Origin: Muribaculaceae bacterium
GTDB lineage: Bacteria; Bacteroidota; Bacteroidia; Bacteroidales; Muribaculaceae
DNA length: 64,000 bases
Reading direction: 5' to 3'
Assembly (NCBI GenBank): GCA_029058745.1
Contig: JAIDXM010000005.1
Span: 62,001-126,000 of the forward strand
Numbering within the stretch: position 1 is the first letter of the stretch; each line of letters begins with the position of its first letter. Position numbers and translations under genes: made by a program. The notes beneath the pieces are model-generated. The model was given only the letters and a program-made list of their open reading frames with translations. It was not told where the DNA came from and searched no databases. Of the stretch, positions 1 to 64,000 are shown in pieces.

Positions 1-575
1 GAGTATTTGGCGCTGACGAGGCTTTGTCCGATTTGGGCAAGCTGTGAGTTGGTGAGCGCGGCTGCCGTGGAGCCTGTTGCCCCGATTCCGTCGAGCACAG
101 CCGAGGAGAGCAGGGCCTGCTGGAATGCCTTGCGGGTGTCCTTGTGTGCCACATGACCGATTTCATGGCCGATTACTCCGAGCACCTCATCGTCAGACAT
201 GCGGTCCATAAGACCGGAATATACCCTCACGCTTCCGTCGGCACAGGCGAATGCGTTGACATCGTCGGTGAGATATACCTTGAAGTTAAGAGGTATGCCG
301 TCAACCGAATTCAGTCCTTTGGTGAGCTTCGCGAGTCTGACAGAGTATTTGTTGCCGGCGGGGGCCAGTTTATTCTGTTTGTCGGAATAAGCGACATACT
401 CATGCACATACGACTGTATGTCGCCGTCGGAGACTGTGGCCGCCTGCAATGCTTTCGAGGCTCCGCTCATCAGCGAGGCCATGTTGAGACTTGAGGTGGA
501 GCAACCTCCGGAAATCAGGATTATCGCCATAGAGGCTGATATTCCCAGAGTCTTCAGTTTTGAGAGCAGTTTCAT
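1..575 (-). CDS. M48-family metalloprotease lipoprotein, truncated by window start
   Basis: Reverse-strand reading from the ATG at 575 gives MKLLSKLKTLGISASMAIILISGGCSTSS..., a lipobox, then ...DDEVLGVIGHEIGHVAHKDTRKA.. containing the HExxH zinc motif HEIGH. Confidence 0.85.
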   Translation of the reverse strand, partial: MKLLSKLKTLGISASMAIILISGGCSTSSLNMASLMSGASKALQAATVSDGDIQSYVHEYVAYSDKQNKLAPAGNKYSVRLAKLTKGLNSVDGIPLNFKVYLTDDVNAFACADGSVRVYSGLMDRMSDDEVLGVIGHEIGHVAHKDTRKAFQQALLSSAVLDGIGATGSTAAALTNSQLAQIGQSLVSAKY

Positions 576-826
576 ATCATTCTGTTTTTGGGCTGTTGCC
601 ATATATGAAGGCGCCGCTCCGCCGTGACAGGGGGAATGTCTTCATACGGGTTATGATTCAGGGATATCTCTATGGATATCATTATTGAAATAAAACACTT
701 TTCCCCGGCATAGAGTTCTTTGCAGTTAAACCGATTTCAGAGGAAATCCGTTTATCAGATATAGCTTCCCGTGTGTAGGTGTCGTGACAGACATGTAAGG
801 CCGGGAATGGATAACAGACACGTATT

Positions 827-1756
827 ATGCAAGGAAAATTCAGAGATATGTTGGAAGGCAATCTGTGCATTCTGATTGCCACAGTTTTTTTCGGACTTAA
901 CATCCCGGTTGTGAAACTGCTTATACCGCGATGGATGACCGCGATGGATGTCACAGCGTTCCGTATGCTTGGCGGGTGTGTCCTGATATGGATTACCTCG
1001 CTGTTTTTCCGCAGGGAGAGAATCCAACGGCGTCATTGGGTGAACCTTATCACGGGCGGGGCCGTAGGATTGTTCTCGTTTATATTCCTGTTCAATCTTT
1101 CGTTGCATTATTCCAACCCTATTGATGTGGCCATCATCATGACTATGCCTCCGGCATTCGTAATGCTCATCAACATTTTATTCAGGAAACGCCATCCCTC
1201 CTTTCTTGAGATAGCCGGGGTTGTCGTGTCGTTCGCGGGGTCGTTTATAGTGATTTCCCTACAGCATGGCGGCGACAAGGGGAGCGACATGCTTCTTGGC
1301 GACCTTCTTGCCTTGGCCTCGGCCATGTGCTACGCGTTCTATCTTGTGATTACGGAAGAGCCGTCAAGGACATATCGTCCCACCACGATGCTCCGTTGGG
1401 TGTATCTGTCGGCGGCTATACCATCAGTGTTCCTTATTCCGGGGCTATGCCATGCCGGGATATGGCACACATCTCTGGCGCAGCCGTGGCTTATGATAGC
1501 GTTTGTGGTGGTCTGTGTGTCGTATGGGTCATATTTCCTGATGGCTCCCGCCGAGAAGAAACTGTCGAGCGATCTTGTTTCCATCTATCAGTATCTTGTT
1601 CCGGTGGTGGCGTCGGTAGCCTCCGTTATTCTCGGGCTTGACAGAATCCGGTGGATTCAGGTGTTGGCCATGGTGGTGATAATCGGAGGTATGGTTATGT
1701 CAAACATAGGCAAATACCGTAAAGGGAAACAGACTCCGGCCGCTGGGACGAAGTGA
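827..1756 (+). CDS. EamA/DMT family transporter
   Basis: 309 aa, about 10 hydrophobic segments with EamA-type repeats (NLCILIATVFFGLNIPVVKLL; SDLVSIYQYLVPVVASVASVILG). Confidence 0.85.
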   Translation: MQGKFRDMLEGNLCILIATVFFGLNIPVVKLLIPRWMTAMDVTAFRMLGGCVLIWITSLFFRRERIQRRHWVNLITGGAVGLFSFIFLFNLSLHYSNPIDVAIIMTMPPAFVMLINILFRKRHPSFLEIAGVVVSFAGSFIVISLQHGGDKGSDMLLGDLLALASAMCYAFYLVITEEPSRTYRPTTMLRWVYLSAAIPSVFLIPGLCHAGIWHTSLAQPWLMIAFVVVCVSYGSYFLMAPAEKKLSSDLVSIYQYLVPVVASVASVILGLDRIRWIQVLAMVVIIGGMVMSNIGKYRKGKQTPAAGTK

Positions 1757-1773
1757 TTGTTTTGTTGCCGGTG

Positions 1774-2325
1774 TCAGTATTCCACCTTGTCGGTCTTTGA
1801 CTCCCATTCTCTGAAAGCCTTGTTCGCTTTGGCCCTCATGAAATGACGCATGGGTATCGAGCGGTGTTCATAGTCCATGGCGAGCTGCTCGTAGATAAAG
1901 GAGTCGTCAAAACCGATTGAAGCGGCGTCGTCTTTCGTGTTTCCGTAGCAGACAGCCGAAATCCCGGCCCAATATATCGCGCTGAGACACATAGGACAAG
2001 GCTCGCATGAGCTGTAGATTGTGCATCCTTCAAGTTTGAACGACTGTAGCCGTCGGCATGCGTCACGGATGGCAGACACTTCCGCGTGTGCGGTAGGGTC
2101 GCAGTTGGCAGTGACACGGTTCACTCCGGTGGCCACTATTTCACCGTCTCGCACGATTACAGCGCCGAAAGGTCCCCCTCCGTTTCTGACGTTTTCAACG
2201 GAGAGGTCGATGGCCATTTGCATGAACTGTTCGTCGGCAGGGGAGTAGCAGAAATTCTCCTGAAGTGACTTGGGTGTATATTTGTTCTTTTCCATTAGCG
2301 TCGTCGGGGAGTTGGTGACAGACAT
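1774..2325 (-). CDS. Nucleoside deaminase (guanine/cytosine deaminase family)
   Basis: Zinc-binding motifs HAEVSAI and SSCEPCPMCLSAIYWAG. Confidence 0.9.
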   Translation of the reverse strand: MSVTNSPTTLMEKNKYTPKSLQENFCYSPADEQFMQMAIDLSVENVRNGGGPFGAVIVRDGEIVATGVNRVTANCDPTAHAEVSAIRDACRRLQSFKLEGCTIYSSCEPCPMCLSAIYWAGISAVCYGNTKDDAASIGFDDSFIYEQLAMDYEHRSIPMRHFMRAKANKAFREWESKTDKVEY

Positions 2326-2440
2326 CGCATTTGTCGCGATGAGCGGAATCCCCGCATATTAGAAACGGATAGTCACGTGGCTAAGTTGTGTGGCATATCT
2401 ATTTCAGACGGATGCGTCAGAGAGCGATGGCACCGGCTGT

Positions 2441-3085
2441 CTATTTGGCGGATTCCTGTAGGCGCATCATGGCGAGCCATTTGCGGTAGCCTATGGCGGC
2501 GATAACCGTATATATGGCGTAAAGCACGGCATATAGGAAGATGCCCTTGTAGGCGTAGAGCCCTACGCAGACAGCGTCAACGGCAATCCATGCTATCCAT
2601 TGCTCTATATATTTGCGTGCAAGCATCCACATGGCCACGATGCTTAGGGCTGTGGTGAAAGCGTCGGCTAAAGGCACGGTGCTGTCGGTGAGGTATCTCA
2701 GGATACAGTATAGGGCGAGCCATAGGATGATAAAAACCATGGCGCAACCTGTCAGCTGTCTTCCGGATATGTGGGATATTGGCAACGGTGCTTTCTCGTT
2801 TTGATTCCCGTTGCCGGCATGCCCGGGATTTTCTTGTTTCGCGACTCTCCCTGCCCGCGTCCATGCGATATAGCCATAGACGGCAATCAGAAAATAGTAT
2901 ATGTTGATTGCGAAATCGGCATATAGCCCCTTATGGAGATATATCCACATGGATATGGAGGGCATGACGATGGAGGCGAACCAAAGGCGTGAGTCGGCGT
3001 GGTATTCCCACCATAGGTATAGCAGACCCACGGAGAACCCGAGAGTTTCGAGGATTATATCCCACGGGATGTTTGATAGCATCAT
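2441..3085 (-). CDS. pnuT: PnuC-family transporter; probable thiamine transporter (PnuT) by context
   Basis: 214 aa PnuC-like membrane protein; start abuts the end of the upstream TonB receptor gene, which is preceded by a TPP riboswitch. Confidence 0.7.
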   Translation of the reverse strand: MMLSNIPWDIILETLGFSVGLLYLWWEYHADSRLWFASIVMPSISMWIYLHKGLYADFAINIYYFLIAVYGYIAWTRAGRVAKQENPGHAGNGNQNEKAPLPISHISGRQLTGCAMVFIILWLALYCILRYLTDSTVPLADAFTTALSIVAMWMLARKYIEQWIAWIAVDAVCVGLYAYKGIFLYAVLYAIYTVIAAIGYRKWLAMMRLQESAK

Positions 3086-5337
3086 CAGAAAGATAGAGTT
3101 ACGGTTGCGAGAACGTTGGTTGTAGCTTGCGCGGCATAGCCTGCATAGCGGTAGATTACGGGGGCGCCGTTCTCAAGATAGTAGCCGGCTCCGGAGTATC
3201 CGTTGTTGCAGTATTTCTCGTTGAAAAGGTTATAGATTGTGAATCCGAGGCGCAGTTCCTTCATGGAGGGTATCCTCTTGAAGGTGTATGCCAGCGAGAG
3301 GTCGGACACGAAATAAGAGTCGAGTCTCGCGTCCTCGCTTTTGGCATTGTTCATGTATTGGCTCGACACGTAGCGGCTCATGAGCGAAGCCTCGAATCCC
3401 GCTACAGTGAAATTGAATGCATTGTGTAGGATGAAGTCGGGCGAGAATGCGATTGGAGTGTCTCCACGGTCGAACGAAATCGGATTGGTCCATTCATCCT
3501 CATAGATATATTCCACGAAGTCCTTGATTCGGTTTCTCGACAGTGTGGCGTTGATTTGCCAGTCAAACCATCTTGTGGGGCGTAGGGCGCCCTGCAGCTC
3601 TATTCCCATTCTGTAGGAGTCAGGCACGTTCACGCTTATGGCGTTTCCGGTGTCTGACAGCTGTCCGGTCACGACAAGCTGGTCCTTATAGTCCATATAA
3701 TAAAGGTTGGCGCCGACAGAGAAGAGTGGGTTGGTGTATGAGTAACCGAGTTCATAGTCAAACATCCGTTCCGCCTCGGGATAGTGGCCTGGGTCGCTGT
3801 CGGTGAAATTGTCGCGGGTTGGTTCCTTGTGAGCCACGCTCCATGAGGCGTAGGCGCGGTGTCCGCCGTTGTTGTATGCCAGACCCACTTTCGGATTGAA
3901 GAAATTCCAGTCGCGGTGTATTCCGAGATTGGCCATGTCTCCGGTGTTCCAGTCGAAATTGTCGCTTTCTCCGGAGATGGTGTAGTGGATATGGCGGAAT
4001 TGCAGGTCGGCATATGCTGAGATGCCGTTCCAGATGTCGTAGTCTCCCCGGATGAAGACGTTGGAATCGAACTTGCGTCCGGTGTTATGGTAATATTGCT
4101 GTAAGGGATTTATGGGGCCCACATAGTTTCTGACCCATTTCACCTGCCCGAAGTGGTTGCCTCGGTGCCAGTTTGCGGCTCCTCCGGCCACAAGGGCCAT
4201 TGGCCCGCGTTCATATCTGACGTTTAGCATCCCGCCGCCGAAATCGTTGTCGTTGTTTTTGAGCCGGATGAGGTCTGATTTTGTGACGAGGTTCCCGTCC
4301 TGGTCAGTGAAGGGGGACAACCCGTATTCTTCGAGAGTCCGTTTTGTCTTATACTGGTCGTAATAACCGTCTCCTTTGGTGTAATGGAGTGCGGCGTTGA
4401 GCGTCAGGAATTGTCCGATGTTCTGGTTGAGGAGCAGCTGGAAATGATGTTGCGTGAAATTGTCGCACTGGTCGGCGTAGAATGCTGTATGTCCGTTTGA
4501 GTCGGTATATTTCCCGCAGGGGTTGTAGCGTCGTCCATACTCCTCCATCTCCTCTTTTGAGGCGTAGTCCCAGGCCATATATGTGCGCTCTTTGCCACCG
4601 AAGGCAAGTAGCCTGATTGAGGTATTGTCGCCACGGTAGGCGAGCTGTCCCATGTAGCTCCAAAGTTTTGAGAAAGCACGGTCGATATATCCGTCTGAGC
4701 CAATGTGGCTGAAGCGGGCATCCACTGTCCAATGGTCGCCGAAAAGGCCTGACGACACCTTGATTGTCTGTTTGTTTGAATTGAAAGAACCGTAGGATGC
4801 CGACACCATTGCCGAACGTTCTGACGAGGGGGAGTCGGTGAGCATGTTGATGGAAGCCCCGAAGGCCCCGGCTCCGTTGGCCGACGTGCCGGCGCCGCGC
4901 TGAATCTGTATGTCGCGCAGAGATGAGGCGAGGTCGGGCATGTTGACCCAATATACGTTGTGGCTTTCGCTGTCGTTGATAGGCACACCGTTGGCGGTGA
5001 TATTTATGCGGGAGGCGTCGCTTCCTCTCACCCTCAGACCGCTGTAGCCGATTCCACCGCCGGCGTCGCCGGTGGTGACGATTGAGGGGGTCATCTCAAG
5101 GATGCTTGGGATGTCGCGTCCGTCATTCTTTCTCGCAATCTCTTTGCGACCCACGTTGGTGAAGGCCACCGGAGTCTTCACACCGGCCCTGTTTGCGGTG
5201 ATTTCCACTCCTTTGAGTTCTATGGATACGGAGTCTGCCTCCTGCGCAGACGCGGGAGTAGTCACGGCAGTCTCAGCCATGACGGGGAGTGCGCCGACAC
5301 ATGTCATGAGCGCGCCCCATGAAATTCTTTTGTTCAT
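3085..5337 (-). CDS. TonB-dependent outer membrane receptor, probable thiamine uptake
   Basis: 750 aa with signal peptide, plug domain (NDGRDIPSILEMTPSIVTTGDAGGGIGYSGLRVRGSDASRINITANGVPINDSES) and C-terminal beta strand ending in F; TPP riboswitch directly upstream. Confidence 0.88.
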   Translation of the reverse strand: MNKRISWGALMTCVGALPVMAETAVTTPASAQEADSVSIELKGVEITANRAGVKTPVAFTNVGRKEIARKNDGRDIPSILEMTPSIVTTGDAGGGIGYSGLRVRGSDASRINITANGVPINDSESHNVYWVNMPDLASSLRDIQIQRGAGTSANGAGAFGASINMLTDSPSSERSAMVSASYGSFNSNKQTIKVSSGLFGDHWTVDARFSHIGSDGYIDRAFSKLWSYMGQLAYRGDNTSIRLLAFGGKERTYMAWDYASKEEMEEYGRRYNPCGKYTDSNGHTAFYADQCDNFTQHHFQLLLNQNIGQFLTLNAALHYTKGDGYYDQYKTKRTLEEYGLSPFTDQDGNLVTKSDLIRLKNNDNDFGGGMLNVRYERGPMALVAGGAANWHRGNHFGQVKWVRNYVGPINPLQQYYHNTGRKFDSNVFIRGDYDIWNGISAYADLQFRHIHYTISGESDNFDWNTGDMANLGIHRDWNFFNPKVGLAYNNGGHRAYASWSVAHKEPTRDNFTDSDPGHYPEAERMFDYELGYSYTNPLFSVGANLYYMDYKDQLVVTGQLSDTGNAISVNVPDSYRMGIELQGALRPTRWFDWQINATLSRNRIKDFVEYIYEDEWTNPISFDRGDTPIAFSPDFILHNAFNFTVAGFEASLMSRYVSSQYMNNAKSEDARLDSYFVSDLSLAYTFKRIPSMKELRLGFTIYNLFNEKYCNNGYSGAGYYLENGAPVIYRYAGYAAQATTNVLATVTLSF

Positions 5338-5348
5338 CTCTTTTTTTT

Positions 5349-5444
5349 CTTTACGCCGGTACTAACCGGATCAAGTTCAAAGGGTCTGTTCTCAGCTTCA
5401 TCTTCCTGCGGCGTTGCGGCCTACGAGACGATGACGCACCCCTA
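5349..5444 (-). promoter_or_regulatory. TPP (thiamine pyrophosphate) riboswitch, THI element
   Basis: Reverse complement reads GGGGTGCG...GCTGAGAACAGACCCTTTGAACTTGATCCGGTTAGTACCGGCGTAAAG, matching the conserved CTGAGA...ACCC..GAACCTGATC.GG.TAATACC.GCG core. Confidence 0.93.
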
Positions 5445-5507
5445 AAAAATGCGGAAGGAGTTCTGAATCTATGGTTTATGCCAGGGCATCCTCTCGCATT
5501 CCGTATG

Positions 5508-5538
5508 CAAAGTTACTGAAAATATGTCGCTTCCCCAA
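5508..5538 (-). promoter_or_regulatory. Bacteroidetes-type promoter of the thiamine operon
   Basis: Minus-strand TTG (5538-5536), 20-nt spacer, TAACTTTG (5515-5508), upstream of the TPP riboswitch. Confidence 0.6.
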
Positions 5539-5723
5539 GGCATGCCACTGATAATTGCCGTTTTCCCTAAGATTTGCGTTGCGGAGACACGCTTGAAGAC
5601 CGCAAGGGCTATATGCAGGCGCGGCAAATGCTCAGGAGAGGACCATGTAAGAATTATCATTGTCTTATCAGGAATAATCACTATCTTTGTAATCGGTAAT
5701 TCAATAAATACCATGACAGAGAT

Positions 5724-6140
5724 ATGGGATTGCTCAATCGTATAAAGAGGTCAAACGTCATTCGTAATGTTTGGACTCAAATGGCTCAGATAACAGTGAT
5801 TTGTGGACTCATCTTAGCGACCGGAACAGCTAACGCCTGCATTCAAAGAGACCATTACGGCCTTGCATTTGCCTACACAGCGGCGATTTGTGCCGTGGCT
5901 ATTGTATTTATCTCATGGCTTGGGTGGTTCATTTACGTCATTTTGACAAAACGTCATCTTGTCCCGATGCATCCGGAAGGATATATGATTCTCGACTGCA
6001 TTGAGCTCTGCCTTTTCTTGTTTTGGATTATATCTTTGATTTTCAATACTGATATCGGAGCATGGGTTGTCCCTGTTTTGATATTGATATGGATTGCATC
6101 CGGTTATATCGCCTTGAAGTACAAGACCTCTGAATTGTAA
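5724..6140 (+). CDS. Small hypothetical membrane protein
   Basis: 138 aa with about four hydrophobic segments; 23 bp upstream of a TetR-type regulator on the same strand. Confidence 0.6.
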   Translation: MGLLNRIKRSNVIRNVWTQMAQITVICGLILATGTANACIQRDHYGLAFAYTAAICAVAIVFISWLGWFIYVILTKRHLVPMHPEGYMILDCIELCLFLFWIISLIFNTDIGAWVVPVLILIWIASGYIALKYKTSEL

Positions 6141-6162
6141 ATCACTAATATTGTAAGAACGC

Positions 6163-6774
6163 ATGACTCAAAAAGAAATACGAGAGCAAACGCAGAAACT
6201 CCTGTTGCAGACGGGAGTCAAACTGTTTGGAACCAAAGGGTATGATGCCACATCGATTGTTGATATTGAGGCCGAACTTAATCTGACACGTGGAGCCATA
6301 GCCTATTATTACAAGTCAAAACTTGGGATGTTTGAGGCGACTGTCAACAAATACTATTTCGGTCGTGTCATGCCGTCGTCAGTTCCGGCAGAATACCAGA
6401 ACAGTCTTAAAACCTTCTACGTCAAATATGTGTCGATGCTTGAGGAGGAATGTCTGGCACTGATTAATGATGGAGTCCGCAACGTTGCGGGGACATTTCT
6501 CAACCTCGAGACTGACGCTTTGAGGAGCCTTCCCAATTTCAGAGAGAAATGTGTTGAATTTAATGATAGGCAAATATCGGTGCTTGAACTTGTTATCGGA
6601 AGGTCTATAAACAACGGCGAGATTAAATCCGGAATTATTCCGTCAGTGATAGCCGAGATGTTTATGAACTTGGTCATAGGCCAGGCTTATCGTTCAAACG
6701 TTGAAGGTTTCCTGTATTGTTCCGATGGACTGCTTCGCCAGTTCAACAGCATCTATCGTTTGATTTCAATATGA
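6163..6774 (+). CDS. TetR/AcrR family transcriptional regulator
   Basis: N-terminal HTH: LLLQTGVKLFGTKGYDATSIVDIEAELNLTRGAIAYYYKSKLGMFEA. Confidence 0.9.
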   Translation: MTQKEIREQTQKLLLQTGVKLFGTKGYDATSIVDIEAELNLTRGAIAYYYKSKLGMFEATVNKYYFGRVMPSSVPAEYQNSLKTFYVKYVSMLEEECLALINDGVRNVAGTFLNLETDALRSLPNFREKCVEFNDRQISVLELVIGRSINNGEIKSGIIPSVIAEMFMNLVIGQAYRSNVEGFLYCSDGLLRQFNSIYRLISI

Positions 6775-6790
6775 TAAGACAACTGCCTTT

Positions 6791-7453
6791 ATGAAACCTA
6801 AACACAATAGAATCTTTTGCATAGGTTGTCACCACAACAAGATGTTGTTTGCCACGCAAGCCAAAGCTGATAACTTTATTAAGTTCAACAGTGAGGCTAT
6901 TGCGGCTCATTCCAGCAAGGTGCCATCCAGGAGTTACTATTGTTCCTTTTGTTGTGGCTGGCACGTTACAAGCATTGATGATGATAATATCGCTAAACAA
7001 AGAGATGAAAGGGATGCGAAGGTTTGGGAGGCGATAAAGACTAAGCTTAAGAAACAGGAGGATGTGTCGCAGACGCAGATTGCTACTTTCTCGGATACGC
7101 TTGCCCATTTCCGTCTGTTGTTTGAGAAGTATTATCAAATATCTTTTGATTTTGACGGTCCACACACCTTGACTGTTGATAACGTCAGAAACGATCTCGC
7201 GCCGGTCATAAGGCAGATGCTGAAAGAAGTCAGGCCATTGCGCGACAGGTGTTTCCGTCATTTCAAAGGCAATGAATATAGGCTTTATCATAAAGCTAAA
7301 GATTCAGAAACACAGTCACGAATGGTAGTATATCAGGCTCTATATGGAAAGAAAGGATTTTGGGTGCGTCCTGAAAAAATGTTTTTTGAGAGAATCATTC
7401 GCGACGGAAAGGAATTTCCTCGCTTCGCTGAGATATACAAGGCAGACTCATAA
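6791..7453 (+). CDS. Hypothetical protein with N-terminal zinc-ribbon-like CxxC...CxxC
   Basis: 220 aa; FCIGCHHNK ... YYCSFCCGWHV. Confidence 0.6.
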   Translation: MKPKHNRIFCIGCHHNKMLFATQAKADNFIKFNSEAIAAHSSKVPSRSYYCSFCCGWHVTSIDDDNIAKQRDERDAKVWEAIKTKLKKQEDVSQTQIATFSDTLAHFRLLFEKYYQISFDFDGPHTLTVDNVRNDLAPVIRQMLKEVRPLRDRCFRHFKGNEYRLYHKAKDSETQSRMVVYQALYGKKGFWVRPEKMFFERIIRDGKEFPRFAEIYKADS

Positions 7454-7484
7454 TCATTTGTAGATTGGCTTCTCGTTGATGTAG

Positions 7485-7575
7485 TTATAGTCGAAACAGA
7501 AAGTATTTGTGCGTTTCTGAGGGTAGTGACATGCCTTTTGCATGTAGGATTCGCATAGGTATAAAATGCACATTT
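7485..7575 (+). repeat. 91-bp intergenic element, copy 1 (inverted relative to 10171-10261)
   Basis: TTATAGTCGAAACAGAAAGTATTTGTGCGTTTCTGAGGGTAGTGACATGCCTTTTGCATGTAGGATTCGCATAGGTATAAAATGCACATTT; 82/91 identical by hand to the reverse complement of 10171-10261. Confidence 0.92.
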
Positions 7576-7669
7576 GTTTTTTTGTGTTGACTATACATAC
7601 TTTCCGGATTAGAAGTGCGTTAATAGTCTTAGAAAGGTGTTCCGCTTCCTATAAACTTGTAAATTAATA

Positions 7670-9010
7670 ATGAAAAAGATTTCTATCGTCATATCGCTTC
7701 TCGTTGCCATAGTTTTCCCGTCGCTTGGCCAAGGCTTGAATTCGACAGATTCTATAACAGTTGCCGGGCGAATCATTAACGTGGTGGAAGGTAAGCCGCG
7801 CACAATTATAGTCAATGAATGCGATTATGCCTCAGATTCCGTCCGGGAAATAACTGAAATTGATTCGGCCGGCAATTTCAATGTCAGAATTCCTTTTTCA
7901 TTTCCCCATACTTTCACCTTGAATTATGATGTGCGAAACTACATCAATGCGTTTGCGGCACCCGGCGATTCCGTGTTTGTCGAAATCGATGCTTCGCTCA
8001 ATCCTGTGGGAATACGTTTCGGAGGTGACAAGGCTACTGTCAGCCGTGAATACAATAGTGCCATAGAGGATTTGTCATCTATATTTTCTTGCAATTTCCC
8101 GTCTTTCAAAAGTGCTGCCGATGAATTCATAGCGTCTTTTGTAAAACATGTTGAAACCGGGAGGAATGCAATCGACAGATATGCTTCGGAACATGACATT
8201 TCAGATGAAGTGAAACGTATGCTTTACACCGAGAATATGTATGCTTTGGCAAATCAAGCCATGGACTATGAAGGACGCGACAGTGTGGACTGTAGAAAAT
8301 TCTTTCTTAATCCTATATTCGATATTTTCAACGAAGAAAATACGAAGGTTATGTATTTCCCATATCATTTATCGAAAGTTTTGATGTATGCGCCCGAGAT
8401 TATTGAAACCGCACCAAAAGGCATCGTGCGCGACCTTATGTACGTGCGTGCATTCGAGGAATCGGAAGGCGAAATGAATTTGCGAAGAGAGGATTTTTAC
8501 CTTCCGGGTTATTACGACCGTTTGTTCGCATCGGAGGCAACGTGTGCCCCGATTAAAATCGACGGCATAGCCCCCGGAGATATAATGGTTTGCCACAATG
8601 GGAAGGTGAAATCAATTAAGAGCGTAAATCCTTTGGAATGGCTATTGAAAGAGTATTCGGGGTATCCGTTATATCTGGATGTGAGCGCCACATGGTGCGG
8701 ACCATGTATAGCCAATCTTAACGCAAGCGAAGGATTGAGGAAACATTATGCAGGCTCTGATATGGTGTTTGCTGTGATATGGCTTCGCTCTTCGCAGGAT
8801 GCGTGGAAAAAAATAACACCGAAAATCAGTAATGCAGTCCATATCTTTATTCCAGATAACGAGATGGGCGATTTGATTATGAAATACCTTTCTGTGGGTG
8901 GTTTCCCTTCACACTACATGATATCCCGTGGGGGAGAGATAAAAGGGAATGTGCCAAATTACCTTTCAAACGAGCTTCCACTCTTCCTTGACTCCCACCT
9001 CAATCCCTGA
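7670..9010 (+). CDS. Thioredoxin-like (TlpA/AhpC-type) domain protein, secreted
   Basis: Signal peptide MKKISIVISLLVAIVFPSLG; C-terminal DVSATWCGPCIANLNASEGL. Confidence 0.8.
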   Translation: MKKISIVISLLVAIVFPSLGQGLNSTDSITVAGRIINVVEGKPRTIIVNECDYASDSVREITEIDSAGNFNVRIPFSFPHTFTLNYDVRNYINAFAAPGDSVFVEIDASLNPVGIRFGGDKATVSREYNSAIEDLSSIFSCNFPSFKSAADEFIASFVKHVETGRNAIDRYASEHDISDEVKRMLYTENMYALANQAMDYEGRDSVDCRKFFLNPIFDIFNEENTKVMYFPYHLSKVLMYAPEIIETAPKGIVRDLMYVRAFEESEGEMNLRREDFYLPGYYDRLFASEATCAPIKIDGIAPGDIMVCHNGKVKSIKSVNPLEWLLKEYSGYPLYLDVSATWCGPCIANLNASEGLRKHYAGSDMVFAVIWLRSSQDAWKKITPKISNAVHIFIPDNEMGDLIMKYLSVGGFPSHYMISRGGEIKGNVPNYLSNELPLFLDSHLNP

Positions 9011-9094
9011 TTTTTTATCTGTAGGTATTTGAGTGAAGGATGGCGAAATAGCCGGAATAGTGGATATGTCGCCATCCAATGTTTTTGAGGTGGA
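8999..9094 (-). pseudogene. Truncated copy of the aat 3' end
   Basis: Minus strand encodes HLKNIGWRHIHYSGYFAILHSNTYR*, parallel to the Aat C-terminus HLKSMGGRHIPYSDYLAILHSNTTGEND*; DNA alignable to 10331-10428. Confidence 0.85.
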
Positions 9095-9117
9095 ATAAGC
9101 ACGTCTCTGCATTATAT

Positions 9118-10041
9118 TTAACGAAGTTTATCGATTTGGGAGAGGGATAGTCCCGTAATTTGCGCAATAGTCTCCGCAGGGAGTCCGATGGAAATCATTT
9201 TGACTACTAACTGCTTCGTTGTGTCTGCCCGTCCTTCCTCTCGTCCTTCCTCTCGTCCTTCGGCTCGTCCTTCGGCTCGTCCTTCCTCTCGTCCTTCCTC
9301 TCGTCCTTCTTCACGGGCAGTATCGAGCACGTCGTTTTGCACCATGATTGTGTCCATGTGGGCATCGTATGCCCGTTTTTCCTTAGACGACATCGACAGA
9401 TACTGAAGTTTCTTTTTCACTTCCTGAAGGCCGGGAGTCCGGGTATCTTCCTTTACCTTGCCGGTTTTAAGATATGTCATCCATTCGTCGAGCGGAGACT
9501 CTGGTATTTTATTATACACGTTTACGCGTACGAGAAAGTATTCCGGAAACACTTCTTTCGGCAGATGTTGCACGATTACCCCATCTTCCTTTGTGTTTAC
9601 AAGGAGGTCGTTGCCGGTGTGTATCCCCTTGAAGCGAGTTTCCCCGTGATAGACATAGTCGTCGCCTTGTCCATAGTCGCAATAGAGTATGCTTATGGAA
9701 TAAACCTTCTTGACCTGGTCATATTTCTCCCCGATATTTATGTGCTCGGTGATGGCCTTGCAGGTTCCGTAGAGGATGCGCTGTAGATAATAGAGCTGGC
9801 GTGTGAGTTGCACCTCAACGATTATGAGATGTCCCTTACTGTTTTTTGCTTTGATATCCACGCGGTTGAACTTGTCGGTATCCGAATCCTGATTACTTTC
9901 ACTTTCGAGAAGTTCGATAATCTTGACTTCTTCGCCCAGAAGCACGGTGATTAGACCTTCGAGAATGCCGAAATTTGCCTTGTCGCGAAGCATGTGTTTC
10001 ATCGCCCAGTCGAATCTGATATATACATTATCCTGTTCCAT
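9118..10041 (-). CDS. Rpn family recombination-promoting nuclease / PD-(D/E)XK nuclease family transposase
   Basis: MEQDNVYIRFDWAMKHMLRDKANFGILEGLITVLLGEEVKIIELLESES..; RVDIKAKNSKGHLIIVEVQLTR; EGREEGREEGRAEGR repeat near the C-terminus. ORF extends to 10239 but the likely start is the ATG at 10041. Confidence 0.88.
   Translation of the reverse strand: MEQDNVYIRFDWAMKHMLRDKANFGILEGLITVLLGEEVKIIELLESESNQDSDTDKFNRVDIKAKNSKGHLIIVEVQLTRQLYYLQRILYGTCKAITEHINIGEKYDQVKKVYSISILYCDYGQGDDYVYHGETRFKGIHTGNDLLVNTKEDGVIVQHLPKEVFPEYFLVRVNVYNKIPESPLDEWMTYLKTGKVKEDTRTPGLQEVKKKLQYLSMSSKEKRAYDAHMDTIMVQNDVLDTAREEGREEGREEGRAEGRAEGREEGREEGRADTTKQLVVKMISIGLPAETIAQITGLSLSQIDKLR
9231..9317. repeat. 12-bp in-frame tandem repeat (about 7 units) in the Rpn gene
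   Basis: cgtccttcctct / cgtccttcggct units, encoding EGRE/EGRA. Confidence 0.9.
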
Positions 10042-10072
10042 ACCCGATTTTTTCAAGTGTAACAATTGTTTA

Positions 10073-10104
10073 CAAAGATAAAATAAAATTTTCTTTGTAG
10101 CAAA
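10073..10104 (-). promoter_or_regulatory. Bacteroidetes-type promoter of the Rpn gene
   Basis: Minus strand TTTG (10104-10101), 20-nt spacer, TATCTTTG (10080-10073). Confidence 0.6.
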
Positions 10105-10170
10105 TATTCGTACAATGTCATTGCATCCAGAAGAATGCCGTTTTCCAAGATTATAGTCAGCACACAAAAT

Positions 10171-10261
10171 AAATGTGCATCCTATACCTGTGCGAATCCT
10201 ACATGCCATAGGCATGTCCGTACCCTCAGAAATGCACAAATAATTTCTGTTTCGACTATAA
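10171..10261 (-). repeat. 91-bp intergenic element, copy 2 (inverted relative to 7485-7575)
   Basis: Reverse complement TTATAGTCGAAACAGAAATTATTTGTGCATTTCTGAGGGTACGGACATGCCTATGGCATGTAGGATTCGCACAGGTATAGGATGCACATTT. Confidence 0.92.
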
Positions 10262-10338
10262 ATCGCCGATTTTTGCCGCTTTTACAAGATTCCGGCAATT
10301 ACGCTTCCCCTTGGAATCATCGGTTTCAGACTCAATCC

Positions 10339-11001
10339 CTAATCATTTTCTCCGGTGGTATTTGAGTGGAGGATGGCGAGATAGTCGGAGTAGGGGATAT
10401 GTCGCCCTCCCATGCTTTTGAGGTGGGAGGTCTCGAATTGACAGTCGATTATGATGCCCGGAATCTTTTCGAGGCGTCGCGCAAGACTGATTAGAGCAAG
10501 CTTGCTGGCGCTGGGCACAAGCGAGAACATGCTCTCGCCGCAAAACACGTTGCCCACCGTCACTCCATATAACCCGCCAACAAGCTCATCACCTTTCCAT
10601 ACCTCAACACTTGCCGCATATCCGTGTTCAAAAAGCCTTGTGTAGGCATCGATGATGTCGGGGCCGAGCCAGGCCCCCTCCATCTCCTCACGCAGCTTTC
10701 CGCAGTTGCGTATCACTCCGTCGAAGTCTTTGTTGAAGGTGACGGCCAGTTCTCCTTTGTTGATGAGCTGGCGCATGGAATGGGACACGTGAATCTCCTT
10801 TGGGAAAATCACGAATCTCTCCATAGGACAATACCAGTGGGGCATATCGCTGTCGCGGAAAGAGAACCAAGGGAATATCCCGTAGCTGTAGGCCAGGAGC
10901 AGACGGTCTTCGGAGAGGTCGCCGCCGACGGCAAAAAGTCCGCCGGGTTCCCCGTCCCTGGGGTCGGGGAAAGCCAATGAGTCGTCGAGAAGATATATCA
11001 T
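10339..11001 (-). CDS. aat: Leucyl/phenylalanyl-tRNA--protein transferase
   Basis: [47 protein letters not shown]... and ...GESMFSLVPSASKLALISLARRLEKIPGIIIDCQFETSHLKSMGGRHI; immediately downstream of clpA. Confidence 0.97.
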   Translation of the reverse strand: MIYLLDDSLAFPDPRDGEPGGLFAVGGDLSEDRLLLAYSYGIFPWFSFRDSDMPHWYCPMERFVIFPKEIHVSHSMRQLINKGELAVTFNKDFDGVIRNCGKLREEMEGAWLGPDIIDAYTRLFEHGYAASVEVWKGDELVGGLYGVTVGNVFCGESMFSLVPSASKLALISLARRLEKIPGIIIDCQFETSHLKSMGGRHIPYSDYLAILHSNTTGEND

Positions 11002-13244
11002 GACAGGAAGAGTTTGCAGTCCGTTACATCCACCTTCACCTCTCCCCCTTTCTTGAGCTTCCCGAAAAGAATCTCACGCATGAGCAGTGGCTTCAGTTGA
11101 GAGTTAATCACCCTTTCGAGTTCGCGAGCCCCATATTCGCGTGTGAATCCCTTTTCGAGAATAAACGACATGGCCTCATCGGAGAGTGTGAGTGTCACTT
11201 TCTTCTCCTTCAGCATCTCGCGCAGTCTTTGTATGTTCTTCTCCAGGATAAGGGCCGCCATGTCGCGACTCATCTCGTTGAATATGACAGTGGCCGACAG
11301 ACGGTTGATGAATTCGGGTTTGAAAGTCTTCTTCACCTGTCTCATCATGGCGTCGCCCGCCGTTATGTTGCTTCCGAACCCCACTTTGGCCTGCGCGGCG
11401 AACTGCGCTCCTGCATTGGAGGTCATTATGAGAATCACGTTGCGGAAGTCGGCGTGGTTCCCCTTGTTGTCGGTGAGGCGCGCATAGTCCATCACCTGCA
11501 GCAGGATATTGTAGATGTCGGGATGGGCCTTCTCGATTTCATCGAGTATAAGCACGCAGTTGGGAGTCTTGCGGATAGCGTCGGTCAGGAGCCCACCGTC
11601 CTCATACCCGACATATCCCGCCGGGGAACCTATGAGTTTTGCCACAGTGTGTTTTTCGGAATATTCGCTCATGTCAAACCTCACAAGACTGACGCCGAGT
11701 TCCTTAGCGAGCACCTTCGCCACCTCCGTCTTGCCAACTCCGGTGGGACCCACAAAAAGGAGGCTTGCGAGAGGCTTTCCGTCGTCGGAGAGTCCGGCCT
11801 TAGCCATCTGCACGGCCTCCGTCACCATAGCCACTGCGTTGTCTTGTCCGAAAATCTGCGAGGCAATCCTTTCTCGCAGGGTCTCGAGGGATGCATTGTC
11901 GTCGGCACGCATTGCCAGCGCGTCAACCTTGCATGTTTTCGAGAGAATCTCCGCTATCAGTCCCTTGGAGACAGACTGCCGTTTCTGAGGGAGGGGATGC
12001 ATCTCCCTGAAAGCCCCCGCCTCATCGATAAGGTCGATAGCCTTGTCGGGGAGGAAACGGTCGGTGATGTGACGTGCGCTACCCCTGACGGCAAATTCTA
12101 TAGCCGAATCGGAGTAATGGACGTTGTGAAACTTCTCGTAGTTTTTCTTAAGCTGGCGGATTATGTTGATTGTCTCATCGATTGAAGGCTCGGCAATGTC
12201 GATTTGCCTGAACCGTCTCACGATACCTTTGCTCTTGGCGAAATGGCGGTTGTATTCCTCATATGTGGTGGACCCGATGAATCTGATGTCGCCCCCTTCG
12301 AGATATGGCTTCAGCATATTCGAGGCGTCCATGGAGTCGCCACCGGTGGCCCCGGCGCCGATGAGGTTGTGGATTTCATCGATATACACTATGGCTCCCG
12401 GTTCGCCGGAAAGCCCGTCCATTATGGCCTTTATCCGTTTCTCGAAGTCACCGCGATATTGCGTTCCAGCCAGGAGAGAGCCTAATTCAATCTGATATAT
12501 TCTTGCCCCTTTCAGTCTTTCGGGCACATCACCGGCCTCAATCATCCTTGCGAGCCCATATACAATCGAGGTTTTCCCAACTCCCGGCTCCCCGATATGC
12601 AGCGGATTGTTCTTCTCTTTACGGCAAAGCACCTGAATAGTCCTCTCCAGCTCCGCTTCCCTGCCTATGAGAGGATTCCGTCGGTCGATAATGTCGTTGA
12701 CGCAGGTCACCAGTTTCCGCCATGATTGCTCTTGTTCCGGATTCTCCTCTGCCATGCAGTCCTCGCCTGTCGGTTCGTCATCGAAAACGATATCCTCCAC
12801 ATATTCGTATCGCATCACCAGTTCGCTCATGAACTGTCCCTCTTTGCCATCGATAGCCTTCATCACCGCATAACGTGCGAAAGACTCCTCAAGGGAGAGG
12901 AGGGCCCTAACTGCGTGGGGGACCGTCACCGAGTCCCTGCCTGAAAATTCCGCCGACGAGATGGCAATCTCCGCCATGTGTCGGAATTGTATGGAAGGTT
13001 CAGGACGGTACTCCATTCCGGGTGGGACAGTCTCAATCTCGTCGAGATATGATTCCACCTGACGGGAAATGGAGTCGGAGGGTGTCCCGAACCCGTCAAT
13101 GGCCTTTCGGAATTTTTGCTGACGTAAGAGGGCAAGCAGAAAATGTTCGGGAGTGATGAACTCATGGCACATTTCTTCGGCGAAAGCACATGCTTTCGTA
13201 AACGCGTCATCAACTTCCGGGGTATTCTTTATTTCTTTTGGCAT
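10998..13244 (-). CDS. clpA: ATP-dependent Clp protease ATP-binding subunit ClpA
   Basis: Two AAA modules ([37 protein letters not shown]); N-terminal Clp domain; adjacent to clpS and aat. Confidence 0.97.
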
Positions 13245-13297
13245 GAGGTAAGAAGCTGTGTTTGTGGGGGTGAGATTTACTTGGAAGGACGCGGGCT

Positions 13298-13600
13298 TTA
13301 TTCCGGTTCTACTGTTATTCTCAGCGGAAACCCTTCGTCGCGGGCCATCTCTATGGCTTTTGTGGCTTTAGAGGCGGCGATGTCGAGGCTGTATGAGCCC
13401 ACTGTCGCCTTTCCCGAATGATGAATAAGCAGCATGATTCTCTCAGCCTCCGCTTCACTTTTGTGGAAAACGGAAGAGAGAACCATCACTACGAAATCCA
13501 TTGTCGTGAAGTCGTCGTTGTGCATTACGACTTTGAATTTGCGCGGTTCCCGCAGATTAAGTTCTGTATGGTCTTTTAAAGAAGAGTGTTGTTTTCCCAT
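13298..13600 (-). CDS. clpS: ATP-dependent Clp protease adaptor ClpS
   Basis: PRKFKVVMHNDDFTTMDFVVMVLSSVFHKSEAEAERIMLLIHHSGKATVG. Confidence 0.97.
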   Translation of the reverse strand: MGKQHSSLKDHTELNLREPRKFKVVMHNDDFTTMDFVVMVLSSVFHKSEAEAERIMLLIHHSGKATVGSYSLDIAASKATKAIEMARDEGFPLRITVEPE

Positions 13601-13711
13601 AATTCTACAAAATTATAAAAAAAGAATATGAAAATAAAGAGATGACAGTGGAATCGTTGGACGGTAACGAACTATTCACATATCTTGATTTTTCAAATTG
13701 TTAATTATCAA

Positions 13712-13905
13712 TACATGTGCGCATCGCGGTGAGCCCGAAACAATTGGATTTTACGCAACCAACAGACAGACGCGCCGAGGTCCGGCTCAGTAAGCAAAAG
13801 GGAGCCAATGGTTTGATATGACCAAGTAGTTGTGGAGGTTGGCGGCACTCCTAATAAAGGTTAACGGGCAGAACATGCCGATAGAAGATGATGTTAGAAT
13901 ATATG
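13712..13905 (+). other. Structured noncoding block; possible degenerate group II intron 5' region
   Basis: Starts GTGCGCATCGCGGTGAGCCCGAAACAATTGG; several local hairpins (GGTTTGATATGACC; GCCAA..TTGGC; GGCAGAACATGCC); no ORF in the supplied track. Confidence 0.3.
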
Positions 13906-13976
13906 ATTATGTCAGGTTTCCCGTATTCCGGGAGGCTTGTTTACGGAATTTTTATATTTAACTAATTTAATCTGTT

Positions 13977-14270
13977 ATGGAATACAATGAGATAATAGCG
14001 TCGAAACCGGTGGTGCTGGTAGAGTTTTATGCCACATGGTGTCCTCACTGCAAAAGGATGATGCCTGTGGTGGAGCAGTTGGGAGAACTTCTTGACGGTT
14101 CGGCCGACATCTATCAGCTTGATATAGATGAGAACGAGCCGGTGGCAGAGGCGCAGGAGGTGAATGGAGTGCCGACTTTCATAATCTATAAGGATGGAAA
14201 GGAGGAATGGCGCCAGAGCGGTGAAATCGACGGGCAGGAATTGCTCGCCAGGATTCAGTCATATTTCTAA
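13977..14270 (+). CDS. Thioredoxin
   Basis: 97 aa; VLVEFYATWCPHCKRMMPVVEQL ... NGVPTFIIYKDGK. Active site WCPHC is not the canonical WCGPC. Confidence 0.93.
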   Translation: MEYNEIIASKPVVLVEFYATWCPHCKRMMPVVEQLGELLDGSADIYQLDIDENEPVAEAQEVNGVPTFIIYKDGKEEWRQSGEIDGQELLARIQSYF

Positions 14271-14311
14271 GATTTCTGGTTAACCTTTCCTATATATCGC
14301 CGACTTGTGTA

Positions 14312-14342
14312 TTGCCGACTTGCTGAGAATTGCTTAAATTTG
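14312..14342 (+). promoter_or_regulatory. Bacteroidetes-type promoter
   Basis: TTG 14312-14314, 20-nt spacer, TAAATTTG 14335-14342, upstream of the ATG at 14361. Confidence 0.55.
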
Positions 14343-14360
14343 CGAATAAATCAAGATTAT

Positions 14361-16025
14361 ATGAAAAGGAAGAATCAGTTTGAAAGCGAGCCTATGGAGG
14401 GTCTGAGTCAACATGCAAAGGGCTACGAGGAGATTATTTTGGCCAATATGCGTGACCTATTTTCCGAAATCGGGGATTCCGCTGATGGTGCGGACAATAA
14501 GATGGAGGATATCATTGATGATGAATTGATGGACCTCTTAGATAATTTTGTCGTGAAAAAGGAGGAATGGTCGTCAACCCACCCTTGCGGACTCGTGTGC
14601 GGTTCCGACAAATACTATTCGGATCTCGTCAATATGCTGAAGATGGCTATCACAATGCTAAAACTTCCAGATACAACGCCTGCCGATTTAGTGCATGAGG
14701 TTGCGATGTCGGTTGTGGCCTATCTTGAGGACCTTGTGAGCGGAATCGGAGTGTGGAACGTGGTGCGGTCGTTGTATAAGAGGAAATACGGCACACAGCT
14801 GCCGTTCTATGATTGCGAGCATGGCGACTATTATGAGGATGACATCAACATCGAGGATATCAAGTTTATCGTCTGGCAGTGTTTCTGCAGATGCGGACAG
14901 CCGGAGATGATGACGTTCTCGCCATATAGCAAGGGAGTAGAGGTTATATCGGAGCTTGTGTTTGATATTCTTGTTGACAGCTTCGAAAAAGCGCCGGAGG
15001 CAACCCGTGTAAAGGATTATATCTCGCGAGTGTTCCGAAAGGGAGACTATTTCGAGATAAGACATCTTGCGGAGTGGATTGTATTCAACAATAAGTTGAC
15101 GAGCAGTCCCAATATGATGGAGTCTGTCAGGGAGGAGGCTGAGGGAATCAATGGGAAGCATGACCTTATCGATGAAACCAAGGCGGAGTATTTTGTAAGG
15201 AGTCTGAGGGCTTGGACACGCTATGTCGGGCCTATGGGATGCATGGCGTCGGTTTATCTCGCGGAGATGTGCCGTAATTGTGGCAATGAGGCATTGGCTG
15301 CTAAGCTTGATGGAGTGGAATGCATAGGCCCGGTGGTGTTACGGCTGAAGGAAGCCCGCAAAAAGGAGATAATCCTGTCTGACGCCACGGGAGAAGAATA
15401 CATGGTGTCAAGGAATTCTTTCGGACCTGGCGCTCGTTTTGATGAGGTCAAGGGCTATATGACCAGTATCGTGAAATTTGGCGACTTATGGTATCAGAAC
15501 GGTATTGCGGTGGGAATTGAGGTTGATCCGTTCGATACCGAAAAGGGCTATATAGACAATGAAATCAATAACAGCAAGAATAAAGAGTGGATAAGGGGAG
15601 TAGTTGAGAGCCACGGAGGCAGGCGTATTTTCTATTGCCGAGACATGGAAGAGGTGTCCGGGATTTTAGGAGTCACCAACAAAAGTGACACGGAGCGTTC
15701 TGCGGATAATTATGTGCTGATGCTTTCGGAAGAGGAGGGGATGTCTGTCCTGGAGGATTCCGCAGAGTCTTTCAAGGATAAAAAGAATCCGTTCTATGAC
15801 AAGCAGCGTGCCAAGGAGGAGGCCTTTTTTGTGATATTCAATGGTAATGTGCCGTCGGATATATCAGATATAATAGTCAAGGAGAACCTATTGCCGGATG
15901 CTAACATATCCGCATCCCAGGGGAAGAGATTCGGCAAGGCTATTGTCCAGGACAATATGGGTTTCCTGTTCGACTTTTTCCGCACACGAAATCCGAGGGT
16001 AAGATGGATGTATGACGAAGACTGA
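14361..16025 (+). CDS. Hypothetical protein
   Basis: Long ORF; ATG at 14361 (MKRKNQFESEPMEG..) sits just downstream of a promoter, so preferred over 14307; no recognised domain. Confidence 0.7.
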   Translation: MKRKNQFESEPMEGLSQHAKGYEEIILANMRDLFSEIGDSADGADNKMEDIIDDELMDLLDNFVVKKEEWSSTHPCGLVCGSDKYYSDLVNMLKMAITMLKLPDTTPADLVHEVAMSVVAYLEDLVSGIGVWNVVRSLYKRKYGTQLPFYDCEHGDYYEDDINIEDIKFIVWQCFCRCGQPEMMTFSPYSKGVEVISELVFDILVDSFEKAPEATRVKDYISRVFRKGDYFEIRHLAEWIVFNNKLTSSPNMMESVREEAEGINGKHDLIDETKAEYFVRSLRAWTRYVGPMGCMASVYLAEMCRNCGNEALAAKLDGVECIGPVVLRLKEARKKEIILSDATGEEYMVSRNSFGPGARFDEVKGYMTSIVKFGDLWYQNGIAVGIEVDPFDTEKGYIDNEINNSKNKEWIRGVVESHGGRRIFYCRDMEEVSGILGVTNKSDTERSADNYVLMLSEEEGMSVLEDSAESFKDKKNPFYDKQRAKEEAFFVIFNGNVPSDISDIIVKENLLPDANISASQGKRFGKAIVQDNMGFLFDFFRTRNPRVRWMYDED

Positions 16026-16068
16026 GCTCGCGGGTGATTCCCCGAAACCGTGATGGCAATATGATATT

Positions 16069-16109
16069 CGAAGGGAGGGTGTGTCAGAATCTGACACACC
16101 CTCCCTTCG
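16069..16109. terminator. Bidirectional stem-loop terminator between convergent genes
   Basis: CGAAGGGAGGGTGTGTCAG aat CTGACACACCCTCCCTTCG: 19-bp perfect stem, 3-nt loop. Confidence 0.85.
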
Positions 16110-16123
16110 GGTTAAGTCCACAC

Positions 16124-18433
16124 TCATGCCTTGACAATGGACGAGGCGGGTTCCGGAGAATTGTGTTTCGTGAAGCTCCGGTAGTGAGAAGGGGCGAGGT
16201 TGAGTTTTCCGGAGGCCCTCAGCATCTTGCGGAGAGACGTTATGAACTCCTGGCTTTCCTGCAGCACGTTGAGATACACATAAGCCACAGTCATATTCTC
16301 GGTGTCGCCTTTCTGAAGAAGGTCATAGACATCACGTGTCATGAACGAGAGGCGGTCTTTCATGGAATCGCATCTGCGCCTGAGCTCATCGATAGTCTCA
16401 GGACGGCTTTCGTCGATAGCTTTCTCCGAATCCTCCAGTATTGCCACAATGCGTTTGCATGCGTCTGAGAATGATTCGTGGAATTCTTTCGGTAGAGGCC
16501 GGAAATTGTTATCGACATGCTCCTTGCAAACCTCGGAAATTCGCCTCAGGTTGTAGGTCATGGACATTGCCATATTGTTGCTCAGATGAAACCATGCGCT
16601 TTTTTCGAGGGCGGTGGCGGGATTCACGCGCCTCATGCAAAGGGTGAGCTTGCGGCGTTGTCCTTTGAGGACATTCTTCTCGACGGCAAGGTCTTTTTCC
16701 ACTTTAGAGAGGAGTTTAGTATTGTCATCTCTGAATCCGTCGGTCACTTTGCGGAAACTCTCGGCGGCAAAAGCGAGGAACAGGCGTTGTTTCTCGTTGA
16801 TATATATCCTTAGGAGAGGCCACACTTCGTCTTGCGATTCAGTTGAGAGTATTGTCTGGAAGAGGGTATCGTTTTCTGTCTCCTTCCTTTTGTTGCGGAA
16901 ACGGATGTTGCTCCTTATCAGAACCGCGAGTGCGATTACTCCACCTGCTATCATCACGGGGACTCCACCGAGATGCATAAGGCATACCACGGCCCCAGCT
17001 CCGATAAATGCAACGCCTGCGGTGATGAACCAACCTCCGATGACCGAAATGACACCTGTAATCCTGAACACCGCGCTCTCTCTTGTCCAGGCACGGTCGG
17101 CGAGGGATGTGCCCATAGCCACCATAAATGTTACGAAGGTTGTGGAGAGGGGAAGTTTGAGAGAGGTGCCGAAGGCAATGAGCATTCCGGCCAGCATGAG
17201 GTTGACAGAACCGCGTACCAGGTCGAAGGCCGCGCCATCCTCTTCCTGTGAGCGTTTCGGATCCATCCTCTGGCTTATCCATCTCTTTACAGAGGCCGGA
17301 GTCCTTTCAGCCACCCAGGAGTAGGTGTTCAGAAATGCCCTTACGAGAGAACGTCCGATGCGGGATGACCCGAACATCTCTTCGCCTTGTTCCTTTGAAC
17401 TGAGTCCCACTGTGGTCTGGGTCACTTGTCGTGCCTTCTTTGAGGTGGCGAGCGACACCACCATAATCATGCCGGCTCCGATGAGGAAATAGAAGGGGGT
17501 GTTGGCTGAGCCGTTGAGGCTTGTCATCATGAACCCGTGGGGATTGCCCGAACCGGATGCCATATAATCCTGGTATGATGCGAGGGATGTCAGAGGCACT
17601 CCGATGAAATTGACAAGGTCGTTCCCCGCGAACGCCATGGCGAGTGAGAAGGTGCCGAGCATGACCACTATCTTGAACACATTCACCTTACACCAATGCA
17701 GGATTTGCATGATTATGGTGAAAATCACGAGAGAGCCGGATATGATAAGCAGAGTGTGGGTGTTTATCCAGTCTTTAAGTTCCGGAGTCATGAAGGTCAT
17801 GTCTTTTATCCCTTTGAGTAGCATGAAATACACGATGGCTGTGCAGGCCACGCCTCCGAATATCCCTACTTTCCATTTGAGTTTGCTCTTGTATTCGAAA
17901 GTGAATACCATACGTGTCAGGAACTGCACTACAGTGCCGAATACAAAGGCAATCGCCACGGAAAGGAATATTCCAAGTATCACCGACAAGGCTTTTTCCG
18001 TGTTCAACAGGTCGCCCATACCCAGGGTGCTTTCCGGGGCGGCGATTTTGAACAGGGCCACCACGAATGTCGCGCCCAACAGCTCGAACACCATAGAGAC
18101 CGTTGTCGAGGTTGGCATTCCGAGAGAGTTGAACATGTCGAGAAGTATGATGTCTGTCACCATCACGGCCATGAATATGGCGATGACATCATAGAAGGAG
18201 AGATTGTCGGGGCGGAATATGCCGTGGCGTGCCACGTCCATCATTCCGTTGCTCATGGCGGCTCCGACGAAAACACCGATTGCCGCCACAATGAGAACCC
18301 TCTTGAAGGTCCCGGCCTTGGAGCCTACGGCGGATGAAAGGAAGTTGACGGCATCGTTGCTCACGCCCACCGAGAGATCGAACACGGCAAGCATGAAGAG
18401 GAAAATCACAATACCAAGGAATAGTATGTCCAT
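16124..18433 (-). CDS. PiT-family inorganic phosphate transporter with C-terminal PhoU/DUF47-like extension
   Basis: MDILFLGIVIFLFMLAVFDLSVGVSNDAVNFLSSAVGSKAG, NDLVNFIGVPLTSLASYQDY and SLKLPLSTTFVTFMVAMGTSLADRAW; about 250 aa helical C-terminal region. Confidence 0.9.
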   Translation of the reverse strand: MDILFLGIVIFLFMLAVFDLSVGVSNDAVNFLSSAVGSKAGTFKRVLIVAAIGVFVGAAMSNGMMDVARHGIFRPDNLSFYDVIAIFMAVMVTDIILLDMFNSLGMPTSTTVSMVFELLGATFVVALFKIAAPESTLGMGDLLNTEKALSVILGIFLSVAIAFVFGTVVQFLTRMVFTFEYKSKLKWKVGIFGGVACTAIVYFMLLKGIKDMTFMTPELKDWINTHTLLIISGSLVIFTIIMQILHWCKVNVFKIVVMLGTFSLAMAFAGNDLVNFIGVPLTSLASYQDYMASGSGNPHGFMMTSLNGSANTPFYFLIGAGMIMVVSLATSKKARQVTQTTVGLSSKEQGEEMFGSSRIGRSLVRAFLNTYSWVAERTPASVKRWISQRMDPKRSQEEDGAAFDLVRGSVNLMLAGMLIAFGTSLKLPLSTTFVTFMVAMGTSLADRAWTRESAVFRITGVISVIGGWFITAGVAFIGAGAVVCLMHLGGVPVMIAGGVIALAVLIRSNIRFRNKRKETENDTLFQTILSTESQDEVWPLLRIYINEKQRLFLAFAAESFRKVTDGFRDDNTKLLSKVEKDLAVEKNVLKGQRRKLTLCMRRVNPATALEKSAWFHLSNNMAMSMTYNLRRISEVCKEHVDNNFRPLPKEFHESFSDACKRIVAILEDSEKAIDESRPETIDELRRRCDSMKDRLSFMTRDVYDLLQKGDTENMTVAYVYLNVLQESQEFITSLRKMLRASGKLNLAPSHYRSFTKHNSPEPASSIVKA

Positions 18434-18530
18434 AAATACTGAATTTAATGAATACTCAAGGGTGACAATGGAATGATGGACCATAGTCACGGTGCAAAAT
18501 TCAGTATTAATTGTTGCCTGAATATTGAGA

Positions 18531-19943
18531 TTATGTTACGTTTTTGTTAACTTTCAGATTGAAGATGAAAGTCAGTCCGTTCAGGGATGACACTCTGATG
18601 GAGCCGTCGTGGATTGCTATGGCATTTTTGACTATCGCGAGGCCGAGACCGGTGCCTCCTGCGGCTCTCGACCGTCCCTTGTCTATGCGATAGAAACGTT
18701 CGAAAATATGAGACAGGTGCTCTTCCGGTATTCCGCATCCGTTGTCGCTGACAATGAAGTTACCCTCTTTGTCATATTTAATGTCAAGTCTTGACGCTCC
18801 GCTGTAGGAGATTGCATTGTCGATGAGGTTCCTGAAAATAGATTCGAGGAGGTGGCGGTTGCCATAAATCGATATGTCAGGACCTTCAACAATGATTTCC
18901 ATGTCGGTGCGTAGTCTCTCTTCCGAGGCGATATCGTTGATAAGCCCGGAGAGGTTGATGTCGGTTTTGGCAATCATCGACGCCCCCTCGTCCATACGTG
19001 TGATTTCTGACACATCGTTCAGGAGGGAATGCAGGCGCAAGGCGTTTTTGTGGATTCTGTCGAAGAATTCAGCTTTCTTGTCGGCTGGAAGTTCAGGATG
19101 GTCTCTAAGGAGGTCAATACAAGCCAGCATGGCGGCCACAGGGGTCTTCAGCTCATGGTTGATATTATTGGTGAGCTGCTTTTTCAGACGGGTCTTGTCT
19201 TGCTGGAGCTTCATGGCTTCCCGATGCTGTTCGTCGCGCTGTACGTAGAGTCTGACGATATGGCTTGCGATGCTTCCGAGTTCATCATGAGGGAAAGCAT
19301 CCTCCTCAAAGATATGTTCACCCCGTTCTGCTTTCTCCGCGAAACTGTTTAGGCGTTTTATGCTGAGAGAGATTTTTCTGGTTGCCACAAATCCAATCAT
19401 ACTCATCACCAGAGTCATGACCGCCATAATCCAAAGCAATGTGCTGTCGGCATGCAGAATCTCTTTCAATGTGTGGGAATAAGGAGCCGCCGACCTTACA
19501 ATCAGACCGTCGGCGGAGGCAGTGGCGGAATAGAAGTAATTGACGTCGTCACTTTCGGAATGGCGTTCCGAGGCGTGTCCCTGTCCGAGAATCCGGGCAT
19601 CCCTTATCTCAGGACGGTCATTATGATTCGAAACAGGGAATGGAGTGCTGTCGTTATTATCGAATATCACATAGCCGGCTGAGTCGATTACGGTAATCCT
19701 CAGATTCTCCAATGGAGAGCCTATGCCGCTGACAGCCGATTCGATGTTTCCGTTCTTGATGTATTCATCGATTATCCTGGAGTTGTAGGTCTGCAGGCGT
19801 GAGTCGAGAAGAGTCGTCTTGAACTCTTTTTCCCGCTGGTATTGAAAAATCATGAAGGTGCCCACCAATATCCAGCACAGGGCAAGGACTGTCAGCAGCA
19901 CTCTTGTGTGGAACGATAGTTTAATCCTGCCAGCCATACCCAT
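18531..19943 (-). CDS. Sensor histidine kinase
   Basis: H-box NNINHELKTPVAAMLACIDLL; G-boxes VSDNGCGIPEEHLSHIFERFYR and GGTGLGLAIVKNAI. Confidence 0.95.
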   Translation of the reverse strand: MGMAGRIKLSFHTRVLLTVLALCWILVGTFMIFQYQREKEFKTTLLDSRLQTYNSRIIDEYIKNGNIESAVSGIGSPLENLRITVIDSAGYVIFDNNDSTPFPVSNHNDRPEIRDARILGQGHASERHSESDDVNYFYSATASADGLIVRSAAPYSHTLKEILHADSTLLWIMAVMTLVMSMIGFVATRKISLSIKRLNSFAEKAERGEHIFEEDAFPHDELGSIASHIVRLYVQRDEQHREAMKLQQDKTRLKKQLTNNINHELKTPVAAMLACIDLLRDHPELPADKKAEFFDRIHKNALRLHSLLNDVSEITRMDEGASMIAKTDINLSGLINDIASEERLRTDMEIIVEGPDISIYGNRHLLESIFRNLIDNAISYSGASRLDIKYDKEGNFIVSDNGCGIPEEHLSHIFERFYRIDKGRSRAAGGTGLGLAIVKNAIAIHDGSIRVSSLNGLTFIFNLKVNKNVT

Positions 19944-20592
19944 ACCCGGAACGAGAGATTATATTCTTGCCATACGGGGCTATCTTACCCCTTAGTCTCG
20001 CGATATGGACATCGACGGCACGGTCAACGACAATAACATTCTCAGGCCAAATCTTCCTCACGAGTTCCTCACGGGTGAAGACTCTTCCAGGATTTTCGAG
20101 CAGCAGGCTAAGAATCTCGAATTCCTTACGAGGCAACTTCAGTGGCTTGCCATTGATATGGCAAGAGAGAGAGTCCCTGTCGCAGGTTATTTCCCGCTTT
20201 GCCGTCACTGGACTCACCGTGTCGGCTGTTCTTCTGAGTACCGCCTCGATTCTCGCAATCACATTTTTTACGGAATATGGCTTACATATATAATCGTCGG
20301 CTCCGAGATTCAGACCTGCCACCATATCGTCGTCGGAATCTTTGGCCGTCAGGAAGATGATGGGAATATGGGCAGTGTTTTCATCCGCTTTCAATTTAGA
20401 GGCAAGCTCAATGCCGCTGATTCCATCCATCATAATATCGAGCAACAGGATGTCGAACTCTGAGATGTCTTGTCTCAGAGCTTCTTCCGCATTGGAGGCT
20501 GTTTTGACAGAATACCCCTCCAGTTCCAGATACGTTCCGAGGGCCTCTCTCAGGGTTTCCTCGTCGTCAACGATAAGGACTTGTCTTGCCAT
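19921..20592 (-). CDS. OmpR/PhoB-family response regulator
   Basis: Receiver domain (VDDEETLREALG, DILLLDIMMDG) and winged helix (LPRKEFEILSLLLENPGRVFTREELVRKIW); overlaps the downstream kinase gene. Confidence 0.95.
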   Translation of the reverse strand: MARQVLIVDDEETLREALGTYLELEGYSVKTASNAEEALRQDISEFDILLLDIMMDGISGIELASKLKADENTAHIPIIFLTAKDSDDDMVAGLNLGADDYICKPYSVKNVIARIEAVLRRTADTVSPVTAKREITCDRDSLSCHINGKPLKLPRKEFEILSLLLENPGRVFTREELVRKIWPENVIVVDRAVDVHIARLRGKIAPYGKNIISRSGYGYGWQD

Positions 20593-20642
20593 ATTATCAA
20601 AACATTTTAGATGCTGATTCGTTTAAACTTCCATCCTTCCTG

Positions 20643-23105
20643 TCACAGACTATGAGGAGTAGCGGGGGAATCTGTTTCCAATGTGATGGAACCATTCTTC
20701 AGTCCTGGAGAGGAGACCTTCACGGTGACAGGTCTGTTACGTTTACCTGCCGAGGAGCCTTTGTGCTTCACCACTCCGAGGGCATATCCCGAATAAGATG
20801 TACGCTCGTTGCGGAAATACCCTTTAGGGTCGGTAGGATTTCCGGAGCCGGTGGCAATTATTTCGGCGTCTCCCTCCACAGTGAATTTCAAGGGGAGTTC
20901 GGCATCTGCCACTCGATTCCCTTTTTTATCAACAATCTCCGCTGTGATGTAGGCAAGAGACTGAGAAGTGGGCGCTATCACAGGCTTGTCGGAATACAGG
21001 CGTATGGCGTGAGGTTTTCCGGAGGTCACGAGCCGTGTCGTTTCTTTACGGGTGCCTGCGCTGTCGATGGCGACGGCCGATATTTCACCGGCCTGATAGG
21101 GCAACACGAAGACCGCTTTGAATTCTGTTGACCTGTCAGTGATTTTCTTGCCGATAAGATTCCCGTCTTTGTAAAGTTCGACGGCCGGATAATTGGAGAT
21201 TACTTCAATCTCAATGGGTTTTCCCTCGTGGCCGGGCCAGTTCCATGATTCAACAGTTGGGTATGTTCCCCAGAGAGTCTCCTTGATTTTTCCTTTGTAG
21301 CCATCGGGTTCCCTGACAGCCATATATATTTTGGGCGCTTCATTGTAAAGCATATCCCTATAATGAGATATGGGTTTTCTTTGCCCTATTATATCAACAT
21401 CCCCGCAGCAAGAGTTGTGCCATGGCCACAACGGACGATGATAATGCTCCCCTTCCGGGTCGCCGTCATAATAGTGGCGTCCGATGCCAGATTCCCCGAT
21501 ATAATCAATGCCTGTCCATACGAAATCACCGATTATGAATGGATTGTCGTTCACCATAGTCCAATTTATGAAAGCGTCCCTGGGATAAGACTCGGTCTGC
21601 CATATTGTTCTCGACGGCACTCTCTGATGGTCTGACTCCGCTTTGTGTATCATATAGTTGTATCCGACGATGTCGTGGCATGCGGCCAGTGGGTCGTATA
21701 TCTCCCAGTCCGCGTCCCAGGAAGCGAGGGCGGAAGTCACCGGTCTTGTATTGTCGAGAGTCCTGCATTTCGAAGCGAGCTCACCGGCCATTCTCACAGC
21801 TTCCGGCGACTTTCTCTCAATAATCTCGTTTCCGATGCTCCAGCATATTATCGAGGGGTGGTTTCGGTCTCGTTCCACGAGTGATGAGACATCAGAGTCC
21901 CACCATTCATCATAGAGCTCAGAATAATCGTGAGGCGTCTTCGCGGCTTTCCATCCGTCGAACGCTTCATCAATGACAAACAGCCCTAAGCTGTCGCATG
22001 CCGAAAGAAAAGCGGGCGCGGGGGGATTGTGAGAGGTGCGCACAGCGTTGAACCCGGCCTCCTTCATCAGGCGGGCTTTCCTTATTTCGGCATCATCGTA
22101 GGAGGCGGCGCCAAGAATGCCGTTGTCATGATGCAGGCATGCGCCGTTAATCATCATTTTTTCACCATTCAAAAGAAAGCCCTTGTCTGCTGAATACTCG
22201 ATTTTGCGGAACCCGAAGGTTTCTGTCTCTGTCTCTGTCTCTGTCTCTGTCTCATATTCTCCATCTGGAGCCTGGATGGAAACGGAAATCGTGTAGATGG
22301 CAGGGGATTCCGGACTCCATAGCCTGGGATTGCTGACAGAAATCTCATGGTTGCAATATTTCATAGTCTCTCCGGGCATAATCCGGACAGAGTCGGACAC
22401 TGACCGGGAATACCCATCCGGGCCTTTTATGCTGATATCGACAGGAACTGTTATAGGACTGTCGCTCCTGTCATGCGAGGAGTCAACCATTGCGAAGCCG
22501 ATACGGGCCACCCCCTTTTCACTTGACACCACAGGAGTGGTGACATGAAGGCTCCAAGGCTTTACATACATCTGCCCATGAGGCTCAATCCACACGTGCC
22601 GGTATATTCCGGATCCGGAATACCATCTGCTGTTTTTTTGCCTGGAATTGTCAACGCTAACTGCGATGACGTTCTTTCCCGGTTTCAGATATTTCCCTAT
22701 GTCGCAACGGAAGGAGGTGTAGCCATAAGGATGTCCGCCCACACGATGCCCGTTGCAGAAAACCTCACTGTTCATATATACTCCCTCAAAATATATGAAG
22801 CAGGGTTTGCCTGCCATGGATTGGGGTATGTCGATGGTCTTACGATACCAGCCTTTTCCGGTGGGCAGGTATCCTCCGTCATTTCCGGCAGGTTCGTCGC
22901 GGTTGAAGTCGTGTAGCACACTCCAGTCATGGGGCAATGAAACCGGTTGCCAGGCGGAGTCGTTGAAATCCGGGGTATGAAACAGGGAGTCGGCGACGGT
23001 AGAGAATCTCCAGTCGCTGTCAATCAGTATTCTTCCTTGTGTGATGGCGTTGACATTCGACGACAGGAATACGGATAGGAGAGAAGCAGAGATTATTCTT
23101 TTCAT
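20643..23105 (-). CDS. Glycoside hydrolase family 2 (beta-galactosidase-like), secreted
   Basis: 820 aa; ..PVSLPHDWSVLHDFNRDEPAGNDGGYLPTGKGWYRKTIDIPQ.., MINGACLHHDNGILGA, NHPSIICWSIGNEI. Confidence 0.95.
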   Translation of the reverse strand: MKRIISASLLSVFLSSNVNAITQGRILIDSDWRFSTVADSLFHTPDFNDSAWQPVSLPHDWSVLHDFNRDEPAGNDGGYLPTGKGWYRKTIDIPQSMAGKPCFIYFEGVYMNSEVFCNGHRVGGHPYGYTSFRCDIGKYLKPGKNVIAVSVDNSRQKNSRWYSGSGIYRHVWIEPHGQMYVKPWSLHVTTPVVSSEKGVARIGFAMVDSSHDRSDSPITVPVDISIKGPDGYSRSVSDSVRIMPGETMKYCNHEISVSNPRLWSPESPAIYTISVSIQAPDGEYETETETETETETFGFRKIEYSADKGFLLNGEKMMINGACLHHDNGILGAASYDDAEIRKARLMKEAGFNAVRTSHNPPAPAFLSACDSLGLFVIDEAFDGWKAAKTPHDYSELYDEWWDSDVSSLVERDRNHPSIICWSIGNEIIERKSPEAVRMAGELASKCRTLDNTRPVTSALASWDADWEIYDPLAACHDIVGYNYMIHKAESDHQRVPSRTIWQTESYPRDAFINWTMVNDNPFIIGDFVWTGIDYIGESGIGRHYYDGDPEGEHYHRPLWPWHNSCCGDVDIIGQRKPISHYRDMLYNEAPKIYMAVREPDGYKGKIKETLWGTYPTVESWNWPGHEGKPIEIEVISNYPAVELYKDGNLIGKKITDRSTEFKAVFVLPYQAGEISAVAIDSAGTRKETTRLVTSGKPHAIRLYSDKPVIAPTSQSLAYITAEIVDKKGNRVADAELPLKFTVEGDAEIIATGSGNPTDPKGYFRNERTSYSGYALGVVKHKGSSAGKRNRPVTVKVSSPGLKNGSITLETDSPATPHSL
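22222..22254. repeat. Hexanucleotide tandem tract (GTCTCT)n within the GH2 gene
   Basis: ctgtctctgtctctgtctctgtctctgtctc; minus strand encodes (ET)n in ..YETETETETETETFGF. Confidence 0.9.
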
Positions 23106-23129
23106 GATGATTTCGGTGAGAGGTGGTGA

Positions 23130-24341
23130 TTATCGTGAGGTTTTCTTAAGGTTGGGAAGGAAGCATGCCACAAGGCCGAGGAGAGGCATATATGCGCAGA
23201 AGTCGTAGATAGCGTCGATGCCATACTTGTCGGCGAAGTCTCCGAGAATAGCCGATGCCACACCGGCCACGCCGAATGCGAATCCGAAGAAGAGACCGGA
23301 GACAAGACCGAGTTTATTTGGAAGCAGTTCCTGGGAATAGAGGAGAATAGCCGGGAAAGCTGATGAAAGCATGAATCCCACACAGAAGCTCAGGACAACG
23401 GTCATGGCCAGTCCGCAATGTGGCATCGCGAGGCTGAAGGGAGCTGTCCCGAGTATTGAAGCCCAGATTACAGGTTTGCGGCCATAGCGGTCGCCTACGG
23501 GGCCTCCGATAAGTGTGCCGGCGGCGGTGGCTACAAGAAATACAAACAGATAGATTTGCGACATCTTTATCGATACCCCGAACCTCTCTATGAGATAGAA
23601 CGTGTAGTAGTTGGTGAGGCTCGCCATATAGATATATTTCGAGAAAATGAGCACCATAAGGATGCAAATCACAAATAGAGTCTTGCGTGAAGAAAGCGGA
23701 CGCTTGTGGAATGTCACCTTGCATGAGGCTCCGTTGCGTATCTCATTGAGATAGGATGAATACCATCGGCAGATGGGGCGCATGGCATAGAATGCCAGCG
23801 CTGACACGATAAGGAAACACAAGATGTAGCGGCGTCCGTTGGGAGCCACGACAAGAGCCACGAGGAGAGGCCCTATGGATGTCCCGAAGTTGCCGCCAAC
23901 CTGGAATATCGACTGCGCGAGACCTCTACGGCCATGGCTCGCGAGCGACGTGATTCGTGAAGCCTCCGGGTGTGTCGTAGAGGAGCCCACGCCCACGAGG
24001 AAGACGGCAAGAAGCACAGAGGCCATAGACATGGAGAAGGCGAACACGATGATGCCGATTGTGCTGAACACCATCCCCAGGGGGAGACTTCCCACATATG
24101 GCTTTTTATCGAAAGCGAGACCCACCACAGGCTGGAAAACCGATGAGGCTATCTGATAAACCAACGTTATGAGTCCGATTTGCGCGAACGAAAGCGAGAG
24201 GTCTTCCTTGAGCATAGGATACACAGCCGCGACAATCGACTGGATGAGATCGTTCAGCCCGTGCACACAGCATAACGCCATGAGGACAGGGAAGGTGGAT
24301 TCTTTTGAGATGTTTTTAAGTTTCGAGAAAAATGTGTTCAT
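23130..24341 (-). CDS. MFS transporter (fosmidomycin-resistance/Fsr-like)
   Basis: 403 aa, 12 TM pattern; MALCCVHGLNDLIQSIVAAVYPMLKEDLSLSFAQIGLITLVYQ. Confidence 0.85.
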   Translation of the reverse strand: MNTFFSKLKNISKESTFPVLMALCCVHGLNDLIQSIVAAVYPMLKEDLSLSFAQIGLITLVYQIASSVFQPVVGLAFDKKPYVGSLPLGMVFSTIGIIVFAFSMSMASVLLAVFLVGVGSSTTHPEASRITSLASHGRRGLAQSIFQVGGNFGTSIGPLLVALVVAPNGRRYILCFLIVSALAFYAMRPICRWYSSYLNEIRNGASCKVTFHKRPLSSRKTLFVICILMVLIFSKYIYMASLTNYYTFYLIERFGVSIKMSQIYLFVFLVATAAGTLIGGPVGDRYGRKPVIWASILGTAPFSLAMPHCGLAMTVVLSFCVGFMLSSAFPAILLYSQELLPNKLGLVSGLFFGFAFGVAGVASAILGDFADKYGIDAIYDFCAYMPLLGLVACFLPNLKKTSR

Positions 24342-24409
24342 AGTGTAGCCTGTTTACGCGTCATTCAGGAGCGTTCAGACTGCAAAGTTACGAAAAAACA
24401 ACAACATCG

Positions 24410-24766
24410 TCACACAATCCCTTCCAACAGTTTTTTCACGACCATGGCATTGTTGTGGAGAGGGTCTTTTGAAGAATACAGTAGCGTCACATGACCCTTG
24501 TCGGCTAAGGTGTCGCGCAGAGTCGCGAATGCGGGATTACTTTTCAACTCTTCCGCATATTTCTGTTCAAACTCCTCCCATCTGCTGGCAGGGTCGGAAT
24601 GAAACCATTCCCTCAGACTTGTGGATGGGGCGATCTGTTTGTCCCACCAGTCGTAGTGGAATGTTGAGTGCGACAGTCCTCGTGGCCATAGGCGGTCGAT
24701 ATATACCCTGAATCCGTCGGTGTTTTCACGGGGTTCGTAAGCCCGTTTGATTTGCAGGTTGTCCAT
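24410..24766 (-). CDS. DUF488 family protein
   Basis: IKRAYEPRENTDGFRVYIDRLWPRGLS...WDKQIAPSTSLREWFHSDPASRWEEFEQKYAEEL. Confidence 0.95.
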   Translation of the reverse strand: MDNLQIKRAYEPRENTDGFRVYIDRLWPRGLSHSTFHYDWWDKQIAPSTSLREWFHSDPASRWEEFEQKYAEELKSNPAFATLRDTLADKGHVTLLYSSKDPLHNNAMVVKKLLEGIV

Positions 24767-24876
24767 ATGAAGGTTCTAATCAAAAAATGGTTTATGTGAT
24801 AACAAGACAACCGCGAGTGTTGTTGCACCGGAAATGATACGTCATGATTTTTGTTGAAATTTGTTTGCCGAATAGT

Positions 24877-24907
24877 TGCATGGACATAAATGTATTATTA
24901 AATTTGT
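24877..24907 (+). promoter_or_regulatory. Bacteroidetes-type promoter
   Basis: TTG 24877-24879, 20-nt spacer, TAAATTTG 24900-24907. Confidence 0.55.
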
Positions 24908-24925
24908 GGGGTTTATTGGATAAGG

Positions 24926-27442
24926 ATGACATCCATGTCGAATAAATATACAGTTCAACCTACATCAATCGTGAAAGAAATGAGAAGACAATTGAACGTC
25001 TTGGCCGCCTTGGGACTTTCGGCGGCGTTGTTCCTCCCGGTGTGTATTAAGGCGCAAAGGCAGGAAAAAGTAGAAAACCCTTATGAGCTTGCGGAACGTT
25101 TCGCCGGGTCGAAACTTCCCAACATGCTTTTTTCCACAACAGTAGATCCCCATTGGTTTAAGTCGGGCAGTAAGTTCTGGTATTCCTACAAGACAGGAGA
25201 CGGAACCCGGTGGTATGTCGTTGACCCTGTGTCGCGTACAAAGAAGGAGCTTTTCGACCATGACCGTCTGGCGGCACAGATTACCGAGACTGTGAAGGAT
25301 CCGTTTATCGCCGCGTCTCTTCCAATACGCAATCTTGAGGCGGCTGACGACGGACACACGTTCACTTTCGAGGTGACATCATCGCAGGACGCCAAACCTT
25401 ATACTGACGAAGAGGGCAAGGAGGTGAAACCCAAGAAAGGGGAGAAAGAGGTGTTCTATTTCTCATATGATATGAACAACGGACATCTCACGCATTTGAA
25501 AGACAAGCGGAAAGAGACGAAAGAATATGGCTGGGCCTCAGTTTCTCCCGACGGCAATACGGTGGTGTATGCCAAAGACCTTGACCTTTACCGGATGAGC
25601 CGCGAGGATTATGAGAAGCTCAAGAAAAACGAGAACGACTCTACGGTTACAGAAATAAGGATTACTACAGACGGAGTAAAAGATTTCGGATACGGCCAGC
25701 CTTACAGTCTTCTGAACACGGACACTCTCTGCAATGGCAAGAGGAAGGGAGTGTGGGGCGTGTGGTCGCCGGACTCACGCTATTTCGCCACAATCATAGA
25801 TGACAAAAGGGATGTGAAGGAGCTTTGGGTTATAAATTCCGTGGCCGAGCCGCGTCCCACATTGGAGTCATACAAATACCAGATGCCCGGAGAGAAGGAG
25901 GCACCGGTGTCGCATCTTTATCTGTTTGATATGACCGACAATTCCAAGAAGGAGATAAAGACAGACAGATTCAAGAATCAGAGCCTCTCCATGGCCTCGC
26001 GTCCGCGTCTCCACAGACAGCGTCAGATGCATGACGTGCCGTCGGTGTGGCTTGGCGATGACAACCGTTTCTTCGTGACTCGTTCGAGCCGCGACCTTCA
26101 CCGCATCGACATCTGCTCATACACGATAGGGGAGGATTCGATAGTGCCTCTTATTGAGGAGCGGATGAACACCTATCAGGAGGTGCGGCCGCTTTCCGCC
26201 ATAGGCAACGGGAAGGAACTTATCCAGTGGAGCGAACGCGATGGCTGGGCACATCTTTATCTGTATGACGGCAAGGGAAATCTCAAGCGTAAGCTCACCG
26301 ACGGCCCGTGGCACGTGCATCGCATTCTAAATGTGGATGAACCTCGCAGAACCGTCTATTTCACAGCTATGGGTAAAGAGGAGGGAGAAAATCCTTATTA
26401 CCAGCACCTCTATTCAGTCGGGCTTGACGGCGGACCAGTGAAGCGCCTTGACAAGGGGGAGTATTTCCATACACCTGCCGTTGACGACGACGCCCGTTAT
26501 TTTGTGGATAATTTCTCAAGGGTTGACACAGTGCCTGAGACCGCACTGTATGATATTTCCGGAAAGAAACTCATGACCTTGGAGCGTTCTGACTTCTCTC
26601 AGCTTCTTGCCAACGGCTACAAGTTCCCGGAGACGTTCAAGGTGAAGGCGGCCGATGGGGTCACCGACCTCTATGGCGTGATGTATAAGCCTTTTGATTT
26701 TGATCCGGAAAAGTCTTATCCTATCATAGACTATGTGTATCCGGGGCCGCAGGTGGAGGCCACGAATTATCCTTACACCCGCATGTCAGTCCGTACCGAC
26801 CGTCTGGCGCAGGCCGGGTTCGTGGTGATTACGGTGGGCAATCGCGGAGGCCATCCCGACAGGTCAAAATGGTATCACAACTATGGCTACGGGAATCTCC
26901 GCGACTATGGACTCGCCGACCAGAAGGCAGCCATAGAGCAGCTTGCCGCACGCCATAAATTCATTGACATCAACCGTGTCGGCATACATGGCCATTCTGG
27001 AGGAGGATTCATGTCAACGGCCGCAATCCTCAAGTATCCAGATTTCTTCAAGGTGGCGGTGTCATGCGCCGGAAACCACGACAACCGTATCTACAACCGC
27101 TGGTGGAGCGAGACCCATCATGGCGTGAAGGAGAAGGTGGATGAAAAGGGCGACACCACTTTCGTCTATGAGATTCGCACAAATCCTGAAATCGCACGCA
27201 ATCTCAAGGGACATCTGATGCTTGTGCATGGCGACATCGACAATAATGTGCATCCCGGAAATTCAATACGTGTGGCTAATGCCCTCATCAACGCCAACAA
27301 ACGTTTCGATTTCCTGCTCCTTCCGACTCAACGTCACGGGTTCGGGCATATGGACGAATACTTCTATTGGAGAATGGTGGATTATTTCACCGACTATCTC
27401 AAAAACGGCAGGGAAACACAGGTTGATATCCCGGCAAGATAA
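24926..27442 (+). CDS. S9 family peptidase (dipeptidyl peptidase IV-like)
   Basis: Catalytic GIHGHSGGGFMSTAAILKYP, HGDIDNNVHPGNS and DRHGFG-like LPTQRHGFGH; likely start at ATG 24980 ahead of the signal peptide. Confidence 0.93.
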   Translation: MTSMSNKYTVQPTSIVKEMRRQLNVLAALGLSAALFLPVCIKAQRQEKVENPYELAERFAGSKLPNMLFSTTVDPHWFKSGSKFWYSYKTGDGTRWYVVDPVSRTKKELFDHDRLAAQITETVKDPFIAASLPIRNLEAADDGHTFTFEVTSSQDAKPYTDEEGKEVKPKKGEKEVFYFSYDMNNGHLTHLKDKRKETKEYGWASVSPDGNTVVYAKDLDLYRMSREDYEKLKKNENDSTVTEIRITTDGVKDFGYGQPYSLLNTDTLCNGKRKGVWGVWSPDSRYFATIIDDKRDVKELWVINSVAEPRPTLESYKYQMPGEKEAPVSHLYLFDMTDNSKKEIKTDRFKNQSLSMASRPRLHRQRQMHDVPSVWLGDDNRFFVTRSSRDLHRIDICSYTIGEDSIVPLIEERMNTYQEVRPLSAIGNGKELIQWSERDGWAHLYLYDGKGNLKRKLTDGPWHVHRILNVDEPRRTVYFTAMGKEEGENPYYQHLYSVGLDGGPVKRLDKGEYFHTPAVDDDARYFVDNFSRVDTVPETALYDISGKKLMTLERSDFSQLLANGYKFPETFKVKAADGVTDLYGVMYKPFDFDPEKSYPIIDYVYPGPQVEATNYPYTRMSVRTDRLAQAGFVVITVGNRGGHPDRSKWYHNYGYGNLRDYGLADQKAAIEQLAARHKFIDINRVGIHGHSGGGFMSTAAILKYPDFFKVAVSCAGNHDNRIYNRWWSETHHGVKEKVDEKGDTTFVYEIRTNPEIARNLKGHLMLVHGDIDNNVHPGNSIRVANALINANKRFDFLLLPTQRHGFGHMDEYFYWRMVDYFTDYLKNGRETQVDIPAR

Positions 27443-27445
27443 CTT

Positions 27446-27509
27446 ATCATACACTTAAAAAGAGAAGAGAGGACACCGGTGTCCTCTCTTCTCTTTTTAA
27501 GTGTATGAT
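27446..27509. terminator. 64-bp perfect palindrome / bidirectional terminator
   Basis: ATCATACACTTAAAAAGAGAAGAGAGGACACC|GGTGTCCTCTCTTCTCTTTTTAAGTGTATGAT; 32-nt arms, no spacer; between convergent genes. Confidence 0.9.
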
Positions 27510-27526
27510 TGCTGTTTAAAATCCGC

Positions 27527-28087
27527 TCAAGAGTTTGCCTGGATTGCCGCAGAAGCCGACGCGACACCTGTTTTCGTTCCCTTGCCGCCACGACGGTCTC
27601 CTTTTCCTTTCATGGCTTTAGCTTTGTAGCCGTGTCCGTGGGAGAGGGCGGCTTTGTTGCCATGTCGCTGTGAGCCACCGTTGACATAGAAGTTCTCCAG
27701 GAACACGACATAGTTTTCCGGCCCGATTATGGCCTTCACTTCTTCAAGATATTCTTTCCTGTCGGAACGTCGGTCAGCAATTTTCGCGGAGTCATTGCGC
27801 ATCTTGTTCTCTTTCTTTGCCTGAGACTGTTGCATCCGTTCGGCCTTCTTCTTTTCGCCCAGTTGTTGCAATTGCGCTTTTTGAGAGTCGGAAAGATTCA
27901 GATTGTCAAACGGGTTTGCTTTCGCGCGTTTCTCCTTCTTTCCTGTCGCTTGGGAAGTCTGGTTGCATTTGCCGGCCACACATTCCTTGTTGGGTGCATT
28001 GCCGGTGGTTGTCTGAGTCTGGGCAAAGCCATTGAGAGAGAGCAGTGAGGCCGCCGCGAGGGTCATGCCGATGATTTTCTTGTTCAT
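27527..28087 (-). CDS. Hypothetical secreted helical protein (Spy/DUF4890-like)
   Basis: Signal peptide plus charged helical ..LSDSQKAQLQQLGEKKKAERMQQSQAKKENKMRNDSAKIADRRSDRKEYLEEVKAIIGPENYVVFLENFYV. Confidence 0.6.
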   Translation of the reverse strand: MNKKIIGMTLAAASLLSLNGFAQTQTTTGNAPNKECVAGKCNQTSQATGKKEKRAKANPFDNLNLSDSQKAQLQQLGEKKKAERMQQSQAKKENKMRNDSAKIADRRSDRKEYLEEVKAIIGPENYVVFLENFYVNGGSQRHGNKAALSHGHGYKAKAMKGKGDRRGGKGTKTGVASASAAIQANS

Positions 28088-28280
28088 GATTCTTAATATA
28101 ATTTTTTCTGGTTATTATTCACTTTACGATTCTTTGACACATATAACACCTGTAAGTTTATTATCATTCCATTGTTTAACATTGATTTAACAAAAGTGTG
28201 TCGTATAATATAAAATTCCGTAAAATCAGACATCTCGGTTAAACCATAGCCGTGAGAGAATGGGAAAAATCGCGTGGATA

Positions 28281-28308
28281 TAAAAAATGCCGCCTTTAAA
28301 GGCAGCAT
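28281..28308 (-). terminator. Rho-independent terminator
   Basis: Minus strand TGCTGCCTTTAAAGGCGGCATTTTTTA, downstream of the 28341-28820 gene. Confidence 0.8.
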
Positions 28309-28340
28309 TAAAATGGTGTCCGTAAGGAGGGGCCGGTAGC

Positions 28341-28820
28341 TTAACGGTTGCCTCGGGGACCACCGTTTCTTCCGCCTTCTCTTGCCGGCATCGGTTTTGC
28401 ATCCTCAGTGAGTTTGAGTTCGGTTCCGTTTGAGAGTTCTACCTCGTAGCCGCCGCGTTTGCGTGCGATTTCCGTTATGAAAAGTCCGGAGAAGTTCGAA
28501 TCCACGTATTTGGCGATAGCTGAAGGAACGATTGCAGACGGCACGGCTTTTCCTTTGGCAGCCTTGACTTCTTTCCAGTTTCCGTCAGACATGAAATCGA
28601 TTTCCGCACCGCTCGCGAGGTCAACCTCATATTCCATTCCTCTGCGACCCTGGTCTTTTTCCGCTTTCCTTATATTGTCGCCGGGAAAATACTTGGAGAG
28701 GAAGGCGGTAGCCGCTTTCGGGAGTTCAGACTGGTTGATTGTGGTTCCGGCGTATGCGACAGCCGAGAATGATGCCATGAATGCCACAAGCATCAGGGAG
28801 ATCTTTTTTCTCATTTTCAT
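28341..28820 (-). CDS. PepSY-like domain periplasmic protein
   Basis: Signal peptide; LPKAATAFLSKYFPGDNIRKAEKDQGRRGMEYEVDLASGAEIDFMSDGNWKEV duplicated as IAKYVDSNFSGLFITEIARKRGGYEVELSNGTELKLTEDA. Confidence 0.85.
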   Translation of the reverse strand: MKMRKKISLMLVAFMASFSAVAYAGTTINQSELPKAATAFLSKYFPGDNIRKAEKDQGRRGMEYEVDLASGAEIDFMSDGNWKEVKAAKGKAVPSAIVPSAIAKYVDSNFSGLFITEIARKRGGYEVELSNGTELKLTEDAKPMPAREGGRNGGPRGNR

Positions 28821-28853
28821 ATACGATAATTTATTTGATGTTGTAAAGTATGT

Positions 28854-29552
28854 TTATTTGGGTTCATTGTAGATGTTGATAAAGTCCTGAAGATATTTCC
28901 TGCCTACCGGTACTTCCTTCTTACAATCGCGGAAATATATCTTCCTGTTTGAGAAGCGGTCAATGGCATGAAGCGCGACGATGAACGAGCGGTGGACTCT
29001 CACGAACCTGTCGGAAGGGAGAGTCGCTTCCATCTCTTTCATCGTGATTTGCGACAGGACCATCGGCATCTCTTTACGATACACTTTGATGTAGTTGTCC
29101 ATTGCCTCGATGAAAATGATATCATTGTAATCGACAACAACATTCTTGTGTTCTGATTTCAGTGTTATACATTCCCTTTTGACGGGTGACGGTTGTGACT
29201 GCGTGATGAATTTCATCGCCTTCTCCATAGCCCTTTCAAAGCGTGGGTAGAATATCGGTTTGCTCAGGAAGTCAACGGCATCGGCATTGAATCCGTCTAA
29301 GGCGTATTGGGAATAAGCCGTGGTGAAAATCAGCGCAGTGCCCTCAGGGAGTTTACGGGCAAGCTCGAGGCCGTTGTGTGAATTCATTTCAATATCAAGG
29401 AACACTATGTCGGGATGAGTCTCTCCGATACGTGCCATTCCAGCAATGGGGGATGTGAAGCATTCGAGATCTATCTCTCCATATCTTCTGCAATATTCCC
29501 GGATAATGCTCAGGGCTATTGGCTCATCATCGATGGCTATACATTTTATCAT
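28854..29552 (-). CDS. LytTR-family response regulator
   Basis: Receiver (IAIDDEPIALSIIREYC, DIVFLDIEM) and LytTR domain (FIEAMDNYIKVYRKE...LPSDRFVRVHRSFIVAL). Confidence 0.95.
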   Translation of the reverse strand: MIKCIAIDDEPIALSIIREYCRRYGEIDLECFTSPIAGMARIGETHPDIVFLDIEMNSHNGLELARKLPEGTALIFTTAYSQYALDGFNADAVDFLSKPIFYPRFERAMEKAMKFITQSQPSPVKRECITLKSEHKNVVVDYNDIIFIEAMDNYIKVYRKEMPMVLSQITMKEMEATLPSDRFVRVHRSFIVALHAIDRFSNRKIYFRDCKKEVPVGRKYLQDFINIYNEPK

Positions 29553-29569
29553 ATGAAGTATTTTTGATT

Positions 29570-30580
29570 CTAAGAAAGATGGATATTGAGAGCGACTTTA
29601 AAAAGGTCTCCTTCAGGACCGACGGATATCGTGTGTCTGCCCGGAAAGAGCTGCCCCAGTCTTTTACGGCAATTCTCGATTCCAATGTGTTCACCAATAC
29701 GTTTCACCGGAAAAATCCTGTTTGATGTATTGAAAGACAGCGTTCCGCCATGTTCCTTCAGGGATATGGAGATAATACAGTGTTCCACTGGAGAGACCCC
29801 GTGCTTGAAACAGTTCTCGACAAAGGTCACCAGCAACATCGGAGGCACCATCAGACTGTCGTCGGAGATGTCGATATCAATGAAGATTTCAGTCATCTCA
29901 TTGAGCCGGAGTGTCTGGATGGCCACATACTGTCTTATGTAGTCAGCCTCTTCCCTGAGAGGAACAATGTCGCGGGTAGAGGAGGTGTGTATATACCGCA
30001 TCATGGATATGAACCGTTCAAGCGACGGAAGTGCGTTTGGATTGTCCGTCAGGAAAAGTCCATACAGGGAGTTAAGGGTATTGAACATGAAGTGGGGTTT
30101 TATCTGGGCTTTGTAAAGCTCTATCTCCGCCTTGTCCCGTTCCGCTTCCACCGCGCGGCGGTGTGCCCGCTGCACGTTTGTCTGTGTGAGAAGTCCTACC
30201 GCGAAGCTGAATGTCTCGGTGACCATAAACAATGACCATATCGCCTGCTGGTATTGCTGGATGTTGGGAAACAACCTGTCAATCCCAATATCATGGATGC
30301 TTGGTTTCGGAGTGTATAGGGTCACTTGTGAGAAAATATATGTCACTGCTATTGAGAGGAGTATAAAGGCAAGCGCGAGAGTGGCCTTTCGTTTACCTTT
30401 GAAAAGGTATGGAACTGTAGCCCATCTGTTGACCGCGTACAGCAGATAGAACCAGATCCCTACAGAAATGACATATCCCGGAAAGTTGTGGAACCAGCGT
30501 TCCACAGGGAATATCACCACCATCATGGGAAACACGATGGTGCAGAACACTATGTCTATATAGAGTGGGATGTTCCTCAT
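29570..30580 (-). CDS. LytS/YehU-type sensor histidine kinase
   Basis: His_kinase motif ELYKAQIKPHFMFNTLNSLYGLFL; MLLVTFVENCFKHGV. Confidence 0.93.
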   Translation of the reverse strand: MRNIPLYIDIVFCTIVFPMMVVIFPVERWFHNFPGYVISVGIWFYLLYAVNRWATVPYLFKGKRKATLALAFILLSIAVTYIFSQVTLYTPKPSIHDIGIDRLFPNIQQYQQAIWSLFMVTETFSFAVGLLTQTNVQRAHRRAVEAERDKAEIELYKAQIKPHFMFNTLNSLYGLFLTDNPNALPSLERFISMMRYIHTSSTRDIVPLREEADYIRQYVAIQTLRLNEMTEIFIDIDISDDSLMVPPMLLVTFVENCFKHGVSPVEHCIISISLKEHGGTLSFNTSNRIFPVKRIGEHIGIENCRKRLGQLFPGRHTISVGPEGDLFKVALNIHLS

Positions 30581-30799
30581 CTGACTTTTTATTTTATGAG
30601 TGCAAAATTAACCAAATTACGTGGATGGTCACAATATGGCATATGCAGTTGGCCATTGCAGTTTTGTCATTGGTCATTATCGTTAAGACAAGGATTCGTT
30701 AAGAGGGTTTAATGTCTTAATTTTGTGTGCCGGCATGGCGTCGGAGGCTGACGGATTTCTATACGGTGCGGCATTGAATATTCAAAACATTATTGACAT

Positions 30800-33700
30800 A
30801 TGACGGTAAAGACATTTATCGACCGCCCGATACTCGCGGGTGTGATTTCAGTTCTTATTGTGATTCTTGGAATACTTGGGCTCGCTCAGTTGCCCATAGA
30901 GCAGTTTCCCAATATAGCCCCGCCCACGGTGCGAGTTTCGGCCACATACACAGGGGCCAATGCGGAAACAGTTTTGAAGAGTGTCATAGTGCCATTGGAG
31001 GAGTCGCTCAACGGAGTCGAGGACATGATGTACATGACATCGACGGCGACAAACACAGGTGCTGCCACTATAACCATATATTTCAGGCAGGGTACTGATG
31101 CGGATATGGCAGTGGTGAATGTCCAGAATCGGGTGGCGTCTGCGCAGGGGTTGTTGCCTGCGGAGGTGACAAAGAGCGGGGTGACGGTAAGGAAGCGTCA
31201 GAACAGTACGTTGAAATCGATTACGCTCTATAGTCCGGATGACAGGTATGACGCCAATTTCCTGACAAACTATATGAAAATTAACATCGAACCCCAGATT
31301 TCCAGGATAGCGGGAGTCGGGGAGGTGAATATATTCAGTGCGGAGTATGCGATGCGTATATGGCTTGATCCTGACAGGATGTCGCAATATGGGCTTGTGC
31401 CTTCCGATATAGACAAGGTGCTGTCAGAGCAGAATGTTGAGTCTCCGACTGGAACACTCGGGGCTGAATCGGCAAATACATTTCAGTATGTGTTGAAATA
31501 CAGGGGAAGGTATGAGGATGCGGAGGAGTATGGGAATCTCGTACTGAAGGCACTTGAGGACGGGAATGTATTGCGTCTCAAAGATGTGGCGACAGTGGAA
31601 CTGGGTGCTGTGAATTATGCCATGTTGAGCCAGACAAGCGGACATCCCGGAGCGAATGCCATGATAGCCCAGACTGCGGGATCGAATGCCAACGAGGTGA
31701 TTGAGGAGATTGACCGTACTCTTGAAGACATACGCAAGGGATTGCCCGCCGGCATGGTTCTCACCGATATCTCAAGCACGAAGGACTTTCTTGACGCCTC
31801 GATAGGCAAGGTCGTGGAGACGCTGGTGATAGCGCTTGTGCTGGTGATTCTTGTCGTCTATCTGTTTCTACATGACATCCGGACTACAGTCATACCGGTG
31901 ATTTCTATACTTGTTTCCCTTATCGGCACATTCGCGTTCATTTATGTTGTGGGTTTCACTCTGAATATGCTTACATTATTTGCTATCGTGCTTGTGATAG
32001 GAACGGTGGTTGACGACTCTGTGGTGGTGGTTGAAGCGGTACAGGCCAAATTCGACGAGGGGGAGAGAAATCCCTATACGGCCACAGTCTCTGCTATGGG
32101 AGGCCTGTCGGCCGCGCTGATTACCACGACGGTGGTCTTTATGGCGGTGTTTATCCCTGTATGTTTCATGGGAGGCACTTCCGGGACATTCTACAAGCAG
32201 TTTGGCTTGACCATGGCTGTTGCCGTGGGGCTTTCTCTTTTGAACGCCATGACCTTATGTCCGGCATTGAGCGCTCTGCTGATGCGTCCATCGGATGTGG
32301 CAGAAGGCAAGGCCGGTTTCGTGAAAAGATTCCATTATGCTTTCGACAAGTCGTTATATGCAGTGGCCTGCCAATATCGCACCGGGATAGTCTTTCTTGT
32401 CAGGAACAGATGGGTTGTGGCGGTTTTGTTCCTGATGTCGGCAGTCGGTGTGTGGTGGCTTGTGTCAACATCTAAGACAGGGCTTGTGCCGCAAGAGGAC
32501 ATGGGTACTATAAGCCTTAACGTCCAGGTGGCCCCTGGGTCCAATCTTGCTGAGACAGACCTTATAATGGATAAGATAGAGGAGGCTATCCGTGACATTC
32601 CGGAGATAAGTATATATTCGAGAGTGACCGGCAAAAATGCGCGTCATGACCAGTCGGCGTCGGCGGGTTCATTCAATATCCGTCTGAAAGACTGGAATGA
32701 AAGGAATGGCGCGGACCATGATATAAATTCGGTGATAAAGGAGATATATCGGAGAGTCAAGGGTATATCATCCGCTCAGGTGAGAGCCTCCCAGTCTCCT
32801 ATGATATCAGGTTACGGAACTGGAAGCGGTTTCGAGCTTTATGTGCAGGACCGTTCCGGAAAGACTACCGATGAGTTGCTTGAGGTGACGAGGATGTTTA
32901 TAGATTCGTTGAATTCCAGGCCGGAGGTGTCACGTGCCTATACTACTTTTGATACGAAATATCCACAATATATGGTTGAGGTTGATGCCGTGAAGTGCAT
33001 GCGTAACGGAGTGTCTCCTGCGGATGTCCTGTCGGCCTTGGCAGGATATGTGGGAGGAAGCTATTCCTCGAATCTAAATAGGTTCACAAAATTGTATAGG
33101 GTGATGGTCCAGGCGTCGCCGGAGAGCCGTCTGGATACGGAATCCTTGAAGAAGATGCATGTCAGGACGTCGTCAGGCGCAATGTCTTCAATCGACAATT
33201 ATATCACGCTGACAAGAGTGTATGGGTCGGAAAGCTTGTCCAGGTTCAATCTGTTCCCATCGATATCGGTATTTGGAGAGCAGGGAGAAGGGTATAGTTC
33301 AGGAGAGGCGATCAATGCGATAAAGTCGGTTGCTTCGGAAGTGCTTCCGTCAGGCTATGGTTATGAATTCGGTGGTATGTCGCGAGAGGAGTCCGGAGCG
33401 GGCAATACGACGGTGATTGTATTCTGCATATGTCTGGCGTTCATATACCTTATCCTAAGCGCGCTCTATGAGAGTGTCACCATTCCCTTCGCGGTGATTT
33501 CGGCAGTTCCGTTCGGAGTCGCGGGGTGTTTCCTTTTCGCGAGATGGTGGGGCATCGAGAACAACATATATATGCAGATAGGGTTGATAATGCTTATAGG
33601 GCTTCTGGCTAAGACCGCAATTCTGCTCACGGAGTATGCCACGGCACGAAGGAAGGAGGGAATGGGACTTGTGGCGTCGGCAGTCTCGGCGGCCAAAGCC

Positions 33701-33931
33701 CGTTTCCGGCCGATAATAATGACCTCCGCCACAATGGTGTTTGGAATGTTGCCGTTGATGTTCGCCTCCGGAGTCGGTGCAAACGGCAATATATCGGTGG
33801 GCGTCGGCACTGTGGGAGGCTTGTTGGTAGGGACTCTTGCCTTGCTGTTTATGGTTCCTGTGTTTTTTATAATCTTTCAATATGCCCATGAGAAGATAGC
33901 TCCGAGGCGCGGTCATTTGCCACTGAAATAA
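30800..33931 (+). CDS. RND-family efflux permease (AcrB/MexB type)
   Basis: 1043 aa; DRPILAGVISVLIVILGILGLAQLPIEQFPNIAPPTVRVSATYTGANAETV; VVDDSVVVVEAV. Confidence 0.96.
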   Translation: MTVKTFIDRPILAGVISVLIVILGILGLAQLPIEQFPNIAPPTVRVSATYTGANAETVLKSVIVPLEESLNGVEDMMYMTSTATNTGAATITIYFRQGTDADMAVVNVQNRVASAQGLLPAEVTKSGVTVRKRQNSTLKSITLYSPDDRYDANFLTNYMKINIEPQISRIAGVGEVNIFSAEYAMRIWLDPDRMSQYGLVPSDIDKVLSEQNVESPTGTLGAESANTFQYVLKYRGRYEDAEEYGNLVLKALEDGNVLRLKDVATVELGAVNYAMLSQTSGHPGANAMIAQTAGSNANEVIEEIDRTLEDIRKGLPAGMVLTDISSTKDFLDASIGKVVETLVIALVLVILVVYLFLHDIRTTVIPVISILVSLIGTFAFIYVVGFTLNMLTLFAIVLVIGTVVDDSVVVVEAVQAKFDEGERNPYTATVSAMGGLSAALITTTVVFMAVFIPVCFMGGTSGTFYKQFGLTMAVAVGLSLLNAMTLCPALSALLMRPSDVAEGKAGFVKRFHYAFDKSLYAVACQYRTGIVFLVRNRWVVAVLFLMSAVGVWWLVSTSKTGLVPQEDMGTISLNVQVAPGSNLAETDLIMDKIEEAIRDIPEISIYSRVTGKNARHDQSASAGSFNIRLKDWNERNGADHDINSVIKEIYRRVKGISSAQVRASQSPMISGYGTGSGFELYVQDRSGKTTDELLEVTRMFIDSLNSRPEVSRAYTTFDTKYPQYMVEVDAVKCMRNGVSPADVLSALAGYVGGSYSSNLNRFTKLYRVMVQASPESRLDTESLKKMHVRTSSGAMSSIDNYITLTRVYGSESLSRFNLFPSISVFGEQGEGYSSGEAINAIKSVASEVLPSGYGYEFGGMSREESGAGNTTVIVFCICLAFIYLILSALYESVTIPFAVISAVPFGVAGCFLFARWWGIENNIYMQIGLIMLIGLLAKTAILLTEYATARRKEGMGLVASAVSAAKARFRPIIMTSATMVFGMLPLMFASGVGANGNISVGVGTVGGLLVGTLALLFMVPVFFIIFQYAHEKIAPRRGHLPLK

Positions 33932-34068
33932 TATCATTGGCCAATTGAGGTATTTTGGGTGGAATTGTAAATTCTTGTAAGACAATGTGTGATTGGATCG
34001 ATACCTACCTGTAGGTATTTCAGAAGGACTTAAAACTGACGAACTTTGCAGGCGAAAAAAGCAAAGTA

Positions 34069-36453
34069 ATGGATAAAATAAAGATAACGGTTGTATTATT
34101 GATTATGGCGGTTGCCTGTGTATGCACAGAGGCGGCCCCGTCACACAAAAACCACAAGGGAGAGTTGACCGGAGCTGTGAAGTCGGAAGATGGTGCTCCG
34201 TTGGAATATTCCAATATCTACCTGAAAGGAACGCGGTTCAGCACAGTGGCCGATGAGAAGGGGGAATATAAGCTGACGGTGCCTCCAGGTGATTATGTGG
34301 CGGTCTTCTCATATGTCGGATTCCGTCAGGAAGAGAGGAAACTTCATATAAAGCCTCATGACAATATTCGCCTGGACATTTCGCTTGTTCCGGAGCAGTT
34401 GCAGGAGGTGGTTGTGACAGGAAGTGCCATAGAGAAGGTGAGGAATTCCGCATTCAACGCGACTGCCATCAATACCACAGACCTTGAGAACACTACAAAG
34501 ACATTAAGCGAGGCGTTGGCGAAGGCTCCCGGAATGAAGATAAGGGAAAGTGGTGGCGTAGGGTCAGACATGGCGGTGACGATGGACGGCTTCAGCGGCA
34601 AGCACGTCAAGGTGTTCATTGACGGGGTGCCGCAGGAAGGTGTGGGAAGTTCGTTCGGGCTCAACAATATTCCCGTCAATTATGCGGAGAGGATTGAGGT
34701 TTATAGGGGAGTCGTTCCTGTCGGGTTCGGGGCGGACGCTATAGGCGGAGTCATCAATATAGTCACGCCCCGCCATAAAAGGAAGTGGTTTGTGGAAGCC
34801 TCCTATTCCTATGGGTCGTTCAATACTCATAAGTCATATATAAATTTCGGGCAGACTTTCGAGAATGGATTCAGGTATGAAGTGAACGCGTTCCAGAATT
34901 ATTCCGACAACGACTATTGGGTGGATTCTCCGGTAGAGAATTTTGAGACGGGAGCTATCAACCGCAAGCTTAAGGAGCATGTGAGAAGGTTCAATGACAC
35001 ATATCACAACGAAGCCGCTGTGGCGAAAGTTGGCTTTGTCGATAAGCCATGGGCTGACCGTCTGTTCGTAGGACTGAACTATTCCCATATGTATAAGGAG
35101 ATACAGACGGGTGTGAGACAAGAGATAGTGTATGGCAAGAAGCACCGGCATGGACATTCCCTTATGCCGTCGGTTGAGTATGGGAAACGCAACCTGTTTG
35201 TGAAAGGATTGGACGTATCGCTCAGCGGAAATTACAATAACGATATCACCGAGAATGTCGATACTGCGTCCATGAAGTATAACTGGCGGGGTGAGAGCGT
35301 GCCTAACAATACACTGGGAGAGCAATCGTATCAGGATTCGAAGTCTCACAACAACAACTGGACAGGGTCATTCACGGGGACATACCGGCTTGGAGACAAC
35401 AATACTTTCGTGGTCAATGACGTATTCAATTCGTTCAACCGCTGGAATGAGAATCTGCTCACCACTCCACCGAGTCGTGAGGAGTATGGGAAGGTGACCA
35501 CCAAAAATATCCTCGGACTGTCGTGGAGGTACATCCTTGATTCCAGGTTCAACGTGTCACTTTTCGGAAAGTATTATCATCAGTATGTCTCGGGGCCGGT
35601 GGCCACGACATCCGCGCAGGATGTGTTCGAGCTGACCAGCCGTAGTGTCAACACTTTCGGCTATGGAGTGGCCGGGACTTATTTCCTGCCTTGGGGATTC
35701 CAGTTCAAGGCGTCTTATGAGAGGGCGGTACGGCTGCCGACTATAGAGGAGATGTTCGGCGACGAGGATCTTGAGAAGGGAGATATCGGATTGAAACCGG
35801 AGTCGAGCCATAACGTCAATCTCAATCTGAGTTATGACGCCACATTCGGTCTCAGCAACATATACGTGGAAGGGGGATTCGTGTATCGCGACACCCGGGA
35901 TTACATTCAACGCAACATCCTGGCGTTGAGCGGGGGACTTTCGGCGGCGACATATGTCAACTATGGAAAGGTTGACACCAAGGGATTCTCAGTGTCGGCA
36001 CGCTATAGTTTCTCTGACTGGGTGAGTGTCGGCGGTAATTTCACACAGATGAATGTGCGCGACAATATGCCTACCGCGCAGGGCACCACGGCCGCCAACC
36101 TGACATATCGCGAGAGGGTGTCGAATCTTCCGTATATGTTCGCAGACTCGGATGTGAATTTCTATTGGCATGGACTCGGAAAGAAGGGGAATGTGCTGAG
36201 TGTCACATACGACAACCAATATACCCACAGTTTTTCTTATTATGCCGCCAATATCGGGGCGAATAAGGAGGACTATATCGTGCCTGACCAGTTCGCACAT
36301 AATCTGTCGGTCACATACAGCATAGGCAACGGGAGGTATAATTTCTCGTTCGAGTGCCGTAATTTCACCGATGCGCGTCTGTATGACAATTTCAGTCTCC
36401 AGAAGCCGGGCAGGGCATTCTATGGTAAGATTAGAATCTATTTCGGAAATTGA
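34069..36453 (+). CDS. TonB-dependent receptor with carboxypeptidase-like N-domain; XusA-like
   Basis: Signal peptide, GAVKSEDGAPLEYSNIYLKGTRFSTVADEKGEYKLTVPPGDY, plug VVVTGSAIEKVRNSAFNATAINT, C-terminal F-containing strand; first gene of a TonB/DUF4374/PepSY operon. Confidence 0.9.
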   Translation: MDKIKITVVLLIMAVACVCTEAAPSHKNHKGELTGAVKSEDGAPLEYSNIYLKGTRFSTVADEKGEYKLTVPPGDYVAVFSYVGFRQEERKLHIKPHDNIRLDISLVPEQLQEVVVTGSAIEKVRNSAFNATAINTTDLENTTKTLSEALAKAPGMKIRESGGVGSDMAVTMDGFSGKHVKVFIDGVPQEGVGSSFGLNNIPVNYAERIEVYRGVVPVGFGADAIGGVINIVTPRHKRKWFVEASYSYGSFNTHKSYINFGQTFENGFRYEVNAFQNYSDNDYWVDSPVENFETGAINRKLKEHVRRFNDTYHNEAAVAKVGFVDKPWADRLFVGLNYSHMYKEIQTGVRQEIVYGKKHRHGHSLMPSVEYGKRNLFVKGLDVSLSGNYNNDITENVDTASMKYNWRGESVPNNTLGEQSYQDSKSHNNNWTGSFTGTYRLGDNNTFVVNDVFNSFNRWNENLLTTPPSREEYGKVTTKNILGLSWRYILDSRFNVSLFGKYYHQYVSGPVATTSAQDVFELTSRSVNTFGYGVAGTYFLPWGFQFKASYERAVRLPTIEEMFGDEDLEKGDIGLKPESSHNVNLNLSYDATFGLSNIYVEGGFVYRDTRDYIQRNILALSGGLSAATYVNYGKVDTKGFSVSARYSFSDWVSVGGNFTQMNVRDNMPTAQGTTAANLTYRERVSNLPYMFADSDVNFYWHGLGKKGNVLSVTYDNQYTHSFSYYAANIGANKEDYIVPDQFAHNLSVTYSIGNGRYNFSFECRNFTDARLYDNFSLQKPGRAFYGKIRIYFGN

Positions 36454-36519
36454 GAGAGACCGGAAGCCCTGACCTGGAAGTGAGAAAATTTTTTGACATA
36501 ATAAAAAAATTATAAAGTA

Positions 36520-37935
36520 ATGAGAAAGAGTTATCTTAGTGGATTGATGGCCTTGATGTTGGTGCCATCGTTTGCAATGGTGTCATGTTCGGAAAATAAT
36601 AACGGTATTGACGATGAGCCCACCCCCGGTCCGGGAGAGGAGACTCCGTCATACAATGGGAGATTCGTATTCGCGGCTCAGGTTGATGACCGTGGAACTA
36701 CCGCCAACACATTGATTACCTCTTCGTCGCTTGATGAAGGAACAATATCGGCTGAGAACAACGGATTGCTGAATGAGGGAGCCACACAGTGGATATTCTA
36801 CAGAAACTATCTGTATGCCTTGACATATAACCAGGGCAACGCCGGCACCACCAGGAGTTATTATCTCAACAAGGACGGAGAGATGAGAGCCCGTGATATC
36901 GAGTACCGCATAAGCCGTTTCTCATCTTATGGGATGTATGACCAGTATATCCTTGCGATGTCAACCGGCGCGGGTACAACCGGTGCGGATTCCCACGGTT
37001 ACTATCCCCAGACACTTCTTGTGACATATCTTGATGTTGAGAACGAGACAGCGACATCCAACAACACTTCTACCGGAGTTTATTCTATGGAGAATTTTCT
37101 CGGAAATGGAGAGTATGTCACACTCTCAGGCGCAGAGCAATCTGGAACACATCTTTATTGTGGCGTTATACCGATGGGTCTCAGCCAGTATGGCTATGCC
37201 GATGGCGACGGGAAGTGGGTGCGTCCGGGCAACGATGACCTTGTAAAGAAGGAAGACGGAGGCACCGGGGCAGGAGCTTACCAGGCGGGTACAATCAGCG
37301 GAACCCAGTATCCAGATGACTGCTGGGTGGCTATTTACCCGAATGCCGACTTCCAGAATCCAGTGATTGCGCACACGCAGAAAATCAGCTATCCTGCGGG
37401 ACGTTTCCGTTCGCAGTATTATCAGACAGTATGGAAGGCCGATAACGGGGATGTGTATGTGTTCTCTCCGAGTTATGCCAAGACGCAGACAGACGCCAGG
37501 CAACAGACCGTCCTTCCTGCCGGAGTATGCCGTATCCCGGCCGGGGCTACTGATTTCGACGACTACTATTGCAACATAGAGGCGCTTGCCGGACGCGGTT
37601 TCATGCGTTGCTGGCCTGCCGGAGGCAACTATTTCATCATGCAGATGTATAATGAGCCTTATGGCGAAGGCTTTACTGGCACTGCCATGCAGCTCGCCAT
37701 CTTTGACGCGGATTCCAAGACGTTGAAATATGTCACTGGACTTCCTCAGAGCATTTCTACCATAGCCAAGGATGTATATGTTTCCGGAGGGAAGGTATAT
37801 GTGGCAGTCACAAAAACAGATGGCAATCCTGTGATTTATGGCATCGATCCCTCTACGGCGGCAGCAGGAGAAGGCTTGTCGATTATCGCTGATTCAGTCA
37901 CAGGATTCGGTTATCTCACCCCCCAGGCACAGTGA
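36520..37935 (+). CDS. DUF4374 lipoprotein, XusB-like (candidate siderophore-binding)
   Basis: Lipobox MLVPSFAMVSCSENNN; 471 aa, ..RFVFAAQVDDRGTTANTLITSSSLDEGTIS.., between a TonB receptor and a PepSY membrane protein. Confidence 0.8.
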   Translation: MRKSYLSGLMALMLVPSFAMVSCSENNNGIDDEPTPGPGEETPSYNGRFVFAAQVDDRGTTANTLITSSSLDEGTISAENNGLLNEGATQWIFYRNYLYALTYNQGNAGTTRSYYLNKDGEMRARDIEYRISRFSSYGMYDQYILAMSTGAGTTGADSHGYYPQTLLVTYLDVENETATSNNTSTGVYSMENFLGNGEYVTLSGAEQSGTHLYCGVIPMGLSQYGYADGDGKWVRPGNDDLVKKEDGGTGAGAYQAGTISGTQYPDDCWVAIYPNADFQNPVIAHTQKISYPAGRFRSQYYQTVWKADNGDVYVFSPSYAKTQTDARQQTVLPAGVCRIPAGATDFDDYYCNIEALAGRGFMRCWPAGGNYFIMQMYNEPYGEGFTGTAMQLAIFDADSKTLKYVTGLPQSISTIAKDVYVSGGKVYVAVTKTDGNPVIYGIDPSTAAAGEGLSIIADSVTGFGYLTPQAQ

Positions 37936-37954
37936 TATCTAAACGACACGAGAT

Positions 37955-39262
37955 ATGAAGTTATTCAGAAAATTGCATTTATGGCTTTCGGTTCCATTCG
38001 GCATTCTTATAACGCTGGTGTGTTTTTCAGGTGCTATGCTGATATTCGAGCAGGAGGTGACAAGAGCCGTAAGAAGTGATGTATATTATGTGGCGGAGAA
38101 GAAGGACGCTCCGCTTCCCATGGGAGAATTGATGGAGACTGTCAAGGCATCTTTGCCTGACAGTGTCTCCATAACCGGAGTCACCGTATTCTCCGACAAG
38201 TCACGCACCTATCAGGTGTCATTGTCGAAGCCTCGTCGATCTTCCATATTTATCGACCAGTATTCCGGACAGATTACCGGGAAGTATGAGCGTCTCGGTT
38301 TTTTCTCTGTGATGTTCAAACTCCACAGATGGCTTCTTGACAGTGCCAATCCTCATGGAGATGGTGTCAAGGTGGGCAAACTGCTTGTGGGAATTTCAAC
38401 CCTTGTGTTCGTGATAGCGTTGCTTACCGGTGTCGTGATATGGTGGCCCCGGGCACGCAAGAATTTCGGACGAAGCTTGTCCATCCCGTTCAGCAAGGGG
38501 TGGCCCGGCTTTTGGAAAGGACTTCATGTGGCCGGCGGAATGTATGCCCTGCTTTTTGTTCTTGCGATGGCGCTTACGGGACTTACGTGGTCGTTCAATT
38601 GGTATCGCACCGGATTTTATGCGGTGCTTGGTGTAGAGCACACTCCAAGAAATTTCGGACAGGCATCCACAGTAGCGAAAACATCCGGGGAGAGAGAGGC
38701 GACATCGTCCGATGGAGCGAGGAGTGAAGGTAATCGCCGCGGACGCGGAGAGAATGGTGAACGTGGCGGACATGGAGAACGTGGCGGACGCGGAGAACGT
38801 GGCGGACGCGGAGAACGTGGCGGACGCGGCGGTTATGGCGAACACGGAGAGCGCGGCGGACGTGGCGGTGAAAACGGATATCGTCGTTCTGAATTCGGCA
38901 GATGGCAGCAGGTTTATGATGAGCTTAGCTCCAAAAATCCAGACGCTCCGCAGATAACGATAGGCCCCGAAACAGCCTCTGTGACGTTGGGCAATTCCGG
39001 CAATAGCCGTGCCGCTGACAGGTATGAGTTCAGCAGACGGTCAGGTGAAGTGTCGTTGTCATCCGGATATTCGTCATCAAACGAAGCCGACAGGCTGCGC
39101 GGATGGATATATTCGATACACACCGGAAGTCTCGGAGGAGTGTTCACGAGGATTCTCTGGTTTTTGGGGGCATTGCTTGGCGCGAGTCTTCCGCTGACAG
39201 GCTACTACATCTGGATAAAACATCTGACAAGGAAGAAGAAACCTCAGATTCCGCACAATTGA
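37955..39262 (+). CDS. PepSY-associated TM protein, XusC-like, with Gly/Arg/Glu repeat insertion
   Basis: MKLFRKLHLWLSVPFGILITLVCFSGAMLIFEQEV, FKLHRWLL, ..GVVIWWPR.., GSLGGVFTRILWFLGALLGASLPLTGYYIWIKHL; internal RRGRGENGERGGHGERGGRGERGGRGERGGRGGYGEHGERGGRGG. Confidence 0.9.
   Translation: MKLFRKLHLWLSVPFGILITLVCFSGAMLIFEQEVTRAVRSDVYYVAEKKDAPLPMGELMETVKASLPDSVSITGVTVFSDKSRTYQVSLSKPRRSSIFIDQYSGQITGKYERLGFFSVMFKLHRWLLDSANPHGDGVKVGKLLVGISTLVFVIALLTGVVIWWPRARKNFGRSLSIPFSKGWPGFWKGLHVAGGMYALLFVLAMALTGLTWSFNWYRTGFYAVLGVEHTPRNFGQASTVAKTSGEREATSSDGARSEGNRRGRGENGERGGHGERGGRGERGGRGERGGRGGYGEHGERGGRGGENGYRRSEFGRWQQVYDELSSKNPDAPQITIGPETASVTLGNSGNSRAADRYEFSRRSGEVSLSSGYSSSNEADRLRGWIYSIHTGSLGGVFTRILWFLGALLGASLPLTGYYIWIKHLTRKKKPQIPHN
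38757..38876. repeat. Tandem 18-bp repeat (ggagaacgtggcggacgc) encoding GERGGR
   Basis: Repeated ggagaacgtggcggacgc units with degenerate flanks inside the XusC-like gene. Confidence 0.9.
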
Positions 39263-39281
39263 TAATTGACATGCGAGTATG

Positions 39282-39335
39282 CATAACGACAACGCCCGGC
39301 GACTGGATGTCCAGCCGCCGGGCGTTGTCGTTATG
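39282..39335. terminator. Bidirectional terminator stem-loop
   Basis: CATAACGACAACGCCCGGCG actggatgtccagc CGCCGGGCGTTGTCGTTATG: 20-bp perfect stem between convergent genes. Confidence 0.85.
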
Positions 39336-39341
39336 GTAATG

Positions 39342-40865
39342 TCAGAGAATCGAGTCAATCCAACCGAAAAGGTCGTCAAGATTGTAGTCGCCGCTGTGCG
39401 GACGGTTCCAAGGCAGGAAGAAGTTGACGTCGTAGCCTGAATTCATCAGTTTGGTGGCGAGATTCACAGGCACAAGGAAAGAAGTGTCACGGTCTTTCGC
39501 GCCATGACGGATGAACCAGTGAGGAGCCACTGAAGTGGCGTTCTGAGTGATGAAATTCATGGGATTCATTATATACACCCTTTTAACCATTTCATCGCTT
39601 AGAGTGGCTTTATCGTCTTTGAGACGATGGCGAAGGCTGAAGTCTGTGAAATTGGCCGGTGTCCCTTTCTCGTCGCCGAATACGTTGTTTTCCGGAGTTG
39701 GAGTGTCGATAAGCACCCCATACTGGTCAAACGCGGGAGGGGTTTTCAAAGGAGTCACCCCCGCAACGTATGAAAGATATTTGTCAAGGTCTATACCTGA
39801 GACGAAATCGGTATTGTTATTGATTCTCGGACGCATCCCGGCAGGTCCGAAAGAAGGCGCCCCTCTGCCGTCGGCGTTTGCCTGACGAGCGGGACGGCCA
39901 CCGAAATTGGGTTTCTCGGAATATTTTATGATTCCGATTGTGTCAGGAATCTCGCATCCTTCCTCAAGAGCCTTGTGGGCTGACGCTATAAGGAATGTCT
40001 TCAGGTAATCCTTGTAATTGTCCGCATTGATGATATTGCCGGATTTGTCCTTAAGGTTAAGTGAATTTATATATGCCGGACATTCGGCTTGAAGCTCCTC
40101 TGAAATCTTGATTTGGTCGGCATTCAGATGGCGTACTCCGGCATTGGTGCAACCGTATAGCCACTCGTATTCCATGTCAGCATGGTTGAGGTCGGTGATA
40201 GGGCAGTAGCATACAGAAGCGAATACCTTGTCGGAAGTCTCGGCGGCTCCCATTTTCTTGAGATAGCTGTCATATTCCGGGCGGTCGCCTGTTGAGCCTA
40301 CGAGGGCGGACATCGCGCCACCCGCGCTTGTACCGTCGATTATGATGCGTTCTGAATCTCCCGGAATCAGGGAGTCGTTGTATCTCAGATACCTGATTGC
40401 CGCCTTAAGGTCGAGGAGGCCGTTCGGTGCAATCCCGGTATATATTTTCTCTCCGTTCTCCATAACGGTGGAGTTGGCTCCTCTCGACCCCGGAATGCAG
40501 ACCACATATCCTTCTTTCAATGCCCGTCCGGTGGCGTCGGAGGGAGATGGTGTCTTGGCTGTCGTGGCCATATATCCTCCTATGTAAGTGCGAAGGAATA
40601 TCGGTGTCTCATCTCCTTTTTTAAGAGACTGCGGCACATAGATGTTGAGAGTCTGATATGTCGAGTCCTCAACATTCGAGACATAGAACATACCCTCGAA
40701 CGCGGTGTAATCCACCGTCTCCCCTGACGGCATTTTTAGCGACGACTGCCTGGCTGCCGCCGGATTGAAGGCGAGCTTGCCGGAAGGCTCGTCCGCCTGC
40801 AGGTTGGCGGCTGATAAAGCCGCTCCTGTCATGATAGAGAATGTCAATAGCTTTTTGCTTATCAT
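39342..40865 (-). CDS. Secreted alpha/beta hydrolase, tannase (subtype B)-like
   Basis: Signal peptide; IIIDGTSAGGAMSALVGSTGDRPEYDSYLKKMGA; VFASVCYCPITDLNHADMEYEW; C-terminal HGAKDRDTSF and RPHSGDYN. Confidence 0.7.
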   Translation of the reverse strand: MISKKLLTFSIMTGAALSAANLQADEPSGKLAFNPAAARQSSLKMPSGETVDYTAFEGMFYVSNVEDSTYQTLNIYVPQSLKKGDETPIFLRTYIGGYMATTAKTPSPSDATGRALKEGYVVCIPGSRGANSTVMENGEKIYTGIAPNGLLDLKAAIRYLRYNDSLIPGDSERIIIDGTSAGGAMSALVGSTGDRPEYDSYLKKMGAAETSDKVFASVCYCPITDLNHADMEYEWLYGCTNAGVRHLNADQIKISEELQAECPAYINSLNLKDKSGNIINADNYKDYLKTFLIASAHKALEEGCEIPDTIGIIKYSEKPNFGGRPARQANADGRGAPSFGPAGMRPRINNNTDFVSGIDLDKYLSYVAGVTPLKTPPAFDQYGVLIDTPTPENNVFGDEKGTPANFTDFSLRHRLKDDKATLSDEMVKRVYIMNPMNFITQNATSVAPHWFIRHGAKDRDTSFLVPVNLATKLMNSGYDVNFFLPWNRPHSGDYNLDDLFGWIDSIL

Positions 40866-40926
40866 ATTTTCGATGTTTTAAGGTATGCGTATAGGGTTTG
40901 GAAAGGATGCTGTTCCCTCAAAAAAA

Positions 40927-41047
40927 TGTATCATAATTGATTTCAGGAGTATGTATGCCTGGGTGGAGTCAGACCGTCCGACAGTCCGTCGGATACGGCA
41001 TCCCGGAGGGATGACCCTGCATTTCCCGAAAAATCAATTATGATACA
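40927..41047. mobile_element. MITE-like element with 17-bp perfect terminal inverted repeats
   Basis: TGTATCATAATTGATTT (40927-40943) ... AAATCAATTATGATACA (41031-41047); inner stem CCGTCCGAC..GTCGGATACGG. Confidence 0.6.
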
Positions 41048-41081
41048 CCTTCCCATGAGTGCATCAGTTATGGGGTGTGTT

Positions 41082-42101
41082 TTATTTTGATTGTCTGAAC
41101 AACCATTCACGCACCGGTGTCAGACGGTATGCGAAATCAAATGAATACATGTGCTCACTCCCTTTCCCGTCGTCGGGAAGCACGGTCTTTGACTCAAAGT
41201 TGATAATCGTGATAGGCGCGCCTTTCGCGAGAATGTCGGATGCGAGGGCATCCTGTTCCGACTGTGGAAGTTTGGCGCTGAACTCAGTGTATTCATATCT
41301 CACTCCGGCATTGTCAGCGGCCTGTTCAAGAGTGTCGAATGTCCCGGCTTTCCCTGCTGTGATGAATACGAAGCGATGTTTCACGAGTTCCGGGAAAGTG
41401 GCGCTGTCCCAGTGGCAGTCAACGAAGATTGAGGCCGCGAACAGGTCAGGATATGCCGAATTGTAATACATCGATATCATGCCGCCCATCGACTGTCCTG
41501 TCGTGTAGATGCGGTTGCTGTCAACCTGATTGGAAGCTGAGACATTCTTGACAAGTCTCGCCACTATATCCACCTCATCGGTGTGTTGGTAGGCGTCGTT
41601 GACTGCGACCCCTGAGAATTGCGGCACAAGCACGTAGCAGGGGTGTTGCTTCTGCCAGTCCTGTGTTGCCCACACCAGAGCCCCGTATCCTTGTGTGATC
41701 GGACGTGTGGCGTCTTCACCCGGAGTGCTTGCATCAGCCATGAACAGCACAAGGGGATACTCCTTTGACGTATCGATTCCGGAAGGGGAGAAAAGTGAAT
41801 ACTTCATGGTTTTCCCTGTGACCGAGTCAGTATATTCCAACTGTTTGAAAAGAGGAAGTTCCTCCTTAATCATGGATTGCAGTGTGGCGTCGCCTGTCTT
41901 GTCGATTACGGGGCCACCTCCGGGAGTGCCCAGCTGAGGGCCGCCCGGCCTCCCTCCGCGCTTCTCCTTCTGCATGGTGGAGTCGGAATATCCGGAAGCG
42001 GAGTCGGATGATGTCTTCGAAGCGCATGAAGCTAATGCCGGCATTGCGATAAGCATTGACACCGACAGGCATGAAGCGAGATATATTTTTCTTAAGTTCA
42101 T
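41082..42101 (-). CDS. Secreted alpha/beta hydrolase (esterase / prolyl-oligopeptidase-like)
   Basis: MNLRKIYLASCLSVSMLIAMPALASC signal; RIYTTGQSMGGMISMYYNSAYPDLFAASIFVDCHWD catalytic serine motif. Confidence 0.8.
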   Translation of the reverse strand: MNLRKIYLASCLSVSMLIAMPALASCASKTSSDSASGYSDSTMQKEKRGGRPGGPQLGTPGGGPVIDKTGDATLQSMIKEELPLFKQLEYTDSVTGKTMKYSLFSPSGIDTSKEYPLVLFMADASTPGEDATRPITQGYGALVWATQDWQKQHPCYVLVPQFSGVAVNDAYQHTDEVDIVARLVKNVSASNQVDSNRIYTTGQSMGGMISMYYNSAYPDLFAASIFVDCHWDSATFPELVKHRFVFITAGKAGTFDTLEQAADNAGVRYEYTEFSAKLPQSEQDALASDILAKGAPITIINFESKTVLPDDGKGSEHMYSFDFAYRLTPVREWLFRQSK

Positions 42102-42124
42102 AATGAATAGAGTTTTATGACAAG

Positions 42125-42169
42125 CATACGGCCCTCCCATGAAAGAAACTTATTGGAGAGCCGTATGCC
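42125..42169 (-). terminator. Putative stem-loop terminator after the efflux operon
   Basis: GCATACGGC.CTCC ... GGAG.GCCGTATGC inverted repeat. Confidence 0.5.
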
Positions 42170-42257
42170 GCTTGCCGTTTATCATATAAGATATGAGAGG
42201 GGGATATGGTTTACTCTTTTATGGTTAACCGTATGTTTTTAATGGCGAACGATAACG

Positions 42258-43859
42258 TTATGCGTAGTCAGGATTCGTTTTCACAACCCGACGGAGAGTC
42301 TTGCGGATTGTTTTCCATTTCGGGAAAATAGCGAACGGACGTATCTGACTGTAGCTCGCTATGATTGCCAGGATGGAAAGTATCGCCACGATGAGCAGCC
42401 ATCCGTAAATCTCTTTCATCGATACCACGAGGGCCTGCCGGCATAGGGCCCCATACAGTTCTCCCAGCCTTTCGGGGCGTATGTCAGGATTCAGACCGTT
42501 TATCGCGGGAGAGAGCAGGGATATGTTTTTAGCCACTGTATGACGAAGTATTTCCCCGATTACTGCCGGACCGAAAGTGGCGCCCATCACTGCGCCCGTG
42601 AATCCGTTTATGGTGAGGGCCTGTGGGAACACGAAGAAATGCAGGCCACTCTGCACAATCGACGTGAGGAAAACGATGGAAATAATCACAGACGCCGCTC
42701 CGCGCAGGAAGAGCGGTACAAACAGCATTTCTTTCTCCACTCCATAGTCTATGAGGAAGTAGAAATAAGCCAGATATGCGGCGGCCAGTGAGAAACCTAT
42801 GGCGGTCATTGTCTTGTATCTCCATTTGTTTCTGGCAAACGTGAGGTATGTGAAGATGACGCCGGCCACAATGCCTGCCATCACATACCAGTTGAGGTCA
42901 ATCATGTTTGTCTCGTCGAATCCGAGAATTGATGCGGCGTAGCTGTGTTCGAACACATGTTCGGTGGCGAGCAGGGTGAAGAAGACAAGATACACCATCG
43001 AAGCGCGGATTACATTCCTGTTGGTGATGGCCTGCAGTGAGATGTAGGGATGGTGGAGGAATGTGGCTCTCCAGAGATTTAGCGCGAGGGTAAACGCGGC
43101 CAACAGGGCGGCTCCCCGGATTTCCTCCGCTTCCCACCAGTCGTAGAAATTGCCATACACGCAGATGAATGTGAAGCATAGCATGAATATGCTCCAGAGG
43201 GATGCCCCTATCCAGTCTATGCCTAACAGAGGAATCTGCATGGGTCCTTTCACCGGCTTCACAAGAATAAGGACGAGCAGAATCATGAACGCCAGAAGGG
43301 CTACCATGACCCAATGCATGTATTCCCATTGCGACAGGAAGGCGGTGTAAATCGTGGCTACGCCGCTAAGCTGTATCGCTCCGTCAACCACCAGATACAC
43401 GTAGCAGAAGAATATGGCCATGTCTCTTACCGGAGTGAGCCATAGCTGTATCGTGGAGTTGCAGGCGAACGTGGCCCACATTCTGAACCATCCGGCTATG
43501 AAGCATGTGGCGACAAGCACCGGAACGGAGCCGGTGTGGGCGCACACCAGGTTCGCGGCTATCAGCACGAGGCTGCAGGTGGTGAGGGCCACACGGTTGG
43601 AGAACCTGAACTTGAGGCGGAACATCACCGCGAAGTTCACCGACATGCCGACAAGCTGCGCGTATCCGGCCATCAGTATGTCTTCCTGCATCAGGGCCGT
43701 GGTGCCCACCATGTCTGAGGCGGCCGCGAGATAGAGGCCGCCTGAAAACTGTATGATGATGACAAACAGGATGAACAGCCATGGTTTCAGCCGGCGGGGA
43801 ATGTAGTCGGGGACATCCGGGATGTCGAATGGCCCCTGGGGTGCATGCCAGTCTCCCAT
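42258..43859 (-). CDS. MFS multidrug transporter (DHA2/EmrB-like)
   Basis: 533 aa, about 14 TM, followed upstream by HlyD- and TolC-family genes in an operon. Confidence 0.85.
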   Translation of the reverse strand: MGDWHAPQGPFDIPDVPDYIPRRLKPWLFILFVIIIQFSGGLYLAAASDMVGTTALMQEDILMAGYAQLVGMSVNFAVMFRLKFRFSNRVALTTCSLVLIAANLVCAHTGSVPVLVATCFIAGWFRMWATFACNSTIQLWLTPVRDMAIFFCYVYLVVDGAIQLSGVATIYTAFLSQWEYMHWVMVALLAFMILLVLILVKPVKGPMQIPLLGIDWIGASLWSIFMLCFTFICVYGNFYDWWEAEEIRGAALLAAFTLALNLWRATFLHHPYISLQAITNRNVIRASMVYLVFFTLLATEHVFEHSYAASILGFDETNMIDLNWYVMAGIVAGVIFTYLTFARNKWRYKTMTAIGFSLAAAYLAYFYFLIDYGVEKEMLFVPLFLRGAASVIISIVFLTSIVQSGLHFFVFPQALTINGFTGAVMGATFGPAVIGEILRHTVAKNISLLSPAINGLNPDIRPERLGELYGALCRQALVVSMKEIYGWLLIVAILSILAIIASYSQIRPFAIFPKWKTIRKTLRRVVKTNPDYA

Positions 43860-43860
43860 A

Positions 43861-44892
43861 TCAATACCTCACCTCGCATTCAACGTTCATCCCGGCTCTC
43901 AGTTTTGCCATCTCCTCTGGGGCATTGTCGAGAAACCGTATCCTCACCGGCACCCGTTGTCTGACCTTTATGAAGTTGCCTGCGGAGTTGTCCTGGGGAA
44001 GGAGGGAAAGGGATGCGCCTGTGGCGTTGGAGATGGACTCCACTTCCCCTGAGAACACCACTCCGGGCACCGCATCCACCTTGATATCCACCTTCTCACC
44101 GGGTTTGATGTGGGGAAGTTGTGTCTCCTTGTAGTTGGCCGTCACCCATATGTCGTTTGAGTCAACGATGTCGAGCATGGTCTGTCCCGGTTGCACGAGT
44201 TGCCCAATCTGGATTTCCTTGCGGGATGTGAAACCGTCGCATGGAGCCGTAATCACACAATAGGACAGGTTGAGCTCAGCTGTCCTTAGCAACGCCTCTG
44301 CGAGTTCGATTCCCGCGTCGTTCTGGGCTATCCTCTGTTTCGTTTCCGCCACTACGGAAGATGATGCCGAACGTTGGCGGGCAAGCATCTCATAGCGGGC
44401 CTTCTTTGCCTCATATCCGGTTTTCACCGCGTCATACTGCTGGCGGGTGACGGCATCCTGTTCCAGGAGTTTCTTGTAACGCTCGAAGTCGGTGGCGGCG
44501 TTTTCCATCACCACCTTGGCTTCCGAGATGGAAGCTTCTGAGACGGCCACGTTGGCGGAGGCCACGTTCACGGAATGGTCGGCTACATCGCGTGCTGCCA
44601 GGGCGTTCTGAAAGTCGGCCTGGGCCTGGGCCACCCTGAGCCTCATGTCGGAGTCGTCGATAATGACGAGGGTGTCGCCTTTTTTGACTTCCTGAAATTC
44701 CTTGAACCTTATTTCCTTGATATAACCCTGGACGCGGCTGTTGACAGGGACAATCTGTTGTCTTACCTGGGCGTTGTCGGTGAATTCCACATTTCCGAGA
44801 TGTATGAATTTTGAGCCTACCCAGATGGCGGCTGTGGCCACGACAGCTATGGTGATAACGTATGACAGTATTTTTTTTGAACGGTGTTTCAT
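43861..44892 (-). CDS. HlyD/EmrA-family periplasmic adaptor
   Basis: IVPVNSRVQGYIKEIRFKEFQEVKKGDTLVIIDDSDMRLRVAQAQADFQNA; ITAPCDGFTSRKEIQIGQLVQPGQTMLDIVD. Confidence 0.95.
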   Translation of the reverse strand: MKHRSKKILSYVITIAVVATAAIWVGSKFIHLGNVEFTDNAQVRQQIVPVNSRVQGYIKEIRFKEFQEVKKGDTLVIIDDSDMRLRVAQAQADFQNALAARDVADHSVNVASANVAVSEASISEAKVVMENAATDFERYKKLLEQDAVTRQQYDAVKTGYEAKKARYEMLARQRSASSSVVAETKQRIAQNDAGIELAEALLRTAELNLSYCVITAPCDGFTSRKEIQIGQLVQPGQTMLDIVDSNDIWVTANYKETQLPHIKPGEKVDIKVDAVPGVVFSGEVESISNATGASLSLLPQDNSAGNFIKVRQRVPVRIRFLDNAPEEMAKLRAGMNVECEVRY

Positions 44893-46208
44893 ATTTTTCC
44901 TGATGTGAAGAGTAGTTTGTAATAATAATAGATGGTGTTTATTCTTGCGTTGACGAGTTGCTGTTCTGCGTCAAGTTTGGAATTGGCGGCGTCCAGCATA
45001 TCCGTGATGAGAGCCATGTCGGCGGCATATCTTGTCGAGGTGGTGCGATAGTTTCTGTCGGCAAGCTCCACCCCCTTCTGGCGTGTTTTCAGTTCCTCGA
45101 AAGCCTCAAGATAACGGATGTAGTCTTCCCGGACGCCGAGACTCACGTTTTCCAGTTCGGCGTCGAGACGGTCGATGGCATGGCGTGTCGAGACACGGCT
45201 TTTGGCCATCGACTTGTCTGTCTTGTATAGGGAGGAGATATTGTAGCTTAACCCTACGCCGACATACCAGTAACTGAGGTTGCGGTTGATTGGAGGCACC
45301 TCCACGAGTATGGGGCCGTCCATGGTCCATGCCGCCTCGATTCCAATCTTCGGCAGTCTCTCGCTCTTCACGAGTTCTTCGGCTTTGCGGCAGATATCTA
45401 TGCCGTTTTGGGCCAGTTTCAGGGTCGGTGAGTTTTCCTTTGCTTCCTGTTGCCACCACATCTCAGTCTCTTCGGGGAGGCTCTTCAACAGGATTGCCGA
45501 GTCCGGCACAATCTCCATGTCTTCCGGCAGTCCGGCGGTGATGGAGAGGTTGCGGTTCATGATTCTGAGGGTGTTGTCGATTCTGACAAGCTGGAGGCTT
45601 AGGTTTGAGAGCAGCAGCTCATAGCGGGTGATGTCATTTTGCAGGGCTGTGCCTTGTTCAAAACGTGCGTGCATCTCGTCGAGCACCTTTTGGGCTTGTC
45701 CGATATTACCCACCACCACGTCTCGGAGGTTGTTGTATTTGTAGATGTCGAGATAGAATCCCGTGAGCCTGAATCTGATGTTGTCACGCTGGAAGTCGGT
45801 GGCATATCTCGCGGCGGTGGTTTTGAGTTCCGCGAGTTCTATGCTCCGCGTGATTGCCCCTCCGGTATATATCGGTTGGGAGACGTTGACGGAGATGCCG
45901 TTGCCGAAATGTGGGATGGGGGCTTTCTCATAGCCGGAGAAGTCGCGTCGGGTGATGAATCCGTCGCCGATATAGCTTAGTGACAGACTTGCCTTGATGT
46001 CCGGAAGTCTTGATGTCTTTGCCACTTCCGTCTCATGGCGGGCTTCCTCCTCTGCGGAGAACGACGGGCGGAGCTGCGCGCTGTTCTGTTCGGCAATCTC
46101 AAACAGCTGCTCAAGAGTCAGCATCTGTTTTACCTGCCCGAACGCGCACGACCCGCAGCTCATCAGGGTTGCGGCGAGCAAACCTGTGAGCAATCGGTGA
46201 TTGTTCAT
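44889..46208 (-). CDS. TolC-family outer membrane efflux protein
   Basis: 439 aa with signal peptide, LTLEQLFEIAEQNSAQLRPSFSAEEEARHETEVAKTSRLPDIKASLSLSYIG; overlaps the start of the adaptor gene. Confidence 0.93.
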   Translation of the reverse strand: MNNHRLLTGLLAATLMSCGSCAFGQVKQMLTLEQLFEIAEQNSAQLRPSFSAEEEARHETEVAKTSRLPDIKASLSLSYIGDGFITRRDFSGYEKAPIPHFGNGISVNVSQPIYTGGAITRSIELAELKTTAARYATDFQRDNIRFRLTGFYLDIYKYNNLRDVVVGNIGQAQKVLDEMHARFEQGTALQNDITRYELLLSNLSLQLVRIDNTLRIMNRNLSITAGLPEDMEIVPDSAILLKSLPEETEMWWQQEAKENSPTLKLAQNGIDICRKAEELVKSERLPKIGIEAAWTMDGPILVEVPPINRNLSYWYVGVGLSYNISSLYKTDKSMAKSRVSTRHAIDRLDAELENVSLGVREDYIRYLEAFEELKTRQKGVELADRNYRTTSTRYAADMALITDMLDAANSKLDAEQQLVNARINTIYYYYKLLFTSGKI

Positions 46209-46526
46209 AGGGTAAAAATGTTTGTCGGTATGTATTATGGATTGTATGTCATACGGGAAGGGAGGCCGTATGACGCTGGTGTGTCATGTGTGAAATTCCG
46301 GACACAGCCGTAATTTTACTGGGTGCTTTTCCAGTTTTCCTTGAAAGCGTAGTTCTGTACGTTTGCGAGAGTCTCGCCTGAGGCGCAAATATTATAGTTC
46401 ATATGGGATGGCTCTTTGTGAACCATGCCGCAAAGTTAAGAAATTTTTTCCAAACAGCACGCATCCTGTCGGAAACAGACCTCACACACCGCTGGAAAAC
46501 AAACCGAAAGATACCTGTATAATTTT

Positions 46527-46557
46527 TTTGAAAAATAAAAAATTATATTTAACTTTG
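46527..46557 (+). promoter_or_regulatory. Bacteroidetes-type promoter driving the noncoding region
   Basis: TTTG 46527-46530, 19-nt spacer, TAACTTTG 46550-46557; no ORF of appreciable quality starts before 46960. Confidence 0.7.
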
Positions 46558-46615
46558 CGGACACAGACCGCCTCGCAGAAGCCCCGGTCCGGGGTGAAGC
46601 GGGAGGGATGTGGAG

Positions 46616-46635
46616 GGACGCGACAAGTCGCGTCC
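46616..46635. repeat. REP-like hairpin
   Basis: GGACGCGAC aa GTCGCGTCC, preceded by GG; typical of short palindromic REP units. Confidence 0.6.
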
Positions 46636-46872
46636 ATAGAGACATACAATAAAAGCGTTTATCCGCGCTGATTCTTGACAAATCGAAATTCTCGCAAAAT
46701 TTCAAGTCTAAGTCAAGGGTTTGGCAACGGTAGATGCCCGTGGATATGTGATATAATTGCAATCGGACAATATTTCGGGAGAAATATTGCCGGGTGCATT
46801 GATTGCATATACAAGCGTGGGCTTCTGCGTTGCCGTCCGACTTAGACTGGGCAATGCGAGAAGCCTCGATTT

Positions 46873-46910
46873 GTAGGACGGTAACAGATACAGACTCCTA
46901 CGCTTTTTTT
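46873..46910 (+). terminator. Rho-independent terminator of the candidate ncRNA
   Basis: GTAGGA (46873-46878) / TCCTAC (46896-46901) followed by GCTTTTTTT. Confidence 0.6.
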
Positions 46911-46959
46911 ATACTAACCTAACGCCAACGAGGGGAGTGCTGCGGCAATAGTTGTAATT

Positions 46960-47211
46960 ATGAGAGAATCTTTACGGAAGGTAATGTATCTGCTTGAGTG
47001 TGATGGATTCAATCCGGATGCCTCCCCGAAAGAGCTGGCAGAATATGAATGTTGTTCTCAAGAGCGGGAGGGATACTTTCATCGATGGATGGACGATAAT
47101 GAAACCGGCAAGGATATCCCCTATGTAAAAACAGTGGCTCTTGTTGAGGACGCAGAAAGTGGGAAGATGAATATTGTGGAATACTATAATCTAAGATTTG
47201 TGAAGGATTAA
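46960..47211 (+). CDS. Small hypothetical protein
   Basis: 83 aa ORF, 2 bp upstream of the HEPN-like gene on the same strand. Confidence 0.5.
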   Translation: MRESLRKVMYLLECDGFNPDASPKELAEYECCSQEREGYFHRWMDDNETGKDIPYVKTVALVEDAESGKMNIVEYYNLRFVKD

Positions 47212-47213
47212 CC

Positions 47214-47621
47214 ATGGACTCAGACAGTTTGATGTCATCTAACGATATTCCTGATGAAGGTCTTCGGTTCTTTCATAGCCTATCTAATTGGGTGGAACAA
47301 ATCAAGGGTTCGCATCCTGCCATCATCAAGTGGAAGAACGGACAGAGGCAACTCACTAAACTGCAGTGTATCAAACCTTGTCAGAAAGAATCAATTACTT
47401 TACCACATGTTTTGCCGGATAATACATTGTTTATTCCGATTAGCAGTGGAGGTTTGAGTGTAATACGTCAGTTAAGACATGCCTTTTGTCACAATGGTCT
47501 TACATATGACAGAGCCTCAATGCAGTATGAAATTAATCAAACAAATCAAATAAAAATTGTTGGACGTTTTTCTCTTGATGCAATCAAGGAATTCGTGTCG
47601 GTATATTGCCAATTAATCTAA
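47214..47621 (+). CDS. HEPN-like domain protein
   Basis: 135 aa; VIRQLRHAFCHNGLTY contains an R-x4-H motif typical of HEPN families. Confidence 0.5.
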   Translation: MDSDSLMSSNDIPDEGLRFFHSLSNWVEQIKGSHPAIIKWKNGQRQLTKLQCIKPCQKESITLPHVLPDNTLFIPISSGGLSVIRQLRHAFCHNGLTYDRASMQYEINQTNQIKIVGRFSLDAIKEFVSVYCQLI

Positions 47622-47633
47622 AATATCAAAGAA

Positions 47634-49616
47634 ATGAGAATTGAAACGAACATCACGAAAGTGATGATGCTGATAACTATGTTGTTGGCATCACATTCAG
47701 CATCGGCTCACGATTTCGAAGTCGATAGTGTGTATTACAGTGTCATATCATTGGATGATATGACTTGTCAGGTCGATGGAGGACATGCAGGTTTGACTCA
47801 CCTGAATATCCCGGGAATTGTTACTTTCAAGGGTAGAGAATTTGCTGTTAAAAGTATAAGTCAGAACGCCTTTGAAGGAAGTGATATTGAGAGTGTTGCG
47901 ATAAATGGGGGCGTGGAAAGAATTTATTCCAAAGCGTTTTACTTATGTGAGAAACTTGTAAAGGTCGATCTTGGAACAGTAAAAATTGTAGATGAAGATG
48001 CGTTTAACGGATGCAGGATGCTGTCAGATCTTGACTTGGGTATGGCAGAGGAAATACAGGCTCGGGCATTCCATGATTGTTCTATATTAAATCTTGAAAT
48101 ACCTGGAACTGTCAAGTTATTGGGTGAGGATAGCTTTAATATTGAAGAATGTGATTCAATTGTTTTTCAAGCAGGAGAAACAACATTGGAAATATCTTAT
48201 AAATTTAAGAATGGGGCAAAGATTTATTTGGATCGCAATATTTGCCATAAAGGTGGCTATATATATAATAGGTATATTAATATAGAATTTGGTGAAAATG
48301 TATCGGTATTCCCATCATACCTTGGAAGGAAGCTTGAAAAGTGTGATTTATCAAATACAAATATTCGTATTATTGAGAGTCGTGCATTTGGTGAAGATTT
48401 GTCCGAGATAATTCTGCCGGAAACGCTTGACTCAATTTATTACAGTGCATTTGAAAATGCACGTATTAAAGAAATTAAACTGCCTGATGGATTGTCTGAT
48501 ATTGGCTCCAGTGCCTTTGAAGGTTGTAAAAATTTAACAGAACTTGAGATACCGGGATCTGTAAAAGAAATAAAAGATCTTTTTGGAGGGTATAAAGGAA
48601 ATTTAAAATCCTTGAAATTAAATGAAGGTACTGAGATTGTTGGTGTTAAAGCATTCAAGTATATGCCATTGGAGTCTGTGGATTTTCCAACTACGATTTC
48701 AACTATCATGACAGATGCATTTTATGGTTGTGATAAACTTACGAAGTTGTCTATTCCTGTCAATGTAAAGACAATTGAGGGCGGTGCATTTAATGGATGC
48801 AGTGGCCTTCGCAAACTTGAAATAGAGGAAGGAGATAGCGTACTGCGTATTAATCAAAAAGTTATAGACTCTAAAATATATGGTGGAAAATATGCTCAAT
48901 CAGAAAAACAGGCATATGAATTTGGTTATAAGAGAACTGAAAATTATAAGTATTTAAGTCCCTTCGTTGTTGATAGTTTGACAGAACTTAAGATTAATAG
49001 ACCTGTTGCATATTTTGAAATTCCAGAGGAGGATATGGTTACTCCACCAATAGAAGAGTCACTATTAAATAACTACTCGGCAACTGAAATAACAGAAATA
49101 TATTCATTTATATTCCCTAATACTACTCTAAAGAAGCTAAACATTGGAGATATTAGTTATGGTAGGCATTATTTTAGTCCAGATACCGTGGAATATAAGT
49201 ACGATCTTTATCGTGCAGAAAACGATAGATATTTCTATAAAAATATGTATGACCGAAAGTGTTACTTATCTCCAATGTTTTATCCGGAGAACTTATTAAG
49301 TTTGGAAGAGTTGCAGATTAACATGACTACTCCTCCAGAACTGACAATCGACTTTCCAAATTCAGTATATATGAATGCCGTTCTTTATGTTCCTGTTGGA
49401 TCGAAAGTAAGATATGAACAAGCTCCATATTGGAAGAATTTCTGGGAGATTGTTGAGACTGATGATTTTTCAAGTGTCAGCGAGATTCAATTAGAATCAA
49501 CGGATAGGGTAGTGATAGGTCGTTATGATGTTTCTGGAAGACCTGTGTCAGAAAATTATAGAGGTATAACGATTATCCGCTTCTCTGATGGCTCAACAAA
49601 AAAAGTGGTTTTATAG
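47634..49616 (+). CDS. BspA-like leucine-rich repeat surface protein
   Basis: Repeated ..AFEGCKNLTELEIPGSVKEI.., ..AFYGCDKLTKLSIPVNVKTIEGGAFNGCSGLRKLEI; signal peptide LITMLLASHSASAHDFEVD. Confidence 0.92.
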   Translation: MRIETNITKVMMLITMLLASHSASAHDFEVDSVYYSVISLDDMTCQVDGGHAGLTHLNIPGIVTFKGREFAVKSISQNAFEGSDIESVAINGGVERIYSKAFYLCEKLVKVDLGTVKIVDEDAFNGCRMLSDLDLGMAEEIQARAFHDCSILNLEIPGTVKLLGEDSFNIEECDSIVFQAGETTLEISYKFKNGAKIYLDRNICHKGGYIYNRYINIEFGENVSVFPSYLGRKLEKCDLSNTNIRIIESRAFGEDLSEIILPETLDSIYYSAFENARIKEIKLPDGLSDIGSSAFEGCKNLTELEIPGSVKEIKDLFGGYKGNLKSLKLNEGTEIVGVKAFKYMPLESVDFPTTISTIMTDAFYGCDKLTKLSIPVNVKTIEGGAFNGCSGLRKLEIEEGDSVLRINQKVIDSKIYGGKYAQSEKQAYEFGYKRTENYKYLSPFVVDSLTELKINRPVAYFEIPEEDMVTPPIEESLLNNYSATEITEIYSFIFPNTTLKKLNIGDISYGRHYFSPDTVEYKYDLYRAENDRYFYKNMYDRKCYLSPMFYPENLLSLEELQINMTTPPELTIDFPNSVYMNAVLYVPVGSKVRYEQAPYWKNFWEIVETDDFSSVSEIQLESTDRVVIGRYDVSGRPVSENYRGITIIRFSDGSTKKVVL

Positions 49617-49705
49617 ATGCCGCTTACAAGGGGCTGTTTATAGACCTGCCGAGATTATTGAAGATTGATTTAGAATACATCAATTGGTGTATAAAATAAT
49701 AAAGA

Positions 49706-49862
49706 ATGTGTTCAAAATTAATAAATGCATAGCTTCATAAAATAAGAGGCGAACTTTCGAATTCGGATTCAGTTACAATGAAACCCCATTATAACTGAAT
49801 CCGAATCAAAAATTTCATCCGCATATTTTATAGATCTATACGATGCTTAATTTAGAACACAT
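49706..49862. mobile_element. MITE-like element, copy 1
   Basis: TIRs ATGTGTTCAAAATTAA / TTAATTTAGAACACAT (one mismatch); internal stem ATTCGGATTCAGTTA..TAACTGAATCCGAAT; ~90% identical to 50600-50756 as a direct repeat. Confidence 0.8.
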
Positions 49863-49900
49863 ACTTAAGGAGTTTATTATTAATTTTTATTTTTACGGTC

Positions 49901-50419
49901 ATGTCATTTGTTATAGACGAAAATGATGATTATGAGAAGGTGTATAATGCTTATGCAAACGCTGGTGAAAAAGTAGCAAGGTTCTCTGGTATAGCTCGAT
50001 CAGGCTCTGCTCAGTGTTTTAATGAAGGTGATATTATCATACTTCCAGATAGGATTGAACCTATCAAAGTACCTGTTGGTACTTCTGGACGTACAGCTGA
50101 ACTCATCATTGTTAAAGTGAAAAGCGGTTCACGTGAGCAGTATATGCCATTTTATCCTACAACCCTTGCAAAAAGGATTTTCGAGATTGAAGTTGATGCA
50201 GATAAGAAGTTTGTAAGAGATCTTGATCCTTGCAGACCTCTTGGAACAGCAGCTGAATTCTATCAGTCTCGTGCAAACCAAAGTATCCAAAGCATTATGG
50301 AGGAAATGGTAAAAATGGGTAAAAAAATTAAGGTTTCAGAAGCTCGTACTGTTTATCAATTCGCTTATGGTACTACAGACGTTCAGCAGACCCGACAGTA
50401 CACTTTTGACTTTGTATGA
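49901..50419 (+). CDS. Orphan hypothetical protein bracketed by MITE-like elements
   Basis: 172 aa ORF; no recognised family. Confidence 0.65.
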   Translation: MSFVIDENDDYEKVYNAYANAGEKVARFSGIARSGSAQCFNEGDIIILPDRIEPIKVPVGTSGRTAELIIVKVKSGSREQYMPFYPTTLAKRIFEIEVDADKKFVRDLDPCRPLGTAAEFYQSRANQSIQSIMEEMVKMGKKIKVSEARTVYQFAYGTTDVQQTRQYTFDFV

Positions 50420-50599
50420 TTTGTTGTGTAAAAGCCAGAATTATTGATGATACACGCGTCATTTGTGACGATGCTACGTGTATCATTGATTATAAGCTTT
50501 GGATGAAAAAAGGTAGTTGGTGGTGGTTACTGTCAAATAACGGGATTTGTAGTTATTGTTGTAGAATTTTGTTGCAAATTAATTGCAGATACTTTAGGT

Positions 50600-50756
50600 A
50601 TGTGCTCAAAATTAATAAATGTATAGCTTCATAAGATAAGAGGCGAACTTTCGAATTCGGATTCAGTTGCAATGAAACCCCATTGTAACTGAATCCGAAT
50701 CAAAAATTTCATCCGCATATTTCATAATTCTATACAATACTTAATTTAAAATACAT
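50600..50756. mobile_element. MITE-like element, copy 2
   Basis: ATGTGCTCAAAATTAA...ATTCGGATTCAGTTG..GTAACTGAATCCGAAT...TTAATTTAAAATACAT, same orientation as copy 1. Confidence 0.8.
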
Positions 50757-50870
50757 CCTTATTTATTCCTGTGTAAGACAATATATTGGTGAGGATATGC
50801 CATTGGAATGATTAGATTGCCTTAACGGTAACGTGCTGACAGCGCAGTGGGAAGAGTTCGGAGGTGCCGT

Positions 50871-51896
50871 TCAGAGTGCGGAGATGAGTGTGTCGATGTC
50901 TTCTTCGGTAGTTGCCCAGTCTGTTACGAATCGCACAGGTGTCTCCTTCTCACGGCGGGGTCCCCATAGTTCGAACGACGCTATCTTTTTCAGGCTGTCG
51001 ATTTTCTCGTTTGGCAGGACGAAGAACTGCTGGTTTGTCGGAGAGTCGATATAGAGTCTGTATCCTTTTTCCACGAATCCGGCTTTTAGTCTCATAGCCA
51101 TGGCTATCGCATGTTTCCCTATCTTCTCGTAAAGCCCATCTGTAAAAAGAGCGCAGAACTGTACACCCAGCAAGCGTCCTTTGGCAAGAGTGGCGCCATG
51201 CAATTTGATAAGGGATGCGAAACGTGGCAGAAGTTCCGGCCTCCGCGTCACCACGGCTTCCCCGAACAGCGCTCCGCATTTTGTGCCTCCGATATAGAAC
51301 ACGTCGCTAAGCTCCGCCACGTCCTTCAGTTGCAATTCTCCGCATTCTGCGGCCAATCCGTAGGCAAGCCTTGCCCCGTCGATATATAACGGTATGCCAT
51401 ATTCATCGCATACTTTCCTGATGGATTCGAGTTCATCGCGCGTGTAAAGCGTGCCGAGTTCCGTTGGATATGATATATACACCATTGCCGGACGTACAAT
51501 ATGGATATAGGTGTCATCATTGCGGTAATCTTTTATATATCCGCATATTTCCTCCGCCCTCAGTTTTCCGTCATGATTGGGAAGAGTCAGCACCTTGTGC
51601 CCGTTTGACTCTATGGCACCTGCCTCATGGACGTTGATGTGTGCAGTGTCGGCGGCAATCACGCCGTCGTTGTGGTCCAGAAGACGGTCTATTACCACGG
51701 CATTGGCTTGTGTGCCACCCTCCAGGAGATATACCGCCCCTTTCTCAAATCCGCATGCATGCAGTATCAGCTCACGTGCTTTAGCCGTGAATTCGTCACA
51801 TCCGTAACCGACGGTGTGAAGATTGTTGGTTTCCACAAGACGTCTCATCACCTCCGGATGGGCTCCTACCATATAGTCACTGTCAAAGTATATCAT
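50871..51896 (-). CDS. Low-specificity L-threonine aldolase (beta-eliminating lyase family)
   Basis: YFDSDYMVGAHPEVMRRLVETN..GYGCDEFTAKARELI; PLYIDGARLAYGLA; FYIGGTKCGALFGEAVV (PLP lysine). Confidence 0.93.
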   Translation of the reverse strand: MIYFDSDYMVGAHPEVMRRLVETNNLHTVGYGCDEFTAKARELILHACGFEKGAVYLLEGGTQANAVVIDRLLDHNDGVIAADTAHINVHEAGAIESNGHKVLTLPNHDGKLRAEEICGYIKDYRNDDTYIHIVRPAMVYISYPTELGTLYTRDELESIRKVCDEYGIPLYIDGARLAYGLAAECGELQLKDVAELSDVFYIGGTKCGALFGEAVVTRRPELLPRFASLIKLHGATLAKGRLLGVQFCALFTDGLYEKIGKHAIAMAMRLKAGFVEKGYRLYIDSPTNQQFFVLPNEKIDSLKKIASFELWGPRREKETPVRFVTDWATTEEDIDTLISAL

Positions 51897-51978
51897 TTTA
51901 GTCTGTATTCCAGCGGTGGGGAAGGAGACTTCCGTATGCCGCCATTTGTTTATGGCGTAAAATTACAAAAAAAAATCG

Positions 51979-51986
51979 TAACTTTG
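51979..51986 (+). promoter_or_regulatory. Bacteroidetes -7 element (TAACTTTG) of the R-M operon
   Basis: TAACTTTG upstream of the restriction-enzyme gene; no clear -33 element checked. Confidence 0.4.
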
Positions 51987-52041
51987 CAATCTGAACTGCA
52001 TTTGCGCTGACAAAGGCCAATCATTGTGAATAATAATCTAT

Positions 52042-53586
52042 GTGCTTAATATTAAGGGATTCCCTTGTGGTTGCAAAAGGGTTTGGTCACCAGTCAGCAC
52101 TGCTCGGAAGTTCCACTGCTTTTCTATGGGAAAGTTGTCATCCAGAGAGGTAGGTTTTGATAGAAACAACCCTCTTTCAATATATGATTATAGCCGATTC
52201 CTTATCGGTCAGTCACTTCATTCTCTTTTAGGAAATGTCGCAGTTGAGCACAAGCGAAAAGGCAAAGGTGGATTAGGTCAGATGGTCGAGGAATTGTTTT
52301 TTGGTTATAAAATCAATTCTAATCGGGAAGCAGACTTCGGAGAAGCTAAGGTGGAATTGAAATGTACTCCATTGCTTAAATCTAAATCAGATGGGTCTTT
52401 TAGGATTAAGGAAAGGCTTGTTTGTACAATGATTGATTACTTTGAACTTGCCGATACAAAATTTGAGGATTCACATCTTCTGTCTAAATGTCAGGTGATG
52501 CTCCTGTTGTTCTACCTTCATATAAGCGGCACACCAATTTACGACTATGAATTTCTTTTTCGTATTTTATGGCAAATACCCGAAAAAGATTTAATTGTGA
52601 TAAAAAACGATTATGAAACCATTGTAAAGCGTGTTCGTAAGGGGGAGGCTCATCTTATATCAGAAGGAGATACTATGTATCTCGGAGCTTGTCGTAAAGG
52701 ACAAAAAGGAGATTCCCCGCAGAGCCAGCCATTTTCTAATGTCAAAGCCAGCAGGCGGGCGTTCAGTCTTAAGCCGGCTTATATGCGTTACATTCTTCAA
52801 CATGTGATTGACTCCGGGAATAATTATTATAATAATTTCCAAACTGCTGATAGTTCTAACTACGAACTTGTCAGTACTCATGAATTGGTAGGGTCTTCTT
52901 TTGAAGATATTATTATAAATCGATTTTCCCAATTTTATGGATTAAACTATGTTGAAATATGTTCAAAACTTGGGATCACTCCATATCAGGCTAAGAGTAA
53001 ATATGCAGATATCGCCGGACTGATTGCATCAAATTCTAAAAGTAAACGCATTTCAGAAGCAGATGAATTTGTTAAATCTGGCATTATGATGAAAACCATT
53101 AGATTACGTAATAATGGTATGCCAAAAGAAGCGATGTCATTTAAGAATATCGACTATCAGGAAGTTTTCGATAATGATAAATGGCTCGAATCAGAGGCTT
53201 ACGAGATTTTCACTAATCGATTTCTATTTGTAATTTTCAAGCCTAAGCAAGGTGAAACCATTACATTTGACAATGACAAGACGGGACAAAATATAACAGA
53301 GCAATCCTATGTGCTTGACCGTGCATTCTTTTGGACTATGTCTCCTGATAATCTTGAATCAGCCCAAAAGTATTGGAAACACATCCGAGAGAATGTAATA
53401 GCCAATAGAATAGGACTGCAATATTTTTGGAATATCTCTGACAACAAGGATTTTCATGTCAGACCAAAAGCTTCAAGGAAAGTCCAGCTTACTGCGAATC
53501 CGCATGGTGGTGAAGTAGAGAAATATTCCTATTGGCTGAACGCTTCTTTTGTTAAACGAATTATTGATGAAAATGCAAATGTATAA
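52042..53586 (+). CDS. Type II restriction endonuclease, Sau3AI/MutH-like
   Basis: LGQMVEELFFGYKINSNREADFGEAKVELKCTPLLKSK contains the MutH/Sau3AI-type D..ExK catalytic motif; ~500 aa two-domain size; overlaps a C5-MTase gene. Start could be at 52126. Confidence 0.87.
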   Translation: MLNIKGFPCGCKRVWSPVSTARKFHCFSMGKLSSREVGFDRNNPLSIYDYSRFLIGQSLHSLLGNVAVEHKRKGKGGLGQMVEELFFGYKINSNREADFGEAKVELKCTPLLKSKSDGSFRIKERLVCTMIDYFELADTKFEDSHLLSKCQVMLLLFYLHISGTPIYDYEFLFRILWQIPEKDLIVIKNDYETIVKRVRKGEAHLISEGDTMYLGACRKGQKGDSPQSQPFSNVKASRRAFSLKPAYMRYILQHVIDSGNNYYNNFQTADSSNYELVSTHELVGSSFEDIIINRFSQFYGLNYVEICSKLGITPYQAKSKYADIAGLIASNSKSKRISEADEFVKSGIMMKTIRLRNNGMPKEAMSFKNIDYQEVFDNDKWLESEAYEIFTNRFLFVIFKPKQGETITFDNDKTGQNITEQSYVLDRAFFWTMSPDNLESAQKYWKHIRENVIANRIGLQYFWNISDNKDFHVRPKASRKVQLTANPHGGEVEKYSYWLNASFVKRIIDENANV

Positions 53587-54922
53587 TTCCGACACTTCCA
53601 TTCATTCTGCGTCCCTTTGTGAGCCATTGGCCGCATATTGTTCCTGTTGTAAGCAGAAGTCTCTGTTTGCAAACGAAACTATCTCAACCAGTCCGGAAGA
53701 CATACGGGTGATTGAGCTTTTTGCAGGCGTCGGGGGGTTCAGGATAGGCCTTGAAAGAGCCTCAAAACTTTTTAAGACAATTTGGAGCAATCAATGGGAG
53801 CCTTCAACCAAGAGGCAAGACGCTTCGTCTATTTATTGTGAGCGATTCGGGTATCTCGGACATTCCAACGTTGACATTAATTTGGTTGATGTAGCCGACA
53901 TACCAGATGCGGATCTTTTGGTCGGGGGATTTCCTTGCCAGGATTATTCAGTGGCGACAACACTCAAAAACTCCGGTGGCATTGAAGGGAAAAAAGGTGT
54001 TCTATGGTGGCAGATACATCGTATCTTAAGCACACATCAAGCTCCTCCGAAATATTTAATGCTTGAAAACGTTGACCGGCTCCTTGGTTCGCCTGCCACT
54101 CAGCGAGGACGAGATTTCGCAATTATACTTGCATCGCTTTCAGATCTTGGATATATGGTTGAATGGAGAGTGATAAATGCGGCGGAGTATGGGATGCCTC
54201 AACGACGTAGGCGAACCTATATATTTGCATACAAGAAAAACACCAATATCGCCCAATCATTTGCCAATGCCAAGGATTGGCTTTTGCGAGATGGTTTTAT
54301 GGCAAGTGCCTTTAAAGTTAAAAACAGCGATTGTGTGCCATCTTCGTTTATAATCAAGGGTTCTCTTTCTGAAGTATCCACATCTTTTAATAGGGGTAAA
54401 TCTTTGTCTCCGTTTAAGAATAGCGGGGTTATGATTGACCGAACAGTGCATACGGCAGCTACTGAACCTTATTATTCGGGACCGTTCGTTACTCTCGGAG
54501 ATTTGTTGTTGCCGGATTCCGATGTGCCTGATGAATTCTATATTCACGATGAGGATGTCCCGAAATGGCAATATGCCAAAGGTGGAAAATCGGAGAAACG
54601 GGTAAATAAAACTACCGGCTACGAGTATAATTACTCTGAGGGAGCGATGGCTTTCCCTGACAGCACCGAAAAGCCGTCTCGTACAATTATCACAGGGGAA
54701 GGAGGTGCTTCTCCATCTCGATTCAAGCACGTTATTCTTACTAAAAGTGGTAAATATCGACGACTGACTCCCGTTGAATTGGAACGTCTTAATATGTTTC
54801 CAGACAACCATACCCTTGGTGCTTCAAATATGCGCCGGGCATTTCTGATGGGGAACGCGCTTGTGACAGGTATAGTTGAGCGCCTTGGAATAGAAATGCT
54901 TAATCGATTATTCTCTGAATAA
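53549..54922 (+). CDS. DNA (cytosine-5-)-methyltransferase
   Basis: IRVIELFAGVGGFRIGLERA, LLVGGFPCQDYSVA, YLMLENVDRLL, RRRRTYIFAYKKNT, MGNALVTGIVERLG. Confidence 0.96.
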   Translation: MLNELLMKMQMYNSDTSIHSASLCEPLAAYCSCCKQKSLFANETISTSPEDIRVIELFAGVGGFRIGLERASKLFKTIWSNQWEPSTKRQDASSIYCERFGYLGHSNVDINLVDVADIPDADLLVGGFPCQDYSVATTLKNSGGIEGKKGVLWWQIHRILSTHQAPPKYLMLENVDRLLGSPATQRGRDFAIILASLSDLGYMVEWRVINAAEYGMPQRRRRTYIFAYKKNTNIAQSFANAKDWLLRDGFMASAFKVKNSDCVPSSFIIKGSLSEVSTSFNRGKSLSPFKNSGVMIDRTVHTAATEPYYSGPFVTLGDLLLPDSDVPDEFYIHDEDVPKWQYAKGGKSEKRVNKTTGYEYNYSEGAMAFPDSTEKPSRTIITGEGGASPSRFKHVILTKSGKYRRLTPVELERLNMFPDNHTLGASNMRRAFLMGNALVTGIVERLGIEMLNRLFSE

Positions 54923-54992
54923 TATTGTCAGTGAGTCACTACATGGTTGCGTTTTTTTAATGCAACTTTTATTGCCGGAAATGTGTGGGGCG

Positions 54993-56192
54993 TTAGTTGG
55001 GGTCGAGGTCTGCGGGTATTTTCTTCGAGAAGAAAGCGAAAGTCACGGTAAGAATAGCCATTACGATGAAAACGATTGCCGTGGAGTGCATGATATCGCC
55101 GATTCCTACAAGAGGGGCGACTATGGCTCCGAATATATATCCCATTACTCCAAGTATGGCAGAGGCGCTTCCGGCATCGGTTTTCCCTTCGTTCATGGCG
55201 AGTGTGTTGCTGACAGTGAAAATCATTCCGAGAGCAAACATCGACGGGAGCAACAGAGCCTCATACGCCCAGAAACGGTCAACGCTCCAGAGGACTATGC
55301 ATTCGGCCACAATGGCAGGGAAGAGGAGCAAAGCCCCGAAGAATGCGGCTCTCTTTAGGATATGGAATTTCAGGGCAACCATGGACCCTCCCGCTATGAA
55401 CAGGGCGTTGAAACCCATGAACAGTCCGAAATGAATCTGCGAGAACCCGAAGTGGGTCTGTATAATAAACGGGGCAGAGGATACGTAGGCGAACAGGAGT
55501 CCGAGGGAGGTGCCTTTCAGCAAGGTGTGGGTCATGAATCTCCGGTTGGCAAGCAATACCCGATAATTTGCAAATGCCTCCCAGAGCGACCCTTTTGCCC
55601 GCGAGGAAGGGGAGAGAGTCTCCTTGAGCCGAGGTGAGAAACATAGTAGCAACACTGCGAAGGCCGCGAGAAATACGAATACCCCTTTCCATCCGAAACT
55701 GTCGGAAATGAATCCTCCAAGCACCGGGGAACAAGCCGGGGCGAAACCGTTGATTGCCCCTATGACAGCCATAGTCTTGGCGAGTTGCCGTCCTCCGTAA
55801 AGGTCGGCGGGTATGGTGCGGGCCAGGAAATAGCCCCCGGAGGCTCCGAGTCCTTGTATCAGGCGGCAAATGAGAAAGAAATGTATGGTGGGAGAGAGAA
55901 GGGAGACGAGCGCTCCGGCAATGAAAAGGACAATCGACCATACGAGAATGCTCTTGCGCCCATATTTGTCGCTCACCGGGCCGAGAATAATCTGGCCAAT
56001 ACCTAAGCCGGCCATACCCATTGTAAGACCCAGCTGTACAGTGGAAACGGAACACCGGAAATAGCGTGTCATCTCCGGGAGGGAAGGGATGTACATATCG
56101 TTTACAAAGGAGCCGAACGCGCTCAAGCCGGCCAGAAAGACCACAAGGAACGTGTAGTTTATCGCAACGGAAGTGCCGGAAGTGTTTTTCAT
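54993..56192 (-). CDS. Bcr/CflA-family MFS drug transporter
   Basis: FGSFVNDMYIPSLPEMTRYFRCSVSTVQLGLTMGMAGLGIGQIILGPVSDKYGRK. Confidence 0.93.
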   Translation of the reverse strand: MKNTSGTSVAINYTFLVVFLAGLSAFGSFVNDMYIPSLPEMTRYFRCSVSTVQLGLTMGMAGLGIGQIILGPVSDKYGRKSILVWSIVLFIAGALVSLLSPTIHFFLICRLIQGLGASGGYFLARTIPADLYGGRQLAKTMAVIGAINGFAPACSPVLGGFISDSFGWKGVFVFLAAFAVLLLCFSPRLKETLSPSSRAKGSLWEAFANYRVLLANRRFMTHTLLKGTSLGLLFAYVSSAPFIIQTHFGFSQIHFGLFMGFNALFIAGGSMVALKFHILKRAAFFGALLLFPAIVAECIVLWSVDRFWAYEALLLPSMFALGMIFTVSNTLAMNEGKTDAGSASAILGVMGYIFGAIVAPLVGIGDIMHSTAIVFIVMAILTVTFAFFSKKIPADLDPN

Positions 56193-56248
56193 TTCATGTA
56201 AATTCTATATAAATAAAAAACGCTTCCGGCACATGATGGTTCGTTTTG

Positions 56249-57658
56249 TCACGCTTCCCGTTTCAGTTGCTCCACATAGTTGTCGATTCGGTGCAGCTCT
56301 TCAGGGATATGGATTCCTTGCGGACAGTGGGGGCTGCATTGGTTGCATCCGATGCAGTGGCTTGCCTGCCGGAGTTTCGGGACACTGCGGTCGTAGCCCA
56401 CGAGGAATGCCCTTCTTGCCTTGCGATAGTCCGGGTCCTGGGAGTTTTCCGAGACATTCCCCTCGTTGATGCATTTGTTGTAGTGCAACAGGATTGCCGG
56501 GATGTCGATTCCATAAGGACACGGCATACAGTATTTGCAATCGTTGCAAGGAATCGTGTCAAACTTCATCATCAGGGTCGCTGTCTTTTGCAGGAAGTTG
56601 AAATCCTCCTCAGAGAGTGGGGACAGGGGAGCGAAACTTCCGATGTTGTCCTGAAGATGTTCCATCCTGTTCATGCCGCTGAGCACAGTCAACACTCCGG
56701 GGAAGCTCCCCGCGAAACGGAACGCCCAGGAAGCCACGCTCAGTTCCGGTTCGCGTTGCTTTAGACGGGCCACGATAGGGTCGGGCACATTGGAGAGGCG
56801 GCCGCCGAGAAGAGGTTCCATAATCACCGCCGGTATCCCGCGCTTGTGCAATTCGTTGTATAGATATTCCGCGTCAGTGTTTCTTGGGTTGATGTCTTTG
56901 GCATATTTCCAGTCGAGATAATTGAGCTGAATCTGCACGAAGTCCCATTTGTATTCGTCATTGCGAGAGAGGAGATAGTCGAACACCGAGACATCCCCAT
57001 GATAAGAGAATCCGAGATTCCTGATTCTTCCGGCCTTCCTTTCCTCAAGCAGGAAGTCGAGTATGCCATTGTTGATATAGCGGTTTTCGAATTCCTCCAT
57101 GCCGTTGCCCATGCCGATGGCATGCAGGAGCATATAGTCGATATAGTCTGTCTGCAGTTCCTTGAGGGAATTGCGGTACATGGCAATGGAGTTCTCCCGT
57201 TCCCAGGTGGCCGGGGCGAAATTCGAGAGCTTGGTTGCTATGAAATACTTGTCGCGGGGATGTCTGGCGAGAGCTATTCCCGTGGAGCGTTCCGAGAAAC
57301 CCTTGCAATATGCCGGCGATGTGTCGAAATAGTTGACTCCGTGTTCCAGGGCGTAATCCACAAGTTGATTCACCGCCTCCTGGTCAATCTCGGCATCCCC
57401 CTTCTGGCCTTCCCCTTTTTCCAAAGTCGGGAGCCGCATCATGCCAAATCCGAGGAGCGACACTTTGTCGCCCGTATTGGGTGTGACACGATAGGTCATG
57501 CTGTCTTTCGATGGTTCCTCTCCGGAAGCAGGAACCACGTTCTTCTTTCCGTTGTCCAGACAGGAGGAAATTCCAGCCGATGCAATCCCGGCAAGTCCTA
57601 ATGTTTTCAGGAAATCACGCCGTGAAAAACGTTTGTCGTCTATATTGTTTCTATTCAT
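56249..57658 (-). CDS. Aldo/keto reductase with C-terminal 4Fe-4S motifs, Tat-type signal
   Basis: RRDFLKTLGLAGIASAGISSC; AKR barrel; CNDCKYCMPCPYGIDIP and CIGCNQCSPHCPQGIHIP. Confidence 0.95.
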   Translation of the reverse strand: MNRNNIDDKRFSRRDFLKTLGLAGIASAGISSCLDNGKKNVVPASGEEPSKDSMTYRVTPNTGDKVSLLGFGMMRLPTLEKGEGQKGDAEIDQEAVNQLVDYALEHGVNYFDTSPAYCKGFSERSTGIALARHPRDKYFIATKLSNFAPATWERENSIAMYRNSLKELQTDYIDYMLLHAIGMGNGMEEFENRYINNGILDFLLEERKAGRIRNLGFSYHGDVSVFDYLLSRNDEYKWDFVQIQLNYLDWKYAKDINPRNTDAEYLYNELHKRGIPAVIMEPLLGGRLSNVPDPIVARLKQREPELSVASWAFRFAGSFPGVLTVLSGMNRMEHLQDNIGSFAPLSPLSEEDFNFLQKTATLMMKFDTIPCNDCKYCMPCPYGIDIPAILLHYNKCINEGNVSENSQDPDYRKARRAFLVGYDRSVPKLRQASHCIGCNQCSPHCPQGIHIPEELHRIDNYVEQLKREA

Positions 57659-57674
57659 AGGTGGTCGGATTTTT

Positions 57675-59186
57675 TTACATTATGCTGTGGGAGGAATGCC
57701 CTTCGACGTATATCGCGCTGAAGGGCCGGGCCGGGCAGAGGTTCTCGCAAGCGCCGCATCCTATGCATCGTTCGGTGTTGACTACAGGAATCTTCAAGGA
57801 TTCCGGATCGGCTGCATCCGAAGGAACCATCTGGATAGCCCCGGAAGGGCAATGGCGGGCACAGTTGCCACATTCCACACCGTCGGAGAGAGGTATGCAA
57901 TTCTTTTTCACCCACACGGCATGTCCTATTCGTATTGAAGATTTCTCCTCGGTGGAAACCGGGCGTATGGCACCTGCCGGACACACGTCTGAACAGCGGG
58001 TGCATTCCGGACGGCAGTAGCCGGTCTCATACGACATCTCAGGCTGCATGAGTCTGGTGAGGTCGGTGGAAGGGCGTAACACATTATTGGGACATACCGA
58101 CACGCACAGCTGGCATGCCGTGCAGTGCTGCGCGAAATTGCGGAGGCCGCCGGCCCCGGCAGGCACGATTGGGTTTGCTCTCACAGGGGCTTTCTTGTCC
58201 TCGATGACGGCGAGTCCGCCATCCACCTTTTTCTCCTCCGCCTTGATAATGGACGAGGCCGCCACCATGGCAGACACCGACAGGAATCCCCGTCGTCCGG
58301 AATCGACGCTTCCCGTCTCAGATGGCTCATGGCAGACACTGTCAGGCTGTGCCGCAGATTTATTCAGACGACATCGCATGGAGATGGCACCATGCGAGCA
58401 GTTGTAGAGGCAGTCCATACATGCCACACATCGGCTGTAGTCGATGGAATGGTTCTTATAGTCGATGCATGATGATTTGCAACTGCGGGCACACAGGCTG
58501 CAGTCCTTGCATCTGCCGGTGTCGATTACAGGGCGTAGCACCGAATAGCGCGACAGGAGTCCGAGAACGGTTCCCACCGGGCATACCGTATTGCAGTAAG
58601 TGCGTCCCCCTCGCCATGCCAGGATTGCAATCACTATGAATGAGACAGCGGCAATCGCGAAAGTAGGAATGCTCTTTATCCAGACCTCTTTTTCATAGAA
58701 GGCATAGCTTCCGGCTCTCTCCGCGAGCCAGGCCAGGAGGTTGTTGCCCCACCCGTAGATGGGGGCGAGGAGGTTTGACACAATCCGTCCGTAGGAACTG
58801 TAGGGGGCGAGCAGAGCGACGAATGAGCCTATTCCGGCCACCACCGCAACCACGAAAAGCGCCAGTATGCCGTAGCGAAGCCATTTGATTTCGCGGGAAT
58901 AAGAAAACCGGAATCTCTTCTTTTTCCTCATCCCGCTTATATGGGATATGAAGTCCTGCATAACTCCAAGAGGGCATATAACAGAGCAATATACGCGTCC
59001 GGCGAGGAGCGTGAGAAGAACGAGCGCAATCACTATCCCCACGTTCAGGGAAAGCAAAGCCGGAAGGAACTGTAATTTAGCTGTCCATCCGAGCACACTG
59101 TGGATTGTGCCTGTGAAATCGAGAAACAGAGCCGTTACCGCCATAAAGAACAGCACGGCGAGTGTAATCCTTATTTTCCTTAACAT
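57675..59186 (-). CDS. Membrane 4Fe-4S ferredoxin-type protein (NapH/CcoG-like plus ferredoxin domains)
   Basis: GRVYCSVICPLGVMQDFISH, GRTYCNTVCPVGTVLGLLSR, repeated CxxCxxCxxxC; likely start MLRKIRITLAVLFF at 59186. Confidence 0.92.
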   Translation of the reverse strand: MLRKIRITLAVLFFMAVTALFLDFTGTIHSVLGWTAKLQFLPALLSLNVGIVIALVLLTLLAGRVYCSVICPLGVMQDFISHISGMRKKKRFRFSYSREIKWLRYGILALFVVAVVAGIGSFVALLAPYSSYGRIVSNLLAPIYGWGNNLLAWLAERAGSYAFYEKEVWIKSIPTFAIAAVSFIVIAILAWRGGRTYCNTVCPVGTVLGLLSRYSVLRPVIDTGRCKDCSLCARSCKSSCIDYKNHSIDYSRCVACMDCLYNCSHGAISMRCRLNKSAAQPDSVCHEPSETGSVDSGRRGFLSVSAMVAASSIIKAEEKKVDGGLAVIEDKKAPVRANPIVPAGAGGLRNFAQHCTACQLCVSVCPNNVLRPSTDLTRLMQPEMSYETGYCRPECTRCSDVCPAGAIRPVSTEEKSSIRIGHAVWVKKNCIPLSDGVECGNCARHCPSGAIQMVPSDAADPESLKIPVVNTERCIGCGACENLCPARPFSAIYVEGHSSHSIM

Positions 59187-59297
59187 ATCGTTTCTGTTGT
59201 GTTGGGGTTTAGGTTGAATTGATTCGGATTTGTATTGAGTCGGCATAGGAGGAGCCGGAGCATTCTTTAAAATTGTGATGCCTCAACGGTCTCAGTG

Positions 59298-59328
59298 CAA
59301 AGATACAACTTTAAGGGATAGGAATCAA
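59298..59328 (-). promoter_or_regulatory. Bacteroidetes-type promoter
   Basis: Minus TTG (59328-59326), 20-nt spacer, TATCTTTG (59305-59298). Confidence 0.55.
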
Positions 59329-59359
59329 TACAGGAATCGCTGTTTTTCATTCACATTAT

Positions 59360-60274
59360 TCAGATTCGCAGAGAGTTTTCCCGGTATTGGCGGGGCGACG
59401 AGCCTGTGAGACGTTTGAACATTCTGGAGAAATGCTGGGGATACTGGAAGCCCAGGTCGTAGGCGATGATGCTGATATCATCATCGGTGGTTGACAGTCT
59501 TTCTTTCGCGAAATCAATGATGTGGAGAGATATAAGCTCCTGCGCCGTTTTCCCTGTTTCCTTTTTTACAAGGTCGCCGAAATATCCGGGAGAGAGACAT
59601 GCCAGCTCCGCGAAGTAATTGACAGACGGGATTCCCTCAGTTCCACGTCCGGATGCGTAATACTCTTTGAGTGCTTTCTCAAATTTGGCAAGCGTGTCTG
59701 AGTTGACCTTGCGGCGGGTTATGAACTGCCTTTCATAGAAGCGCGACAGATAGTCGAGGAGCACCTGGATGTGGCTTGCCACTATTTCGGCGGTATGTTT
59801 GTCAACCGGATGTGAGATTTCGGCCTTTATGCTTTCAAGACATCCTATAAACAATGCCCTCTCTTCTGCGGAGAGATGCAGTGCCTCGCGTTGCGAATAT
59901 TCGAAGAAACTGTAGTTTCTGATTTTTGAGGCGAGGGGAGTGCCGTATATAAGGTCCGGATGGAACATCAGTCCGATGACATCGGGGGAGATTTCCTCAG
60001 TCTCGTTATGCACGCCTACAATCTGACCCGGTGAGAAGCTGACCACAGTCCCTTCCTGATAGTCGTAGGCGCGTCTCCCGTATTTCAGGGAGCAACTCAC
60101 GCCGTTTTTCAGGAACAGCGCATATACGCCATAATCAATCTGTATATGGTTCACCAGGCGTGTGGCCACGTTGAGGTCAATCACCGTGACGAGCGGATGC
60201 AGGGTCTCCAGTCCGTAGAGCTTGTTGTAAGCGTCTATGGAATCGAGCTTTACTATGTCAATATCTTGTTTCAT
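59360..60274 (-). CDS. AraC-family transcriptional regulator
   Basis: C-terminal HTH: VNYFAELACLSPGYFGDLVKKETGKTAQELISLHIIDFAKERLSTTDDDISIIAYDLGFQYPQHFSRMFKRLTGSSPRQYR. Confidence 0.95.
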   Translation of the reverse strand: MKQDIDIVKLDSIDAYNKLYGLETLHPLVTVIDLNVATRLVNHIQIDYGVYALFLKNGVSCSLKYGRRAYDYQEGTVVSFSPGQIVGVHNETEEISPDVIGLMFHPDLIYGTPLASKIRNYSFFEYSQREALHLSAEERALFIGCLESIKAEISHPVDKHTAEIVASHIQVLLDYLSRFYERQFITRRKVNSDTLAKFEKALKEYYASGRGTEGIPSVNYFAELACLSPGYFGDLVKKETGKTAQELISLHIIDFAKERLSTTDDDISIIAYDLGFQYPQHFSRMFKRLTGSSPRQYRENSLRI

Positions 60275-60333
60275 ATTGCAAAAATAATAAAATTCCCGGT
60301 TATCTCCGCGTGGTTCTGCGATTTGGGTAACAA

Positions 60334-60350
60334 TACCCCGAATCGGGGTA
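60334..60350. promoter_or_regulatory. Palindromic candidate operator in the AraC/hydrolase divergent promoter
   Basis: TACCCCGA A TCGGGGTA, about 22 bp upstream of a TAACTTTG -7 element (60373-60380). Confidence 0.55.
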
Positions 60351-60401
60351 ATAAATCAGAATCAGGACTTGCTAACTTTGCATCCGTAAATCAGATATAA
60401 T

Positions 60402-61484
60402 ATGAAGAAGAACATAATCCTGGTATCATTCTTGATGATGGGAACATTTATTTCAAACTCTCAGAATATGGAAAATAAGAACACCGACACGAGAGTGGCT
60501 CCTATGGAGCAACTCTCACTCACGAAGGAATGGGATAAGGTTTTCCCGAAAAGCGACAAGGTAGGACATCGCAAGGTGACTTTTGTGAACAGGTATGGCA
60601 TCACGCTGGCCGCCGATATGTATGTGCCGGAAAATGTGGAAGGGAAGCTGCCGGCCATAGCGGTGAGCGGGCCGTTCGGAGCCGTGAAGGAGCAGAGCTC
60701 CGGTCTTTATGCCCAGCAACTTGCGGAAAGGGGATTCCTCACCATAGCCTTCGACCCCTCTTTCACCGGGGAGAGCGGAGGCGAGCCCCGAAGGGTTGCC
60801 TCTCCCGACATCAATGTCGAGGATTTCTCCGCCGCTGTGGATTTCCTGTCGGTGTGTGAGGAGGTGGATGCGGAACGTATCGGCATTCTCGGGATATGCG
60901 GCTGGGGAGGAATCGCCATTCAGGCCGCTGTCAACGACCCCAGAATCAAGGCTACGGTGGCCTCTACCATGTATGACATGACAAGGGTGACCGCCAACGG
61001 TTATTACGACACCGACAATTCAAAGGAAAAACGGAATGCCGCCAGGGCGGCATTGGCGGCACAACGCACGGAGGATTACCGCAACGGCAATTACCGCCGA
61101 GCAGGGGGAGTGGTTGACCCGCTTCCAGATGATGCTCCCGTGTTCGTGAAGGACTATCATGCCTACTACAAGACTCCGAGGGGGTATCATGAACGTTCCG
61201 GAAACTCAACCGACGGATGGAACATGACATCCGCGTTGCCGTTCATGAATTTCAAGTTTTTCGAATATGCCGGAGAGCTTGACAGTGCGGTGATGATTGT
61301 GCATGGAGAGAAGGCTCATTCGCGATATTTCGGAGAGGACACGTTCAAGTTGCTGCACGGCGACAACAAGGAACTGCTGATTGTGGCCGATGCCAGCCAT
61401 TGTGACCTCTACGACAACCTTGACAAAATACCGATGGGGCAGATTGCTGCGTTCTTCAATAGCCGGATGCCCGCGCAAGACTGA
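60402..61484 (+). CDS. Alpha/beta hydrolase (dienelactone-hydrolase/YcjY-like)
   Basis: KVTFVNRYGITLAADMYVPENVEGKLPAIAVSGPFGAVKEQSSGLYAQQLAERGFLTIAFDPSFTGESGGEPR; GILGICGWGGIA. Confidence 0.93.
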   Translation: MKKNIILVSFLMMGTFISNSQNMENKNTDTRVAPMEQLSLTKEWDKVFPKSDKVGHRKVTFVNRYGITLAADMYVPENVEGKLPAIAVSGPFGAVKEQSSGLYAQQLAERGFLTIAFDPSFTGESGGEPRRVASPDINVEDFSAAVDFLSVCEEVDAERIGILGICGWGGIAIQAAVNDPRIKATVASTMYDMTRVTANGYYDTDNSKEKRNAARAALAAQRTEDYRNGNYRRAGGVVDPLPDDAPVFVKDYHAYYKTPRGYHERSGNSTDGWNMTSALPFMNFKFFEYAGELDSAVMIVHGEKAHSRYFGEDTFKLLHGDNKELLIVADASHCDLYDNLDKIPMGQIAAFFNSRMPAQD

Positions 61485-61553
61485 TGATGTGGGATCGTCA
61501 TTGGGACAATAAAGATTCCGCATTGCAGTTCTGCTTATGGAGAGAATAGAGAT

Positions 61554-62429
61554 ATGGAGATTATAAAAGACAAGGAATTCGGAGGTGAGCGTCCGTTGTT
61601 TGCCTCGAAAGGGATACGGTTGGAGAATGTTACAATCCACGCTGGAGAGTCTGCCATAAAGGAATGCCGCGACATCGAGGCTTATGGTTGCGTGTTCGAG
61701 GGGAAATATCCGTTCTGGCACGTTGACGGATTCCGTATAGAGAAGTGTCTGTTCCGCGAGGGGGCGAGGGCCGCGCTGTGGTACTCCCGCAACCTGGTGA
61801 TGAAAGATACCTTCGTGGAGGCTCCCAAGATGTTCCGGGAGATGGAGAACCTGAGGCTCACGGGAGTGCGTATCCCGAATGCAGAGGAGACGTTTTGGCA
61901 TTGCGGACATGTGTCATTGAATAACGTGGAGGTGGATAATGCCGACTATCTTTTCATGCACAGTCATGACATCGAGATTGAGAACTATCGGCAGAATGGC
62001 AATTATTCATTCCAGTATTGTCGCAATGTAGTGATACGCAATGCGGTCCTCCACACGAAAGACGCTTTCTGGGGAGCCGAGAATGTCACTGTCTATGACT
62101 CGGAGATTGTCGGGGAATATCTCGGATGGCATTCCAGGAACTTGCGTCTGGTGAATTGCCGGATATCCGGCACCCAGCCTCTTTGCTATGCGGAAGGATT
62201 GACGCTTGAGAACTGCACGCTTGACAGAGATGCTGACCTCGCCTTTGAATACTCTGATGTAGAGGCGGATATCCGTGGAGAGGTGAAAAGTGTCAAGAAT
62301 CCCAAGAGTGGCAGGATTATGGCAGATGGCTACGGAGAGGTTATCATAGACGCCAACGTAAGGGAACCTGCCGACTGCAGTATTCTTGTCAGGACACCGT
62401 ATGAGACAGTAGAGATGGCTCAATCATGA
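61554..62429 (+). CDS. DUF3737 family protein
   Basis: 291 aa beta-helix-like: KDKEFGGERPLFASKGIRLENVTIHAGESAIKECRDIEAYGCVFEGKYPFWHVDGFRIEKCLFREGARAALWYS. Confidence 0.9.
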   Translation: MEIIKDKEFGGERPLFASKGIRLENVTIHAGESAIKECRDIEAYGCVFEGKYPFWHVDGFRIEKCLFREGARAALWYSRNLVMKDTFVEAPKMFREMENLRLTGVRIPNAEETFWHCGHVSLNNVEVDNADYLFMHSHDIEIENYRQNGNYSFQYCRNVVIRNAVLHTKDAFWGAENVTVYDSEIVGEYLGWHSRNLRLVNCRISGTQPLCYAEGLTLENCTLDRDADLAFEYSDVEADIRGEVKSVKNPKSGRIMADGYGEVIIDANVREPADCSILVRTPYETVEMAQS

Positions 62430-63865
62430 ATTTCCTGAGGAAAGAAAAGCACACACTATCAGATATAGTCAGAAGCGACATGCCGGTCGGACGCTTGCAA
62501 CAGCTCCGGCTGGCTGTCTCTTTGAGTATCCCGGCCATAATCGCGCAGTTATCGGCTATCATAATGCAATATATAGATGCGTCGATGGTGGGGAGTCTCG
62601 GGGCCGGGCCATCTGCGTCTATCGGGCTTGTCACCACTACCACGTGGATATTCATGGGACTTTGTTCGTCGGCGGCGGTTGGCTTTTCCGTACAGGTGGC
62701 CCATCTGATTGGATCAGGGCGAGCGGAAGGAGCGCGTTCGGTGTTCCGCCAGTCGCTTGCCGCCACTTTGTTAGTGAGCGTAACATTGGCAATCGTCGGG
62801 TTTCTGATAAGCGGGCGACTGCCGTCATGGCTTGGCGGGGAGGAGGGGATAAGGGAGAACGCCTCCCTTTACTTCAGGGTATTCGCGCTTTCAATGCCAG
62901 TGCTTCAGTACAGTTATCTTTCAAGCGGGATGCTGAGATGTAGCGGGAATATGGTTTTCCCCGGCATTGCGGGAGTCGTGATGTGTGTGCTTGATGTGGT
63001 GTTCAATTTCTTTCTGATTTATCCCGTGAGGGAGGTCATATTGTTTGGGACACCGGTGTCTATGCCGGGAGCCGGACTTGGCGTGTGGGGAGCGGCGGTA
63101 GGCACGGCTTTGGCCGAGACTGTCGTGACTGCGTTGATGATGTGGCAGTTGGTTTTCAGGTCGAAGGAATTGCGGCTTTGGGGAGGTGGAGGTGGTTTCA
63201 GGCTTCGAGGAGAATGTATGAGACGTGCGTTCCGCATAGGTTTTCCGATGGGTGTGGAGCGTTTCCTGACCTCTGGCGCACAGGTGGTGCTCACCATGAT
63301 TGTGGCGCCTCTCGGGGCGTGTTCCATAGCCGCGAATGCCTTTGCGGTGACGGCGGAAAGCATGTGCTACATGCCTGGATACGGAATAGCGGACGCGGCC
63401 ACCACACTTGTAGGCCAAAGTCTCGGTGCGGGCAGGAAATGGCTTGCACGGCAGTTCGCTTACACCTGTGTGGGTATGGGAATGGCGGTGATGTCGGTGA
63501 TGGGGGTGGTGATGTATGTGTCCGCACCGTCGATAATAGGATTGATGTCGCCGGATGAGGAGATTGTCAGATTGGGTGTGATGGCGTTGCGCACGGAGGC
63601 ATGGGGAGAACCGATGTATGCCGTAGCGATTGTCGCGTATGGGGCATTTGTCGGAGCCGGCGATACGGTTATCCCCTCCTGTTTCAATCTCGGATGCATG
63701 TGGGGTATAAGAATCATCCTTGCCTCATTGCTCGCTCCGGTGTATGGGTTGCATGGAGTGTGGATTGCCATGTGTGTCGAGCTGATATGTCGCGGGACAC
63801 TATTCCTTCTGCGGCTCAGGACGACATACTGGATGAGAAGAATTGACAAAATAAACGAGAAATGA
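62426..63865 (+). CDS. MATE-family efflux transporter
   Basis: 479 aa, 12 [40 protein letters not shown]-type N-half; overlaps the DUF3737 stop. Confidence 0.93.
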
Positions 63866-64000
63866 TGACAGACGATAAATACAGGATATTCGATGTGTTG
63901 AACAATCGGAGAGGAACCGGTTCGTATAAGTGGGATTCCGCATCGGATTCCGACATCCTTCCAATGTGGGTGGCCGACATGGACTTCAAGACGGCCCCCG
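63862..64000 (+). CDS. PatB/MalY-family aminotransferase, truncated by window end
   Basis: [50 protein letters not shown] overlap with the MATE stop. Confidence 0.88.

Follow-up and report, generated by a model that had tools for sequence, protein, structure and literature searches.

Computational searches have found several structured RNA motifs in the Bacteroidetes, and some of the described systems closest to the element reported here come from such work. Bacteroidales-1 (RF01693), Bacteroides-1 (RF01694) and Bacteroid-trp (RF01692) (PMC2864571) are like it in this respect, but they gave no match to the element in our DNA (E up to 10) or to its divergent copies (E up to 5). Candidate structured RNAs of the human microbiome, some of them from Bacteroidetes, represent the same kind of discovery (PMC8040213), and that set could include a fragment of the element; the Bacteroidetes candidates that its main text describes measure 40-132 bp, shorter than the element, and it is by these main-text descriptions that the two are set apart. 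Literature searches and the main texts of both papers gave no description of the element, and an unnamed partial match may exist among their supplementary models.

The locus lies in a window of 64,000 nt (the whole stretch of Muribaculaceae DNA analysed), and a first-pass annotation had read it as a 6S-like RNA or another Bacteroidales small RNA, naming 6S and Bacteroidales-specific motifs such as Bacteroidales-1 as the Rfam entries to compare. 6S RNA (RF00013) and 6S-Flavo (RF01685) resemble the element in the long rod of its minimum-energy prediction, but the element is multi-copy, located in cis and without a match to either covariance model, and the 6S-like reading was abandoned. Neither RF00013 nor RF01685 matched anywhere in the genome, and searching 46200-47000 with E up to 10 gave no match to them either; the control for RF00013 matched in 5 genomes, and that for RF01685 was silent. 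With Rfam 15 at gathering score, the only match in the whole window was a TPP riboswitch at 5331-5453 on the minus strand (64.2 bits). The region 46200-47000 at E up to 10 and a scan of 14 divergent copies, known antitermination elements included, gave no relevant match, and no known riboswitch or leader class matched at or near its gathering score. By these scans the element belongs to no family listed in Rfam 15.

A multi-copy RNA family of the Bacteroidales

The claimed transcript is framed by a promoter and a terminator-like end:

46527..46557, plus strand: Bacteroidetes-type promoter, with the -33 TTTG at 46527-46530, a 19-nt spacer and the -7 TAACTTTG at 46550-46557
46873..46910, plus strand: intrinsic-terminator-like hairpin (46873-46878 / 46896-46901) and U-tract, overlapping hairpin P3, the outer stem and the pseudoknot described below

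The promoter, the claimed transcript of roughly 345 nt, the terminator-like end (GTAGGA and TCCTAC, followed by GC and seven T), the segments of the rod and its apical CAATATTTC-GGGA-GAAATATTG hairpin all lie where the first-pass annotation had put them, although the terminator, correctly placed, is not the end of the element, which continues to about 46947. The same promoter type is found immediately 5' of nearly all homologous copies, and between promoter and start codon the leader measures about 350-390 nt. For the transcript 46561-46907 the folding energy is -148.1 kcal/mol, while dinucleotide-shuffled sequences give -102.2 +/- 5.6 (z = -8.25). On the minus strand, a further Bacteroidetes-type -7 box (TTAACTTTG, 46425-46440) would place two divergent promoters in one gap; this candidate could drive a divergent TolC / membrane-fusion / MFS-type efflux operon (46208 down to 42258).

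DNA searches found a second copy in the same genome at 81% identity, together with weaker ones, and most related genomes of the genus contained several copies each. A covariance model, R1, was made from 23 oriented and aligned copies after removal of a variable tip, and it matched 10 copies in the window's own genome. In Muribaculaceae, R1 matched 136 of 149 genomes, representing 28 of 30 genera, with 1 to 14 copies each; over the order Bacteroidales the figures were 69 of 394 genomes, from 40 of 207 genera (one genome sampled per species, rough E-values). In a sample of 299 genomes from across the Bacteroidota, R1 matched none but that of the window, which shows the model to be specific and the family, at the sensitivity of R1, to be confined to Bacteroidales. 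A GTDB pattern scan matched Duncaniella muris, Heminiphilus faecis, Barnesiella sp. WM24, Paraprevotella clara and many Muribaculaceae MAGs. The element is one copy of an undescribed, multi-copy structured RNA family of Bacteroidales. Two weak copies (53-55 bits) at G000:C59:18987-19196 and 24421-24630 (L043 and L042) are separated by about 5 kb, point the same way, have near-identical 5' ends and carry no clear TAnnTTTG promoter; they are possibly a diverged or related subclass.

Cis location and downstream genes

Among 126 distinct copies, the nearest downstream gene was co-directional in 122 and opposite in 1, with no gene called in the other 3, and the RNA-to-start-codon distance had a median of 58 nt (quartiles 53-80). 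Upstream genes, for contrast, were co-directional in 70 cases and opposite in 40. In the window the element is followed by three genes:

46960..47211, plus strand: first downstream gene, 83 aa, function unassigned
47214..47621, plus strand: second downstream gene, 135 aa, function unassigned
47634..49616, plus strand: third downstream gene, 660 aa, predicted secreted, resembling BspA-type leucine-rich-repeat proteins

Homologues of the 83-aa gene occur in five other genera at 41-50% identity, and the element lies directly upstream in 6 of 6 genomes in which the gene was found (the window's included), once in a very divergent form scoring 26 bits. Its multiple copies, its short fixed distance and its retention with the gene across genera make the element a cis-acting 5' leader, not a stand-alone sRNA. 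The free sRNA that had been proposed does not fit 10 copies in a single genome, nearly every family member followed by a co-directional gene, and 6S identity was rejected both on the silent covariance models and on the 122 of 123 scored downstream genes that are co-directional. Both properties that define a cis-regulatory structured leader, namely a conserved structure that covaries and a location 5' of co-directional genes with retention beside homologous ones, were found.

What the leaders precede is diverse. Using a crude rule, a signal-peptide-like start was seen in 57 of 112 first downstream genes and in 50 of 197 upstream controls (p = 1e-5). When 99 first-gene products were compared with Pfam, BspA-type leucine-rich repeats (LRR_5) were the commonest class with 10, followed by Big_2 (4), outer-membrane barrels (4 and 3), DUF3575 (2) and Peptidase_C10 (2); the remaining matches were single defence-like or other families, and no shared pathway recurred among these 99 products. 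Many operons start, as in the window, with a small cytosolic protein and have a secreted protein with a BspA-like start in second or third place. From these data we infer that the leader controls accessory, often secreted or surface, proteins. By eye, the start sequences of the genes downstream of two copies (L102 and L141) look like those of a von Willebrand-type domain protein, a PP2C-like phosphatase and a protein kinase, and gene sets of this type resemble those in some stress or conflict systems.

Covarying architecture

The pairings that could be followed through the family are listed here, together with a module present in part of the copies:

46564..46640, plus strand: optional 5' module, a GACCG..CGGTC hairpin whose loop contains GCAGAAGCCC (46575-46584), and an accessory hairpin at 46615-46635
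46652..46663, plus strand: 5' strands of the outer stem, a (AAAGCGT, 46652-46658) and b (TATC, 46660-46663), with partners at 46900-46906 (a) and 46887-46890 (b)
46671..46720, plus strand: hairpin P1, stem 46671-46679 / 46712-46720 (ATTCTTGAC/GTCAAGGGT), with strands d, e and f in its loop
46680..46711, plus strand: P1-loop strands d (46680-46686), e (46690-46696) and f (46705-46711), with partners in the P3 loop
46723..46834, plus strand: central arm P2, h 46723-46739 / h' 46819-46834, with an apical extension (hairpin 46768-46789) variable in sequence
46829..46885, plus strand: hairpin P3, stem 46829-46838 / 46876-46885 (GTTGCCGTCC/GGACGGTAAC), with strands f', e' and d' in its loop
46894..46898, plus strand: 3' bulge ACTCC, one half of a pseudoknot, pairing with 46934-46938
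46924..46946, plus strand: post-terminator hairpin (GCC/GGC), whose loop GGAGT (46934-46938) pairs with 46894-46898

A model of 60 pairs was scored on 77 aligned copies, using shuffles and the sliding of one strand as controls. Standard pairs made up 96.5% of cells, compared with 79.5% after shuffling and about 40% after sliding, and compensatory changes were present at 55 of the 60 modelled pairs, in agreement with the expectation that the paired segments are conserved in relatives. For helices that compete, the score of each strand with its own partner was compared, by permutation, with its scores with the partners of other copies. Note that the column shuffles and permutations ignore the relatedness of the copies, for which the slid control accounts in part.

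Measured in this way, the two strands of the outer stem gave z values of 7.8 (a) and 10.0 (b) in 122 copies, kinship being ignored. The P1 stem was paired in 93.3% of cells (86.5% shuffled, maximum 88.9), with 28 compensatory cells in a column count over 48 copies and a permutation z of 9.7; for the P3 stem, counted over the same number of copies, the values were 93.0% (79.8% shuffled, maximum 83.0), 79 compensatory cells and a z of 9.9. P3 had been proposed as one of several alternative pairings (GTTGCCGTCC/GGACGGTAAC), and its strong covariation indicates that it is probably a real stem. Strands d, e and f pair with 46866-46872, 46855-46861 and 46842-46848, respectively, with permutation z of 35.5, 12.6 and 8.6 and compensatory changes covering up to four pair types per position, so that the predicted d, e and f helices join the loops of P1 and P3. 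These three helices are the part of the energy-predicted rod that survives the comparison, and its remaining stretches do not: c-c' (46671-46679 with 46875-46885) gave a z of -0.2 and g-g' (46712-46720 with 46835-46838) a z of 1.5, both without a compensatory cell, while the competing local stems covary. Because their bases are distinct from those of the P1 and P3 stems, d, e and f may coexist with both hairpins, as a linked pseudoknot around a centre resembling a four-way junction, or may alternate with them.

Helix h of the central arm is near-invariant in sequence, too conserved for covariation to tell (z -0.3), and the apical part of P2 differs between copies. P3 and P2 compete, since the six bases with which P3 starts (46829-46834) also pair with the base of P2. 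GGCAATGCGAGAAGCC had been suggested as a further partner for the 3' strand of the rod and has no covariation support; the local hairpin of 46820-46834 with 46850-46865, on the first-pass list, gave no excess over shuffles.

Beyond the terminator, a hairpin with a G-rich loop follows the U-tract in most copies. In 124 copies, the pseudoknot that its loop would form with the 3' bulge scored 14.38 with its own partner, compared with 13.00 +/- 0.19 for permuted partners (maximum 13.58), and the pairs differ from copy to copy (GGCTCC/GGAGCC, CGTCC/GGACG, TCTCC/GGAGA, GCGACCC/GGGTTGC).

At the other end, GCAGAAGCCC in the 5' module is complementary to 46819-46828, in the 3' strand of the central arm. 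Its own-partner score was 20.55, compared with 19.27 +/- 0.31 permuted (maximum 19.99), and in one copy (L054) the complementarity is maintained through changes on both strands. The helix is strong in 60 of 109 copies and missing or replaced in the others. The proposed alternative pairing CGCAGAAGCCC/GGGCTTCTGCG is thus supported but belongs to this optional module, and the module was rejected as a universal switch strand, being present in only about half of the copies. In L090, L092, L106, L118, L120, L151, L153 and others, a recurring CCACGCC..GTAGGGTGAGG..GAACCAACC insert takes the place of the GCAGAAGCCC loop. Taken as a whole, the earlier picture of a promoter-driven structured Bacteroidales RNA with competing pairings is upheld.

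Terminator-like hairpin, competing folds and rival readings

The terminator stem covaries (z 9.3, kinship ignored), has at least 6 bp in 83 of 122 copies and is absent in about 30%; the T-run has a median of 6. Of the stem's bases, 46876-46878 also belong to P3, 46900-46901 to the outer stem and 46896-46898 to the pseudoknot, and its formation therefore excludes all three; this mutual exclusion between a terminator hairpin and other conserved helices is that of an attenuator. In pseudoknot-free energies, forcing the terminator fold costs 3.1 kcal/mol over the free fold in the window and a median of 4.5 kcal/mol (quartiles 2.2-6.05) over 83 copies. Folding of the growing chain in the same type of model forms the P1 hairpin first, by 46720, and replaces it by the rod at 46860. 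Strand a has an alternative local partner at 46665-46669, whose complementarity is general and whose covariation is weak (z 2.5). Two copies (L013 and L116) carry a strong AATACCATTCT..AGAATGGTATT inverted repeat in place of the U-tract, directly 3' of the element, which suggests that in their lineage the terminator has been replaced by another hairpin.

We consider it rather probable that the element is a cis-acting leader of the orphan riboswitch-like attenuator type, controlling accessory, often secreted proteins and having a pseudoknotted read-through form. The nascent RNA would fold compactly, with the outer stem closed, P1 and P3 standing with paired loops, arm P2 formed and the downstream hairpin docked on the 3' bulge. 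P3 would then sequester the 5' arm of the terminator, and the outer stem and pseudoknot its 3' arm, allowing transcription to continue into the operon. In the alternative form, the 5' end would pair locally (46654-46658 with 46665-46669), the terminator hairpin would form and transcription would stop. The balance might be set by a ligand, a protein or the rate of folding, a signal probably read by the near-invariant P2 region. While the overlap of the terminator with the other helices is observed, we infer that termination is real, that control runs in this direction and that such a signal exists.

The covariation of the terminator stem, the length of the U-tract and the small cost of the forced fold speak for the attenuator. 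Against it, about 30% of copies have no terminator stem of 6 bp and the U-run is short in some, which means that only part of the family may use termination as its output; the targets are without the metabolic theme of most riboswitches; and the energies are pseudoknot-free and the shuffles and permutations blind to relatedness. Moreover, the pseudoknot can form only after the U-tract has been transcribed, which control of translation or RNA stability would fit equally well. This is the main rival, and we give it a modest chance: the pseudoknotted domain and the hairpin docked near the ribosome-loading region would set translation or mRNA stability, with the U-tract mainly a linker. The covarying hairpin and pseudoknot beyond the U-tract, some 15-35 nt 5' of the start codon, the near-constant distance to that codon and the copies without a terminator stem all favour such a post-transcriptional leader, but in about 70% of copies the stem is present at an unchanging position, is followed by a U-tract and shows compensatory changes. 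A leader for processive antitermination, in which the folded RNA would modify RNA polymerase for read-through of long, poorly translated or horizontally acquired operons, like put RNA, EAR/epsC and ops/JUMPstart, would agree with a place directly 3' of the promoter and with diverse surface and accessory operons lacking a metabolic theme; it is improbable given that position is also fixed relative to the start codon and that known antitermination elements give no match.

The two readings that dispense with a leader fare worse. That a stand-alone sRNA, 6S-like or other, lies upstream of genes by chance is very unlikely: its own promoter, a terminator-like end and a rod-like minimum-energy fold are what such an RNA would show, but up to 14 copies per genome, the co-directional gene at a fixed distance across genera, covarying pairing that reaches beyond the terminator and the lack of a 6S match all oppose it. 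A mobile or recombination element acting as DNA, such as a palindromic insertion site or an integron-like attachment site, might be multi-copy, have a variable tip and adjoin accessory genes; we hold this hardly credible, as the architecture is strand-specific with a promoter and U-tract, accepts G-U pairs and is nearly always oriented toward a gene. Blastn against plasmids and phages gave no match to the element, ruling against a mobile-element or phage origin.

Returning to the attenuator leader, we put forward, tentatively, the further possibility that it represents a new Bacteroidales class of RNA sensor-switch, in which the loops of two hairpins are joined by three helices (about 20 bp) within an outer stem, with a post-terminator pseudoknot, used as a reusable module before many unrelated surface and accessory operons. 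One common RNA-based control would then act over a changing gene set. The lack of a metabolic theme suggests that what is sensed would be general, be it a signal molecule, a protein or the transcriptional or translational state. If true, the leader would constitute an unrecognised layer of control over surface presentation in dominant gut bacteria, acting on adhesin-like, secreted and accessory genes. The paired hairpin loops should be of interest to RNA structural biologists, and the predictions are testable in the culturable D. muris, H. faecis and P. clara.

Leaders such as EAR/epsC (RF01735) and JUMPstart (RF01707) similarly precede surface or polysaccharide operons, but they belong to a different phylum, are unrelated in sequence and fold (no match), and differ from the element in its many unrelated targets per genome. 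With riboswitches and transcription attenuators the element has in common its position as a 5' leader, a conserved covarying structure and a terminator competing for nucleotides with conserved helices. It differs from them in being outside any Rfam class, in its targets, which follow no metabolic theme, and in its larger size, its three-helix pairing between two loops and the pseudoknot that lies beyond its terminator.
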